47,680 nucleotides of DNA from assembly GCA_945787655.1 (NCBI GenBank), contig CALZIJ010000014.1, positions 1 through 47,680 of the forward strand. Reading direction: 5' to 3'. The translations under genes were made by a program, and so were the position numbers. Source of the stretch: Nitrospiria bacterium. GTDB taxonomy: Bacteria > Nitrospirota > Nitrospiria > SBBL01 > JAADHI01. Shown in pieces: positions 1-47,680 of the stretch. The stretch's first letter is position 1. Every line of letters begins with the position of its first letter. The notes beneath the pieces were generated by a model that saw only the letters and a list, made by a program, of their open reading frames with translations, searched no databases and was not told where the DNA came from.

Positions 1-6
1 AATGCA

Positions 7-2028
7 ATGATGATTGAAATTGGACATTTTGCAGTTGTGACCGCGCTGATTTTGTCTTTTGTCGGCATCGTGACCCCGCTTGTCGGCGTTAAAACCCGTA
101 ATGCAACCTGGGTGGTGGTTGGCCGAAGGGCAGTGATCGCCATGTTTGTGCTCATTACAATCGGCACGGCAGTGATGATTTACGGCTATTTGGCCGAAGA
201 TTATTCGGTTAAATACATCTATGCGACCTCAAACAGTAAATTGCCTATATTTTACAAGGTGGCGGGACTTTGGGGCGGACATGAAGGCTCCTTACTTTTA
301 TGGGCATGGATTCTGGCCTTGTACAGCATGGCGGCCACTTTAATTCATTGGAAGACGCAGCCGGTGGTCATGCCTTATTTAATCATGGTCGAGTCCATCG
401 TGTTGTGTGGTTTTCTGTTATTGATTCTGTTCTTGTCTAATCCATTTGAGCGTATTTTTCCTGTACCGGCAGACGGCAAGGACCTAAATCCCTTGTTGCA
501 AGATCCCGCAATGGTGGTACATCCACCTTTGCTTTATTTAGGGTATGTGGGTTTGTCAATTCCGTTTTCATTCGCCATGGCGGCGTTATTCTCAGGCCGA
601 TTGGGGGAGGAATGGGTGAAAGCGACACAACGGTGGACGGTTTTTGCCTGGCTGTGTTTGTCCTGCGGGATTTTAATGGGCGGATATTGGGCCTATTACG
701 AGCTGGGATGGGGCGGATACTGGGGCTGGGATCCTGTTGAAAATGCGGCCTTCATGCCTTGGCTGGTTGCCACAGCTTTTCTTCACTCGACGATGGTTCA
801 GGAAAAGCGCAAGATGTTTAAGGTTTGGAATCTTTTCCTGATTATCCTGGCGTTCTCGCTTTCCCTGATTGGGACTTTTCTTGTAAGAAGCGGCATTCTT
901 TCTTCTGTGCACTCTTTTGCCGCAGATCCGGGAAGAGGGGTTTTTATTCTTGGATTCGTGGTGTTCATGTTGTTGCTTTCCTTTGGGACATTGATTTTTC
1001 GCTCTGCAAAATTAAAAAGTACGGTCCGTATGGAATCGATGGTTTCCAGGGAATCCGTCTTTTTATACAATAACCTCTTTTTTCTTGTGGCGCTTGCAAC
1101 AGTATTTGTTGGTACTTTGTATCCCTTGCTGATGGAAGTGCTGGAGCTGCAAAAGGTATCCGTGGGTGCTCCCTATTATAATGCGGTCTTTATGCCGGTG
1201 GCATTGGGCCTGATTTTTCTAATGGGAGTTGGCCCCTATATCCCCTGGCGAAAATCAAACCCTGAAAACATCAAAAAATTATTCGGCCCGCCTTTGCTCG
1301 CGGCCTTGGCGGCGACGATTATCTTTTTTATTGCAGGTGTCCGAAAACCTTATGCCCTGGCCGGTTTATCTGTGGTTGCATTCGTCCTCACATCGATTTT
1401 AATTGATTTTAACAAGGTGGCCTCATTTTTTTCGAGACGGGAAAAGGTCAGTCGCACGCAAGGGTTTCTCTCAGCATACAAGGGGAACCCCAGACGTATT
1501 ACAGGAATTATTATTCACTTCGGAGTGCTGGTCATGGTGGTGGGGATTGTCTTTTCCTCCATGTATCAGGCGGAAAAGATCCTGATCATGAAACCGGGAG
1601 AAGAAGTCACGATTAAAACATTCCGCTTCCGGATGGCGAATCTATATGGGGTCAAAGGGGTGAACTGGGGTGGACAGGAAGCGCTTTTCGATGTCTATCA
1701 GGATGGAAAAATCATCGCCCAAATGCATCCACAGAAACGCTTCTATACTGTTTCTCAGACGCCCACCACTGAAACAGCGATACATCAATTAAAGATGGGG
1801 CACCTTTTTGTGACGATCCCTGAAGTTGCACCAGATGGATCCTGGGCACGCGTTCGTATTCTTCACAATCCTCTGGTCCTTTGGGTTTGGTATGGTGGCG
1901 GCATTATGGCGATTGGGGCCTTTATGAATATCTTCCGGCGGGTACGGCGGAGAAAAGCGCCCGCAACGGATTCAAAAGGCGTGGTCGCCGGCGGGGTCTC
2001 CCCCAATATTGCGCAGCCGACGAGGTAG
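7..2028 (+). CDS. ccmF: Cytochrome c-type biogenesis protein CcmF (haem lyase subunit)
   Basis: 673-aa multi-TM protein with tryptophan-rich WWD motif 'GGYWAYYELGWGGYWGWDPVENAAFMPWL' typical of CcmF; followed by ccmG and ccmH-like genes. Confidence 0.96.
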   Translation: MMIEIGHFAVVTALILSFVGIVTPLVGVKTRNATWVVVGRRAVIAMFVLITIGTAVMIYGYLAEDYSVKYIYATSNSKLPIFYKVAGLWGGHEGSLLLWAWILALYSMAATLIHWKTQPVVMPYLIMVESIVLCGFLLLILFLSNPFERIFPVPADGKDLNPLLQDPAMVVHPPLLYLGYVGLSIPFSFAMAALFSGRLGEEWVKATQRWTVFAWLCLSCGILMGGYWAYYELGWGGYWGWDPVENAAFMPWLVATAFLHSTMVQEKRKMFKVWNLFLIILAFSLSLIGTFLVRSGILSSVHSFAADPGRGVFILGFVVFMLLLSFGTLIFRSAKLKSTVRMESMVSRESVFLYNNLFFLVALATVFVGTLYPLLMEVLELQKVSVGAPYYNAVFMPVALGLIFLMGVGPYIPWRKSNPENIKKLFGPPLLAALAATIIFFIAGVRKPYALAGLSVVAFVLTSILIDFNKVASFFSRREKVSRTQGFLSAYKGNPRRITGIIIHFGVLVMVVGIVFSSMYQAEKILIMKPGEEVTIKTFRFRMANLYGVKGVNWGGQEALFDVYQDGKIIAQMHPQKRFYTVSQTPTTETAIHQLKMGHLFVTIPEVAPDGSWARVRILHNPLVLWVWYGGGIMAIGAFMNIFRRVRRRKAPATDSKGVVAGGVSPNIAQPTR

Positions 2029-2031
2029 GTC

Positions 2032-2589
2032 ATGACAGAGTTTCGAACCTGGCATGTCTTTTTGCTGCTGGGTCTTTTCGGTCTTTTTGCGCTTTTTTAT
2101 AAAGGACTTTGGGGTGATCCTACAGCCTTACCGCCCGTTATTATTGCAGAACCCGCGCCAGAAATTGTCGCTCCCTCACTGTATGGAGATAAACAAATTG
2201 TTCTCAGTGAACATCGGGGCAAAGTCGTTGTCCTGAATTTCTGGGCCTCATGGTGTCAGGAATGTAAACTGGAGCATAAATTTCTTCTGGCAATTAACAA
2301 ACGTTTTGAAGACAACCCTAATTTTGTGATGTACGGGGTGAACTATCAGGATAAAGACCATCTTGCAAAAGCCTATCTGGATCAGCATGGCAATAATTTC
2401 GAACACATGGTGGATTTGAAGGGCAAGATCTCTATTGACTATGGTGTGTACGGCGTGCCCGAAACATTTATTATTGATCAAGACGGCATCATTCGGCATA
2501 AACAAATCGGCCCGGTATTGGGCGATGTTTTTTCTGATATGGTGCAAAACAAGATTGAACCTTTATTAAATAAGTCGGCCCCTTTGTAA
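2032..2589 (+). CDS. ccmG: Thiol:disulfide interchange protein CcmG/DsbE (TlpA-like)
   Basis: N-terminal TM plus thioredoxin fold with 'VVLNFWASWCQECKLEHKFLL'; located directly after ccmF. Confidence 0.92.
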   Translation: MTEFRTWHVFLLLGLFGLFALFYKGLWGDPTALPPVIIAEPAPEIVAPSLYGDKQIVLSEHRGKVVVLNFWASWCQECKLEHKFLLAINKRFEDNPNFVMYGVNYQDKDHLAKAYLDQHGNNFEHMVDLKGKISIDYGVYGVPETFIIDQDGIIRHKQIGPVLGDVFSDMVQNKIEPLLNKSAPL

Positions 2590-3095
2590 TGAAACTGCAT
2601 ACTTTTTTCATTGTTTTAACGATATTTACAGCCACCTTCTCAAGAATCGAACCCTCTTTTGCGCAAACAGACCCGGTCCCCCCTCCATTATCGATGGATG
2701 AGGATCTTTTGCAGAGCAAGATGAAAGAGGTTTCAAAAACCTTACGTTGTGCGGTTTGTCAATCTGAATCCATTTGGGAATCCAACGCAACCCTTGCCAT
2801 TCAAATGCGGGACATTATTCGGGAACGTCTGATTGCGGGTGAAACCCCGAATGAAATTCGGGCGTATTTCGTGAGCCGTTACGGGGACTATATTGTGTTT
2901 AAACCGCGTTTCAGAGGAATTAATATGCTCTTGTGGGGCGGTCCGTTTATTTTACTTGCGATTGGTGCGGTCGTATTGTCCAGATCCTTGCGAAAATGGA
3001 CACTGCAAAAAGATGAGGTTCCCCCTGAACCGCTTGCCCCGATTGATGAAAAACAACGGGAGAGAATAGAGGAAGAACTCCGCTCCCTCAAGTAA
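2589..3095 (+). CDS. ccmH: Cytochrome c-type biogenesis protein CcmH
   Basis: 'KTLRCAVCQSESIWESNATLAIQMRDIIRERLIAGETPNEIRAYFVSRYGDYI' (LRCxxCQ motif), C-terminal TM; start overlaps ccmG stop. Confidence 0.95.
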   Translation: MKLHTFFIVLTIFTATFSRIEPSFAQTDPVPPPLSMDEDLLQSKMKEVSKTLRCAVCQSESIWESNATLAIQMRDIIRERLIAGETPNEIRAYFVSRYGDYIVFKPRFRGINMLLWGGPFILLAIGAVVLSRSLRKWTLQKDEVPPEPLAPIDEKQRERIEEELRSLK

Positions 3096-3236
3096 GGCAG
3101 GTGTTTGGATTTTGATTCAAGTGGTTCATGCAAGTTCAGGGATAGAAGAAAATAAACAGAAAGTGAAGTTTTGTAATAATATTGATATGATTGAATATCG
3201 CATAATCAATGTGCTTATCAAAAGGCGGGAAATCAC

Positions 3237-4166
3237 ATGTTTCCATTTTTAATTACGACATTATTGTTGATCACCGTAAGTTCTTTGGTCTTTCCTTTTT
3301 TTCGTAAGACAGATATCGTCCTTATCGATGCACAAGCGGCAGCAATGGACGAAGAACAAGTTAATCTTGAAATAGAGCGGCAGTCCATTGCGTCTTCTTT
3401 GTCAGAGCTGGAAGTCGATTATGAGTATGGAAAAGTCACACAGCAAGATTATCGGCAATTGAAACTGGATTTGGAGCACCGTTTGTTGGCCGTTTTGGAT
3501 GGGTTGGATCAATATAAAGGAAAGCCCTCACATCAAACAAAAGGTAAGCGCAAGGGAAAAGGGTTTACGGGAAAAACATGGGTTTCAATGATACTGGTGG
3601 GCCTGATAGTCAGCGGCGGTTCAACAGGGGCCTATCAATTGATTCACTGGAAATTAGAACGGGCAGCATTTTCGCCGGATAATGCCGGCATGCCGGCATC
3701 AGCCCCTATTGATCCAAAGGTTATGGTGGCCCGCCTTGAAGCAAAATTAAAAGAAAATCCGGATGATCTGGATGGACAGTTAATGATTGGCCGGTCTTAT
3801 ATGGCCTTGGAGCGCTGGGACGATGCGGAACAGGCCTGGAAAAAAGTGATTGAATTAGATCCCAGAAGTTATATCGCATATTACCGGCTGGGTGAAATTA
3901 TACTGAGTAACCCAAAGACCGGGACACGGGAAGAAGCGGAATTGGCACTGGGGTATTTTGATCAGGCGCTTGTATTTGTACCGCAAGATGCCAGCGTACT
4001 TTGGGCCCGCGGCATCGTGTTGTTACAGCTTGGCCGAGTATCGGAAACAGATGAAGCCTGGACAGAGGCGTATCAATATATTCCCAGGGGCACACAAGAA
4101 TCGGAGATGGTCAAAAAAGCATTGGAAGACCTTCGAGCAGGGAGGGTCCCCGGATCACCAGGGTGA
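3237..4166 (+). CDS. ccmI: CcmI/NrfG-like TPR protein of cytochrome c maturation
   Basis: N-terminal TM, CcmI-like coiled region, second TM and TPR repeats ('DGQLMIGRSYMALERWDDAEQAWKKVIELDPRS'); in ccm operon order. Confidence 0.8.
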   Translation: MFPFLITTLLLITVSSLVFPFFRKTDIVLIDAQAAAMDEEQVNLEIERQSIASSLSELEVDYEYGKVTQQDYRQLKLDLEHRLLAVLDGLDQYKGKPSHQTKGKRKGKGFTGKTWVSMILVGLIVSGGSTGAYQLIHWKLERAAFSPDNAGMPASAPIDPKVMVARLEAKLKENPDDLDGQLMIGRSYMALERWDDAEQAWKKVIELDPRSYIAYYRLGEIILSNPKTGTREEAELALGYFDQALVFVPQDASVLWARGIVLLQLGRVSETDEAWTEAYQYIPRGTQESEMVKKALEDLRAGRVPGSPG

Positions 4167-4756
4167 GCCTGATGTATGACAATCCCAGTGGTAATCGTAC
4201 ATCCCGCCTTCGATTAGGAGTCTTTTTTGGGTTTTTGATCTTCGTTGCGTTATTGGAAACCGGATGTCCTCAAAGTCAGGATTCTCCGATTCAAGGTGAG
4301 AAAAAGGGACAAGCGACAGGGGTGGAAGTCGGTGATTTGGCTCCTGACTTTCGCATTGCCAATCTGAAAGGGGGTGAGTCTTCCCTTTCGGATTATCGTG
4401 GAAAGGTCGTGCTGCTGAATTTTTGGGCGACGTGGTGCGGGCCATGTAAAGCAGAAATGCCCTCGATGGAAGCCCTTTATCAAAGTTATTCAAGAGAAGA
4501 CTTTGAGATTTTAGCGGTTTCCATCGATCTTGAAAAGGATGCGCCTGTGCAGGCATTTATTGAGGATTTTGGATTTACTTTTCCGGTGTTGTTAGATGAA
4601 ATGTTTGAAGTCAATGACCGCTATAAAGTGAGAGTGGTTCCGACCAGTGTTGTTGTCGATCGAAACGGCGTAATTACACACCGCTTACTGGGTGCAAAAG
4701 ATTGGAATGCACCGGATTCAAAGCGGTTTCTTGATCAGTTGGTTGCGGCAAGCTAG
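4163..4756 (+). CDS. TlpA/ResA-family thiol-disulfide redoxin, probable lipoprotein
   Basis: 'VVLLNFWATWCGPCKAEMPSMEALYQSY' CGPC motif; hydrophobic N-terminus followed by a Cys (LLETGC). Confidence 0.92.
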   Translation: MSLMYDNPSGNRTSRLRLGVFFGFLIFVALLETGCPQSQDSPIQGEKKGQATGVEVGDLAPDFRIANLKGGESSLSDYRGKVVLLNFWATWCGPCKAEMPSMEALYQSYSREDFEILAVSIDLEKDAPVQAFIEDFGFTFPVLLDEMFEVNDRYKVRVVPTSVVVDRNGVITHRLLGAKDWNAPDSKRFLDQLVAAS

Positions 4757-4788
4757 TCTGAGTTTGAAAAGGAATTTTAGGGTTTTAA

Positions 4789-5532
4789 ATGGAACCAGCT
4801 GGTAACATTTCATATATGATTGCTTTTTCCGCAGGGTTTCTTTCTTTTATCTCACCCTGTGTATTGCCTGTCGTTCCCTCATACATTTCATATATTACCG
4901 GTCTTTCACTGGAAGAACTCACTTCTCAGGAAGGCAAGGCCCGGGCCCGGGAACTGGCCATTAAGAACTCGCTTTTGTTCATTTTGGGATTTTCAACCAT
5001 TTTTATATTTTTTGGCGCATCCGCGACGTTCATTGGACAATTTTTTCTTTCCAATCAAAATATTATTCGAAAAATTGGCGGGGCATTCATTATCTTCTTT
5101 GGATTGTATATTATGGGTGTTTTTAAATTGTCATTTCTGGCCCGCGACAAACGGTTTCATTTTAATAATAAGCCCGCCGGGTTTTTAGGATCATATCTTG
5201 TCGGTATAGCATTTGGTGCCGGGTGGACGCCCTGTGTCGGGCCTATTTTAGGTTCTATTCTGCTTTATGCGAGCACAGCAGGTTCCGTGACCATCGGAGT
5301 ACAACTTCTGGCCATTTATTCCTTGGGTCTTGGGCTTCCCCTCTTTCTTTCTTCTCTTGGCGTACAGTCCTTTTTAATGACCTCAAAAAAAACGGCCCGT
5401 TACATGGGATGGATTTCAGGGGCAAGCGGCGCGTTTTTGGTCGCAGTGGGGTTTATGATTTTCACAAATTCCCTCACGCGGTTAACCTCATTTTTTACTC
5501 AGATTGGTTTTGGCTGGACGATCGGTCAATAA
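4789..5532 (+). CDS. ccdA: Cytochrome c biogenesis transmembrane protein CcdA (DsbD-like)
   Basis: six-TM protein with 'AGFLSFISPCVLPVVPSYISYITG' and 'GIAFGAGWTPCVGPILGSIL' typical of CcdA. Confidence 0.95.
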   Translation: MEPAGNISYMIAFSAGFLSFISPCVLPVVPSYISYITGLSLEELTSQEGKARARELAIKNSLLFILGFSTIFIFFGASATFIGQFFLSNQNIIRKIGGAFIIFFGLYIMGVFKLSFLARDKRFHFNNKPAGFLGSYLVGIAFGAGWTPCVGPILGSILLYASTAGSVTIGVQLLAIYSLGLGLPLFLSSLGVQSFLMTSKKTARYMGWISGASGAFLVAVGFMIFTNSLTRLTSFFTQIGFGWTIGQ

Positions 5533-5563
5533 CCGTTTTACATGATCGGGGCCTCATTTAATT

Positions 5564-6640
5564 ATGATCCCCTTCCTAAAAAACTTCTCTTTTTATCATG
5601 CCCTCATTATCATCGCGATACTGTATTTCCCCGGTGTTCTTAAGGCTTCGGAAAACGAACTTCAAAGTTATTCATTCAGGGAGTTGGTCGCTAAAGAACG
5701 CCGATCCATTGTGAATATCCGTTCTCTGGAAATTGCACGAGAGGGGGGCGGGCCCTTAAAGGACTATTTCAGGCTAGGAAAACATATCAAGCCTGAGATT
5801 AAGGCCGGGAGTCTCGGGACGGGGTTTATTATTAGTCCATCAGGGCTTGTCCTGACCAATTATCATGTGATTGCCCCGCCACCCCAATATGAGGAAGTGA
5901 AAGAGATCCAGATATGGCTTCATGACCGGCGGACCCATCCGGCGAAAATTATTGGCCGGGATAAAAAAACAGATGTGGCCTTGCTTCAGATTGAAGGAGA
6001 TGAACCTTTTTCTCCTGTTCAATTGGGAGACTCCCAAAACATTAATATCGGGGAGTGGGTCATGGCGATAGGCAATGCTTTTGGTCTTGAGGAATCGATT
6101 ACCGTTGGTGTGATCAGCGGGAAGGGCCGGGTATTGGGTACCGGGCCGTACGATCAGTTTATTCAAACCGATGCGGTAATACATGCAGGAAATACCGGCG
6201 GGCCTTTGTATAATATTCGGGGTGAGGTCATCGGAATGAACACCACAGTGAGCGTGACCGGATATGGAATTGGGTTTGCGATACCGATTAATGTGGTGAA
6301 AAATATGTTATCCATGCTGGAAAATGACGGCCGGGTGACGCGGGGATGGTTGGGGGTGATGATTCAGCCGCTCACGCCTGATTTGGCAAAGGTGTTCAAA
6401 CTCAAGAATAACCAGGGTGCATTGGTTTCAGAAGTGATGCGAAACAGTCCGGCTGAAAATGCCGGTTTGCATCGGGGAGATGTTATTTTAAGATTTGATG
6501 GAAAAGCGGTTAAAAAAATGAATGATTTACCCACTTTGGTCGCAGAAACCCCGGTAGGCAAAGATGTTGCTGTAGAGATTGTCCGTGAAGGGGTGCCTAA
6601 AACCCTTGATGTGACCGTTGAGGAACTCGTGCCGGAATAG
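5564..6640 (+). CDS. HtrA/DegP-like trypsin-fold protein with PDZ domain; catalytic Ser replaced by Thr
   Basis: 'GTGFIISPSGLVLTNYHVI' (His), 'KTDVALLQIEG' (Asp), 'GNTGGPLYNIRGEVIGMNT' where GNSGGPL is canonical; C-terminal PDZ 'GWLGVMIQPLT...GALVSEVMRNSPAENAGLHRGDVILRFDG'. Confidence 0.93.
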   Translation: MIPFLKNFSFYHALIIIAILYFPGVLKASENELQSYSFRELVAKERRSIVNIRSLEIAREGGGPLKDYFRLGKHIKPEIKAGSLGTGFIISPSGLVLTNYHVIAPPPQYEEVKEIQIWLHDRRTHPAKIIGRDKKTDVALLQIEGDEPFSPVQLGDSQNINIGEWVMAIGNAFGLEESITVGVISGKGRVLGTGPYDQFIQTDAVIHAGNTGGPLYNIRGEVIGMNTTVSVTGYGIGFAIPINVVKNMLSMLENDGRVTRGWLGVMIQPLTPDLAKVFKLKNNQGALVSEVMRNSPAENAGLHRGDVILRFDGKAVKKMNDLPTLVAETPVGKDVAVEIVREGVPKTLDVTVEELVPE

Positions 6641-6652
6641 GATGTTCAAACC

Positions 6653-7798
6653 ATGCACTATGATGTCATTGTGGCCGGTGCAGGCCCTGCGGGCAGTATT
6701 GCGGCAACGGCATTGGCACGTAAAAAATATTCGGTATTGCTCCTTGAAAAAAAAGAACATCCCCGGCATAAATCCTGCGGCGGAGGAATTTCAGCACGAC
6801 TTTCTCCTTTTCTTGATCCCGATTTTAAATCGATCATTGAAAACGAAATCACAACAGTCCAAATACGATATCGAAAAAAAAAGGCCTCTTTTTCATCAAA
6901 AAATCCATTTGCATATCTCGTGCGCCGGTGTGTGTTTGACAGTTATCTCAGCCGCCGTGCCGCTGAGGCGGGCGCCGAAGTTTGCGAGGCGACCCCCTTA
7001 AAATCCTGGGATAAAACAAAGACCGGGGTTTTTGTTGAAAGCCGCCGCGGGAAAGACACCGCAAAATATCTCATTGCCGCAGATGGCGCAAATAGCCAAA
7101 TTGCACGAACGCTTTATCCTGAATGGGAAAAACATCGGGCGCCCTCACTTGAGGAAGCGTTTCAGCCGAGTCCCAAGATGGATTCGAAATCAATTCTTTT
7201 AGAGTTGTCGGTCCCAAAGGGATATGGCTGGATGTTCCCTAAAATGCAGGAGGCGGCTGTGGGCATTGGTATTTTTAGGGGAAAGCCGGGGGAAGTTCGA
7301 AATGTATATCGAGATTTTCTGAATCAAAACAAGATGGCCGGATACACTTCAAAACCCTGTGGTGCAGTGCTGCCTCTCTTTAAAAAAAATAATCCGCCAC
7401 TGAATAAGGGCCCTGTGCTGTTAACCGGAGACGCCGCGGCGCTCATCGATCCTTTTTTTGGTGAAGGTATTTATTATGGCGTACGCAGCGGACAATTGGC
7501 GGCGGAAGCCATAGACGCTTCTTTGTCTTATCAAAAACCCATTGAAGGTTATCAAAAGGAAATTGCCACACGGTTTTACCCGGAGTTTATCGCGGCATCG
7601 GAAATTGCTAATTGGGTCTACCTTTTCCCGGGTTTATTTTTGGAAATTGCCTTGCATTACCCGCGCTTGATCCAATGGTACATCCAGGTTTTTCAGGGCG
7701 AAATGGGCTATGATGAGTTTTGGAAGCGGTGTAAAAAAAGGGCTTTTCAGAAGTTCAACCCGTTTACGCGATTTTTTGAAGCATCCAGCCGATCATGA
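6653..7798 (+). CDS. FAD-dependent oxidoreductase of the geranylgeranyl reductase family
   Basis: 'YDVIVAGAGPAGSIAATALARKKYSVLLLEKKEHPRHKSCGGGISAR' and 'GPVLLTGDAAALIDPFFGEGIYYGVRSGQLAAEAI'. Confidence 0.9.
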   Translation: MHYDVIVAGAGPAGSIAATALARKKYSVLLLEKKEHPRHKSCGGGISARLSPFLDPDFKSIIENEITTVQIRYRKKKASFSSKNPFAYLVRRCVFDSYLSRRAAEAGAEVCEATPLKSWDKTKTGVFVESRRGKDTAKYLIAADGANSQIARTLYPEWEKHRAPSLEEAFQPSPKMDSKSILLELSVPKGYGWMFPKMQEAAVGIGIFRGKPGEVRNVYRDFLNQNKMAGYTSKPCGAVLPLFKKNNPPLNKGPVLLTGDAAALIDPFFGEGIYYGVRSGQLAAEAIDASLSYQKPIEGYQKEIATRFYPEFIAASEIANWVYLFPGLFLEIALHYPRLIQWYIQVFQGEMGYDEFWKRCKKRAFQKFNPFTRFFEASSRS

Positions 7799-7937
7799 AA
7801 ATGGCCATGCCAACAACGGTGAAGGTAAACATAAAGCCCATGTCACCATCGAACATTGCCGATGTGATCAGCACGTAAAATATTAAAAATAGGCCCGAAG
7901 CCTGAACCCCTTTTGCGATATAAAAAAAAGCTTTCAT
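7764..7937 (-). CDS. Small predicted membrane protein, 57 aa (not in the supplied ORF track)
   Basis: Read on minus strand: MKAFFYIAKGVQASGLFLIFYVLITSAMFDGDMGFMFTFTVVGMAIFMIGWMLQKIA*; two hydrophobic stretches; upstream AGGA (GCAGGACAGATCAATG). Confidence 0.6.
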   Translation of the reverse strand: MKAFFYIAKGVQASGLFLIFYVLITSAMFDGDMGFMFTFTVVGMAIFMIGWMLQKIA

Positions 7938-8056
7938 TGATCTGTCCTGCTTGGTTCGTAAAATAAGGGTAAATCTAGCATAGGACGACCCTTAAACGCA
8001 AAGCCTGCTTGCCTAAATTCAGCCCAGCCACGATCCGATGTACGGACGACAGGCTG

Positions 8057-8096
8057 CGCTCAACCCCAACCGCGAACCCGCGGTTGGGGTTGAGCG
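8057..8096. repeat. Perfect 18-bp inverted repeat with 4-nt loop
   Basis: CGCTCAACCCCAACCGCG-aacc-CGCGGTTGGGGTTGAGCG; no clear T-tract on either side. Confidence 0.9.
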
Positions 8097-8164
8097 ATTA
8101 TTTTAAGAAAATGCCCGTGTTTTCACGGTAAATGATGTTTTTGACGATAAGCCCAACAATCTTG

Positions 8165-9247
8165 TTACTGTGGAAAGGTGTCTGGCGCTTTTATCTGCTG
8201 CCATCCTTTACCACTCAGTGTTTTCATAAAAGCCACAAGGTCTTTTTGTTCGACTTCGCTTAAATTCAGCGGTAAGACCAATGGTGACAAAAATGGGTTT
8301 TTAACGCCGCCATTATTGTAAAAAGCGACGACTTCCTCCAAGGTATTCAGGCTTCCGTCATGCATGTATGGTGCGGTATGTTCAATTTCCCGTAAGGTCG
8401 GCGTTTTAAACCCTCCAATATCTTTTTGTTTTTGGGTGACATTGTAGCGGCCAACATCCACGGCTTCATGCCCCCAGCCAACACCCAGGTTGTGGAAGTT
8501 TTCGTCAGCAAAATTAAAACCCGAGTGGCAAATTCCGCAACGGGCTTTTCCTCGAAAAAGCTTTAATCCTCTCTTGGCCGAATCGGAGATTGCTTTTTGA
8601 TCTTTTCCCGTTTCGAATCGGTCGAAAGCACTGTTCCCTGAGAGGAAGGTGCGTTGATAGGCGGCAATGGCTTTCCCGACAGATTCAAGGGAAATAGGCG
8701 TATCAAAGACCGCCTTGAATTGCTTTTTATATCCTTCAATGCTGTTGAGTTTTGCGACCATTTCGTTGTTGTCAAGAAACCCATGTTCAATGGGGTTGGT
8801 GAGTGGGCCAACAGACTGGGCTTCGAGTGTGGGTGCGCGACCATCCCAAAATTGTGTTGTTGTAAAGGCTCGGTTCAAGGCAGTGGGTGCACTTCTACCA
8901 CCTTGCTGTCTTTTGATTCCGGTTGAAACGGGCTGCCCATCCGTAAAAGCAAGTACAGGGATATGGCAGGTTGCACAGGAAATACTATTATCCCGGGAAA
9001 GACGTTTATCAAAAAAGAGGAAGCGGCCCAGGGCGACTTTCTCTTCTGTCATGGGATTATCTGCAGGAATTTTAAGAGAAGAGGCATCCAAACCCAAAGG
9101 CAGGTTTAACTGCATCTCTTTTGCGGAAGTGATCGGCGTGTTCAAGAATAAGATGACAAGAAAGAGCAGGAAAATAATGGCATCCCATTTTGATATATGA
9201 AGCATTTTGTTTTCCGGAGTGAATAGAGAGGGTTTATGATTTTTCAT
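8165..9247 (-). CDS. Di-haem cytochrome c peroxidase (CcpA/MauG family)
   Basis: two CxxCH motifs ('SCATCHIPVLAFTDGQPVSTG' and 'RCGICHSGFNF'), 'LGRFLFFDKRLSRDNSISCATCH', N-terminal hydrophobic signal. Confidence 0.94.
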   Translation of the reverse strand: MKNHKPSLFTPENKMLHISKWDAIIFLLFLVILFLNTPITSAKEMQLNLPLGLDASSLKIPADNPMTEEKVALGRFLFFDKRLSRDNSISCATCHIPVLAFTDGQPVSTGIKRQQGGRSAPTALNRAFTTTQFWDGRAPTLEAQSVGPLTNPIEHGFLDNNEMVAKLNSIEGYKKQFKAVFDTPISLESVGKAIAAYQRTFLSGNSAFDRFETGKDQKAISDSAKRGLKLFRGKARCGICHSGFNFADENFHNLGVGWGHEAVDVGRYNVTQKQKDIGGFKTPTLREIEHTAPYMHDGSLNTLEEVVAFYNNGGVKNPFLSPLVLPLNLSEVEQKDLVAFMKTLSGKGWQQIKAPDTFPQ

Positions 9248-9428
9248 TTTAATTCCTCCATGTTAGAGAAGGTTTTTCAATGCGCTCATCGAAACGATAT
9301 AGTTATAGTCTACCCCCTGTTCTTTCCGGCAATCAACTTAAAAAGCGGATGTCTTTTCTAAATAGAAATTAAAGTGGAAAAGTTCTTTTTATATGAAAGC
9401 AGGAGTGTTTTTAATGTCATGAAAAGGA

Positions 9429-10886
9429 TTATTGCAACCGGAGCGATTTCAGCATTTTTTCTGAGGTTTCCTTGCCTTGTTGAACACAATCTGGAATTCC
9501 GACACCCCGGTAAGGCGCTCCGCAGAGAAAAAAACCCGGATGTTTTTGTGTTTCGTGTTCGACATTGGAAACCCAATCAAGATGACCGACATGATACTGC
9601 GGATTGGCCTTATTCCACCGAAAGGTGCGGGCAACAACGGGTTCGCCATTAATCTCTAGAATGGGTTTCAACTCCTTGTGGACGGTAGAGATTAAGTCGG
9701 CATCATCCTGTTCAGTCACTTCGGGGTGGTGAGCTCCTCCCATAAAAACACGAATAAGAACATGGTCTTTAGGAGCGCGACCCGGAAATTTGGTCGAACT
9801 CCAGGTCGATGCCATCATGGAAGACGGTTCTTTCCGTGGTACAACAAATCCAAATCCGTTTAAAGGATGCTGAACGTTTTTTCTGTTAAATCCCAAAGAA
9901 ACCGTTGCAGTAGAAACATAGGTCATTTCCTGAAGCAATTGGGAGAGGGGATGATCCCATGGTTCTATCCACCGGGCTGCGGTGTAGGTAGGCGTGGTGA
10001 TGGCTATGGCATCTGCGGAAATATGCGTATCTTCAGTCTGCACGTTGTATCCTGAGTTTTGCGGGGAAACAGATAAAACGGGACAGTTCGTCTTGATTTC
10101 TACCTGGTCCAGTTTTTCTCTTAGTGCAGAGACAAGACTTGAAAGACCTTCATCCAGTGTCACAAAGAGAGACCATTTTGGAGGCGGATGCCCTTGTTTT
10201 TTGCTCTGGCTCTGACGTTTAAGCATGCCTTTAATTAAACTGCCATGGGCGTGTTCCAATTGGGCAAACTGCGGGAAGGCGGCTTTCATACTGAGTTTCT
10301 CAGCATCACCCGCAAAAATGCCAGCGAGTATGGGTTCCGCAAAAAGCTGAACGGCTTCTTCCCCCAAGCGGCGCCGAACGAAAGAAGCAATACTTTCATC
10401 TTCGATGGATGATTTTTTCGAAATAAACAGATCCATTCCCATCCGGACTTTTCCCGGAAGCGAGATCAAAGGGCTTAGGGCAAAAGGGAGGAGTTTCCCG
10501 GGTACCATGAGGTTAAAGCCTTTCGGCATGGCGACGAGTTTTCCCATGGAAAGAATATAAACTGATTTATGGACCGGATGGGTTTGAACGAGACGGTCGC
10601 TGAGGCCAAGCGCTTCGATAAGTGCCATACCCCCTTTTTTTTGGGTGATAAAAGAATCCGGACCGCCTTCAATGATAAAGTCATCCACTCGCTCGGAAAC
10701 AATTTTCCCTCCGAGCCGGGGACTGGATTCAAGCAGGCAAAGATCAATGGGATAACCTTCCTTTTTAATTGTTTCCTGAAGAAAGTATGCGGTTGAAAGC
10801 CCCGTGATCCCGCCGCCTATAATCAATATTTTTTTACGAGTGGATGACATTTGCGCCATTTTACGTGAATTGCGTGTGGGTTTCAA
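9429..10886 (-). CDS. hemG: Protoporphyrinogen/coproporphyrinogen oxidase (HemY/HemG type)
   Basis: 'KKILIIGGGITGLSTAYFLQ...PRLGGKIVSERVDDFIIEGGPDSFITQKKGG' and C-terminal 'FFLCGAPYRGVGIPDCVQQGKE'. Confidence 0.92.
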   Translation of the reverse strand: MKPTRNSRKMAQMSSTRKKILIIGGGITGLSTAYFLQETIKKEGYPIDLCLLESSPRLGGKIVSERVDDFIIEGGPDSFITQKKGGMALIEALGLSDRLVQTHPVHKSVYILSMGKLVAMPKGFNLMVPGKLLPFALSPLISLPGKVRMGMDLFISKKSSIEDESIASFVRRRLGEEAVQLFAEPILAGIFAGDAEKLSMKAAFPQFAQLEHAHGSLIKGMLKRQSQSKKQGHPPPKWSLFVTLDEGLSSLVSALREKLDQVEIKTNCPVLSVSPQNSGYNVQTEDTHISADAIAITTPTYTAARWIEPWDHPLSQLLQEMTYVSTATVSLGFNRKNVQHPLNGFGFVVPRKEPSSMMASTWSSTKFPGRAPKDHVLIRVFMGGAHHPEVTEQDDADLISTVHKELKPILEINGEPVVARTFRWNKANPQYHVGHLDWVSNVEHETQKHPGFFLCGAPYRGVGIPDCVQQGKETSEKMLKSLRLQ

Positions 10887-10919
10887 ATGGCTGTGTCAAA
10901 CGTAATAAACTTGATTATT

Positions 10920-10948
10920 TTGACGTGTTTTGGAATATGCACTACAAT
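10920..10948 (+). promoter_or_regulatory. Predicted sigma70-type promoter upstream of the 65-aa ORF
   Basis: TTGACG - 17 bp - TACAAT. Confidence 0.55.
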
Positions 10949-11036
10949 TATTGGAAACATACCTGATAAATATAGCTGTTTTCAGGCTGAAGCCGTGTTA
11001 TGCTTGGTATAGGGAAATTTATGTTGAGAGAAAAAA

Positions 11037-11234
11037 ATGACTGAAAAAATATTGATTGAAAAAGCATCCGGTGGCTATATCCTGTCGGACGCCAACCCTG
11101 ACCCTAAAAACCCTGGGGATCTTTGGATGAACAAAGCGGTATTCCACGATTTTACTTCCGTTGTGGAGGAACTTCGGCGAAGATTTTGTGTGTCCGATAT
11201 TATTGCTTCTCAGGAAGGGAAATTCTCCCTTTAG
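11037..11234 (+). CDS. Small hypothetical protein, 65 aa
   Basis: intact ORF starting ATG downstream of a good promoter match; no recognised domain. Confidence 0.55.
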   Translation: MTEKILIEKASGGYILSDANPDPKNPGDLWMNKAVFHDFTSVVEELRRRFCVSDIIASQEGKFSL

Positions 11235-11600
11235 CTTATAGAATCAAGTCATTCTAAACCACTGTTTATTTTTACCCCTTAAACACGTCTTATATTTGCC
11301 CTCAGTGTTTCCAGTCGCCGGATCTGGTGCGTCTGGAGACTCCCCCGGCAGACCCCCGTTATAGGCGTGTCTTTCATTGTACTTATAAAAAGATCTGTTA
11401 GAGTTGTTATAAAATGGCGGTGTTTTTTGCAATGCCGATGCAGGCCATTCTTGACGATGCCAAAGGTGCCGGATGAGCGGTTCTTTTTTTCGATAGTGTA
11501 TCGATTGGAGCCTGGGTCTAAAGATTAGGGGCGGGATGACCGATTAGTTTAAATATTATTGAAAATAGGGAACTTGGAATATGCTTGCGAATAAGGGGAT

Positions 11601-13556
11601 GTGGAGAAGGTAAGAATGGGGAGTCTTAAGCTCAATATTCGCGGAAAATTAATGGCAAGTTTTCTCTTGCTGGTCGGAATATTCTTATCCGTTGGGAGCG
11701 TGGTTTATTTTGATAGTACCAAGATTTTCTTTTTAATTACCCGTCTGGAAGAACAAACAACGCGTGTGCTTCAGGCATCCAAGGGATTGGAAGCCGACTT
11801 TAAAAAAACCGGGGAATTTTTTTCGTCTGCGATTTCCTTCAGCGATGAAGAAATGTACCAAAAGGCGCTTGATCAAAGTGAAAAAATGATGGCCCGGATA
11901 GCATTGATTCGTGATACACCGGGCGAGGATCAGACCAAAATACAAGACATTCACTCCCTTTTGATGCGCTATCAAAAAAGTGGTGAATCGATATACCGGG
12001 CTATTACTTCTGACGAACATTTTGAAACAACTGCAGAAAAACTAGGGGCCTTTGGCAATTTGGCGAAGGACTTAAATGAGATCCTGTCGAAGTTTAGAGC
12101 ATCAAAGGAAGCCGCACTAAAACAGGACGTATTCGATATTCGCAAAGGCGCCCAGCATATCCAGTTTGCCATTGTTTTGATCGGATTGATCACGACATTT
12201 TCAGGCATCGCCATTGCCTTCATTATGAGCCGCAGCATTGTCCAGCCCTTGCGTGAAATGTCAGATGCCGCACAAGGCATTGCTCAAGGCAATCTTTCTG
12301 CCACGCTCGCGGTGAGGGGAAATGATGAAGTCGGTGTGTTATCAAGAAGTTTTAATGTCATGGTAGAGGGCTTGAGAAAAGCAGATGGCCAAGCTCTAAA
12401 AATCGCCCGGATTTCGGCCATGGTTGAAAACGCTCCCTACGGGATGTTATTTGCCGACAATACTCATAAAATAACCTATATGAACCCGGTGGCATTCGAG
12501 ATGTTAAAAAAACTGGAGGCTCTGCTCCCTTGTCCTGCAGATCGTATTGTGGGCCAGGAAATTGATATTTTTCATGCGAATCCGGAAAGAATCCGAAAAT
12601 TGATTTCTGACCCCAAAAACCTGCCCCACCGAGGCAGAATAAAGCTGGGAGAAGAGGTAATCGAGCTTAATATTTCTGCTGTTTTTGATCAACAGAACAA
12701 CCGGATTGGCACCTTCACGTCATGGCAGTTTGTGACACAGGAATTTCATATTATAGATACCTTGCAGGAAACAATGGCCTCCCTTTCTTTTGAAGCCACA
12801 CATCTGTCTGATGCCAGCCGCCAAATGAGCGGAAACCTCGAGACCGTCGGGAAAAAAGCCAGTCGTGCCAGTACAACGAGTAAGGAAACGACCAGCAATG
12901 TGGAAGTAGTGGCCTCTTCTTCTGAAGAAATGTCGGCTACCGTAAAAGAAATTTCCAAAAATGTTCAAGTTGCCAGCCAGATTACTACTCAAGCGGTGGA
13001 AAAAGCCCATCATGCGAATGAAACAATATCGAAACTGGGAGAATCTTCTGTTGAAATTGGCAAGGTGATTCAAGTGATCAGTTCCATCGCGGCACAAACG
13101 AATCAACTGGCCTTGAATGCGACGATTGAAGCAGCGCGGTCAGGTGAGGCCGGAAAAGGATTTTCCGTGGTGGCCAACGAAGTGAAGGCCTTGGCCAAAC
13201 AAACCTCTGACGCCACTTCTGAAATTCAACGGCGGATATCTGCGATTCAGGAAAGTACGGAAGAAGCCGTCGTGGCCATTGAGGAAATTGGTTCGATCAT
13301 TATGAAAAGCAGCGAAATCGCAACTTCTATTGCCGGGGCAATCGAGGAGCAGTCCGTCACGACATCTGAAATCAGCGATAATGCCGGTGAAGCGGCACAG
13401 GGGGCCATGGAAGTTTTTGAGACGGTCGATGAAATTTCATCAGCCACAAATGATACTGCAAAAGAAGCCGAGCAGGTATTGATGGCCTCTGCGAACTTGT
13501 CAGAATTGGCGCAAAACCTTAAAACACTGATCGAAGATTTAAGTCGTAAACGCTAA
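11601..13556 (+). CDS. Methyl-accepting chemotaxis protein (4HB-like periplasmic region, HAMP, PAS, MA domain)
   Basis: two TMs, HAMP 'SRSIVQPLREMSDAAQGIAQGNLSATLAVRGNDEVGVLSRSFN', hairpin tip 'IAAQTNQLALNATIEAARSGEAGKGFSVVANEVKALAKQT'. ATG at 11616 preceded by GGAGAAGG is the likelier start than GTG 11601. Confidence 0.95.
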   Translation: MEKVRMGSLKLNIRGKLMASFLLLVGIFLSVGSVVYFDSTKIFFLITRLEEQTTRVLQASKGLEADFKKTGEFFSSAISFSDEEMYQKALDQSEKMMARIALIRDTPGEDQTKIQDIHSLLMRYQKSGESIYRAITSDEHFETTAEKLGAFGNLAKDLNEILSKFRASKEAALKQDVFDIRKGAQHIQFAIVLIGLITTFSGIAIAFIMSRSIVQPLREMSDAAQGIAQGNLSATLAVRGNDEVGVLSRSFNVMVEGLRKADGQALKIARISAMVENAPYGMLFADNTHKITYMNPVAFEMLKKLEALLPCPADRIVGQEIDIFHANPERIRKLISDPKNLPHRGRIKLGEEVIELNISAVFDQQNNRIGTFTSWQFVTQEFHIIDTLQETMASLSFEATHLSDASRQMSGNLETVGKKASRASTTSKETTSNVEVVASSSEEMSATVKEISKNVQVASQITTQAVEKAHHANETISKLGESSVEIGKVIQVISSIAAQTNQLALNATIEAARSGEAGKGFSVVANEVKALAKQTSDATSEIQRRISAIQESTEEAVVAIEEIGSIIMKSSEIATSIAGAIEEQSVTTSEISDNAGEAAQGAMEVFETVDEISSATNDTAKEAEQVLMASANLSELAQNLKTLIEDLSRKR

Positions 13557-13768
13557 ACAGATCACGTCTTTGTTGCACGACTTTTCCCACGATAAATACC
13601 TTAAAATGGTGTCCTGAAAAAAGCATGCAAGACCCTTGGGTTCGGCAGATCAGGGGTGTGTTGTTACCCCATACAGACACTTCATTGTCATTTTTGACTT
13701 GAACATTTTATGATCAGGTTTACAATGAAACAGATTTTTGGGGAACAAAGACAAAAAATAAGGCCCGG

Positions 13769-15004
13769 ATGGGTTTGTTCTTGAACGGGCCAGGGTCAAA
13801 AGCAGTGATGGAAAAGAAATCAAAAGCCATAGTGGAGCAACAGTTCCTGAAAAGAACCCGCCCCGTTTTGGAAAAAACAGCCTATTCATTGCAGTCTCCG
13901 CAGGGGGCTTATGTTCAGCTAAACAGGCGCACTGTGCTCAATCTTTCTTCCCATAATTATCTCGGTTTGGCCAATGATCCGATGGTCGTTCACGCTGCAA
14001 AAGAAGGACTGAAAGACCGGGGGTATGGCCTGGCTTCGGCCACAACGGGTACAGTTACCCTGGATTTGCACAAAAATTTGGAAAACACCATCACTGCTTT
14101 TCTGCAAACAGAAGAAAGCCTGATTGTTGCTTCAGTTGTTGAAACATATACCGGTCTGTTTCAGGCTTTTTTGGGAGAAGAAGATGCTGTCCTTTCCGAT
14201 ACCCTGAACCCGCCGTCCATAATGGACGGCATCCGCCTTTGCGAAGCCAAGCACTATCGTTACCGTCATAAGGATATGAGTGATTTGGAGTGTGTATTAA
14301 AGATGACTGCGGATTGCAGGCTTCGTCTTATTGTGACCTGCGGGGTGTTTCCCATGGATGGCCAGCTTGCGCCGCTTGCTGAAATTTGTCGTTTGGCCGA
14401 TCAGTATGACGCGATCGTGCTGGTCGATGATGCCCACGGCATCGGTGTCTTGGGTGAAAGGGGCCGGGGGAGCGGGGAATCTTGCGGTGTTTCAAGCCGG
14501 ATTGATTTAGTCACGGGGGCCTTGGGCATGGCAATGGGTGGAACCCCGGGCGGGTTTATTTCGGGCCAAAAGGGGTTAATAAACGGGTTACGCCAGTCTT
14601 CGTACACGGGTTTTGAGTCATCCCCCCTGCCGCCAATGGTTGCGGCCGGAGCGATTAAAGCGTTTGAGCTTGCAGAGTCGAGTGATGTATTGAGAAATAC
14701 GCTGTTGAATCACACGGCATTTTTTCGTCAGGGACTGACCCGCATGGGCTACATAATCAAACCAGGGACTCACCCGATTATTCCCGTTTTAATCGATGAC
14801 GAGAAACAGGCGCGCCAACTGTCTTTATTGCTCTTTGAATCCGGAATCTATGCAGAAGCGGTGGTTTTTCCTCTCGTGCCTGAGGGAGACATGGGGCTGC
14901 GGGTGCAGATTTCTGCCTTGCATACAGAGGAAGACTTGTCCTTTGCGCTGGATCAATTTAAAAGCGTTGGTCAAACTATCGGTCTGCTGTTTCCCGAAGA
15001 ATAG
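13769..15004 (+). CDS. AONS/KBL-like alpha-oxoamine synthase family protein (fold type I PLP family) lacking the PLP lysine
   Basis: 'LNLSSHNYLGLANDPMV', 'VLSDTLNPPSIMDGIRLCEAKHYRYRH', 'VLVDDAHGIGVLGERGRGSGE', 'LVTGALGMAMGGTPGGFISG' (canonical TGTLGKALGG). Confidence 0.9.
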   Translation: MGLFLNGPGSKAVMEKKSKAIVEQQFLKRTRPVLEKTAYSLQSPQGAYVQLNRRTVLNLSSHNYLGLANDPMVVHAAKEGLKDRGYGLASATTGTVTLDLHKNLENTITAFLQTEESLIVASVVETYTGLFQAFLGEEDAVLSDTLNPPSIMDGIRLCEAKHYRYRHKDMSDLECVLKMTADCRLRLIVTCGVFPMDGQLAPLAEICRLADQYDAIVLVDDAHGIGVLGERGRGSGESCGVSSRIDLVTGALGMAMGGTPGGFISGQKGLINGLRQSSYTGFESSPLPPMVAAGAIKAFELAESSDVLRNTLLNHTAFFRQGLTRMGYIIKPGTHPIIPVLIDDEKQARQLSLLLFESGIYAEAVVFPLVPEGDMGLRVQISALHTEEDLSFALDQFKSVGQTIGLLFPEE

Positions 15005-15085
15005 CGATTTTCACACAGACCGATTCCAGGTGGTTTGGAAAATGAGGGCTTTCGTATCCGGTATCCTTTTTTCTATAATTGATAG

Positions 15086-18000
15086 ATGGCCCTGTCTTCT
15101 TTTCATCCGCTGATTTCGAACTGGTTTGAACAACGTTTTGGCAGGCCAACCTCGGCTCAGGCAGAAGGGTGGCCTGCGATACTCAAGCACCAGGATACCT
15201 TGATTGCCGCCCCGACCGGGTCAGGAAAAACCCTTGCGGCCTTTATGGCCTGTTTGGATCGACTGGTGCGTGAGGGCCTGTCCGGCACTCTGAGCGACCG
15301 CCCCAGCGTCGTTTATGTTTCTCCGCTAAAAGCCCTGAGCAACGACGTACAACGTAATCTGGAAACCCCGCTTCAGGAAATTAAGGCACTCGCAGAAGAA
15401 AGGGGCATAGCACTCCCGGAAATTCGGACGTGGGTTCGCACTGGCGACACACCTCAGAGTGAACGGCGGGCCATGTTGAAAAATCCGCCGCACATCATTA
15501 TTACCACACCGGAGTCACTTTATTTGTTATTAACCGCCGAGTCGAGCCGGGCCCTGCTTAATGGGGTTGAAACCTTGATTATCGATGAAGTGCACGCAGT
15601 GGCACGGGACAAACGCGGCGCGCATCTGAGTCTGACATTGGAGCGGCTTGCACATTTATGCGAAAAACGTCCGGTACGCATCGGTTTATCCGCAACGCAG
15701 AAGCCGATTGAACGGATGGCGCAATTTCTTGTCGGCTCGGCGAATATCGATGCCGCAGGCCAGCCAGCCTGTCATATTGTAGACACGGGTCATCTCAGGG
15801 CGCTTGATCTTGCCATTGAAACGCCGCGTTCCCCGCTTTCCGCCGTGTGCTCAAACGAACAATGGCAGGAGGTATACGAGCAAATCGGTGAACTGGTGCA
15901 ATCTCACCGGAGCACACTTATTTTTGTGAATACCCGTCGCTTATCAGAGCGGGTGACGCACCATCTTTCAGAGTTGATCGGCAAGGAACACGTGACCTCT
16001 CACCACGGCAGTCTTTCAAAGAAAAGCCGGCTCTTGGCCGAAAAACGTCTCAAGTCAGGGGACTTGAAGGCCGTTGTCGCCACCGCATCGCTGGAGCTTG
16101 GAATTGATATCGGGACGATTGATCTTGTGATTCAAATCGGGAGCCCGCGCGCCATCGCCACCTTTTTACAGAGAATCGGCCGGTCGGGACATGCATTGGG
16201 CCAGGTTCCAAAAGGCCGTTTATTTGCTTTGACCCGGGATGAATTGCTGGAAGCCGCCGCTTTGATTCGGGCAGTTCGGGCGGGGCATCTGGATCAAATT
16301 ATGATTCCGAAAGGACCGTTGGATATTCTCGCGCAACAAATTGTGGCGATGAGTGCCGTGGAGGAATGGGAAGAAACCGCATTGTTTTCCCTTGTTTGCA
16401 AGGCGTATCCCTACCGAGATCTTTCAAAAAAAAGATATGAAGCCTTGCTCACCATGTTGAGCGAGGGAATTCCCAGCAGTCATGGCCCAAAAGGGGCTTA
16501 TGTGTATCGAGACAGGATTTCAGGGCGTCTCAAGGGACGGCGGGGCGCAAGGCTTGCGGCCCTGACTTCAGGCGGGGCCATACCGGATCTTGCGGACTAT
16601 AAAGTGGTTTCCGAACCGGAAGGCATCACGGTGGGGTCCGTGGATGAAGATTTTGCTGTCGAGAGTCTGGCTGGAGATGTTTTTTTACTGGGAAACACAT
16701 CCTGGAGAATTCAGCATGTCCGCTCAGGCGAGGTCGTTGTGAATGATGCGCAGGGCGCGGCCCCGACCATTCCGTTTTGGCGGGGAGAAGCGCCTTCGCG
16801 AACCTTGGAACTGTCGCAGGCGGTGTCCCGGTTAAGAGAAGAAATCGGACAACGTCTGGATTGCCCTGAAATGGCCGCAAGGTGGCTGAGTGAAGAGGCG
16901 TCAGTTTCCGAAAAAGGCGCTTTGGGAGCTGTGGAATATCTTACTGCACAGAAAGCGTCTGTCGGCATGATTCCCACCCAGAGTCATATCTTGTTTGAGC
17001 GGTTTTTTGACGAATCCGGTGGAATGCAGTTGGTCATTCATGCGCCATTTGGCGGTCGGGTGAACCGTGCATACGGTCTTGCTTTGCGGAAACGGTTTTG
17101 CCGACGATTTGATTTTGAACTGCAGGCCAGCGCTGATGACAACGGACTGGTGCTTTCCCTTGGTCCACAACAGGGTTTTGCTCTGGAAGAGGTGTTGAAT
17201 ATGGTTCGACCGGAGGGCGCACAAGCGATGTTGGAGCAGGCGCTTTTGCCCTCCCCCTTTTTTACGACCCGCTGGCGATGGAATACGACGCGGGCCTTGG
17301 TGGTGCTTCGGCAGCGTGGTGGAAAACGGGTGCCTCCACCCTTGCAGCGTTTTCGTGCGGATGATTTGTTGACACAAGTTTTTCCGGCGTTAACGTCTTG
17401 CCCGGACAATGGCAATTATGCGGGAAACCTGGAGATCCCTGAGCATCCCTTGATCCGGCAAACCGTCGATGATGTACTCCATGAAGCCATGGATATTGAG
17501 GCCTGGCTTCGTCTTTTGGAAGACATTCATAACAAACGCATTGCGGTGACATTTCTGGATACGCGGGAGCCTTCTCCTTTTTCATATCAGTTATTAAATG
17601 CCCAGCCCTATGCTTTTTTGGATGATGCCCCGCTCGAAGAACGCCGTGCGCGCGCGGTTGCAACGCGCCGTACACTTTCCGTGGCCTCCATGCAAGACCT
17701 TGGAGCCCTTGATCCGGCCGCGATCGAACAGGTGAGAAGAGAGTCCTGGCCGCTGGTAACGGACGCCGATGCGCTGCATGATGTTTTGTTGTCCACTGGA
17801 ATCCTGCCCGAAGAAGACGCAAAACCGCTTCACCCATTATTAAGTGATCCGGCCGCCAAAGGGGAGTGGGATCATTGGTTCCGGGTGCTGCTATCAGACG
17901 GCCGGGCGGCGCGGGGCATCGATTCAAAAGGACGATGTTACTGGATTGCCTCTGAAAAATGGCCCATGGTTTCCGCCGCACGAAGCGATCTGTCTCTAGA

Positions 18001-19462
18001 ACAGGAAATCGAAGTGCCGAAAGACCTTCAACTGGAATGGGGCGCTGCTGAGTCTTGGCTCGCCTTGATTCGAGGACGGATGGATATTTGGGGGCCTGCC
18101 ACGGCGGAGCAGCTTTCTGCGGCGCTCGGTCTTGCCATTGGGCCAATTGAAGCCACACTTGAGGCCCTGGAAGGGGAAGGCACCATAATGCGGGGGCGAT
18201 TTACTCCTCAGCCTCAGACACCACAGGAACGGGAGTATTGCGCGCGGCATTTACTGGCCCGTATTCACCGCTTGACGCTAAACGGCTTACGCAGTCAAAT
18301 TGTTCCGGTATCCCCGGAAACATTGATGCGGTTTTTGTTTCAATGGCAGCATTTGCATAAAGACAAAACCCTTCAAGGCCGGGACGGGGTTCAGGAAGTA
18401 ATTGCCCGTTTGCAGGGATTTGAAATTCCGGCAAAACTCTGGGAAACACATATTCTTCCGGGCCGCGTTTCAGGATACCAAAGTCGATGGCTGGATGAGT
18501 TGGCCTTATCCGGGGAAATCTGTTGGGGGCGTACTGCGGAAAGCTTGACACGAAATGCTACAAAGGTGTTGCCTGTTTCTCTGATGTTGCGGGACGATAT
18601 GCTTTGGCTTCGGTCTTGTCGAAAAAGTCAATCGGGAGATGAGCGCAAGACGTTAAGCGGCGATGCCGAGCGCGTGCTTGAAATTTTGTTTGAGTCAGGG
18701 GCCCTGTTTTTTAATGAATTACAGTTGAAGGCCAAATTGCTGCCGACTCAATTGGAAAAAGCGCTTTGGGAACTGGTGGCCGCCGGGCGGGTCAGCGGAG
18801 ACGGGTTTAGCGCGGTTCGGTCACTCACCAAAAATAAAGCCAAAAATACAGGATATTTGCAAAGACGTGCAAAACGGTTTTGGGGCGGCCGTGTGCCGTC
18901 ACTGATCCCGAAAGGAAACGGCCGTTGGTGGCGCATGCCGGATTTTGAAAACGGGGGAGAGGAATCTACGGATATCCCTGAGGCCGATTCTGATGTTGTA
19001 AGGCTTTGGGCCTTACAACTTTTAGAACGTTACGGGGTGTTTTTTCGAAGTCTTTTAACCAGGGAATCCGGCGCACCGCCCTGGCGGGATTTGCTTCCGG
19101 TTTTCAAAAAATTGGAGGCTCGCGGCGAGATACGGGGCGGGCGTTTTATTGCCAGCCTTTCAGGAGAACAATTTGCTTTGCCGGATGCGATTCCCCTGCT
19201 CAGGCGGGCCGGGCAAGATATTTTAAAAACGATCACGGTCATTTCGGCCGCCGACCCCCTGAATTTGATTGGAATATTAACGGAAGATGCCAAAGTCCCG
19301 GCTTTGTCCACGAATGTGATTGCGTACTTGGGCGGTCAATATGCCGGACATATTCAGGGGAGGGAAAACTGGGTCGACCCTGAGATAGATGCTGTAACTG
19401 CCTCTGAAATTCATCAAAAAATGACTGATTTCCTCCATAGGGGCCCATTTTTTAGGGATTAG
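15086..19462 (+). CDS. lhr: Large Lhr-type DEAD/DEAH superfamily 2 helicase with long C-terminal extension
   Basis: 1458 aa; 'APTGSGKTLAAFMACLDRLV', 'IIDEVHAVARDKRGAHLSLTLERL', 'GLSATQKP', 'ELGIDIGTIDLVIQIGSPRAIATFLQRIGRSGH'. Confidence 0.95.
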   Translation: MALSSFHPLISNWFEQRFGRPTSAQAEGWPAILKHQDTLIAAPTGSGKTLAAFMACLDRLVREGLSGTLSDRPSVVYVSPLKALSNDVQRNLETPLQEIKALAEERGIALPEIRTWVRTGDTPQSERRAMLKNPPHIIITTPESLYLLLTAESSRALLNGVETLIIDEVHAVARDKRGAHLSLTLERLAHLCEKRPVRIGLSATQKPIERMAQFLVGSANIDAAGQPACHIVDTGHLRALDLAIETPRSPLSAVCSNEQWQEVYEQIGELVQSHRSTLIFVNTRRLSERVTHHLSELIGKEHVTSHHGSLSKKSRLLAEKRLKSGDLKAVVATASLELGIDIGTIDLVIQIGSPRAIATFLQRIGRSGHALGQVPKGRLFALTRDELLEAAALIRAVRAGHLDQIMIPKGPLDILAQQIVAMSAVEEWEETALFSLVCKAYPYRDLSKKRYEALLTMLSEGIPSSHGPKGAYVYRDRISGRLKGRRGARLAALTSGGAIPDLADYKVVSEPEGITVGSVDEDFAVESLAGDVFLLGNTSWRIQHVRSGEVVVNDAQGAAPTIPFWRGEAPSRTLELSQAVSRLREEIGQRLDCPEMAARWLSEEASVSEKGALGAVEYLTAQKASVGMIPTQSHILFERFFDESGGMQLVIHAPFGGRVNRAYGLALRKRFCRRFDFELQASADDNGLVLSLGPQQGFALEEVLNMVRPEGAQAMLEQALLPSPFFTTRWRWNTTRALVVLRQRGGKRVPPPLQRFRADDLLTQVFPALTSCPDNGNYAGNLEIPEHPLIRQTVDDVLHEAMDIEAWLRLLEDIHNKRIAVTFLDTREPSPFSYQLLNAQPYAFLDDAPLEERRARAVATRRTLSVASMQDLGALDPAAIEQVRRESWPLVTDADALHDVLLSTGILPEEDAKPLHPLLSDPAAKGEWDHWFRVLLSDGRAARGIDSKGRCYWIASEKWPMVSAARSDLSLEQEIEVPKDLQLEWGAAESWLALIRGRMDIWGPATAEQLSAALGLAIGPIEATLEALEGEGTIMRGRFTPQPQTPQEREYCARHLLARIHRLTLNGLRSQIVPVSPETLMRFLFQWQHLHKDKTLQGRDGVQEVIARLQGFEIPAKLWETHILPGRVSGYQSRWLDELALSGEICWGRTAESLTRNATKVLPVSLMLRDDMLWLRSCRKSQSGDERKTLSGDAERVLEILFESGALFFNELQLKAKLLPTQLEKALWELVAAGRVSGDGFSAVRSLTKNKAKNTGYLQRRAKRFWGGRVPSLIPKGNGRWWRMPDFENGGEESTDIPEADSDVVRLWALQLLERYGVFFRSLLTRESGAPPWRDLLPVFKKLEARGEIRGGRFIASLSGEQFALPDAIPLLRRAGQDILKTITVISAADPLNLIGILTEDAKVPALSTNVIAYLGGQYAGHIQGRENWVDPEIDAVTASEIHQKMTDFLHRGPFFRD

Positions 19463-19723
19463 GAAGGTTTTTCCCTTTAAACGTACCCTTTAATTTGATA
19501 AAGTTTGGATATATATAAACAGGCTCTATCTGCTTTTCTTCCATTCTTTCAATTCGCCACAGGTTCCTCCGCGTTTCTGTTCTCTATCGGCAGTTATTTC
19601 GTTCTCTGTATTGTTTTGTTTTCCTTTACGTAAGTATGAAAAAAGGTTGGCATTATCAACACGAGTCCCGTAATCCTTGCACTTCGGTTTAAAAATGCCC
19701 AGGCGTGGCTATTCTCTTTTTTA

Positions 19724-20536
19724 TTGCTTGTCCTGAATGCAACTTATTCACAGGTTAGTCTTGCTCAAGCCGTTACCCCGGACCCGCCAAAAACACGTTA
19801 TGTTATGGGTGTGTTTCCCTATATCTCTCTGGCAGAACTTGAGGGAGTCTTTACTCCGATCATAACTGAATTAAAGCAGGTGTTGGGCATTGAAATTCAG
19901 TTTAGGAGCAGCTCCAGTTTTGAGCGTTTTAAGGTGCGGCTCTTTGAGGAGGCCTATGATATCGCATTCATTCAGCCCTTCGATTACGTACAGGTTGCCG
20001 CTCTAATAGGGTATCGGCCCGTTGCCAATATTAATATGCCTTTGTCCGCAGTACTTGTGACAACCGTTGAAAGCGGGGTTGAAAAAATAACAGATTTAAA
20101 ACATCAGATGATTGCGCTACCACCCCGGTCTGCGGCAGTGACGCATCTGGTTAAACGGATGCTCAAACAGAACAAGGTGGAGTTGGAACAGCATATCAAA
20201 ATAAAACACGAGAAAACACACGATGCCTGTCTTCAACAACTTTTACTGGGCGCAGTGAGTGCCTGCGGAACCGCGCCGTATCCCATGGCCTTGTTTGAAA
20301 AACAAATGGGGGTCAAGTTTCGTATTTTAAAGGAATCTGAAAAAATACCTGGCTCCCTTTTTGTAGTGCATCAATCTGTCCCTCTAGAAGATTTTAGGAA
20401 AATTCAGAACACCTTGGTTACGATTTCATCTGATATAGCCGGAACTTATTGGGGAAGCATGGGTTTGACTCAACCTTTCAAATCAGTAGCAGATGATGAT
20501 TTTAATATTTTAAGACGCATTTTGGCCGAGGAGTAG
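19724..20536 (+). CDS. PhnD-like phosphate/phosphonate periplasmic substrate-binding protein
   Basis: 'YVMGVFPYISLAELEGVFTPIITELKQVLGIEIQFRSSSSFERFKVRLFEEAYDIAFIQPFDYVQVA' typical of PhnD-family SBPs; TTG start in track, coding probably extends upstream (see finding). Confidence 0.82.
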   Translation: MLVLNATYSQVSLAQAVTPDPPKTRYVMGVFPYISLAELEGVFTPIITELKQVLGIEIQFRSSSSFERFKVRLFEEAYDIAFIQPFDYVQVAALIGYRPVANINMPLSAVLVTTVESGVEKITDLKHQMIALPPRSAAVTHLVKRMLKQNKVELEQHIKIKHEKTHDACLQQLLLGAVSACGTAPYPMALFEKQMGVKFRILKESEKIPGSLFVVHQSVPLEDFRKIQNTLVTISSDIAGTYWGSMGLTQPFKSVADDDFNILRRILAEE

Positions 20537-20542
20537 GAAATC

Positions 20543-23278
20543 GTGTTTCGCCTTCGATTAAAATATCGCATCGCCGTCACGATTTTTGTCCTCGAATTGC
20601 TCATGATTATTGGTTTGTTGTGGGTCACCTTGTCCTACTCTTTTAGAACCAGTCATGACCACTTAAAGGAGATGGATCATCTTATATTGAGTATGACGAG
20701 AGCAATGAGCCGAACGGCCTTGTTGACAGATGAGTTTTTTGAACTTCATCAACAATTTAAAGAGATCATTTCGCTTTCCAATGCGACGCATGTGGTTCTT
20801 GCCAATGAGATGGGAGAAGTCGTCTCGAGCAGTCATTTCTCTGAAATTGGAGAAGAAGCCTTTTCTATGGAAGAGAGGTCGGGATACTTTTGGCTCAGGG
20901 AAGACGTCACAAGCCTCAGTGGAGAACTGGGGACACTTTCTGTCGAATTTTCGAGCCTTGCCCGAGACAGCGCCTATATGGACGTGAGGAATCTGGCGGT
21001 CGGGGTTGCCGCCGCCGGAATGAGTATTATTGCCGTGGTAGGGTTTGTGATGGGAACCGTACTGACTCGGCGTCTTGAACGTTTGAGGCGGACGGCACAG
21101 AAAATTTCAAGTGGGGATTTTAATGCAAGGACGGCTTTAAGTGGGAAAGACGAAATCGCGCTCCTTGGACAGGCTTTTGATCGGATGGCCAATGAAATGA
21201 CGCAGAGTGTTGAGACATTCAAGGAAAGCGAAGCGCGTTTCCGGTCTTTGGTGGGAAATTTACCCGCTGTGGTCTACCGGCTTTTTTTTAGTGGAAATGA
21301 ATGGAAAGTGTTGTTTGTCAGTAAAAACAGTTATGTTTTGTCCGGATACCCCGCGGAAGATTTTATGAATGAAAACTTATGTTATCCCGACCTGATTTAT
21401 TCAGAAGATCGGGAGTCGGTTCGAAAGGCCATCCTGGACGGAATATCGAAAAAAGAACCCTACTCTGTTGAGTATCGGTTTCATCACAAAAATGGCAGGC
21501 TCATGTGGGTTCTGGATCAAGGGCAGTGCCTTTTTAATGATGAAGGAGACCCGCTGTATATTGATGGTGCCGTCTTTGATATGACCGAAAGAAAACAATA
21601 TGAGGATCAGACCCGAAAGCTTTCCAGTGCAATCGAACAAGCCGGGGATGCGATTATGATTACTGATCCGGAAGGACGGATTGAATATGTGAACCCTGCC
21701 TTTGAAAAATTGACCGGCTTTTCTGATGAGGAAGTTTTGGGGGAAAATGCGAATGTTGTGAAATCTCAAAAACACGATACCGCATTTTTTAAGAACCTGT
21801 GGCAAACGCTCCAGGAAGGAAAAAGCTTTCAGGATGTCATTATCAACCGGAAAAAAGACGGCAGCCTGTTTTATGAAGATATGTGTATTACCCCGCTGGA
21901 AGACAGTGAAGGGAATATTACACATTATATCTCGACCGGCCGGGATATTTCAGAAAGAATGAGAACGCAGAAAAAACTTTACCAATTGGCCTATCATGAC
22001 CTTCTGACACAGCTGCCCAATCGCGCCTTGTTTTTGGAGCGCTTGAGCCATGCAATCAAAGGCATGCATGGCCGGGACAAGATGCTGGGTGTCCTGTTTA
22101 TGGATCTGGACCGTTTTAAAACAATTAATGATACCTTGGGTCACGATGTTGGAGATAAACTGTTACAAGCCTTTTCTGTGCGTGTTCGGGGGTGTCTCCG
22201 TGAAGTGGATACGGTAGCCCGGCTTTCAGGGGATGAGTTTATTGTCCTGCTTGAAGGGATGACCTCCAGTGAGGATGCAGACAGGATCTGCCTTAAGATT
22301 TTAAAGGCGCTCTCAAAACCCTTTTATATCGAGTCTCGTGAGTTATTTATCACGACCAGTATTGGAATTAGTCTTTTCCCGAAAGATGCAAGGGATGCCT
22401 TTAGCTTGATGAAATATGCCGATGTGGCCATGTACCGGGCCAAAGAATTGGGGCGGAACAACTATCAGTTTTATGATACTGAAATGAGCGTCATTGCCAC
22501 AAGCCGTTTTGATATGGAAACCAAGCTGCGCCGGGCTCTCGAACGGTCTGAATTTGAGTTATATTATCAGCCTCAGATTTCTGTGTCGGATTTAAAAATA
22601 ATGGGGGTGGAGGTTTTAGTTCGGTGGCGGCATCCTGAAAAAGGGATCTTGTTACCGGCAGAATTTGTCCCGATTTTGGAAGACACGGGGCTGATTGTTC
22701 CTGTGGGGGCCTGGGTTTTGAAGACCGCGCTTGTTCAAGCCAAAACCTGGACAAGTTCCGGCATTTCACCTAATCGTTTGGCCATTAATCTTTCAAGCCG
22801 CCAGTTTAACAGTGAAATTCTGGTTGATGAGGTCTTTAATAACTTAAGGGGTGCGGATTTGGACCCGACTGTCTTGGAACTTGAGATCACGGAAAGTTTT
22901 TTGATGGAAAATAAACCGATGACTTTGGGAATGTTGAAAAAATTCAGCAATGCCGGAATTCGGTTATCTGTCGATGATTTTGGTACCGGGTATTCTTCAC
23001 TGGCCTATTTGAAGCGCTTTCCGATTGATACCCTCAAGATTGACGGGTCTTTTATCCGGGATCTGACCAGCAGCCCGGACGATGCAGCCATTGTCCGGGC
23101 AATCATCGCCATGGCAGTCAGCCTTAAAATGGAGACCGTGGCCGAAGGCGTGGAAACCGAGGCGCAGTTTGATTTTTTGAAAAAAGTAAAGTGTGACAGT
23201 ATTCAGGGTTTTTTCTTTAATCCGCCATTATCCGCACAAGAAATGACGTCCCACCTTGAGGGAAACGACCTTATTTAG
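20543..23278 (+). CDS. Membrane HAMP-PAS-PAS-GGDEF-EAL c-di-GMP turnover protein
   Basis: two TMs, HAMP, two PAS/PAC regions, 'REVDTVARLSGDEFIVLLEG' (SGDEF with RxxD I-site), 'EVLVRWRHPEKG...LELEITES...DDFGTGYSSLAYLKRFPIDTLKIDGSFI...AEGVET'; GTG start. Confidence 0.95.
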   Translation: MFRLRLKYRIAVTIFVLELLMIIGLLWVTLSYSFRTSHDHLKEMDHLILSMTRAMSRTALLTDEFFELHQQFKEIISLSNATHVVLANEMGEVVSSSHFSEIGEEAFSMEERSGYFWLREDVTSLSGELGTLSVEFSSLARDSAYMDVRNLAVGVAAAGMSIIAVVGFVMGTVLTRRLERLRRTAQKISSGDFNARTALSGKDEIALLGQAFDRMANEMTQSVETFKESEARFRSLVGNLPAVVYRLFFSGNEWKVLFVSKNSYVLSGYPAEDFMNENLCYPDLIYSEDRESVRKAILDGISKKEPYSVEYRFHHKNGRLMWVLDQGQCLFNDEGDPLYIDGAVFDMTERKQYEDQTRKLSSAIEQAGDAIMITDPEGRIEYVNPAFEKLTGFSDEEVLGENANVVKSQKHDTAFFKNLWQTLQEGKSFQDVIINRKKDGSLFYEDMCITPLEDSEGNITHYISTGRDISERMRTQKKLYQLAYHDLLTQLPNRALFLERLSHAIKGMHGRDKMLGVLFMDLDRFKTINDTLGHDVGDKLLQAFSVRVRGCLREVDTVARLSGDEFIVLLEGMTSSEDADRICLKILKALSKPFYIESRELFITTSIGISLFPKDARDAFSLMKYADVAMYRAKELGRNNYQFYDTEMSVIATSRFDMETKLRRALERSEFELYYQPQISVSDLKIMGVEVLVRWRHPEKGILLPAEFVPILEDTGLIVPVGAWVLKTALVQAKTWTSSGISPNRLAINLSSRQFNSEILVDEVFNNLRGADLDPTVLELEITESFLMENKPMTLGMLKKFSNAGIRLSVDDFGTGYSSLAYLKRFPIDTLKIDGSFIRDLTSSPDDAAIVRAIIAMAVSLKMETVAEGVETEAQFDFLKKVKCDSIQGFFFNPPLSAQEMTSHLEGNDLI

Positions 23279-23319
23279 CCTGAAATTTTTTTTCGATGGT
23301 CTATTTTTTGGAGGGAGGA

Positions 23320-24852
23320 TCAGGTCAATATTTTTCGGTCCAGGCTTCGGTACTGAATCGCTTCCGAAATGTCAGCGGATGAGATGAGTTCCCTCTGATC
23401 CAAATCTGCGATTGACCGCGCGACTTTTAAGATTCGATTATAGGCCCTTGCTGAAAAACCCAGTCGTGACATTGCCATTTCAACAAGGCGTTTGGAGGAT
23501 TCGTCAATCGCGCAATGGGTTTTAAGCTGTTTTGGTCGTAACTGTGCATTGCACCGAATGCCCTCTTTTTGAAACCGGCGGGATTGAAATTCCCGTGCAA
23601 TCTGGACCCTGTTTTGGATGGTTTCTGAGGGTTCATCTTTTGTTTCTATCGAGAGATCACGGAAGGAGACGGCAGGAACTTCAATATGAAGGTCTATACG
23701 GTCGAGCAAGGGGCCGGAAATTTTCGATCGATATCGTTGAACCGCCGTCGGCGTGCAGACGCAGTTGCGTTGCGGATCGGTAAAATACCCGCAGGGGCAG
23801 GGATTCATTGCAGCCACGAGCATGATTCGTGAGGGGTAAGTCAAAGAAGTGCTTGCGCGGGAAATAGTGACTTTGCCTTCTTCCAGGGGTTGTCGGAGCA
23901 CCTCTAAAACATTGCGTTTGAATTCAGGCAGTTCATCCAGAAAGAGGACGCCATTATGGGCCAAACTGACTTCGCCAGGTCGAGGAATTTGTCCTCCTCC
24001 GATTAAACCGGCATCCGAAATGGTATGGTGCGGAGAGCGAAAAGGGCGCGTGGATAGAAGCGGCGCTTGATCAGATAACAGACCGACGACGCTGTGAACT
24101 TGAGTGACTTCCAAAGACTCATCAAGCGGCATCCGGGGTAAAATTGAGGGGAAGCGTTTGGCCAGCATGGTTTTTCCAGAACCCGGCGGTCCGACCATGA
24201 GCAGATTGTGTCCTCCTGCGGCCGCGATTTCAAGGGCCCTTTTGGCGTGGGTTTGTCCTTTTACTTCTGAATAATCTTCACTATAGTCGCTTTTTTTTGA
24301 AATAATATCTGAAATATTGACGTTTACGGGAGAGACTTCCTGTTTTCCGTTTAAGAATTCAATAACCTGAGGCAGGGTGTCCATCCCCAAAACACGGATA
24401 CCGGAAACCACCGCGGCCTCTGGGCCATTTTCTGATGGGATAATGAGGCCTTCTTTCCCCAGTTTTTTTGCCAGGAGGCCGATGGATAAAGCGCCTCTGA
24501 TGGGTTTAATTCGGCCATCCAGGGAGAGCTCCCCCACGATTAAATAACGATCGAGTGTTTCTTTTCGGATCAGGCCATCCGCGGCCAATATGCCAACCGC
24601 CATGGGAAGATCGAAAGCAGAGCCCTCTTTTTTGAGGTCTGCCGGGGCCAGATTCACTGTAATTTTTTTGATGGGAAAATGAAAACCGGTGTTTTTAATG
24701 GCGGAGCGAAGGCGGTCTTTACTTTCTTTGACCGCAAGGTCTGGAAGCCCGACAATCGAGAGTAGAGGCAGGCCTTGGGACAAATCAATCTCGACATCGA
24801 CTAAGCGTGCCTCGACACCGAATAGTACTGCACTGTTAATCTTGGCGAGCAT
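23320..24852 (-). CDS. comM: YifB/ComM family Mg-chelatase-like AAA+ ATPase
   Basis: 'VDVEIDLSQGLPLLSIVGLPDLAVKESKDRLRSAIKNTGFHFP', 'NLLMVGPPGSGKTMLAKRFPSILP', 'AAMNPCPCGYF', 'RPFRSPHHTISDAGLIGGG'. Confidence 0.96.
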   Translation of the reverse strand: MLAKINSAVLFGVEARLVDVEIDLSQGLPLLSIVGLPDLAVKESKDRLRSAIKNTGFHFPIKKITVNLAPADLKKEGSAFDLPMAVGILAADGLIRKETLDRYLIVGELSLDGRIKPIRGALSIGLLAKKLGKEGLIIPSENGPEAAVVSGIRVLGMDTLPQVIEFLNGKQEVSPVNVNISDIISKKSDYSEDYSEVKGQTHAKRALEIAAAGGHNLLMVGPPGSGKTMLAKRFPSILPRMPLDESLEVTQVHSVVGLLSDQAPLLSTRPFRSPHHTISDAGLIGGGQIPRPGEVSLAHNGVLFLDELPEFKRNVLEVLRQPLEEGKVTISRASTSLTYPSRIMLVAAMNPCPCGYFTDPQRNCVCTPTAVQRYRSKISGPLLDRIDLHIEVPAVSFRDLSIETKDEPSETIQNRVQIAREFQSRRFQKEGIRCNAQLRPKQLKTHCAIDESSKRLVEMAMSRLGFSARAYNRILKVARSIADLDQRELISSADISEAIQYRSLDRKILT

Positions 24853-24897
24853 GGAGCAATCCTAGTTTTTTAGGGGGGATTGGTATTCTGGAAAATC

Positions 24898-25365
24898 TTA
24901 AAAACGGAGTCTTGCAGTAAATCGTTCTTTGATTTCCAGCAGTCTTTTTTTATCGGGAAGATCACTGACCCAACGCCCGAGTTCCAATGAAAAAGCTTCC
25001 TGTTCCATATCCAGATCCAAACGAAAAGGGCTTTGGCTCACCACACGACCAATCAGGCGGCTTCTTCTCACCGGTGTACCGATTAAAACACCGACTTGAT
25101 GTATTTGCCAGTTTGTTTGAAAAAAACCTGCGGTCTTGTCTTCAATGACAATCTGGTCATAATAAAGCTGACTGGCTTCCAATGAAGAATGCCATGCCTG
25201 ATCATAAGGAACTGGAGATTCCGGAAGGGAAAGTCGAAGCGCACGCCGGGATACACATCCAAAAACCGAAAAACAAAGCAGACACATAAAGAGAATGTGA
25301 AGCTGTTTTTTGAAGGGTTTAGAAAAAAACTTTGATGCATTTGAAACAAAAGCGCATAAAGCCAT
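24898..25365 (-). CDS. Hypothetical lipoprotein/secreted protein
   Basis: intact 155-aa ORF with hydrophobic N-terminus 'LHILFMCLLCFSVFGC' (lipobox-like). Confidence 0.65.
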   Translation of the reverse strand: MALCAFVSNASKFFSKPFKKQLHILFMCLLCFSVFGCVSRRALRLSLPESPVPYDQAWHSSLEASQLYYDQIVIEDKTAGFFQTNWQIHQVGVLIGTPVRRSRLIGRVVSQSPFRLDLDMEQEAFSLELGRWVSDLPDKKRLLEIKERFTARLRF

Positions 25366-25368
25366 TTT

Positions 25369-25743
25369 TCAACCTTCTCCTGTGCTGTTTCTAATAAAGG
25401 AAGGCGTTATTTTCCCCTCATGATTTTCTACCCATTGATAAAGTGAGGGTTCTTTCTCCGGGTCGAGATACGCAATAAAGCGGACGCCAAACGAATTTCC
25501 TGCCGGCCCGCGGTGAACGGCTACAATTTTCCCGACCACCCGTTCTTTAAAAGATATATTTTTAAATTTTCCGGAAACATGGATCGTCACCATTTTCCCA
25601 AGCTCAAATACAGATGTTGTGTGAAAAAGAAGGCCGCCGAAGCTCAGGTTACTAATGGTCACATCCGCGGGGATAATGTCTTCACTGGACAGCCTGGCTT
25701 TGGCTGAAAATGGAACCCGAATATGCTGCCTTTTATCGACCAT
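25369..25743 (-). CDS. PilZ domain protein
   Basis: 'KRQHIRVPFSAKARLSSEDIIPADVTISNLSFGGLLFHT' resembles the PilZ RxxxR...D/NxSxxG motif. Confidence 0.8.
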   Translation of the reverse strand: MVDKRQHIRVPFSAKARLSSEDIIPADVTISNLSFGGLLFHTTSVFELGKMVTIHVSGKFKNISFKERVVGKIVAVHRGPAGNSFGVRFIAYLDPEKEPSLYQWVENHEGKITPSFIRNSTGEG

Positions 25744-25834
25744 GGTTTGACCTTATATCATATCTTATTTAATGATACAAATTCTTGGTTTCTTAGTTTT
25801 TGAAATGGCGATATATTGGGGCCATTCCATAATA

Positions 25835-26046
25835 TTGTCCACATCTTGTACCTTGACGGATTTTTGTAAACTCCTGTCTTTGGGAGAAAAGGTGCGATTG
25901 TATCCTGATTTATATAAGTTATTGATTTTATTGATAAAAAAATATTGCCTTATTCTTGAGCAGTTTGGAAAAAATTCAAAAAAATCGGGGTGCTTTGAAG
26001 CATGCGGTATGTTTTTCCTCAAGTTATCCACATCTACTGTGGAAAA
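25835..26046. promoter_or_regulatory. Cluster of DnaA-box-like 9-mers flanking an AT-rich stretch
   Basis: TTGTCCACA (25835-25843), TTATCCACA (26024-26032), TGTGGAAAA (26038-26046, reverse TTTTCCACA); AT-rich 25908-25945 between them. Confidence 0.4.
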
Positions 26047-26050
26047 AGGA

Positions 26051-26656
26051 CTAAAACCCTTGTTTCCCATAATTTGCACGCCCAGAAGTCTCTCTTTGCA
26101 CGCGGTCTCTACTGGCATTGTGAAAGAGGTCATTGTCGATGTAGGTCACAGAATGTACTTGTGTTTGTTCCGTTTCTTCGATTTGAAGAATCATACGCGT
26201 TGCCCCGTCATCCCAAAAAAGAAGGCGTATTCCAGTGAGGTCGTTGATTCGGGGTGGGCCATACTGTTTTGTGTTCTCTTCAATTAAAGTGCTTAGAAAG
26301 GTGTCTGGTTTATGAATCGGATGATAGATTAATTCGATTCTAAAGAGCCGGTTTTTATAAAAATCAGCAAGGACGTTTTTTAAGGAATCCGGGTATGCCG
26401 AGAGGTCGAGTTCATAACGATGTTCATCTGGAAATTGCCCGATGGCCTTTTCAACAGGTTTCCCTTGGGTTGTTTTCAAAAAGGCATGATGCTGCATGTC
26501 GAGTTGAATAGGACCATGTTTTCTTGGTATCGGCGCAGCCCCTTTAAAAATCGCATGAATGGCCAGCGCTTCTTTTAAAGGAAATGAGACAAAAAGCAGG
26601 AACACCAGTAAAGAAAGGGGGGGTAAAGCTTTTTTATGCATGTTTAAAATTGCCAC
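26051..26656 (-). CDS. Hypothetical secreted protein
   Basis: 201-aa ORF with hydrophobic N-terminus 'LSLLVFLLFVSFPLKEALAIHA'; start overlaps the upstream membrane gene. Confidence 0.65.
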   Translation of the reverse strand: MAILNMHKKALPPLSLLVFLLFVSFPLKEALAIHAIFKGAAPIPRKHGPIQLDMQHHAFLKTTQGKPVEKAIGQFPDEHRYELDLSAYPDSLKNVLADFYKNRLFRIELIYHPIHKPDTFLSTLIEENTKQYGPPRINDLTGIRLLFWDDGATRMILQIEETEQTQVHSVTYIDNDLFHNASRDRVQRETSGRANYGKQGF

Positions 26657-27084
26657 TGCCTTAACATGGCAGCGATAAACACGATGATTAAGCCCACGGC
26701 GAGACTCATTTTCGCATAGATTAAACTGGGGATTTTATCGGGGTGATCTTCATCGGCCGGCCGAATAAGACTAAAAAGTGGAAAAGCCGCCAAGCCAACG
26801 ATTAAAAACACCTTAACCGCAAGGGCCGAGATATAACCGGGGGGGATTTCTTCATATCCCGCGCGTCTTACCCCGAAATTCATTCCCCCGGTGATCACGA
26901 GAACCAAAAGGGACAAGAGCGAAATTTTTGTAAAGCGTCTGGATATTTTTAAAAGTAACCCGTGTGATGGATCTTCAGGTTTGATAAAAGGAATCAAGAA
27001 AAAAACTTGGAAGGCATTTCCGCCGATCCAAATGATGACCGAAACAAGATGTAACCAGTGATTAACGACTGCAAAAGAATTCAT
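26644..27084 (-). CDS. CopD-like four-TM membrane protein
   Basis: 'VVNHWLHLVSVIIWIGGNAFQVFFLIPFIK...' with four hydrophobic segments. Confidence 0.65.
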   Translation of the reverse strand: MNSFAVVNHWLHLVSVIIWIGGNAFQVFFLIPFIKPEDPSHGLLLKISRRFTKISLLSLLVLVITGGMNFGVRRAGYEEIPPGYISALAVKVFLIVGLAAFPLFSLIRPADEDHPDKIPSLIYAKMSLAVGLIIVFIAAMLRQWQF

Positions 27085-27156
27085 AGCACCTCACAAAGAA
27101 ATTGATATGCGTGTGAACGGACATTCAATGCTGCAGCCTCAGGCCGCCAGGGATGT

Positions 27157-28149
27157 TCACATCTTTTTAGAAGAGGGATCTTTTAAATAATCTTTCATAC
27201 GCTCAAGCATTTCTTCATCGATCAACCCGATGTTTCCTTTTGTTTCCATATAGGATTTGATGTCATCCAGACGTTTTGAGGCCTCTGTGTTGTTTTGAAG
27301 ACGACGGATTTTTTCTTTGGCATCTTCGAAGCCGTCAAAAGTCATTTCATCATAACCAAAGGTTCTCAGTCGTTTCATGGCCTTCATCATGGCTTCATTC
27401 CTGAAGGTGGTTAAGTGTTCCGAGCCAATCGTGGTCAGACCCATTTTCCGGGCTCGGCGTTCGGCGGCTTTTTTAATCCCGCTTCGAACAAAATCCGGAG
27501 AGGTCATGAGTCGCTTTTCGGCTTCAACACTCCATTTTATGTCGCTTTTAGGAGAATCCCATATTTGGGTGGCCGCTGCCAAATCGATCCGTTTGATGCC
27601 GAGTTCACGGGCCAAATCTTCCGCATCATTTTTGAGCATGTCACGGACAAAGTCGCGGGCCATTTCAGGGGATTCCGCAATTTTTTGCTCCAAGCGCACA
27701 GTTGCGGCATCGGTCCATTCAATATCTGATTCGGGTTTCTCTTCTTTGACATCCCCTAAAGCTTCTGCTTTTTTCAGCAGTTCCATATCGACTTCGAGAT
27801 GACCACGCTCCAGGGCCACTTCTTCGGCAATTTTTCGAATCATGCCTCGCATAAATTCAGGGACCGTTTCAAGCCGTTCCTGGGCTTCGCGTGTCCAGGC
27901 CAGTGTTTTGGTCTCCACACCCGCAGCCGCATGGGCCGCCCCCGTGCCTTCCGCTGCCATCGGGGTCATCATTTTGTCCTTAAACTGGGCGAGGACTTCA
28001 TCCGTAATGACCGTGATGCCCAGCTCTGTGGCCTTTTTTTCCGAGAGATTACGGACCATTTTCCGCAAGAAAAAAGGGGCTTTTTTTAATCGCGCTTCGG
28101 CCTCAGGTGTCCATGTAATTGTCGATTGTTCTTTTTTTGATCCAAACAT
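27157..28149 (-). CDS. Protein built of four tandem PCP_red-type domains (ChlB/BchB C-terminal-like)
   Basis: Four copies of W-[ST]-x2-[AE]-x4-L-x-...-P-x-[FM]-x-R-...-A-x2-[LMG]-G: 'ITWTPEAEARLKKAPFFLRKMVRNLSEKKATELGITVI', 'LAWTREAQERLETVPEFMRGMIRKIAEEVALERGHLEV', 'IEWTDAATVRLEQKIAESPEMARDFVRDMLKNDAEDLARELGIKRI', 'IKWSVEAEKRLMTSPDFVRSGIKKAAERRARKMGLTTI'. Confidence 0.85.
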   Translation of the reverse strand: MFGSKKEQSTITWTPEAEARLKKAPFFLRKMVRNLSEKKATELGITVITDEVLAQFKDKMMTPMAAEGTGAAHAAAGVETKTLAWTREAQERLETVPEFMRGMIRKIAEEVALERGHLEVDMELLKKAEALGDVKEEKPESDIEWTDAATVRLEQKIAESPEMARDFVRDMLKNDAEDLARELGIKRIDLAAATQIWDSPKSDIKWSVEAEKRLMTSPDFVRSGIKKAAERRARKMGLTTIGSEHLTTFRNEAMMKAMKRLRTFGYDEMTFDGFEDAKEKIRRLQNNTEASKRLDDIKSYMETKGNIGLIDEEMLERMKDYLKDPSSKKM

Positions 28150-28160
28150 GTTCGCACCTC

Positions 28161-29552
28161 TTATTTCTTTTCCGGAGTGCTGGCTTCAGGTACGCCACGA
28201 TCAAACTCCGTAAAATTAAAACGCCTGCCCATGCGAACCTCTGCCTGCTCGCGCACGGTTTGCATGACTTCCGGCGTAATCAATTGAATGTTATTTTCTT
28301 TGGCATAACGCTCGACTCCGCTTGAAACCATGCCTCGTGCAAATGAGGGTAAACCTTTGAGGCGTTCAAGTGAAGCAGGGCTCCATTCCAGGGTCATTTT
28401 TACTTCCAGCCCGAATGTTTGTTCTGTTCCCAGGGTAATTTTTTCTCCACCATATTCTCCGGGCTGGTAATCACAGGCCGGATCTTCAGCCAGGTAATCA
28501 TCGTGAGCGGCATAGGCCCGGCAGCGGCACCCGCCACACATTTCTGAAAATTCACAATCCCCGCAGCGGCCGCCCAATACAGGATCTCTCAGATCATTTA
28601 ATACAGGAGAGGTTTCCCATATTTCGTCAAAGGATTTTTCCCTGAGATTCCCTGCCGTGACCGGCATGTACGGGCAGGGTGTAATATCCCCGGAGGGGGT
28701 AATGCGACAATAATATTTTCCGGCGGGGCAGCTGCCCTGTGCGTAATTCTTGAGTAAGGCGGAGTCGGGGTCGAGATCATAAATCACTCGTCGGAAATGA
28801 GGTGCGCATTTTGCTCGGAGAATCAGGCCATGACTTTCTCCTGCAGAAGAGGTCCAGGGATCGTCGTAAGAGGTAAAAAGTGATTTTTCTTCGGCAGCGC
28901 TTTGTGTCCCTACGCCTTGAGCACGGGCAAGATAGCTTGAAATTTCCCGATACTGTCTGGGGGTGATGTCCTCAATGCCCTCACCTCGTCCGGTTTTAAC
29001 AAGAAAGAAAAAGTTCAGTACCTTGGCGCCTAAATCGCGTGACAGGTCAATCATTTTGGGTATTTCTGAAACATTCCACTCCATTACACTCATATGAATG
29101 GAGAAATCCAGACCCTCTTCCTTGAGAAAGTTGATTCCCCGGATTGCATTTGACCAGGCATTGGGAAGCTGACGAAATCGGTCATGTTTGACCGGATCGA
29201 CAGAATCAAGACTAATTGAAGCGCCTTGCAGACCACTTTCCCGCATTCTTCGGGCTTCGGTTTTGCCCAAGAGCACACCGTTCGTTCCAAGTACGCAGGT
29301 AAAGCCTTTATCCGAGCCGTAGGAAGCGATATCAAAGATATCTTTCCTCACTAAAGGCTCGCCGCCGGTGAGAATCAAAAAGACATTGGGATTGACTTTT
29401 TCAATGTCGTCCATCACCGTGAAACATTCTTCGGTTGTTAAATCACCGGAGACATCGGCATTCGGGAATCCGCTGATATAACAGTGGGTGCAAAACAGGT
29501 TACACCGCTGGGTCAGATTCCACGATACAGAATAGGCTTGATAAGAGGGCAT
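28161..29552 (-). CDS. SPASM radical SAM protein (AhbC/AhbD/NirJ-like) with C-terminal PCP_red-type domain
   Basis: 'WNLTQRCNLFCTHCYISG' CxxxCxxC; 'ILTGGEPLVRKDIFDI'; 'GRCGDCEFSEMCGGCRCRAYAAHDDYLAEDPACDY' as in tetrapyrrole-modifying radical SAM enzymes; C-terminus 'LEWSPASLERLKGLPSFARGMVSSGVERYAKENNIQLI'. Confidence 0.9.
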   Translation of the reverse strand: MPSYQAYSVSWNLTQRCNLFCTHCYISGFPNADVSGDLTTEECFTVMDDIEKVNPNVFLILTGGEPLVRKDIFDIASYGSDKGFTCVLGTNGVLLGKTEARRMRESGLQGASISLDSVDPVKHDRFRQLPNAWSNAIRGINFLKEEGLDFSIHMSVMEWNVSEIPKMIDLSRDLGAKVLNFFFLVKTGRGEGIEDITPRQYREISSYLARAQGVGTQSAAEEKSLFTSYDDPWTSSAGESHGLILRAKCAPHFRRVIYDLDPDSALLKNYAQGSCPAGKYYCRITPSGDITPCPYMPVTAGNLREKSFDEIWETSPVLNDLRDPVLGGRCGDCEFSEMCGGCRCRAYAAHDDYLAEDPACDYQPGEYGGEKITLGTEQTFGLEVKMTLEWSPASLERLKGLPSFARGMVSSGVERYAKENNIQLITPEVMQTVREQAEVRMGRRFNFTEFDRGVPEASTPEKK

Positions 29553-32254
29553 TAAAATCCCTGACTGCGCATGGCTTCAACCCAACGCTCTGTCACTTCA
29601 TTTAACATCTCGACAGTCACTTTCCCCAGGCCTTTTTCATCGGCACAGGCTTCGATTTCCTGAACCACAGTGCCCCGGACAAATGAAGGAATGGCGGAAA
29701 TGCGGGAAATCGCTTCATCTTCCCAGGAAAGCCGACGTTCCACTTTTTTTGAAACCTGCGCCCACTGCGTATATTTGTCATGAACGACCGAGGGATCAAT
29801 TTTCCGAATCCCTTTTTTTCGCGCATCTGCTTCAATTCGCCAACGCGTCATCTCCCGCATAAAACCTTCCGGGATTTCCCCCAAAATGGCGGTTGCGGTG
29901 TCGGTCCAATGCATTGGGGCATCATCTTTTAAAGGGCTTTCCTTTCGTTCCAGTTTCAAGGCATATTCCCCGCCCGCTCCACACAGTGAACATTGTTGGG
30001 GCGAAGTTTGCTCCGTAATCAGGCTGCATACCATACAGATAAAATAGTCGATTTCTTCCTGCATTAGCATAAAACTGCCTTTTTTTGCTTCACAAATTGG
30101 ACAGTGTTCGGGAACCTGCCGAACCACGTGGCCGCACATGCCGCAGAAATGAAGGGTATCTTTTGGATTCTGGTCTGGCGTCTCATCGCCAGACATTAAA
30201 GCCATTTTCTGTTTGATTTCTGCCAAACTGGTGGCTCCGGAAAGTACGTCTTCCATTTCCTGGGTGGCTTTTGCTATGCCGGCTTCGGCAACGTCCAGAG
30301 TAATGTGTTTGATATGATTTGAAAAAGCATAGTTTTCAATATGCTGCCGTGTTGCATCCCGCATGAAACCCACTGGGACACGGTCCAAACGATCTTTTCC
30401 TTCATCACTCCAGGTGAATTGCGGTGTCGCAGGTTCCGGTTTTTCCGGCGCGGCCTGTGGCGTTTCCTTTGCCGTTTGAGGTTGTTCTACTGCTTTTGAA
30501 ATGGCTTTGGCGGCCATTTCCACGTTTTCTTCCAAGTCTTCATCCAGTCCTTTAATCATTCGGATGGCGAATTCATTTGAAATGGTGGTAAATCCCATTT
30601 TTCGGGCAGTTTTTTCTACTTTTGCCTTGGCTCGCCGCCGTTCAAATCCGGCGGGAACGGCCCGAAGGGTATTTTTTGCGTCTTCTGTCCAGTTTAAAGG
30701 AACGCCGTCATAACCCACTTCTAGAGAAAGTCCACCTTCAGCCTTGGCCGCTGATTCAAAAAGAGATTTGTCCAGGAATTGAAACGCTTCGCCATCCGCG
30801 CTGCAGATCGGGCAGGCGACCGGCTTGGTGCCCTTCGCGGTGTACCCGCAATTTCCACAGACATGGAAATCCTGTTTCGCTTTTTCCTCGTAGCTTTCTG
30901 CCCGTTCGGTATCGCGGTCTTTCACAATGTCGGTCATCATCCCTGCGATACCGCCGCTCCTCAGGCTTTCGGCCACTGCGTCGTCCGCTTTCATTTTATT
31001 GCGGTCGATGCCTTTTTCATCCAGGACTTTCCCCATGTTTTTCATCATATCGATGGAGGACTGCGGCAGGATTTCCCCCATTGCGCCGTCGACCACCGAA
31101 TTGGTGATGATGGAGTAGCCTTTTTCAACCGCATAGCGGTAAACGGCGGTTTTGGCCACGCCGCGCGCAAAAATCGGAACTTTTTCCATGCGTTTGGAGG
31201 CCTCTTCCGTCCAGGCGACCGTGTATTCGGCGATGGCATCGATGGGCGGCATATAGGTTTTGTTGGAAATCAATACATTGCACGGAGCCATGCGGATGAG
31301 GTTTTCAGAATTACTACCGACGTCCATTTCACTATCCGAGTGGACGCCGATTCGACCGACCACTAAAAGCCAGGGTTTTTCCTTTTTAATATATTGCAGA
31401 ACTTTTTCAAAAGGTTTCCCGTCCAAAAGCGAGGTGCTGATTTTTACGCCTTCTTCTTCGGCCATTTTTGTGCAGACCTCAAGGTGGGACTGGTAAATCT
31501 TTGCCAAACCGGAATCAATGACGTCTTCGTGCAGTTTTTCCTGTTCTTTAAAACGGAAGACTTTCCCTGCTTCTTCGTTTAAAACGCCTGAGATGGAGTT
31601 AAACACAGCATAGTGGTAATACGGGTCAAAGGCCGAAACAACATCTAAAGGCAGGTCATAAGCCTTCGCCATGGCCAGCGCGGTCTTAAATCCGCCAAAG
31701 GAATGGTGGCTTCCGTCCACGGCCACGACAATTTTCCTTAAACTTTTCGGGACGTCAGAAGTGGGTTCTTTGACCACGAAGATATCGGATTTTCGCACCC
31801 GGCGGATGGTCCGCTCGGTCACACTGCCGATCATGCTTTCTTTCACCGCGCCGACGCCCAGGGCGCCTAAAATCACGAGATCGTAGCCATTTTTAACGAT
31901 GTCTTCAACCAGAACCTTGTAGTTTTTGCCTTCAAGGGAAACACGCTCAACGGGGACATTGCTCTCGCTTGCTTTTTGATCAATAATGTCGAGGTAAGAA
32001 TCCGTAATAATTTCCAGTCCGCGTGTAATTAAGGAATCATGTATCTTCCGTTGGCGCTCCAGTTCGTTTTCATCATGATATTCTTCCGGAAGCCCCGCTT
32101 CCATCTGTTTAAAGCGCTTGTCATGCAGTTTTGCCGCATAGGCATGGCTGCCAATCACTTTCGAACCGAACTGCTGGGCCAACATCATTCCGACGTCGAT
32201 GGCCGTGTTCGAAAAATCCGAGTTGTCCACCGGAATATAGATTGATTTATACAT
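29552..32254 (-). CDS. 900-aa fusion: two UspA domains + five PCP_red-type domains + three rubredoxin-like zinc ribbons
   Basis: UspA: 'MYKSIYIPVDNSDFSNTAIDVG...VILGALGVGAVKESMIGSVTERTIRRVRKSDIFVV' and 'KIVVAVDGSHHSFGGFKTALAMA...LVVGRIGVHSD'; ribbons 'CGNCGYTAKGTKPVACPIC', 'CGMCGHVVRQVPEHCPIC', 'CMVCSLITEQTSPQQCSLC'; PCP_red-like copies beginning VAWTEEA, LNWTEDA, FTWSDEG, MHWTDTA, LSWEDEA. Confidence 0.88.
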   Translation of the reverse strand: MYKSIYIPVDNSDFSNTAIDVGMMLAQQFGSKVIGSHAYAAKLHDKRFKQMEAGLPEEYHDENELERQRKIHDSLITRGLEIITDSYLDIIDQKASESNVPVERVSLEGKNYKVLVEDIVKNGYDLVILGALGVGAVKESMIGSVTERTIRRVRKSDIFVVKEPTSDVPKSLRKIVVAVDGSHHSFGGFKTALAMAKAYDLPLDVVSAFDPYYHYAVFNSISGVLNEEAGKVFRFKEQEKLHEDVIDSGLAKIYQSHLEVCTKMAEEEGVKISTSLLDGKPFEKVLQYIKKEKPWLLVVGRIGVHSDSEMDVGSNSENLIRMAPCNVLISNKTYMPPIDAIAEYTVAWTEEASKRMEKVPIFARGVAKTAVYRYAVEKGYSIITNSVVDGAMGEILPQSSIDMMKNMGKVLDEKGIDRNKMKADDAVAESLRSGGIAGMMTDIVKDRDTERAESYEEKAKQDFHVCGNCGYTAKGTKPVACPICSADGEAFQFLDKSLFESAAKAEGGLSLEVGYDGVPLNWTEDAKNTLRAVPAGFERRRAKAKVEKTARKMGFTTISNEFAIRMIKGLDEDLEENVEMAAKAISKAVEQPQTAKETPQAAPEKPEPATPQFTWSDEGKDRLDRVPVGFMRDATRQHIENYAFSNHIKHITLDVAEAGIAKATQEMEDVLSGATSLAEIKQKMALMSGDETPDQNPKDTLHFCGMCGHVVRQVPEHCPICEAKKGSFMLMQEEIDYFICMVCSLITEQTSPQQCSLCGAGGEYALKLERKESPLKDDAPMHWTDTATAILGEIPEGFMREMTRWRIEADARKKGIRKIDPSVVHDKYTQWAQVSKKVERRLSWEDEAISRISAIPSFVRGTVVQEIEACADEKGLGKVTVEMLNEVTERWVEAMRSQGF

Positions 32255-32459
32255 GGATTAAACTCCCCCCTTTTAAACTCATTTGATTCTTAAACAACAT
32301 GGCATTGTGAGAAAAATTGTGGGATTATACCACTCTATCCGGTTTTATGACAAGTCCTTATTCCCAAGGTATCAGGCTCTGATTTTGAGAAATTAAAACG
32401 CAATATTTTGTCTGTCCGAAAATGAAACACGGAGGGAGAGAAAGCCATATATTTTACTT

Positions 32460-32488
32460 TTGTGTGATTCACAGTTCGTATTTATAAT
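32460..32488 (+). promoter_or_regulatory. Predicted sigma70-type promoter for the TonB-dependent receptor
   Basis: TTGTGT - 17 bp - TATAAT. Confidence 0.55.
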
Positions 32489-32559
32489 ACAAGCCCATGC
32501 GCCGCGGATGCGGCAAGCGCGGGCTCAAGCGGGATGGAGATCATATTGGTGGTTAGAGC

Positions 32560-34479
32560 ATGAGGTATTTTCTGCATATATTCGGTTTTTTCGTTATTTT
32601 GTTTAGGTTTTCAATCGGACCTGAATTGTTTGCCGAAGAAGCGCCGACCCCCATGATGGAGCCGATTGTTGTCACTGCCTCGCGTCTGCCTGCTCCGCAT
32701 TCTACAACATCCGCAAATAGTACCGTAATAACCCGGGAGGAAATTGAGGCGCGGCAGCCCAGGACGATCATGGATTTATTAAGGCAGGTTCCCGGACTTC
32801 ATGTGGACCAGCCCGGCGGCCGGGGCGGAGTGAGTTCGGTATATCTTAGGGGCAGCGACCCAAACTTTGTCGTGGTGTTGATCGACGGGATTAAAATGAA
32901 CGACCCGACAAACAGCCGGGGCGGTTCTTTTGATTTTTCAACGATTGATCCAGAGAGTGTCGCGCGCATCGAGATTATCCATGGTCCGTTGACATCTGTT
33001 TATGGGTCAGATGCCTTGGGCGGCGTCATCCATATTATCACCTCAGAGGGCGGAAAAACCCCTGAAACGCAAGTGACGGTGAAAAGCGGAACAAAAGATG
33101 ATTATTACGCCGGTCTCAACACACAGGCGGTGTTTGGCCGGGCAGAAGGGGCTTTTCAGTTTTCTGTAGAGGACGATGGCACATTGACGTCCGGCAGCGC
33201 ATTTTCCTCGAAAAATGTTCACGGGAATTTGCGTTTTTCCCCGGTAAAGTTGGCCTGGTTAAACCTCGTGTTGCGATACAATGAAAGCCGGGGAGAACGT
33301 TTTCCCGATGACAGTGGCGGACCCGCCTTTGCCGTACTGCGTGGAAGGGATTTGCGGGACGTTTCCTCATGGACTGCAGGCTTAAGCCTGGGAAGGGATT
33401 TTTCTCCACGGTGGTCACAACAGGGAAAGGTCAGTTTTTATCAACGGAATGAGGATACCGTTTCTCCCGGAGTTGCGCCGGGTGCGCGCGATCCATTCGG
33501 CATTCCCCCAAACCGCAGCGACAACCGGTTTGAGCGGCTTGAGGTCCAGTGGTATTCTGTTTTTAATCCGGGGAACCGATGGCAGTTTGTTGTCGGGGCA
33601 AACCTTCAATCCGAAAAAGGGGAAAGTCAGGGGGCTTTGGATTTTGGGGGAGGGCCGGTTCCCAATCGTTTTAAGGCGGACCGGGAAGTTGTGGCCGGTT
33701 TTTTTGAAACAGGACTTGAAATTTCAGAAAATGTGAACCTGGAGGGTGGTTTCAGGGTAGACGACCCTGAAGGTTTTGATCTCCAGTTTTCCCCCCGCCT
33801 GGGGTTTTCATATGGGCTTGAATCGACAAAAACCACGATAAAAGCGAATTGGAGTAAAGGGTTTAAGCTTCCCAGTTTTTTTGCCTTGGGCCACCCTGTT
33901 GTGGGTAATGCCTCACTTGTGCCGGAGACCAGCCGGAGCGCTGAAGCCGGAGTGACACAGAAACTTTTTTCATCCCGGTTGGTGCTGCGCGGAACGTATT
34001 TTACGAGCCGGTATTATAACCTGATTGATTTGCAGGAAGGGCCGCCGCCAATCCTGGTCAATCGGTCCGAGGTCAAAACAGAGGGGTTTGAAGCGGGTGT
34101 TGTTTTTCAGGTGAATTCTTTTCTTACGATGGACGGCCATATCAGCTACGTAAAATCCGAAATCGAAGGGTCGGATGAGGTGTTACGTAACCGCCCAAAG
34201 TGGCGTGGGGGCCTTAAAACCCGCGTTAATGTCTCCGGGGATTTTTTGGCCGCACTGGATCTTTTATATGTCGGCCGTGTTCATGATTCCTCAATTCCGA
34301 CCGGAGACCGACGCCTGGATGACTATGTGCGTGTCGATCTGGCGGGTCTGTGGCGGGTATCCGAGAATTGGCAGTTTTCAGGATCATTGGATAATGTCTT
34401 TGATGCCGACTATGACGAAGCCCTTGGTTTTCCCGCACCTGGAATTCGCCTCTATTTGGGATTGCGCTATTCTATCTAA
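32560..34479 (+). CDS. TonB-dependent outer membrane receptor, BtuB-like
   Basis: plug domain 'DLLRQVPGLHVDQPGGRGGVSSVYLRGSDPNFVVVLIDGIKMNDPTNSRGG...EIIHGPLTSVYGSDALGGVIHIIT'; C-terminal beta-signal 'GIRLYLGLRYSI'. Confidence 0.94.
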   Translation: MRYFLHIFGFFVILFRFSIGPELFAEEAPTPMMEPIVVTASRLPAPHSTTSANSTVITREEIEARQPRTIMDLLRQVPGLHVDQPGGRGGVSSVYLRGSDPNFVVVLIDGIKMNDPTNSRGGSFDFSTIDPESVARIEIIHGPLTSVYGSDALGGVIHIITSEGGKTPETQVTVKSGTKDDYYAGLNTQAVFGRAEGAFQFSVEDDGTLTSGSAFSSKNVHGNLRFSPVKLAWLNLVLRYNESRGERFPDDSGGPAFAVLRGRDLRDVSSWTAGLSLGRDFSPRWSQQGKVSFYQRNEDTVSPGVAPGARDPFGIPPNRSDNRFERLEVQWYSVFNPGNRWQFVVGANLQSEKGESQGALDFGGGPVPNRFKADREVVAGFFETGLEISENVNLEGGFRVDDPEGFDLQFSPRLGFSYGLESTKTTIKANWSKGFKLPSFFALGHPVVGNASLVPETSRSAEAGVTQKLFSSRLVLRGTYFTSRYYNLIDLQEGPPPILVNRSEVKTEGFEAGVVFQVNSFLTMDGHISYVKSEIEGSDEVLRNRPKWRGGLKTRVNVSGDFLAALDLLYVGRVHDSSIPTGDRRLDDYVRVDLAGLWRVSENWQFSGSLDNVFDADYDEALGFPAPGIRLYLGLRYSI

Positions 34480-34597
34480 TTTTGTAACCGGCTGATTTTG
34501 AGACCGGGACGAGGGGTGTCTTTGAAAATTGAAACACACCGCCGCAAGCTGTATAGTGGGTTTAGGCTGGCGCAGCCGGGTAGAATTGAGGAGGAGT

Positions 34598-35047
34598 ATG
34601 ACCATCACAGATCCGGGAAGGTGGATGAAGGCCTTCATGATTATTCTTGGGGGTATGATATTGGGGTGTAATGCTAATATCACGAAAGAAATTCGCCGCC
34701 ATACCTATCCACCGGAATTTAATTACACGACTGAAAAAGAACTGAAGTCGACAATGTGGCGGCTGGCGGCCCAGGTGAAAAAACTCGACGAGGTCATGGT
34801 CACGCTGAATACGGCCCCGGAGCAGCGGCGGCGCGGGGTTATCCAGGTGCTTAAAGACATGGAAACAATCAGCAAAACCCTGGGACCCGAAGGCTGGCCG
34901 GGCAATCACCCCAAGGTCTCCAGAAACATCACTAAATTCAGAAGTGACCTTGTTGCAGCCCGCCGCGCACTGGAAACGGACCCGCCTGTTTATTATTTGG
35001 CCGGAACAATTTCCGGGGCCTGCTCTCATTGCCATGGGACGAAATAG
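34598..35047 (+). CDS. Small lipoprotein with C-terminal CxxCH haem motif (class II cytochrome c'-like)
   Basis: ATG at 34598 preceded by GAGGAGGAG (in frame with the 34529 ORF); lipobox-like 'GMILGC'; ends 'ISGACSHCHGTK*'. Confidence 0.75.
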   Translation: MTITDPGRWMKAFMIILGGMILGCNANITKEIRRHTYPPEFNYTTEKELKSTMWRLAAQVKKLDEVMVTLNTAPEQRRRGVIQVLKDMETISKTLGPEGWPGNHPKVSRNITKFRSDLVAARRALETDPPVYYLAGTISGACSHCHGTK

Positions 35048-35062
35048 GGTTTTCCATCCGGG

Positions 35063-35674
35063 CTAATCCCTTTTTATTTCTTCCACGATCCCCACGATAT
35101 CCCTTGGAAAAAGGACGATCTCGATTCTGCGGTTGCGTTGGCGCCCTTCAGGGTCGTCATTGCCGGCCACAGGCCGGTACTTCGAAAAACCCGCCGCCAA
35201 CATGTTTTCCGGAGGAACCTCCTGGTGACTCAGGAAGCGAACGACCTGAGTGGCGCGGGCGGTAGACAGCTCCCAGTTGCTTGGAAATTTTTCCATGAGC
35301 CGCGGCCCAATCGGCACGTTGTCGGTGTGTCCTTCGATACGGATGTCATTTTCTTTGACGTCTTTTAATACAGAACTGACTTTCTTGAGGACGCCTTCTC
35401 CCTCCGGCGTAATTTTCGCACTGCCTGAAGCAAAAAGAATTTTGTCCACAATTTCGACGGAAAGGCGGTTTTTAAGACGGGTGATTTTAATACTGCCGTC
35501 ATCAATTTCTTTTTTAAGCCCATCCACCAGGTCTTTGTGGGCTTTTGAGGATTCTTCCAACTCCCGTTTCATTTTCGCCAAATCCGCTTCAGTGACCTGC
35601 AATGTGTCCCGCAGATTGGCGCTTTCTTCCTGTTGTCCCTGCGTGCCGTCCTGCCCCGGCTCCTGGAAGATCAT
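35063..35674 (-). CDS. OmpA/MotB-like peptidoglycan-binding domain; 3' part of a split gene
   Basis: 'LFASGSAKITPEGEGVLKKVSSVLKDVKENDIRIEGHTDNVPIGPRLMEKFPSNWELSTARATQVVRFL...RRIEIVLFP'; no signal peptide in this ORF. Confidence 0.9.
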   Translation of the reverse strand: MIFQEPGQDGTQGQQEESANLRDTLQVTEADLAKMKRELEESSKAHKDLVDGLKKEIDDGSIKITRLKNRLSVEIVDKILFASGSAKITPEGEGVLKKVSSVLKDVKENDIRIEGHTDNVPIGPRLMEKFPSNWELSTARATQVVRFLSHQEVPPENMLAAGFSKYRPVAGNDDPEGRQRNRRIEIVLFPRDIVGIVEEIKRD

Positions 35675-35967
35675 AGGGCTTTTTTTCTGGCGGTGAGGCT
35701 TTCTTCGAGTTCTGTTTGTTGTTGAGCCGCATTGGTTTTAAAAATATCGTATTCCGATTGAAGTTTTTCCAATGCCTCGTTTTGACGGGCCAGTTTTTTT
35801 TCAAGGTCGGCATTTTTCTTTTCTTCCGTGTCGAGCCGCTGAGCAAGCGTTTGTGTTTCAGACACTTGCGCCATAAAGCGGCCTTTCGTCACGCAACCGG
35901 ACAGGATAACGGTTGAAAGTAGAAATATCGTGATCATCAGCTGAAGGGTCCGTTGATTTTTTTTCAT
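35671..35967 (-). CDS. Lipoprotein signal plus coiled-coil; 5' part of the split OmpA-family gene
   Basis: 'QLMITIFLLSTVILSGCVTKGRFMAQVSETQTLAQRLDTEEKKNADLEKKLARQNEALEKLQ'; overlaps the next ORF by ATGA at an A7 run. Confidence 0.85.
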   Translation of the reverse strand: MKKNQRTLQLMITIFLLSTVILSGCVTKGRFMAQVSETQTLAQRLDTEEKKNADLEKKLARQNEALEKLQSEYDIFKTNAAQQQTELEESLTARKKAL

Positions 35968-36388
35968 GGTGGCACCTCTTTATAGATCGTTTGTGATGCT
36001 GTTTTGTCAGGGTCGCATCCGTGTTCCCTTTGGTCCGTAAGTGAAGCCGATCACTACTATCTTGTATAAACCATACGGGAACCCATTATCAATATGCTGG
36101 TTTTACAAAAGGCCAACTCAGCTTTTTTGAGTGGAATTTTAATGCTTATAAGGTATGTTTATCGGGTTTATTTTTAAAGGGGGTTCTCGTGAGTGGTCTG
36201 TTGGTTTTTCGTTTTGAGAGATGATTAAAAAATGAAAACGGGGTCCGGATCAATGTGAAACGCCCGTATCAACGTTTTAGTGTAAAGACTATGGTTTTTA
36301 TGCCGGATTTTTATAATGATTTTGGCCTATTTTGTTTTAAATTCAAGTTTAAAAGGCGTAGAATAAACTATATAGCCGTAGCCCGATA

Positions 36389-36439
36389 ACCGTTTCCATT
36401 CCTTGTGGAGACGGTTCATAAATCGACTGTATTTATGAA
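36389..36439 (+). promoter_or_regulatory. Leader with two consecutive hairpins upstream of the GRE cluster
   Basis: ACCGTTTCCA-TTCCTTG-TGGAGACGGT (36389-36415, one G.U) then TTCATAAAT-CGACTGT-ATTTATGAA (36415-36439); RBS GGAGGGAGG follows before ATG 36458. Confidence 0.6.
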
Positions 36440-36457
36440 TGCGGAGGGAGGCGTGTC

Positions 36458-38953
36458 ATGAATCCTTTTTTAAGCAGTTCTCATTTTCCATCCGCGTCTT
36501 CGGAAGAAGATCTTCAGCTCAAACAACAGCTTGACCGGCTGATCGCCGAGGACTTCGAAGGCGATTATTTTATGATGCTCGGGCGTTACCAACGCATCCT
36601 GGCCGACAACCGTCAGCGCGCGCAGTGGCCGGAGGTGCACGGGAAGCTCAAGACCCTGTTCCAGTGCGGAAAGGCCGTTCCGCTTGACGGCCCGATGATC
36701 GGCATTCCGGTGTCGATCCGGGACACCGATTATTTTAAGGATGCCGTCTCCCGCTTTGGAAAAGCGCGCTCAATTGTCGCGGGGATCGAATGGATGGCGA
36801 CGGTCTGGAACGCCACCTTCGCCGATACGGGCCTATGGATGGGCAAAACCTATGAACCCGTGTCCCGCGAAACGGTGTCCGAGAAATGCGAAAATGATCC
36901 TGAAGTGATGCTGGCCTACGATCCGAACACCACACGTATCGGCCGTAACTTTTTCCGCGAGCCGCACGACCCCAACCTGTTGCAGGGCGTAGGACTGCCC
37001 GTGCTCAATGAATTATGGCGTCTGCAAGACCGACCGCTTTCACCTGATGAAAAAGGGTTTGAGGGCGTTTTGCTTCAGCAAAATTTGGAGAAGGAAAAGG
37101 CCATCCCCTATACAAAAACGGGCGGCATTTTTATTGCCAACCTGGACGATTCCGTCGTTCCCGAAATGAAAGCCAAATCGGTGTATCAGCTCAATTACCG
37201 GTGGAACAATTTGCATCCGCCCTTTCCGATGACGCGCCTGATCGACGAAGTCGTTCAGATCGCGGACGGCCTTTTTCTTGGACAGCTTGTTTTCGCGTCC
37301 CGGCACTATAACCTGGGGACGATTGATCTTCCCCTGATTCCGGGTGAGCACGATTTGACCTTGGGCGAGCCCTATGCGCCGCGAGAGAAACCGCATTGGT
37401 GGGCGCGTTTTCTGGCTTGGCTGACTGGAAAACCCCGGACAAAATATGTGGACTACGGCTACCAAAACAACGGTTTTTTCCTCATGATGGACACCGCCTA
37501 CGCCCAACAAATCTATGACGACGACGCTTTCCCGCAGCTCAGGCCCCGTCCCGGCGAAAGCGGGTATGTCGAGCTGGGCTATGCCGGCGAGGCGGCTTCC
37601 GTGTCGGCAGCGATCGGTACGGCGGAAACAGAGTGGGTGGACGGGTGGCGGGACAATCCCCAGCTTCGGGACAAATTCACACAGCTGATCCTCGAGCCTT
37701 CCCCGAACCCGGCAGACACGGACGCCGTGCAATCGATGCGGCGCAAAGGGGAATCCGTCCTGCAAATGCTGAAACGCATCAGCGGGGAAATCTCGAAGCA
37801 GAGCAAAGCGGAAGACCATCTGCGCCATTTCGAGCAACTGAACCGGCTTTTTAGAAGCGGTGTGGCCCCCGTGATCCAAAACGGGCTGTTTCAAGGGCAT
37901 GGGAAGATGGGTTACAACACCCGGGCCGAAAGCACGAAAACCCATACGTGGTATGGCGAAAAGGAGATTACGAAAGGATTTGATTATTACCACGGCGCCA
38001 CCCTGAACCTGCATTTGGGATTTAATGAAAGCTTTGCGGAACAATTCAAACGAGTGGTGAATGAAAGCCTGCTGTTTCCGAGCGGCCTGGCGGCGAAGCT
38101 GGAAGAAAGCCCCCGGCCCGGCCCCAATATCCTGAACATGGTGTGGCGAAGTATCGGGAAGTATCTCTTCCCCTGGGCAGGGAAATCCTTCGAGAAAATC
38201 AGCGGTCGAAAACTGAGCATGCTGTTGGATGAAAGTGATGACCTGGAACTCCGATACCCCGATCGTGTCCGGGAACTTAAAGCGCATTTGGCGAGCGCGC
38301 CCCACTACGATCTTGTCCAGAAAAACTGCGGCCACTACTGGCCGAACCCCGGTCGTTACGCTCCGCATTTGGAATACGGAAGCTGGGATCGCGGCATGAC
38401 CGATGAAGACAAGGCCTTTTGGCTTGACCAGGCTGACCGGCATTGGGTCATGGGAAAAAACCTGCAAGACAAACGGATCTTAACGATGGACGCCGTCATG
38501 CGAATTGCGGACATGAATTACCAGGATCCCGATCCTTCCTTACTGGCGATTGCGGAAGCGGGTCCGTTGCCTTTCGCACGTCAGGGCTATGTTTTCCTGG
38601 GCGCGGATGATCAGGACTCGATCCTCTCCCTCAACCACCACGGCGGGGAAAAAAAGCGGGTTTTTCAATTTCACTATCGTTATCCAATGATCGGCGGCCC
38701 GGTGCCCATCGGTTATTGTCTGGACGAATTGGTCGAAATCGCTGACGGTTTGTTTCTCGGGCAGTTGATTTATTCCACCGCGCTTCATGTGCCTTTTCAT
38801 TCATCGGTGGACCCCGAAGATTACCAATATCAGCTTTTTGGCTACTTTTTGCTCTTGGATGACGATTGGCAGCGGCACCGTCTGGCCATCGGTTTTGATA
38901 CATGGCAAGAAAAGGCGTTTGACCTTGAACTGAGAAACGTGATCGGTTTTTAA
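36458..38953 (+). CDS. 831-aa protein of unknown family with internal duplication
   Basis: strong RBS; internal repeat 'VYQLNYRWNNLHPPFPMTRLIDEVVQIADGLFLGQLVFAS' vs 'VFQFHYRYPMIGGPVPIGYCLDELVEIADGLFLGQLIYST'; no family recognised. Confidence 0.85.
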   Translation: MNPFLSSSHFPSASSEEDLQLKQQLDRLIAEDFEGDYFMMLGRYQRILADNRQRAQWPEVHGKLKTLFQCGKAVPLDGPMIGIPVSIRDTDYFKDAVSRFGKARSIVAGIEWMATVWNATFADTGLWMGKTYEPVSRETVSEKCENDPEVMLAYDPNTTRIGRNFFREPHDPNLLQGVGLPVLNELWRLQDRPLSPDEKGFEGVLLQQNLEKEKAIPYTKTGGIFIANLDDSVVPEMKAKSVYQLNYRWNNLHPPFPMTRLIDEVVQIADGLFLGQLVFASRHYNLGTIDLPLIPGEHDLTLGEPYAPREKPHWWARFLAWLTGKPRTKYVDYGYQNNGFFLMMDTAYAQQIYDDDAFPQLRPRPGESGYVELGYAGEAASVSAAIGTAETEWVDGWRDNPQLRDKFTQLILEPSPNPADTDAVQSMRRKGESVLQMLKRISGEISKQSKAEDHLRHFEQLNRLFRSGVAPVIQNGLFQGHGKMGYNTRAESTKTHTWYGEKEITKGFDYYHGATLNLHLGFNESFAEQFKRVVNESLLFPSGLAAKLEESPRPGPNILNMVWRSIGKYLFPWAGKSFEKISGRKLSMLLDESDDLELRYPDRVRELKAHLASAPHYDLVQKNCGHYWPNPGRYAPHLEYGSWDRGMTDEDKAFWLDQADRHWVMGKNLQDKRILTMDAVMRIADMNYQDPDPSLLAIAEAGPLPFARQGYVFLGADDQDSILSLNHHGGEKKRVFQFHYRYPMIGGPVPIGYCLDELVEIADGLFLGQLIYSTALHVPFHSSVDPEDYQYQLFGYFLLLDDDWQRHRLAIGFDTWQEKAFDLELRNVIGF

Positions 38954-38973
38954 AACTGGCAAAAGGAGGGCAC

Positions 38974-41970
38974 ATGATGGATCAGCAATCTCATAGTTCG
39001 GGCGGCATCCATGTGGATTTTGGAAAACAGGTGGAAGATGTGCTCCGTGATGCGCGGGCGTTTTCTGTTTTTCCCATCCAAAATCATAATATTCATCAGG
39101 TGAAAACCCTGTCCGACCTGGCCTTAAGCCACATTAAACTGGACCAATTCCCTGTGGTCAAAGCATGGCGCGACCGCCTTTTTATGCCGGAGGGCACGCC
39201 TGAAATTTGCGATGAGCTGCCGCGTTTACTCACGGAATTCATGCAGCGTCCCGAAACGGAAAAATTGACGCCCTATACGCGGCGCGCCAAGGCATTGCAT
39301 TATGTTTTTTCAAATAAAACCCCCTTGGTGGGGGCCAATGATCTACTGCCCGGTCAAACCACCACCAGTTTCGTGGGGCCGGTCGTCTATGTGGACACCA
39401 TCGGCTACTGCATTTGGCCGGAGCTCAGGTCCGTTTCCCGGCGCGCCCAAAACCCCTTTAATATCCGCCCGGAAGTGGCCGAGCGGCTGAATAAGGAAAT
39501 CTTTCCCTACTGGCTGGACCATCATCCTGTTCAGGAAGCCGCACGCTACAACGATTACGATACCGACGCCTATGTCAATGACGGGCGGGATACGGTGAAT
39601 GGCGGCCGTTTGGGCGAGGGCCTGTCCATCGATCCGCCTCTTAGAAAAAAGGCGGGACAAACCCCGAAGTGCCAGGAGTTGATGGAACGCGTCGCGTTTT
39701 ATCTTTCCGACAAGGCGACCTGCGTCTCCCACACCGTGCCGGATTTCGAGCGATTACTGACACACGGCATGGATCAGCTGATCGCACGGATCAACTATGA
39801 CCTCTCCACCCTCCTGCCTGAAAAAGCACAGGAAATTGAATTTTTAAACGGCGTCAAAACCGTTTTTGAGGGGGCGAAAATTTACGCGGCCCACCTCTCG
39901 GAGGCCGCCGAGAAGGCAGGAAATACGGCCCTGGCGGCCATCTGCCGCAAAGTGCCTGCACGCCCGGCGGAGACGCTGCACGAGGCACTGACCAGTATTT
40001 GGATCTGCTATCATCTCTTGTTACAGGAAAATACCAATTTCGGCCTCTCCATCGGGCGTCTCGATCAATTACTGAACCGCTTTTATCTTGGCGATTGGGA
40101 GAAACTTTCGAGTGATGAAGCAAGAGCGGCCTATACCGGACGCGCGGTTGAACTGGTCTGCCACTTTTTCCTGCGCTGTTCCGATCATGTGCCGCTTTCC
40201 ACCGAAGGCTCCGAAACCCTCTTCGCTGGAAGCGGCTCCAATCAGGCGCTGACCGTGGGCGGCACAAAGTACGAAAACGGCCAGGTGCTCGACGCGGTCA
40301 ACGACATGACCTATGTGGTGCTCAAGGCGACGGAACTCCTGAGCATCCGCGACCCGAATGTGCACGCCCGCTATCACAAGGCAGTCCATCATCGCGATGC
40401 GGCGGGAAATCCTCTGCCCGAAGGCGAATACGATCCCTATCTCAAACGGATCAGCCAGGTCAATATCCTGACCCGCGCCACGCCGGCCCTGCACGGGGAT
40501 GTCCCTGTAATCCATTCCATGGCGCAATATTACGCCGCCCACGCGGAGGTCGGCGAGGAAGAAGCCCTGGCCGACGCCTACGACTATGCCTCGATCGGCT
40601 GTATTGAACAAAACGCGGCGGGCAAACATTACGGCAATACCGGGTCCACCCTCTTTGTCCTGCCCGCCGTTCTGGAACTGGCGCTCTTTGGCGGCAAGCA
40701 CCGGAGTGAGGGCATCGGTAAAGACGCACCCAACCTGTTTTACGATGAAACGGCCTATACTTCCAAACCGCTGACGCAAATGAAAAATATGGATGAATTC
40801 ATCGCGGCTTTCCGTTTTCAGCTGGATGAAATGGCCCGCCACGCCGTGCAATGCAACAATTACCTCGGTCGCGCGATGGAAACGGTGCGGCCCTCGCCCT
40901 TGCTCTCCGGCCTGTTTACGGGACCCACGAATGCCCCGGATTCCAAGGACGCCAAGTTCCGTGATGTGGCGGCGGGCGGTGCCAAGTATAATTCGGCGGG
41001 CGTTGCGATCATCGGATTGGCGGATATCATCGATTCTTTTTGCGTCATCGATCAGCTGGTCTTCGGCGGAAAAATCAAGGCCGCTGAATTACTTTCGGCG
41101 CTTCAAGCCGATTTCGATCCGGATGGCGCGCCGGATGAAAGTCCTCAACCGTTCTGGATGCGATTGATCCGCTTCCTGCAGTCCCTGTTTCGCCGGGAAA
41201 AAGAAGTGGGCGCCCTCCCCAAATTGACTCCGGAGCGGTTGCGGGACATCGTCGAAAAAATCCGCTTGGCGCCGAAGTACGGGGCTGGTGTCGACCAAAG
41301 CCCCGGGGGAACGTTTGAAAATACCCTGGCAGTACGATATACGCACCTCATTACAGAAATGATTCAGGATGTGTTTTATCAATACCGTACGCATCGCGGA
41401 GGCCGTTACCTGCCCGGATACTGGAGCATGACGAACCATGCCGGTTTCGGAATGCTGACAAAGGCGACCCCTAACGGCAGAAGAGCCCGTATGCCGTTTG
41501 CGAGCGGGATTACGCCCTGCCCCGGCATTGTCAAACGGAACGGGGAGCCGGTGATGATTCTGGATCATATCCTCTCCGTGGCCGAAGTGGACGGCGATAC
41601 GGTGCAAAACGGTTACACCTACAATCTCAGTTTGACCACCCGCGATCCCGGCCACTTCCCGGAGGACACGGCATTGTTTTCAAAATACATGAAGGCGTTT
41701 CTGGACCATGATGGCGTATTGGTTCAGCTCTGTGTCTCCTCGATTCAGGATTTGACGGCGGCGCACGCGGCGGCAACGGCAGCGGGCCAAAGCGGCGCGG
41801 GCGAGGCGGAAGCGGCGGCGCTGGCCCCTTACAAGGATTTAATGATCCGCGTGGCGGGCTATTCGGCCTACTTTGTGTCCTTAAGTCCGCAAATGCGGCA
41901 GGAGATCATTGACCGCTCTAATTTCGCGCTGGATTCCGGGGTGGAGCAGCACACGCTGGCAGCAATTTGA
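38974..41970 (+). CDS. Glycyl radical enzyme (PFL/diol-dehydratase superfamily), substrate class unassigned
   Basis: glycyl radical loop 'IRVAGYSAYFVSLSPQMRQEIIDR'; candidate thiyl Cys in 'DYASIGCIEQNAAGKHYGNTGST'; RBS AGGAGG; adjacent activase. Confidence 0.93.
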   Translation: MMDQQSHSSGGIHVDFGKQVEDVLRDARAFSVFPIQNHNIHQVKTLSDLALSHIKLDQFPVVKAWRDRLFMPEGTPEICDELPRLLTEFMQRPETEKLTPYTRRAKALHYVFSNKTPLVGANDLLPGQTTTSFVGPVVYVDTIGYCIWPELRSVSRRAQNPFNIRPEVAERLNKEIFPYWLDHHPVQEAARYNDYDTDAYVNDGRDTVNGGRLGEGLSIDPPLRKKAGQTPKCQELMERVAFYLSDKATCVSHTVPDFERLLTHGMDQLIARINYDLSTLLPEKAQEIEFLNGVKTVFEGAKIYAAHLSEAAEKAGNTALAAICRKVPARPAETLHEALTSIWICYHLLLQENTNFGLSIGRLDQLLNRFYLGDWEKLSSDEARAAYTGRAVELVCHFFLRCSDHVPLSTEGSETLFAGSGSNQALTVGGTKYENGQVLDAVNDMTYVVLKATELLSIRDPNVHARYHKAVHHRDAAGNPLPEGEYDPYLKRISQVNILTRATPALHGDVPVIHSMAQYYAAHAEVGEEEALADAYDYASIGCIEQNAAGKHYGNTGSTLFVLPAVLELALFGGKHRSEGIGKDAPNLFYDETAYTSKPLTQMKNMDEFIAAFRFQLDEMARHAVQCNNYLGRAMETVRPSPLLSGLFTGPTNAPDSKDAKFRDVAAGGAKYNSAGVAIIGLADIIDSFCVIDQLVFGGKIKAAELLSALQADFDPDGAPDESPQPFWMRLIRFLQSLFRREKEVGALPKLTPERLRDIVEKIRLAPKYGAGVDQSPGGTFENTLAVRYTHLITEMIQDVFYQYRTHRGGRYLPGYWSMTNHAGFGMLTKATPNGRRARMPFASGITPCPGIVKRNGEPVMILDHILSVAEVDGDTVQNGYTYNLSLTTRDPGHFPEDTALFSKYMKAFLDHDGVLVQLCVSSIQDLTAAHAAATAAGQSGAGEAEAAALAPYKDLMIRVAGYSAYFVSLSPQMRQEIIDRSNFALDSGVEQHTLAAI

Positions 41971-41991
41971 TGATGTATTCAGGAGGTTATT

Positions 41992-42624
41992 ATGCATGCG
42001 GCATTTCCTTGTTTGACTCGAGAAATTCATGATGTCATGCGGCGCGGGGCGAGGGCGGGCGACATTCCGGAAGTGATGGAGGCGGCCGGGGGGACGATCA
42101 TCGCCAGCGGCATGGCCCTGCTCTTAAAACTGGGTTTTGGTTACGTGATGCGTGACAGCTTATTGGATAAAGGCCGATCCGAGGAAGCCATGCGGTTTTT
42201 TCAGGATAACTTTGTCATCACCGACCCCAACGCCCCGGGCGGGGAGCGCTATTATCAAGGCAAGTTTCTCATCCGTACACGAAAGGCGGGGGACAATATG
42301 AATGTCTATCTGTCCTTTTGTCCCAAGCCGGAAGAGTTGTTTGTTGACACGCCTTTCGGCTGCTGTCTCAATCCCATGGCGGTGGTCTCCACGAAGATAC
42401 TGGATGAGGAAAGGGCGCAGCATCTGGAAAATTCTCCGGATCGGGTGGATCTTGTGATTCGCTTCAAAGACAATGCAGCCATTTTGGGATTGATCGGACA
42501 GCCCGAAGTGGACATCGTTGGCCTGCTTTTGGATAACGTCGTGCAATTGACAGGCAATGTCGGTCATCTCTTCAAATTGGGCGCGATCGCCGCGGAAACA
42601 GAGGCGGCGCTGGGATTATCGTAA
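41992..42624 (+). CDS. SCP2-like (sterol carrier/lipid-binding fold) protein
   Basis: 'VDLVIRFKDNAAILGLIGQPEVDIVGLLLDNVVQLTGNVGHLFKLGAIA' resembles the C-terminal half of SCP2 domains; RBS AGGAGG. Confidence 0.5.
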   Translation: MHAAFPCLTREIHDVMRRGARAGDIPEVMEAAGGTIIASGMALLLKLGFGYVMRDSLLDKGRSEEAMRFFQDNFVITDPNAPGGERYYQGKFLIRTRKAGDNMNVYLSFCPKPEELFVDTPFGCCLNPMAVVSTKILDEERAQHLENSPDRVDLVIRFKDNAAILGLIGQPEVDIVGLLLDNVVQLTGNVGHLFKLGAIAAETEAALGLS

Positions 42625-42653
42625 CGGGCGGATTGAGAAAATAAAGGGACACA

Positions 42654-43541
42654 TTGGAACCACAGGCACTTATTTTTGATATCAAACGAGATTGCAGTGA
42701 GGACGGACCGGGCATTCGAACGACTGTTTTTTTTAAGGGTTGCCCTTTGTCCTGTGACTGGTGCCAAAATCCTGAGGGGCAGCGCAAAAAGCCGGGGTTG
42801 TCGTTTCGGTCCGAATTATGCGATCCGGCCGCTTGCGGATTCGCCTGTATCCCTTGTTGTGGCGTCGGGAGCCTTTCTTTCAAAAATACCTTAGAAGTCG
42901 ATTTTGATCATTGCATTCGCTGCGGCCGTTGTTTTGAAGTGTGTCCTACAAAGGCTCTGGAACCTGTGGGGTACTATATTGGCCTGAATGAATTGTTTTA
43001 CCGGGTTTTAATCGACGCGCCGTTTTACCGGTCAAGCGGAGGCGGTGTGACCTTGTCGGGCGGTGAGGTGACGGCCCAGATGCCCTTCGCCCATGCCCTG
43101 CTCAAAGCCCTCAAGGAACAAAATATTCACACGGCGATTGAAACCAGCGGCTTTTTTAATTACGACCACTTTCAGGAAAGGATGCTGCCCTATCTCGATG
43201 TGATTTATTTTGACCTGAAACTGATCGATGAAGCAGAAAGCATGCGATACACCGGCCGGTCAAACCGCTTGATTCTGGAAAACTTCAAACGCTTGGTGAA
43301 GGCGCCGAAGATTAATGTCATCCCGCGTATTCCCCTGATTCCCGGTATCACCGACAGCGCCGAAAATCTTTCGGGCATCGCAGCCTTTTTAAAAAAACTC
43401 GGCATTTCCGGAGCCGCATTGATGCCTTACAATCCCCTGTGGCACGATAAGTTGAATCGCCTGAATTTAAAGGGGAAATATTCCCGAAAAACCTTTATGA
43501 CCGCTGAAGAAAAAAGAGCGTGTATTGATCGGTTTCGTTAG
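42654..43541 (+). CDS. Glycyl radical enzyme activating enzyme (radical SAM with ferredoxin insert)
   Basis: 'RTTVFFKGCPLSCDWCQNPEGQ' CxxxCxxC; 'HCIRCGRCFEVCPTKAL'; 'SGGGVTLSGGEVTAQ'; TTG start (in-frame stop at 42642). Confidence 0.94.
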   Translation: MEPQALIFDIKRDCSEDGPGIRTTVFFKGCPLSCDWCQNPEGQRKKPGLSFRSELCDPAACGFACIPCCGVGSLSFKNTLEVDFDHCIRCGRCFEVCPTKALEPVGYYIGLNELFYRVLIDAPFYRSSGGGVTLSGGEVTAQMPFAHALLKALKEQNIHTAIETSGFFNYDHFQERMLPYLDVIYFDLKLIDEAESMRYTGRSNRLILENFKRLVKAPKINVIPRIPLIPGITDSAENLSGIAAFLKKLGISGAALMPYNPLWHDKLNRLNLKGKYSRKTFMTAEEKRACIDRFR

Positions 43542-43915
43542 GGGATTTTCGGCGTGCTGCGACGTTCTATTTTTTGAAAGCGTCGGCCGTCGATTGTTTT
43601 GGCCTTGGCCTCAATCAGTATCTCCTGAGGCAGTCGGCTGGTGAGGGTCAAGGCCAGCTCCAGCACCACTTCATTGTCGGCCTTGAGCGGCCCCTGCCAT
43701 TGTGATTCTCCGGAATTTACCCGAAGCCCCGCTGGTGTGTGTATCTGAAGTGCTGCAACTTCAAGGTCTGTTTCCGTCTCCAGCGTGACGGTGATGACCC
43801 ATCCGCCGCCTTCTGTCGGTACCCCGTCAAAAAGGACTTCGAGGAAAAATAGGGGAGGATCATTGACCTGAATGGGAGAAACGATTAAAAAGGAAAGTAA
43901 CCAAAGGATTCTCAT
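43538..43915 (-). CDS. Hypothetical secreted beta-rich protein, 125 aa
   Basis: hydrophobic N-terminus and beta-strand-like composition; 4-nt convergent overlap with the activase. Confidence 0.55.
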   Translation of the reverse strand: MRILWLLSFLIVSPIQVNDPPLFFLEVLFDGVPTEGGGWVITVTLETETDLEVAALQIHTPAGLRVNSGESQWQGPLKADNEVVLELALTLTSRLPQEILIEAKAKTIDGRRFQKIERRSTPKIP

Positions 43916-44043
43916 GGTAAGACCTCAATTTGATAGAAGCAATGTACCGCCAGCGGAGGAACACTTGCAAGGGATGTCCTTTTTTTCTTGCGATATTTTT
44001 TAAATGTGACTAACTTCTGCTTTTTTAATCCATAGGGGAAATA

Positions 44044-44733
44044 ATGTTAAAAGCGATTATCTTTGATTGTGACGGTGTGATTGTGGACAGCGAACCCCAC
44101 CATTTAAAGGCCTTTCAAATTGTTTTGGAAGCCGAGGGGATTGTCCTGACAAAAGAAGAATATTATGAAAAATACCTGGCTTTAGATGACAAGGGATTGT
44201 TTGAAACCATTTTAGTAAAACACAAACGGCCCGTTGATAACCAGACCCTGAAACGCCTGATTCTCCTGAAGATGCCGGTGTATAAGCAATTATCGGGAGA
44301 AGCCCTTTTCCTTTATCCCGGTGTTGTTGAATTTGTTAAAAAGGCCGCCGGGGTTTATCATCTGGCCATCGCTTCCGGGGCCTTCAGAGGCGAAATTAAG
44401 GCGGCGCTTGATCAAGGAAATATCCGGTCGCATTTTCCGGTGATTGTGAGTGCGCAGGATGTCCGAAATGGGAAGCCCCATCCGGAATCGTATATCACCG
44501 CCCTGGAAAAATTAAATGCCCTGACGCGCGCCGATCCGCCGATTAAACCTTCCGAATGCGTGGTCATCGAAGATTCCCTGCACGGGGTTGAAGCGGCACG
44601 CTCTGCGGGAATGCACTGTCTTGCCGTGACCAGTTCCTATCCGCGGGAAATGCTCATAGGTAAAGCCGACCGTGTGGTGGATACTTTAGTCGGGCTCGAA
44701 CCGAAAGACCTCGAAGCCCTGTGTGAAACATAG
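44044..44733 (+). CDS. HAD-superfamily hydrolase, beta-phosphoglucomutase-like
   Basis: 'AIIFDCDGVIVDSEPHHLKAF', 'GKPHPESYITALEKL', 'CVVIEDSLHGVEAARSAGMHCLAV'. Confidence 0.93.
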   Translation: MLKAIIFDCDGVIVDSEPHHLKAFQIVLEAEGIVLTKEEYYEKYLALDDKGLFETILVKHKRPVDNQTLKRLILLKMPVYKQLSGEALFLYPGVVEFVKKAAGVYHLAIASGAFRGEIKAALDQGNIRSHFPVIVSAQDVRNGKPHPESYITALEKLNALTRADPPIKPSECVVIEDSLHGVEAARSAGMHCLAVTSSYPREMLIGKADRVVDTLVGLEPKDLEALCET

Positions 44734-44777
44734 ACTCGGTATTTTTTGACCGGGGGATCTTGGGCTTTACCAATGGG

Positions 44778-45500
44778 CTATTGGATGATTCTGGAAACAG
44801 AACTATTGTAAAGCAGGCCGACTTCTCTCTGATCAAACAAACCATAGGCAAAAAGCTCAAATAAAAAAGCCGCTTGAAAGGCATAAGCGCCGTCCTTGGC
44901 CGAATCGCAGGCCATCGTATATTCAAGGTCCATTTCCGGTTGTCCCGCAGACACAAATAGAAAGCCTTTGGGGCATTTGATGTGTTTAAACCCGTTTTGG
45001 TCAGAATGTCGTGCTTCATGAATTAAAAGATAGAGCCGCTCCAAATCTGTTAATTGTGTGAAGAATTGATCACCAATCATAAAAATGCCCTGGTTTTGGT
45101 TGACCGCGACCGTCCAGGTATTCCCGTATGAAAGGGTTTTTATTCGGCGGATGACCCAGTCGCTGAGCCGGTTTCCATCAAAAGGAAACCCAAATAATGA
45201 TTCAAAGCGGCTGAGTCGTTTGTAAGTCTGTTTATTTATTTGTAGATCATGGGGTGCAAGTAACTTCAATTGTAAAAAGGTTTTTTCAATCAGTTGGAAT
45301 TGTGCTTCTGAAAACCCGGCCGTTTCAATGTGATGCTGATCGAAAGTGACTTCCCGAATGGGGGCTTTATTGATACACGATGAGAAGAGAAGGAAAGATA
45401 ATGGGCCGAGGGTCGTCAGCATTGTTTTGAGGGCGTTTTTATTATTGTTGCGCTTGAAGAGCATAGATTTTAAAAATAGGCATTGAATGAAAAAAGCCAT
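44778..45500 (-). CDS. Hypothetical lipoprotein, possible metal-dependent hydrolase-like
   Basis: 'LSFLLFSSCIN' lipobox-like; 'LERLYLLIHEARHSDQNGFKHIKCP' contains HExxH-like HEARH. Confidence 0.6.
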   Translation of the reverse strand: MAFFIQCLFLKSMLFKRNNNKNALKTMLTTLGPLSFLLFSSCINKAPIREVTFDQHHIETAGFSEAQFQLIEKTFLQLKLLAPHDLQINKQTYKRLSRFESLFGFPFDGNRLSDWVIRRIKTLSYGNTWTVAVNQNQGIFMIGDQFFTQLTDLERLYLLIHEARHSDQNGFKHIKCPKGFLFVSAGQPEMDLEYTMACDSAKDGAYAFQAAFLFELFAYGLFDQREVGLLYNSSVSRIIQ

Positions 45501-47404
45501 TCTTCACGGTTTTCGATTTGGTTCAGTTCGAGGCGGAGTTCCATGTTTTGTGACAAAGCATACCGTTGGTTCAAAGCAATTTTATAATAATCCGAATCAT
45601 GGCCAAGAAGAAAGTCGAGGTAGCTCCCCACGAGGTGGATACGCCAGTTTTCTGTGAAGTCATGGAACAGGCCGACTGTTCCGCCTCCACCAGCCCGGTA
45701 ATCGCTATTTAACTCGTTTGAGATTTCTAACTCCATATCCAGCAATCCGTAAAGTGTGAACGGAGAAAAATAGGACTGTTTATACGTGAGTCCGATCCCG
45801 TAATGGGTGTTAAAACTATTGCAAAAATTGCAATCGAAATCCTTTATCGTATCGACGCCAATCGCAAATCGCCACGATTTTTTTTTGAAAAGCGGATCAA
45901 AGGGGGTGAGCGAAACAATGTCGATGAGTTGAAGGCGGTCCAGTTTAAATTCCTCAATATCATTGTAATAGCGGGCGGTGATGTCGAGAAAAAGAATTTG
46001 GGAGCCTTTCCCAAATCCGGTATCTCTTGCAAGCAGGTCGTGGTACGCAGGCCGGTAGGCGATTTCTTCAAAGGTCTCTCCTTCGTGTTGACCAAAACCG
46101 ATTTTGAGTCGGTCGCTGCCATGCCCGAGTTCCGGGCGTGTTGAATATTCGGTTTGGGTTTTTTCATCTTTCCGAATACCCAGCTTACTGCGTTCAATCA
46201 AGATCTCGCGATTTTGGACTGAGGAAGTGCCATCGTCCTCTTGTTTATTTTGCATGTTTTTATATTGCGCGTAGTCGAGAAAAGTATCGAGAATCAGGGC
46301 TTTTTCTGAAGTATTGAGGTTTTTAAAAAGACTCGACCGAATCGATGCAGGATCTTGAATAAGTTGTTGCAGGAGCGTCTCCTGATGGCCGGTCAACTGC
46401 TGTCTTTTATGGTTCATTTGGCTCAACAATGAGGGGCGGTAGACTTTCCCAGAAATGAGATGGTCGTAACGCGCCAGGGCTTTCACGGTGTCGGAAGGAA
46501 TGACATGAAAGAAAAATTGGTCGGTTAAGTGAAGCTCCGGGTTTGCGACCTCGAGCAAGGACAAAATATGATACGAACAGTTTTCCTGAAAATAATAGTA
46601 GTCGAAGTAATTTTCGCCCAACTCCCACAAGTGACGAAGAAAGGTGTCCATTTGGTCTTCTGTAAAATTCAGTTCATATTCCCAAAGGTCACGGCTTTCA
46701 AGGTTATTGTAGGTCTGTACTTTGGTGTAGTAGGGGAAAAGGGAAAATTCGCCCTTGAAATATCCAAAAAGTCCTTTAAAAACATAAAGCAGGGCATTAT
46801 CGGTATCGGGGACGGCGGCATAGTTGACCCCATAGTTAAGGAGTTTTTGTGAAGGGCCGTCACGCTTTGTATCAATGCGTAAAAGGGTATGACCAAACAT
46901 GGAGGCAGGGTTGTTCATATAAAATGAAGAAAAGACCAAGGTGATTTTTTCTGGAGACAGGTTGGCCAGCCAGCTGTTTAGACGTGCGCAAGGATATTCC
47001 GGAATTTGTTGGGCGTCAAAAGATAATTCTTTTTTGAGCCACTTGTAGCGTGCAGGAAAATTACATTGGGGATGTTCTTCGTCTTCTTTCAGGGTTTCTG
47101 GCGGTTGAAAAAATGCTTTGAGGGTTGCAGCCAGTTCAGCATCCGGGTTTGTTTTTCCATCAGGTGCGTTATAAAAGGCAGGGCCGTCTTCCTGTCCTTC
47201 TATATTTCCAAAAATGTCTTTACGGTAATGAAGCAAGAGGTGCCAGACGCGTTTATTGTGAAGGTCTTTTTGATTCGCCAGATGAACAAGGGCGTTCAAG
47301 GTGTGATCAGATGATGGTTTTGCATCGGCAAAGTATGTCCCGGTTAGGAGTAAGATCAGGGTCGTTAAAAATCCTATTTTCAAGAAGGGTCTAAAAATCA
47401 TCAT
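45470..47404 (-). CDS. DUF4105 (Lnb N-terminal periplasmic) domain protein with C-terminal beta-rich region
   Basis: 'SFYMNNPASMFGHTLLRIDTKRDGPSQKLLNYGVNYAA' characteristic of DUF4105; signal peptide. Confidence 0.82.
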   Translation of the reverse strand: MMIFRPFLKIGFLTTLILLLTGTYFADAKPSSDHTLNALVHLANQKDLHNKRVWHLLLHYRKDIFGNIEGQEDGPAFYNAPDGKTNPDAELAATLKAFFQPPETLKEDEEHPQCNFPARYKWLKKELSFDAQQIPEYPCARLNSWLANLSPEKITLVFSSFYMNNPASMFGHTLLRIDTKRDGPSQKLLNYGVNYAAVPDTDNALLYVFKGLFGYFKGEFSLFPYYTKVQTYNNLESRDLWEYELNFTEDQMDTFLRHLWELGENYFDYYYFQENCSYHILSLLEVANPELHLTDQFFFHVIPSDTVKALARYDHLISGKVYRPSLLSQMNHKRQQLTGHQETLLQQLIQDPASIRSSLFKNLNTSEKALILDTFLDYAQYKNMQNKQEDDGTSSVQNREILIERSKLGIRKDEKTQTEYSTRPELGHGSDRLKIGFGQHEGETFEEIAYRPAYHDLLARDTGFGKGSQILFLDITARYYNDIEEFKLDRLQLIDIVSLTPFDPLFKKKSWRFAIGVDTIKDFDCNFCNSFNTHYGIGLTYKQSYFSPFTLYGLLDMELEISNELNSDYRAGGGGTVGLFHDFTENWRIHLVGSYLDFLLGHDSDYYKIALNQRYALSQNMELRLELNQIENREEWLFSFNAYF

Positions 47405-47680
47405 GTCGTATTTTCATTGTATCGCCAGGGTTTTATTCGCGGGATCCACATCGGTACATTTTCCTGGTAAAGCCTGTATACTTCGCCCAATTCTTTCCGC
47501 AAATTCCGTTCTTCAAAAAACTTTTTTAACCTTACCCTTTAGCAAGCCAAAATGATAAACACCCCCCCCTAAAGATTTATTAGTTGCTCTTTAAAGTCAA
47601 GATGTTAGCGTGACTGTTTCCATGCCTTAGATACAGTTAACAAAATGGTACCCAAATAATACTATTTTTTTTGATTTTTT

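Follow-up and report, generated by a model that had tools for sequence, protein, structure and literature searches.

The PCP_red domain (PF08369) has served as a marker of phototrophy (PMC12815261), and BchB, its founding protein, reduces a porphyrin (PMC7242693). The question raised by the present locus is what this domain is doing, in repeated copies, in an operon of a Nitrospiria bacterium. The locus lies in a window of 47,680 nucleotides, the whole stretch of DNA analyzed here, and according to the open reading frame map its three contiguous minus-strand genes span positions 27157-32254. Our best reading is a heme-tailoring or heme-handling pathway in which PCP_red would act as a macrocycle-docking module. 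No published description of a PCP_red operon was found in the open-access literature, and the PCP_red-repeat operon with its AhbD-like enzyme appears to be part of an undescribed system.

The genes for USP-PCP and rSAM-PCP overlap by one base at 29552, and a gap of 11 nt separates rSAM-PCP from PCP4, so that the ORF coordinates match the gene order described in the initial annotation. The features of the operon and of two further genes are as follows.

29552..32254, minus strand: USP-PCP gene, 900 aa, with tandem Usp domains (about aa 1-165 and 171-332), five PCP_red copies and three rubredoxin-like ribbons
31259..32254, minus strand: the two Usp domains of USP-PCP, from Pfam and a G-x2-G-x9-G-S ATP-binding motif in each
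31085..31213, minus strand: PCP_red copy 1 of USP-PCP, 51.9 bits
30782..30862, minus strand: rubredoxin-like ribbon 1 of USP-PCP, with C466, C469, C481 and C484 kept across phyla
30572..30691, minus strand: PCP_red copy 2 of USP-PCP, 37.2 bits
30284..30412, minus strand: PCP_red copy 3 of USP-PCP, 37.8 bits
29951..30160 (approximate), minus strand: rubredoxin-like ribbons 2 and 3 of USP-PCP, RUBY_RBDX stretches with cysteine pairs read from the sequence
29780..29908, minus strand: PCP_red copy 4 of USP-PCP, 38.9 bits
29597..29725, minus strand: PCP_red copy 5 of USP-PCP, 41.3 bits
28161..29552, minus strand: rSAM-PCP gene, 463 aa, with radical SAM, SPASM and a single C-terminal PCP_red
29481..29504, minus strand: radical SAM CxxxCxxC motif of rSAM-PCP (CNLFCTHC, aa 17-24)
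28254..28385, minus strand: PCP_red copy of rSAM-PCP, aa 390-433, 45.8 bits
27157..28149, minus strand: PCP4 gene, 330 aa, with PCP_red in four copies plus a helical tail
27979..28113, minus strand: PCP_red copy 1 of PCP4, 57.4 bits
27766..27897, minus strand: PCP_red copy 2 of PCP4, 55.2 bits
27577..27717, minus strand: PCP_red copy 3 of PCP4, insertion-bearing, 26 bits and thus under the cut-off alone
27409..27534, minus strand: PCP_red copy 4 of PCP4, 44.4 bits
26644..27084, minus strand: CopD-like gene for a small membrane protein of 146 aa in which H12, W19, G21, G22 and K91 are conserved
26051..26656, minus strand: predicted exported protein with no family assigned, 201 aa, linked only inside the order

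The CopD-like gene, which scores 28 bits on the CopD profile and adjoins or sits near rSAM-PCP in both Nitrospirota and Poribacteria, is likely the fourth gene of the operon. Its identity as HemJ was considered and dropped: it gave no match to TIGR00701 (cut-off 138 bits), one homologue reached 16 bits, and a UPF0093/HemJ resemblance, itself weak, is found in a homologue only. The spacing of its conserved His and Lys, which we take to resemble that of HemJ, is kept as a lead only.

Are the repeats really PCP_red? The gathering cut-off of PF08369 is 32.5 bits, and the Pfam totals are 172.4 bits in five stretches for USP-PCP, 41.6 bits in one for rSAM-PCP and 160.1 bits in four for PCP4. Pfam thus agrees with the earlier count of 5 + 1 + 4 copies, nine of the ten exceeding the cut-off singly (the exception being 27577-27717), and the profile searches once proposed as a check placed the PCP_red, Usp and rubredoxin families all above their cut-offs. 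A profile built from the window repeats and three other PCP_red copies of the same genome matched in the PDB, at E <= 3.1e-9, only BchB/ChlB C-termini (2xdq, 2ynm, 3aek, 8vqi, 2kru) and Asr4154 (2l09), a stand-alone Nostoc protein; the next match was a designed protein at E = 6e-4. Judged from these profile matches, the kinship to the BchB C-terminus, which had been proposed by eye, exceeds chance by far. Within the 45-residue unit invariance is limited to W, P, R and A, with F and E close to it, and no conserved metal-ligating residue was seen among the aligned units.

Such kinship could be taken to indicate chlorophyll synthesis. The genome of the organism (98% complete), searched for pathway genes one family at a time, contains 13 PCP_red matches, which are distributed over the window operon, a zinc-ribbon protein of 241 aa (two copies) and a ferredoxin fusion (one weak copy). 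BchB is absent among all 13, which extends the earlier remark on missing chlorophyll genes, as far as BchB is concerned, to the whole genome, and none of the PCP_red proteins encoded in the window or elsewhere in this genome has a nitrogenase-like domain, which excludes them from the dark-operative reductases. The idea that PCP_red means chlorophyll was therefore dropped. Every sampled Nitrospiria genome has PCP_red matches, most commonly 12, and because the domain is class-wide here and this genome lacks BchB, PF08369 alone is unfit as a phototrophy marker.

The second gene of the operon encodes rSAM-PCP, whose Radical_SAM (76.9 bits) and SPASM (40.8 bits) matches exceed the Pfam cut-offs, whose CxxxCxxC cysteines are invariant in 39 orthologues and whose predicted model (pLDDT 82.5, pTM 0.83) has well-folded PCP_red helices. 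On family models rSAM-PCP proteins score approximately 270-345 bits for AhbD/NirJ2 against 150-220 for AhbC/NirJ. The AhbD model TIGR04545 has a cut-off of 500 bits, which is reached neither by the window protein (301) nor by its full-length relatives (285-345), and the window protein also stays below TIGR04546 (185 bits; cut-off 650) and TIGR04051 (193 bits; cut-off 515). In a tree with four AhbD rows, rSAM-PCP lies outside the AhbD clade as its separate sister (support 87/89 for its own clade, which is moderate support for its monophyly, and 100/96 for AhbD), and the two together split from AhbC/NirJ at 100/100. The alignment shows C249, C275, C293, C342 and H252 to be common to rSAM-PCP and AhbD and missing in AhbC/NirJ, so that rSAM-PCP combines AhbD-type auxiliary Fe-S cysteines with the CxxxCxxC motif. 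The initial annotation had called the enzyme AhbC/AhbD/NirJ-like; the tetrapyrrole group as such stands, and within it scores, tree and cysteines all place the enzyme closer to AhbD than to AhbC or NirJ.

It is tempting to regard this sister of AhbD, with the AhbD cysteines kept, as an oxygen-independent coproheme decarboxylase that replaces AhbD in the coproporphyrin pathway and serves where HemQ would be short of oxygen or peroxide, with PCP_red helping coproheme uptake from ferrochelatase. In other Nitrospirota, which lack HemQ, HemE and HemH do share an operon with an AhbD-like gene, and one genome (G023, family f11) possesses HemE, HemH and HemY, while HemQ, HemN over the cut-off and another AhbD were not found there. 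Against this, rSAM-PCP occurs alongside HemQ in most Nitrospiria and in Nitrospinota, alongside HemN in family f9, and in anammox bacteria alongside AhbC together with a distinct AhbD, and twenty positions fixed in rSAM-PCP are absent from AhbD. We consider such a replacement unlikely, and a role as the sole housekeeping coproheme decarboxylase is weakened by the f9 and anammox cases in particular. Because HemQ, HemN or true AhbD coexist with it in most genomes examined, rSAM-PCP is probably a tailoring branch rather than the housekeeping heme b step. In f11 and f15 HemF was outside the families searched and some assemblies are fragmented, and it is thus unproven that rSAM-PCP is always an extra enzyme.

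Links to heme are also found outside the rSAM gene. Two families of Nitrospiria (f7 and f10; loci L115, L145 and L146) have PCP_red fused to an intact HemQ that retains its proximal His, whereas in a third, f22, the partner is a degraded HemQ-like domain (matches in all eight genomes checked, the fusion read in seven). Because the proximal histidine is gone from the f22 partner, fusion to PCP_red does not by itself imply a catalytic role. In the genome studied here HemQ is encoded on its own and carries no PCP_red (L112). It is rare for canonical heme genes to lie beside the system: HemE lies a few kb off in L070 and L158, an AhbD-like gene accompanies it in L085, and in L094, from another Nitrospirota family, USP-PCP, an rSAM-PCP protein with PCP4 fused into it, and HemY (TIGR00562, 291 bits; cut-off 97.85) follow one another on a single strand, the operon ending in HemY. 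The AhbD sister relationship, the HemQ fusions and the HemY-ending operon together point toward an iron-porphyrin system; the earlier tetrapyrrole proposal is strengthened in this respect, and is partly supported overall. Two of the outcomes named in advance as refuting it, repeats without a PF08369 match and genes that fail to co-occur, did not arise, whereas multivalent ligand loading, sensing, and stress or redox control through UspA and the rubredoxin sites are conjectural parts of it.

A second explanation makes PCP_red an electron-transfer or Fe-S docking module of a system that matures Fe-S or radical SAM proteins or feeds electrons to them, with the rSAM acting on a substrate other than a porphyrin, such as a peptide or a quinone. 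PCP_red is indeed fused to a 2Fe-2S ferredoxin (in the genome studied here) and to rubredoxin-like ribbons, it adjoins Mrp/NUBPL Fe-S carriers and B12-dependent rSAMs, and the nearest solved folds of rSAM-PCP include the peptide-modifying SPASM enzymes PqqE, SuiB and SkfB. However, HemQ carries PCP_red and is not an Fe-S enzyme, the rSAM groups with AhbD by family scores and tree, and no precursor peptide was noticed in what was an incidental rather than systematic search. We hold this explanation to be quite unlikely, a little more so than the decarboxylase.

The system is larger and wider than three genes, including Mrp/NUBPL, a zinc-ribbon PCP_red protein and the CopD-like protein, and extends over several phyla. 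rSAM-PCP is also found in Methylomirabilota/Rokubacteria, Poribacteria, Nitrospinota and anammox Planctomycetota; its frequent neighbors are USP-PCP, Mrp/NUBPL, a further PCP_red protein and the CopD-like protein, and 95 of 97 rSAM homologues have at least one PCP_red. Co-occurrence of the genes elsewhere, suggested earlier as a check, is borne out by 44 loci with both USP-PCP and rSAM-PCP, at most 250 nt apart in 36 of them. A bd-like oxidase lies near PCP_red genes in five loci, a raw count without a chance baseline, and is not claimed as a client. The USP tree follows Nitrospiria and the rSAM tree groups the order of the window with Methylomirabilota/Rokubacteria; a vertical history for the whole operon was dropped on account of this disagreement, and the rSAM grouping suggests that the enzyme was probably exchanged between phyla.

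USP-PCP is a universal stress protein by its PF00582 match (115.4 bits, two stretches) and ATP-binding motifs (GALG...GS, aa 130-144; GRIG...GS, aa 300-314), which are strongly kept across phyla, and it has three RUBY_RBDX stretches (51.5 bits). Its predicted model is of a beads-on-a-string type (pLDDT 66.6, pTM 0.42), and in fold it resembles tandem USPs, among them Rv2623 and TTHA0350. The plasmid matches listed cover the Usp part only, and the annotated ones are ordinary haloarchaeal stress proteins. The ATP motifs would suit a stress sensor of tetrapyrrole or redox state in which other proteins are controlled by USP-PCP in response to heme or porphyrin, and in anammox bacteria rSAM-PCP is followed by a dCache histidine kinase and a response regulator, with a CBS-domain protein in Brocadia. 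But within the operon there is neither a kinase nor a domain for DNA binding or output, the partner that is always present is an enzyme, and the kinase neighborhood is confined to Planctomycetota among the loci seen, so we regard a sensor as very improbable.

We therefore lean, somewhat beyond an even balance, toward a widespread system that handles and chemically modifies iron-porphyrin in non-phototrophic bacteria, a tailoring branch with PCP_red docking. In this pathway rSAM-PCP would most likely act on the side chains of coproheme, or of a related heme, by radical chemistry that needs no oxygen, and the PCP_red units would most likely keep the macrocycle in place or pass it on, or else serve as a docking point for its carrier, beside whichever enzyme carries the fusion (rSAM, HemQ or BchB). 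USP-PCP and PCP4 may be multi-site carriers or scaffolds, the ATP-binding Usp domains and rubredoxin-like sites could provide control or electron supply, and Mrp/NUBPL and the zinc-ribbon PCP_red protein, encoded elsewhere in the genome, are candidate partners. Of this picture, the domain makeup, the linkage of the genes, the phylogeny, the conserved cysteines and the fusions are observations, and the ligand, the reaction and the role as carrier are inferences. Points against it are the absence of a conserved metal ligand in the PCP_red units, the degraded f22 partner, the rarity of adjoining heme genes and the moderate tree support for the rSAM-PCP clade. A bolder version, which we find doubtful, is a dedicated pathway whose product would be a modified heme, for instance for bd-like oxidases or cytochrome 579; it would operate in Nitrospira, Nitrospina, anammox bacteria, Manganitrophus and probably Leptospirillum, with PCP_red as a general tetrapyrrole carrier later recruited into, or shared with, chlorophyll synthesis. 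The pyridine hemochrome of cytochrome 579 at 567 nm matches no known heme (PMC8126622). This multi-gene set is conserved in nitrite oxidizers, anammox bacteria and metal oxidizers, cytochrome-dependent organisms that drive major nitrogen and metal cycles; if it does modify or escort heme, the role of PCP_red in organisms that are not photosynthetic would be explained, tetrapyrrole metabolism would gain a branch, and there would be candidates for hemes not yet identified, for instance the one in cytochrome 579 of Leptospirillum.

Among known systems, AhbD (TIGR04545) shares with rSAM-PCP the radical SAM/SPASM fold, the auxiliary Fe-S cysteines and the CAPH motif, whereas rSAM-PCP has an extra C-terminal PCP_red, is usually outside heme operons and coexists with true AhbD in anammox bacteria. 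NirJ and AhbC, of the heme d1 and siroheme pathways, fall in the same broad group of radical SAM enzymes with tetrapyrrole side chains as substrate but form a distinct clade without the four AhbD-type cysteines. HemQ/ChdC, the coproheme decarboxylase, has an N-terminal PCP_red fusion in three Nitrospirota families, and its fold is unrelated to the proteins of this system. Tandem universal stress proteins (Rv2623, TTHA0350, UspE) resemble the first 330 residues of USP-PCP, which adds a C-terminal array of PCP_red and rubredoxin-like units and strictly conserved His-containing stretches. Apart from Asr4154, the only relatives with solved structures are the BchB/ChlB subunits of dark-operative protochlorophyllide reductase, which have the C-terminal 45-residue PCP_red in common with the window proteins; the latter in contrast lack the nitrogenase-like domain and carry PCP_red up to five-fold, shuffled onto other proteins.

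The region 27157-32254 holds three adjoining genes on the minus strand. The features of the window are as follows:

29552-32254, minus strand: USP-PCP, 900 residues, Usp protein with five copies of PCP_red (PF08369), the domain of the BchB/ChlB C-terminus
28161-29552, minus strand: rSAM-PCP, 463 residues, radical SAM/SPASM protein with one C-terminal PCP_red
27157-28149, minus strand: PCP4, 330 residues, four PCP_red copies
32560-34479, divergent, upstream of USP-PCP: TonB-type outer-membrane receptor (by sequence); the same position is occupied so only in L070, the nearest sampled relative
9429-10886: HemY
7-2028: CcmF (cytochrome c maturation), with further ccm genes likely after it
8165-9247: di-heme enzyme resembling MauG/MbnH, with a score of about 265 bits that is under the cut-off
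42654-43541: motif resembling a glycyl-radical-enzyme activase; two large ORFs nearby (36458-41970)

The initial annotation had proposed three contiguous genes with 5 + 1 + 4 PCP_red copies; the ORFs bear out the first point and Pfam matches the second. Besides PCP_red, Pfam identified two Usp domains, three rubredoxin-like ribbons, radical SAM and SPASM, each family being called above its own curated cut-off; scored singly, one PCP_red copy out of the ten does not reach it. A PDB search with the repeat profile returned convincing E-values only for the BchB/ChlB C-termini and the stand-alone Asr4154. The predicted model of rSAM-PCP is good (pLDDT 82.5, pTM 0.83) and shows a folded C-terminal PCP_red. 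That of USP-PCP has low global confidence (pLDDT 66.6, pTM 0.42); each repeat forms a small helical bead, and the Usp half matches the fold of tandem stress proteins.

The PCP_red finding is real and broad. Sampling of relatives up to class level covered 39, and every one has the domain, nearly all in several copies (most commonly 12 in the larger sample); outside the class it is present in about a quarter of the sampled phylum genomes (one to eight copies). Named records place the group beside Candidatus Manganitrophus, class Nitrospiria. PCP_red is found in 95 of 97 rSAM-PCP homologues, which extend to Methylomirabilota, Rokubacteria, Poribacteria, Nitrospinota, Brocadia, Scalindua and other Planctomycetota. 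USP-PCP and rSAM-PCP occur together at 44 loci, at most 250 nt apart in 36, and PCP4 is tied to the radical SAM protein because the two are fused in one Nitrospirota family (L094). Several Poribacteria loci encode, on one strand, USP-PCP, Mrp, a PCP_red protein, a CopD-like protein, rSAM-PCP and a small PCP_red protein. The adjacent genes differ in history: the USP-PCP tree follows Nitrospiria, and in the rSAM-PCP tree the window's order clusters with Methylomirabilota/Rokubacteria. The rSAM-PCP proteins of Brocadia and other Planctomycetota (L205, L191, L204, L212, L195, L218, L235) carry three C-terminal PCP_red, and their genes are followed by those for a dCache histidine kinase, a response regulator and a protein of transglutaminase type, joined in Brocadia by one for a CBS protein.

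The window's own genome (3.04 Mb, 98% complete) contains 13 PCP_red matches, ten from the operon and none of them BchB. It also encodes HemH, HemQ and HemY; HemY and CcmF, both inside the window, lie at least 16 kb from the operon. Two of the PCP_red matches belong to a protein that starts with a zinc ribbon and is encoded directly 3' of an Mrp/NUBPL P-loop Fe-S carrier (L009, C66:6014-7714); the two genes are paired in the same way across Nitrospiria and Poribacteria, and in some Nitrospiria a heme-oxygenase-like di-iron protein and DUF420 accompany them. One weak PCP_red is fused to a 2Fe-2S ferredoxin (L010, C8, 9794-11993) beside a B12-dependent radical SAM enzyme, which is related to slr0320 (NF045585, 468 bits, below the cut-off) and whose relatives sit before USP-PCP in Nitrospira. 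In a further Nitrospirota lineage (L096-L098), a zinc-ribbon protein with one PCP_red directly follows a B12-binding radical SAM enzyme. By raw count, five unrelated lineages have subunits of bd-like oxidases no more than about 15 kb from PCP_red genes (L010:2442-8181, L083, L095 shortly upstream of USP-PCP, L103, L222).

The initial annotation had suggested a tetrapyrrole ligand, and this is the best-supported reading; its suggestions of sensing and multivalent loading are conjectural. AhbD is the sister of rSAM-PCP in a tree that also includes AhbC and NirJ-like relatives. Coproheme is the substrate from which both AhbD and HemQ make heme b (PMC7242693), and intact HemQ is fused to PCP_red in the two Nitrospiria families f7 and f10; in a third Nitrospirota family, f22, the domain fused to PCP_red is a degraded HemQ-like one that lost its proximal histidine (fusion loci L115, L145, L146, L147-L154). 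PCP_red is thus borne by two types of enzyme that are unrelated but have links to one reaction. At L094, USP-PCP and the rSAM-PCP/PCP4 fusion are followed after 57 nt by HemY, and BchB, the founding PCP_red protein, reduces a porphyrin (PMC7242693). Each argument is circumstantial alone; combined, they favour a porphyrin over a peptide substrate.

The kinship with AhbD could mean that rSAM-PCP performs the ordinary heme b step, which is probably not the case. HemQ was found in most Nitrospiria and both Nitrospinota genomes searched. Family f9 is without HemQ and has HemN above the cut-off. The complete genome of Brocadia pituitae encodes, alongside rSAM-PCP, an AhbD-like protein (496.7 bits, cut-off 500) and an AhbC that passes its cut-off, and G113 has an AhbD-like gene inside a HemE-HemH operon and a separate rSAM-PCP after a Usp fragment. 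As HemQ, HemN or an AhbD-like enzyme coexists with it, rSAM-PCP is usually additional to another final-step enzyme. Possible exceptions are G023 (f11) and G068 (f15), where no other final-step enzyme was found, with HemF outside the search and G068 fragmented.

For the tetrapyrrole reading, we propose that the macrocycle, or a carrier of it, would be held or docked by PCP_red units at the rSAM, HemQ or BchB active site, and that multi-copy proteins could serve as carriers or scaffolds. ATP would be bound by the Usp domains, and electrons or clusters might come from the rubredoxin-like sites and Mrp. No residue of the axial heme-ligand type is conserved in the repeats; macrocycle binding, if any, would therefore involve packing and propionate contacts, for example with the invariant W and R as contact residues. 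A modified heme may be the product. In Leptospirillum, which belongs to Nitrospiria, cytochrome 579 has a heme that matches no known type (PMC8126622); a derivation of this heme from the PCP_red system is speculation.

No description of a PCP_red system was found in the open literature searched. The closest solved folds to the rSAM-PCP model are PqqE, SuiB and SkfB. AhbD and rSAM-PCP share C249, C275, C293, C342 and H252, whereas AhbC and NirJ are without these. Judged by sequence, rSAM-PCP is a new AhbD-related radical SAM family inside an undescribed PCP_red system, and it is excluded from AhbD itself because it scores below the AhbD cut-off and falls outside the AhbD clade.
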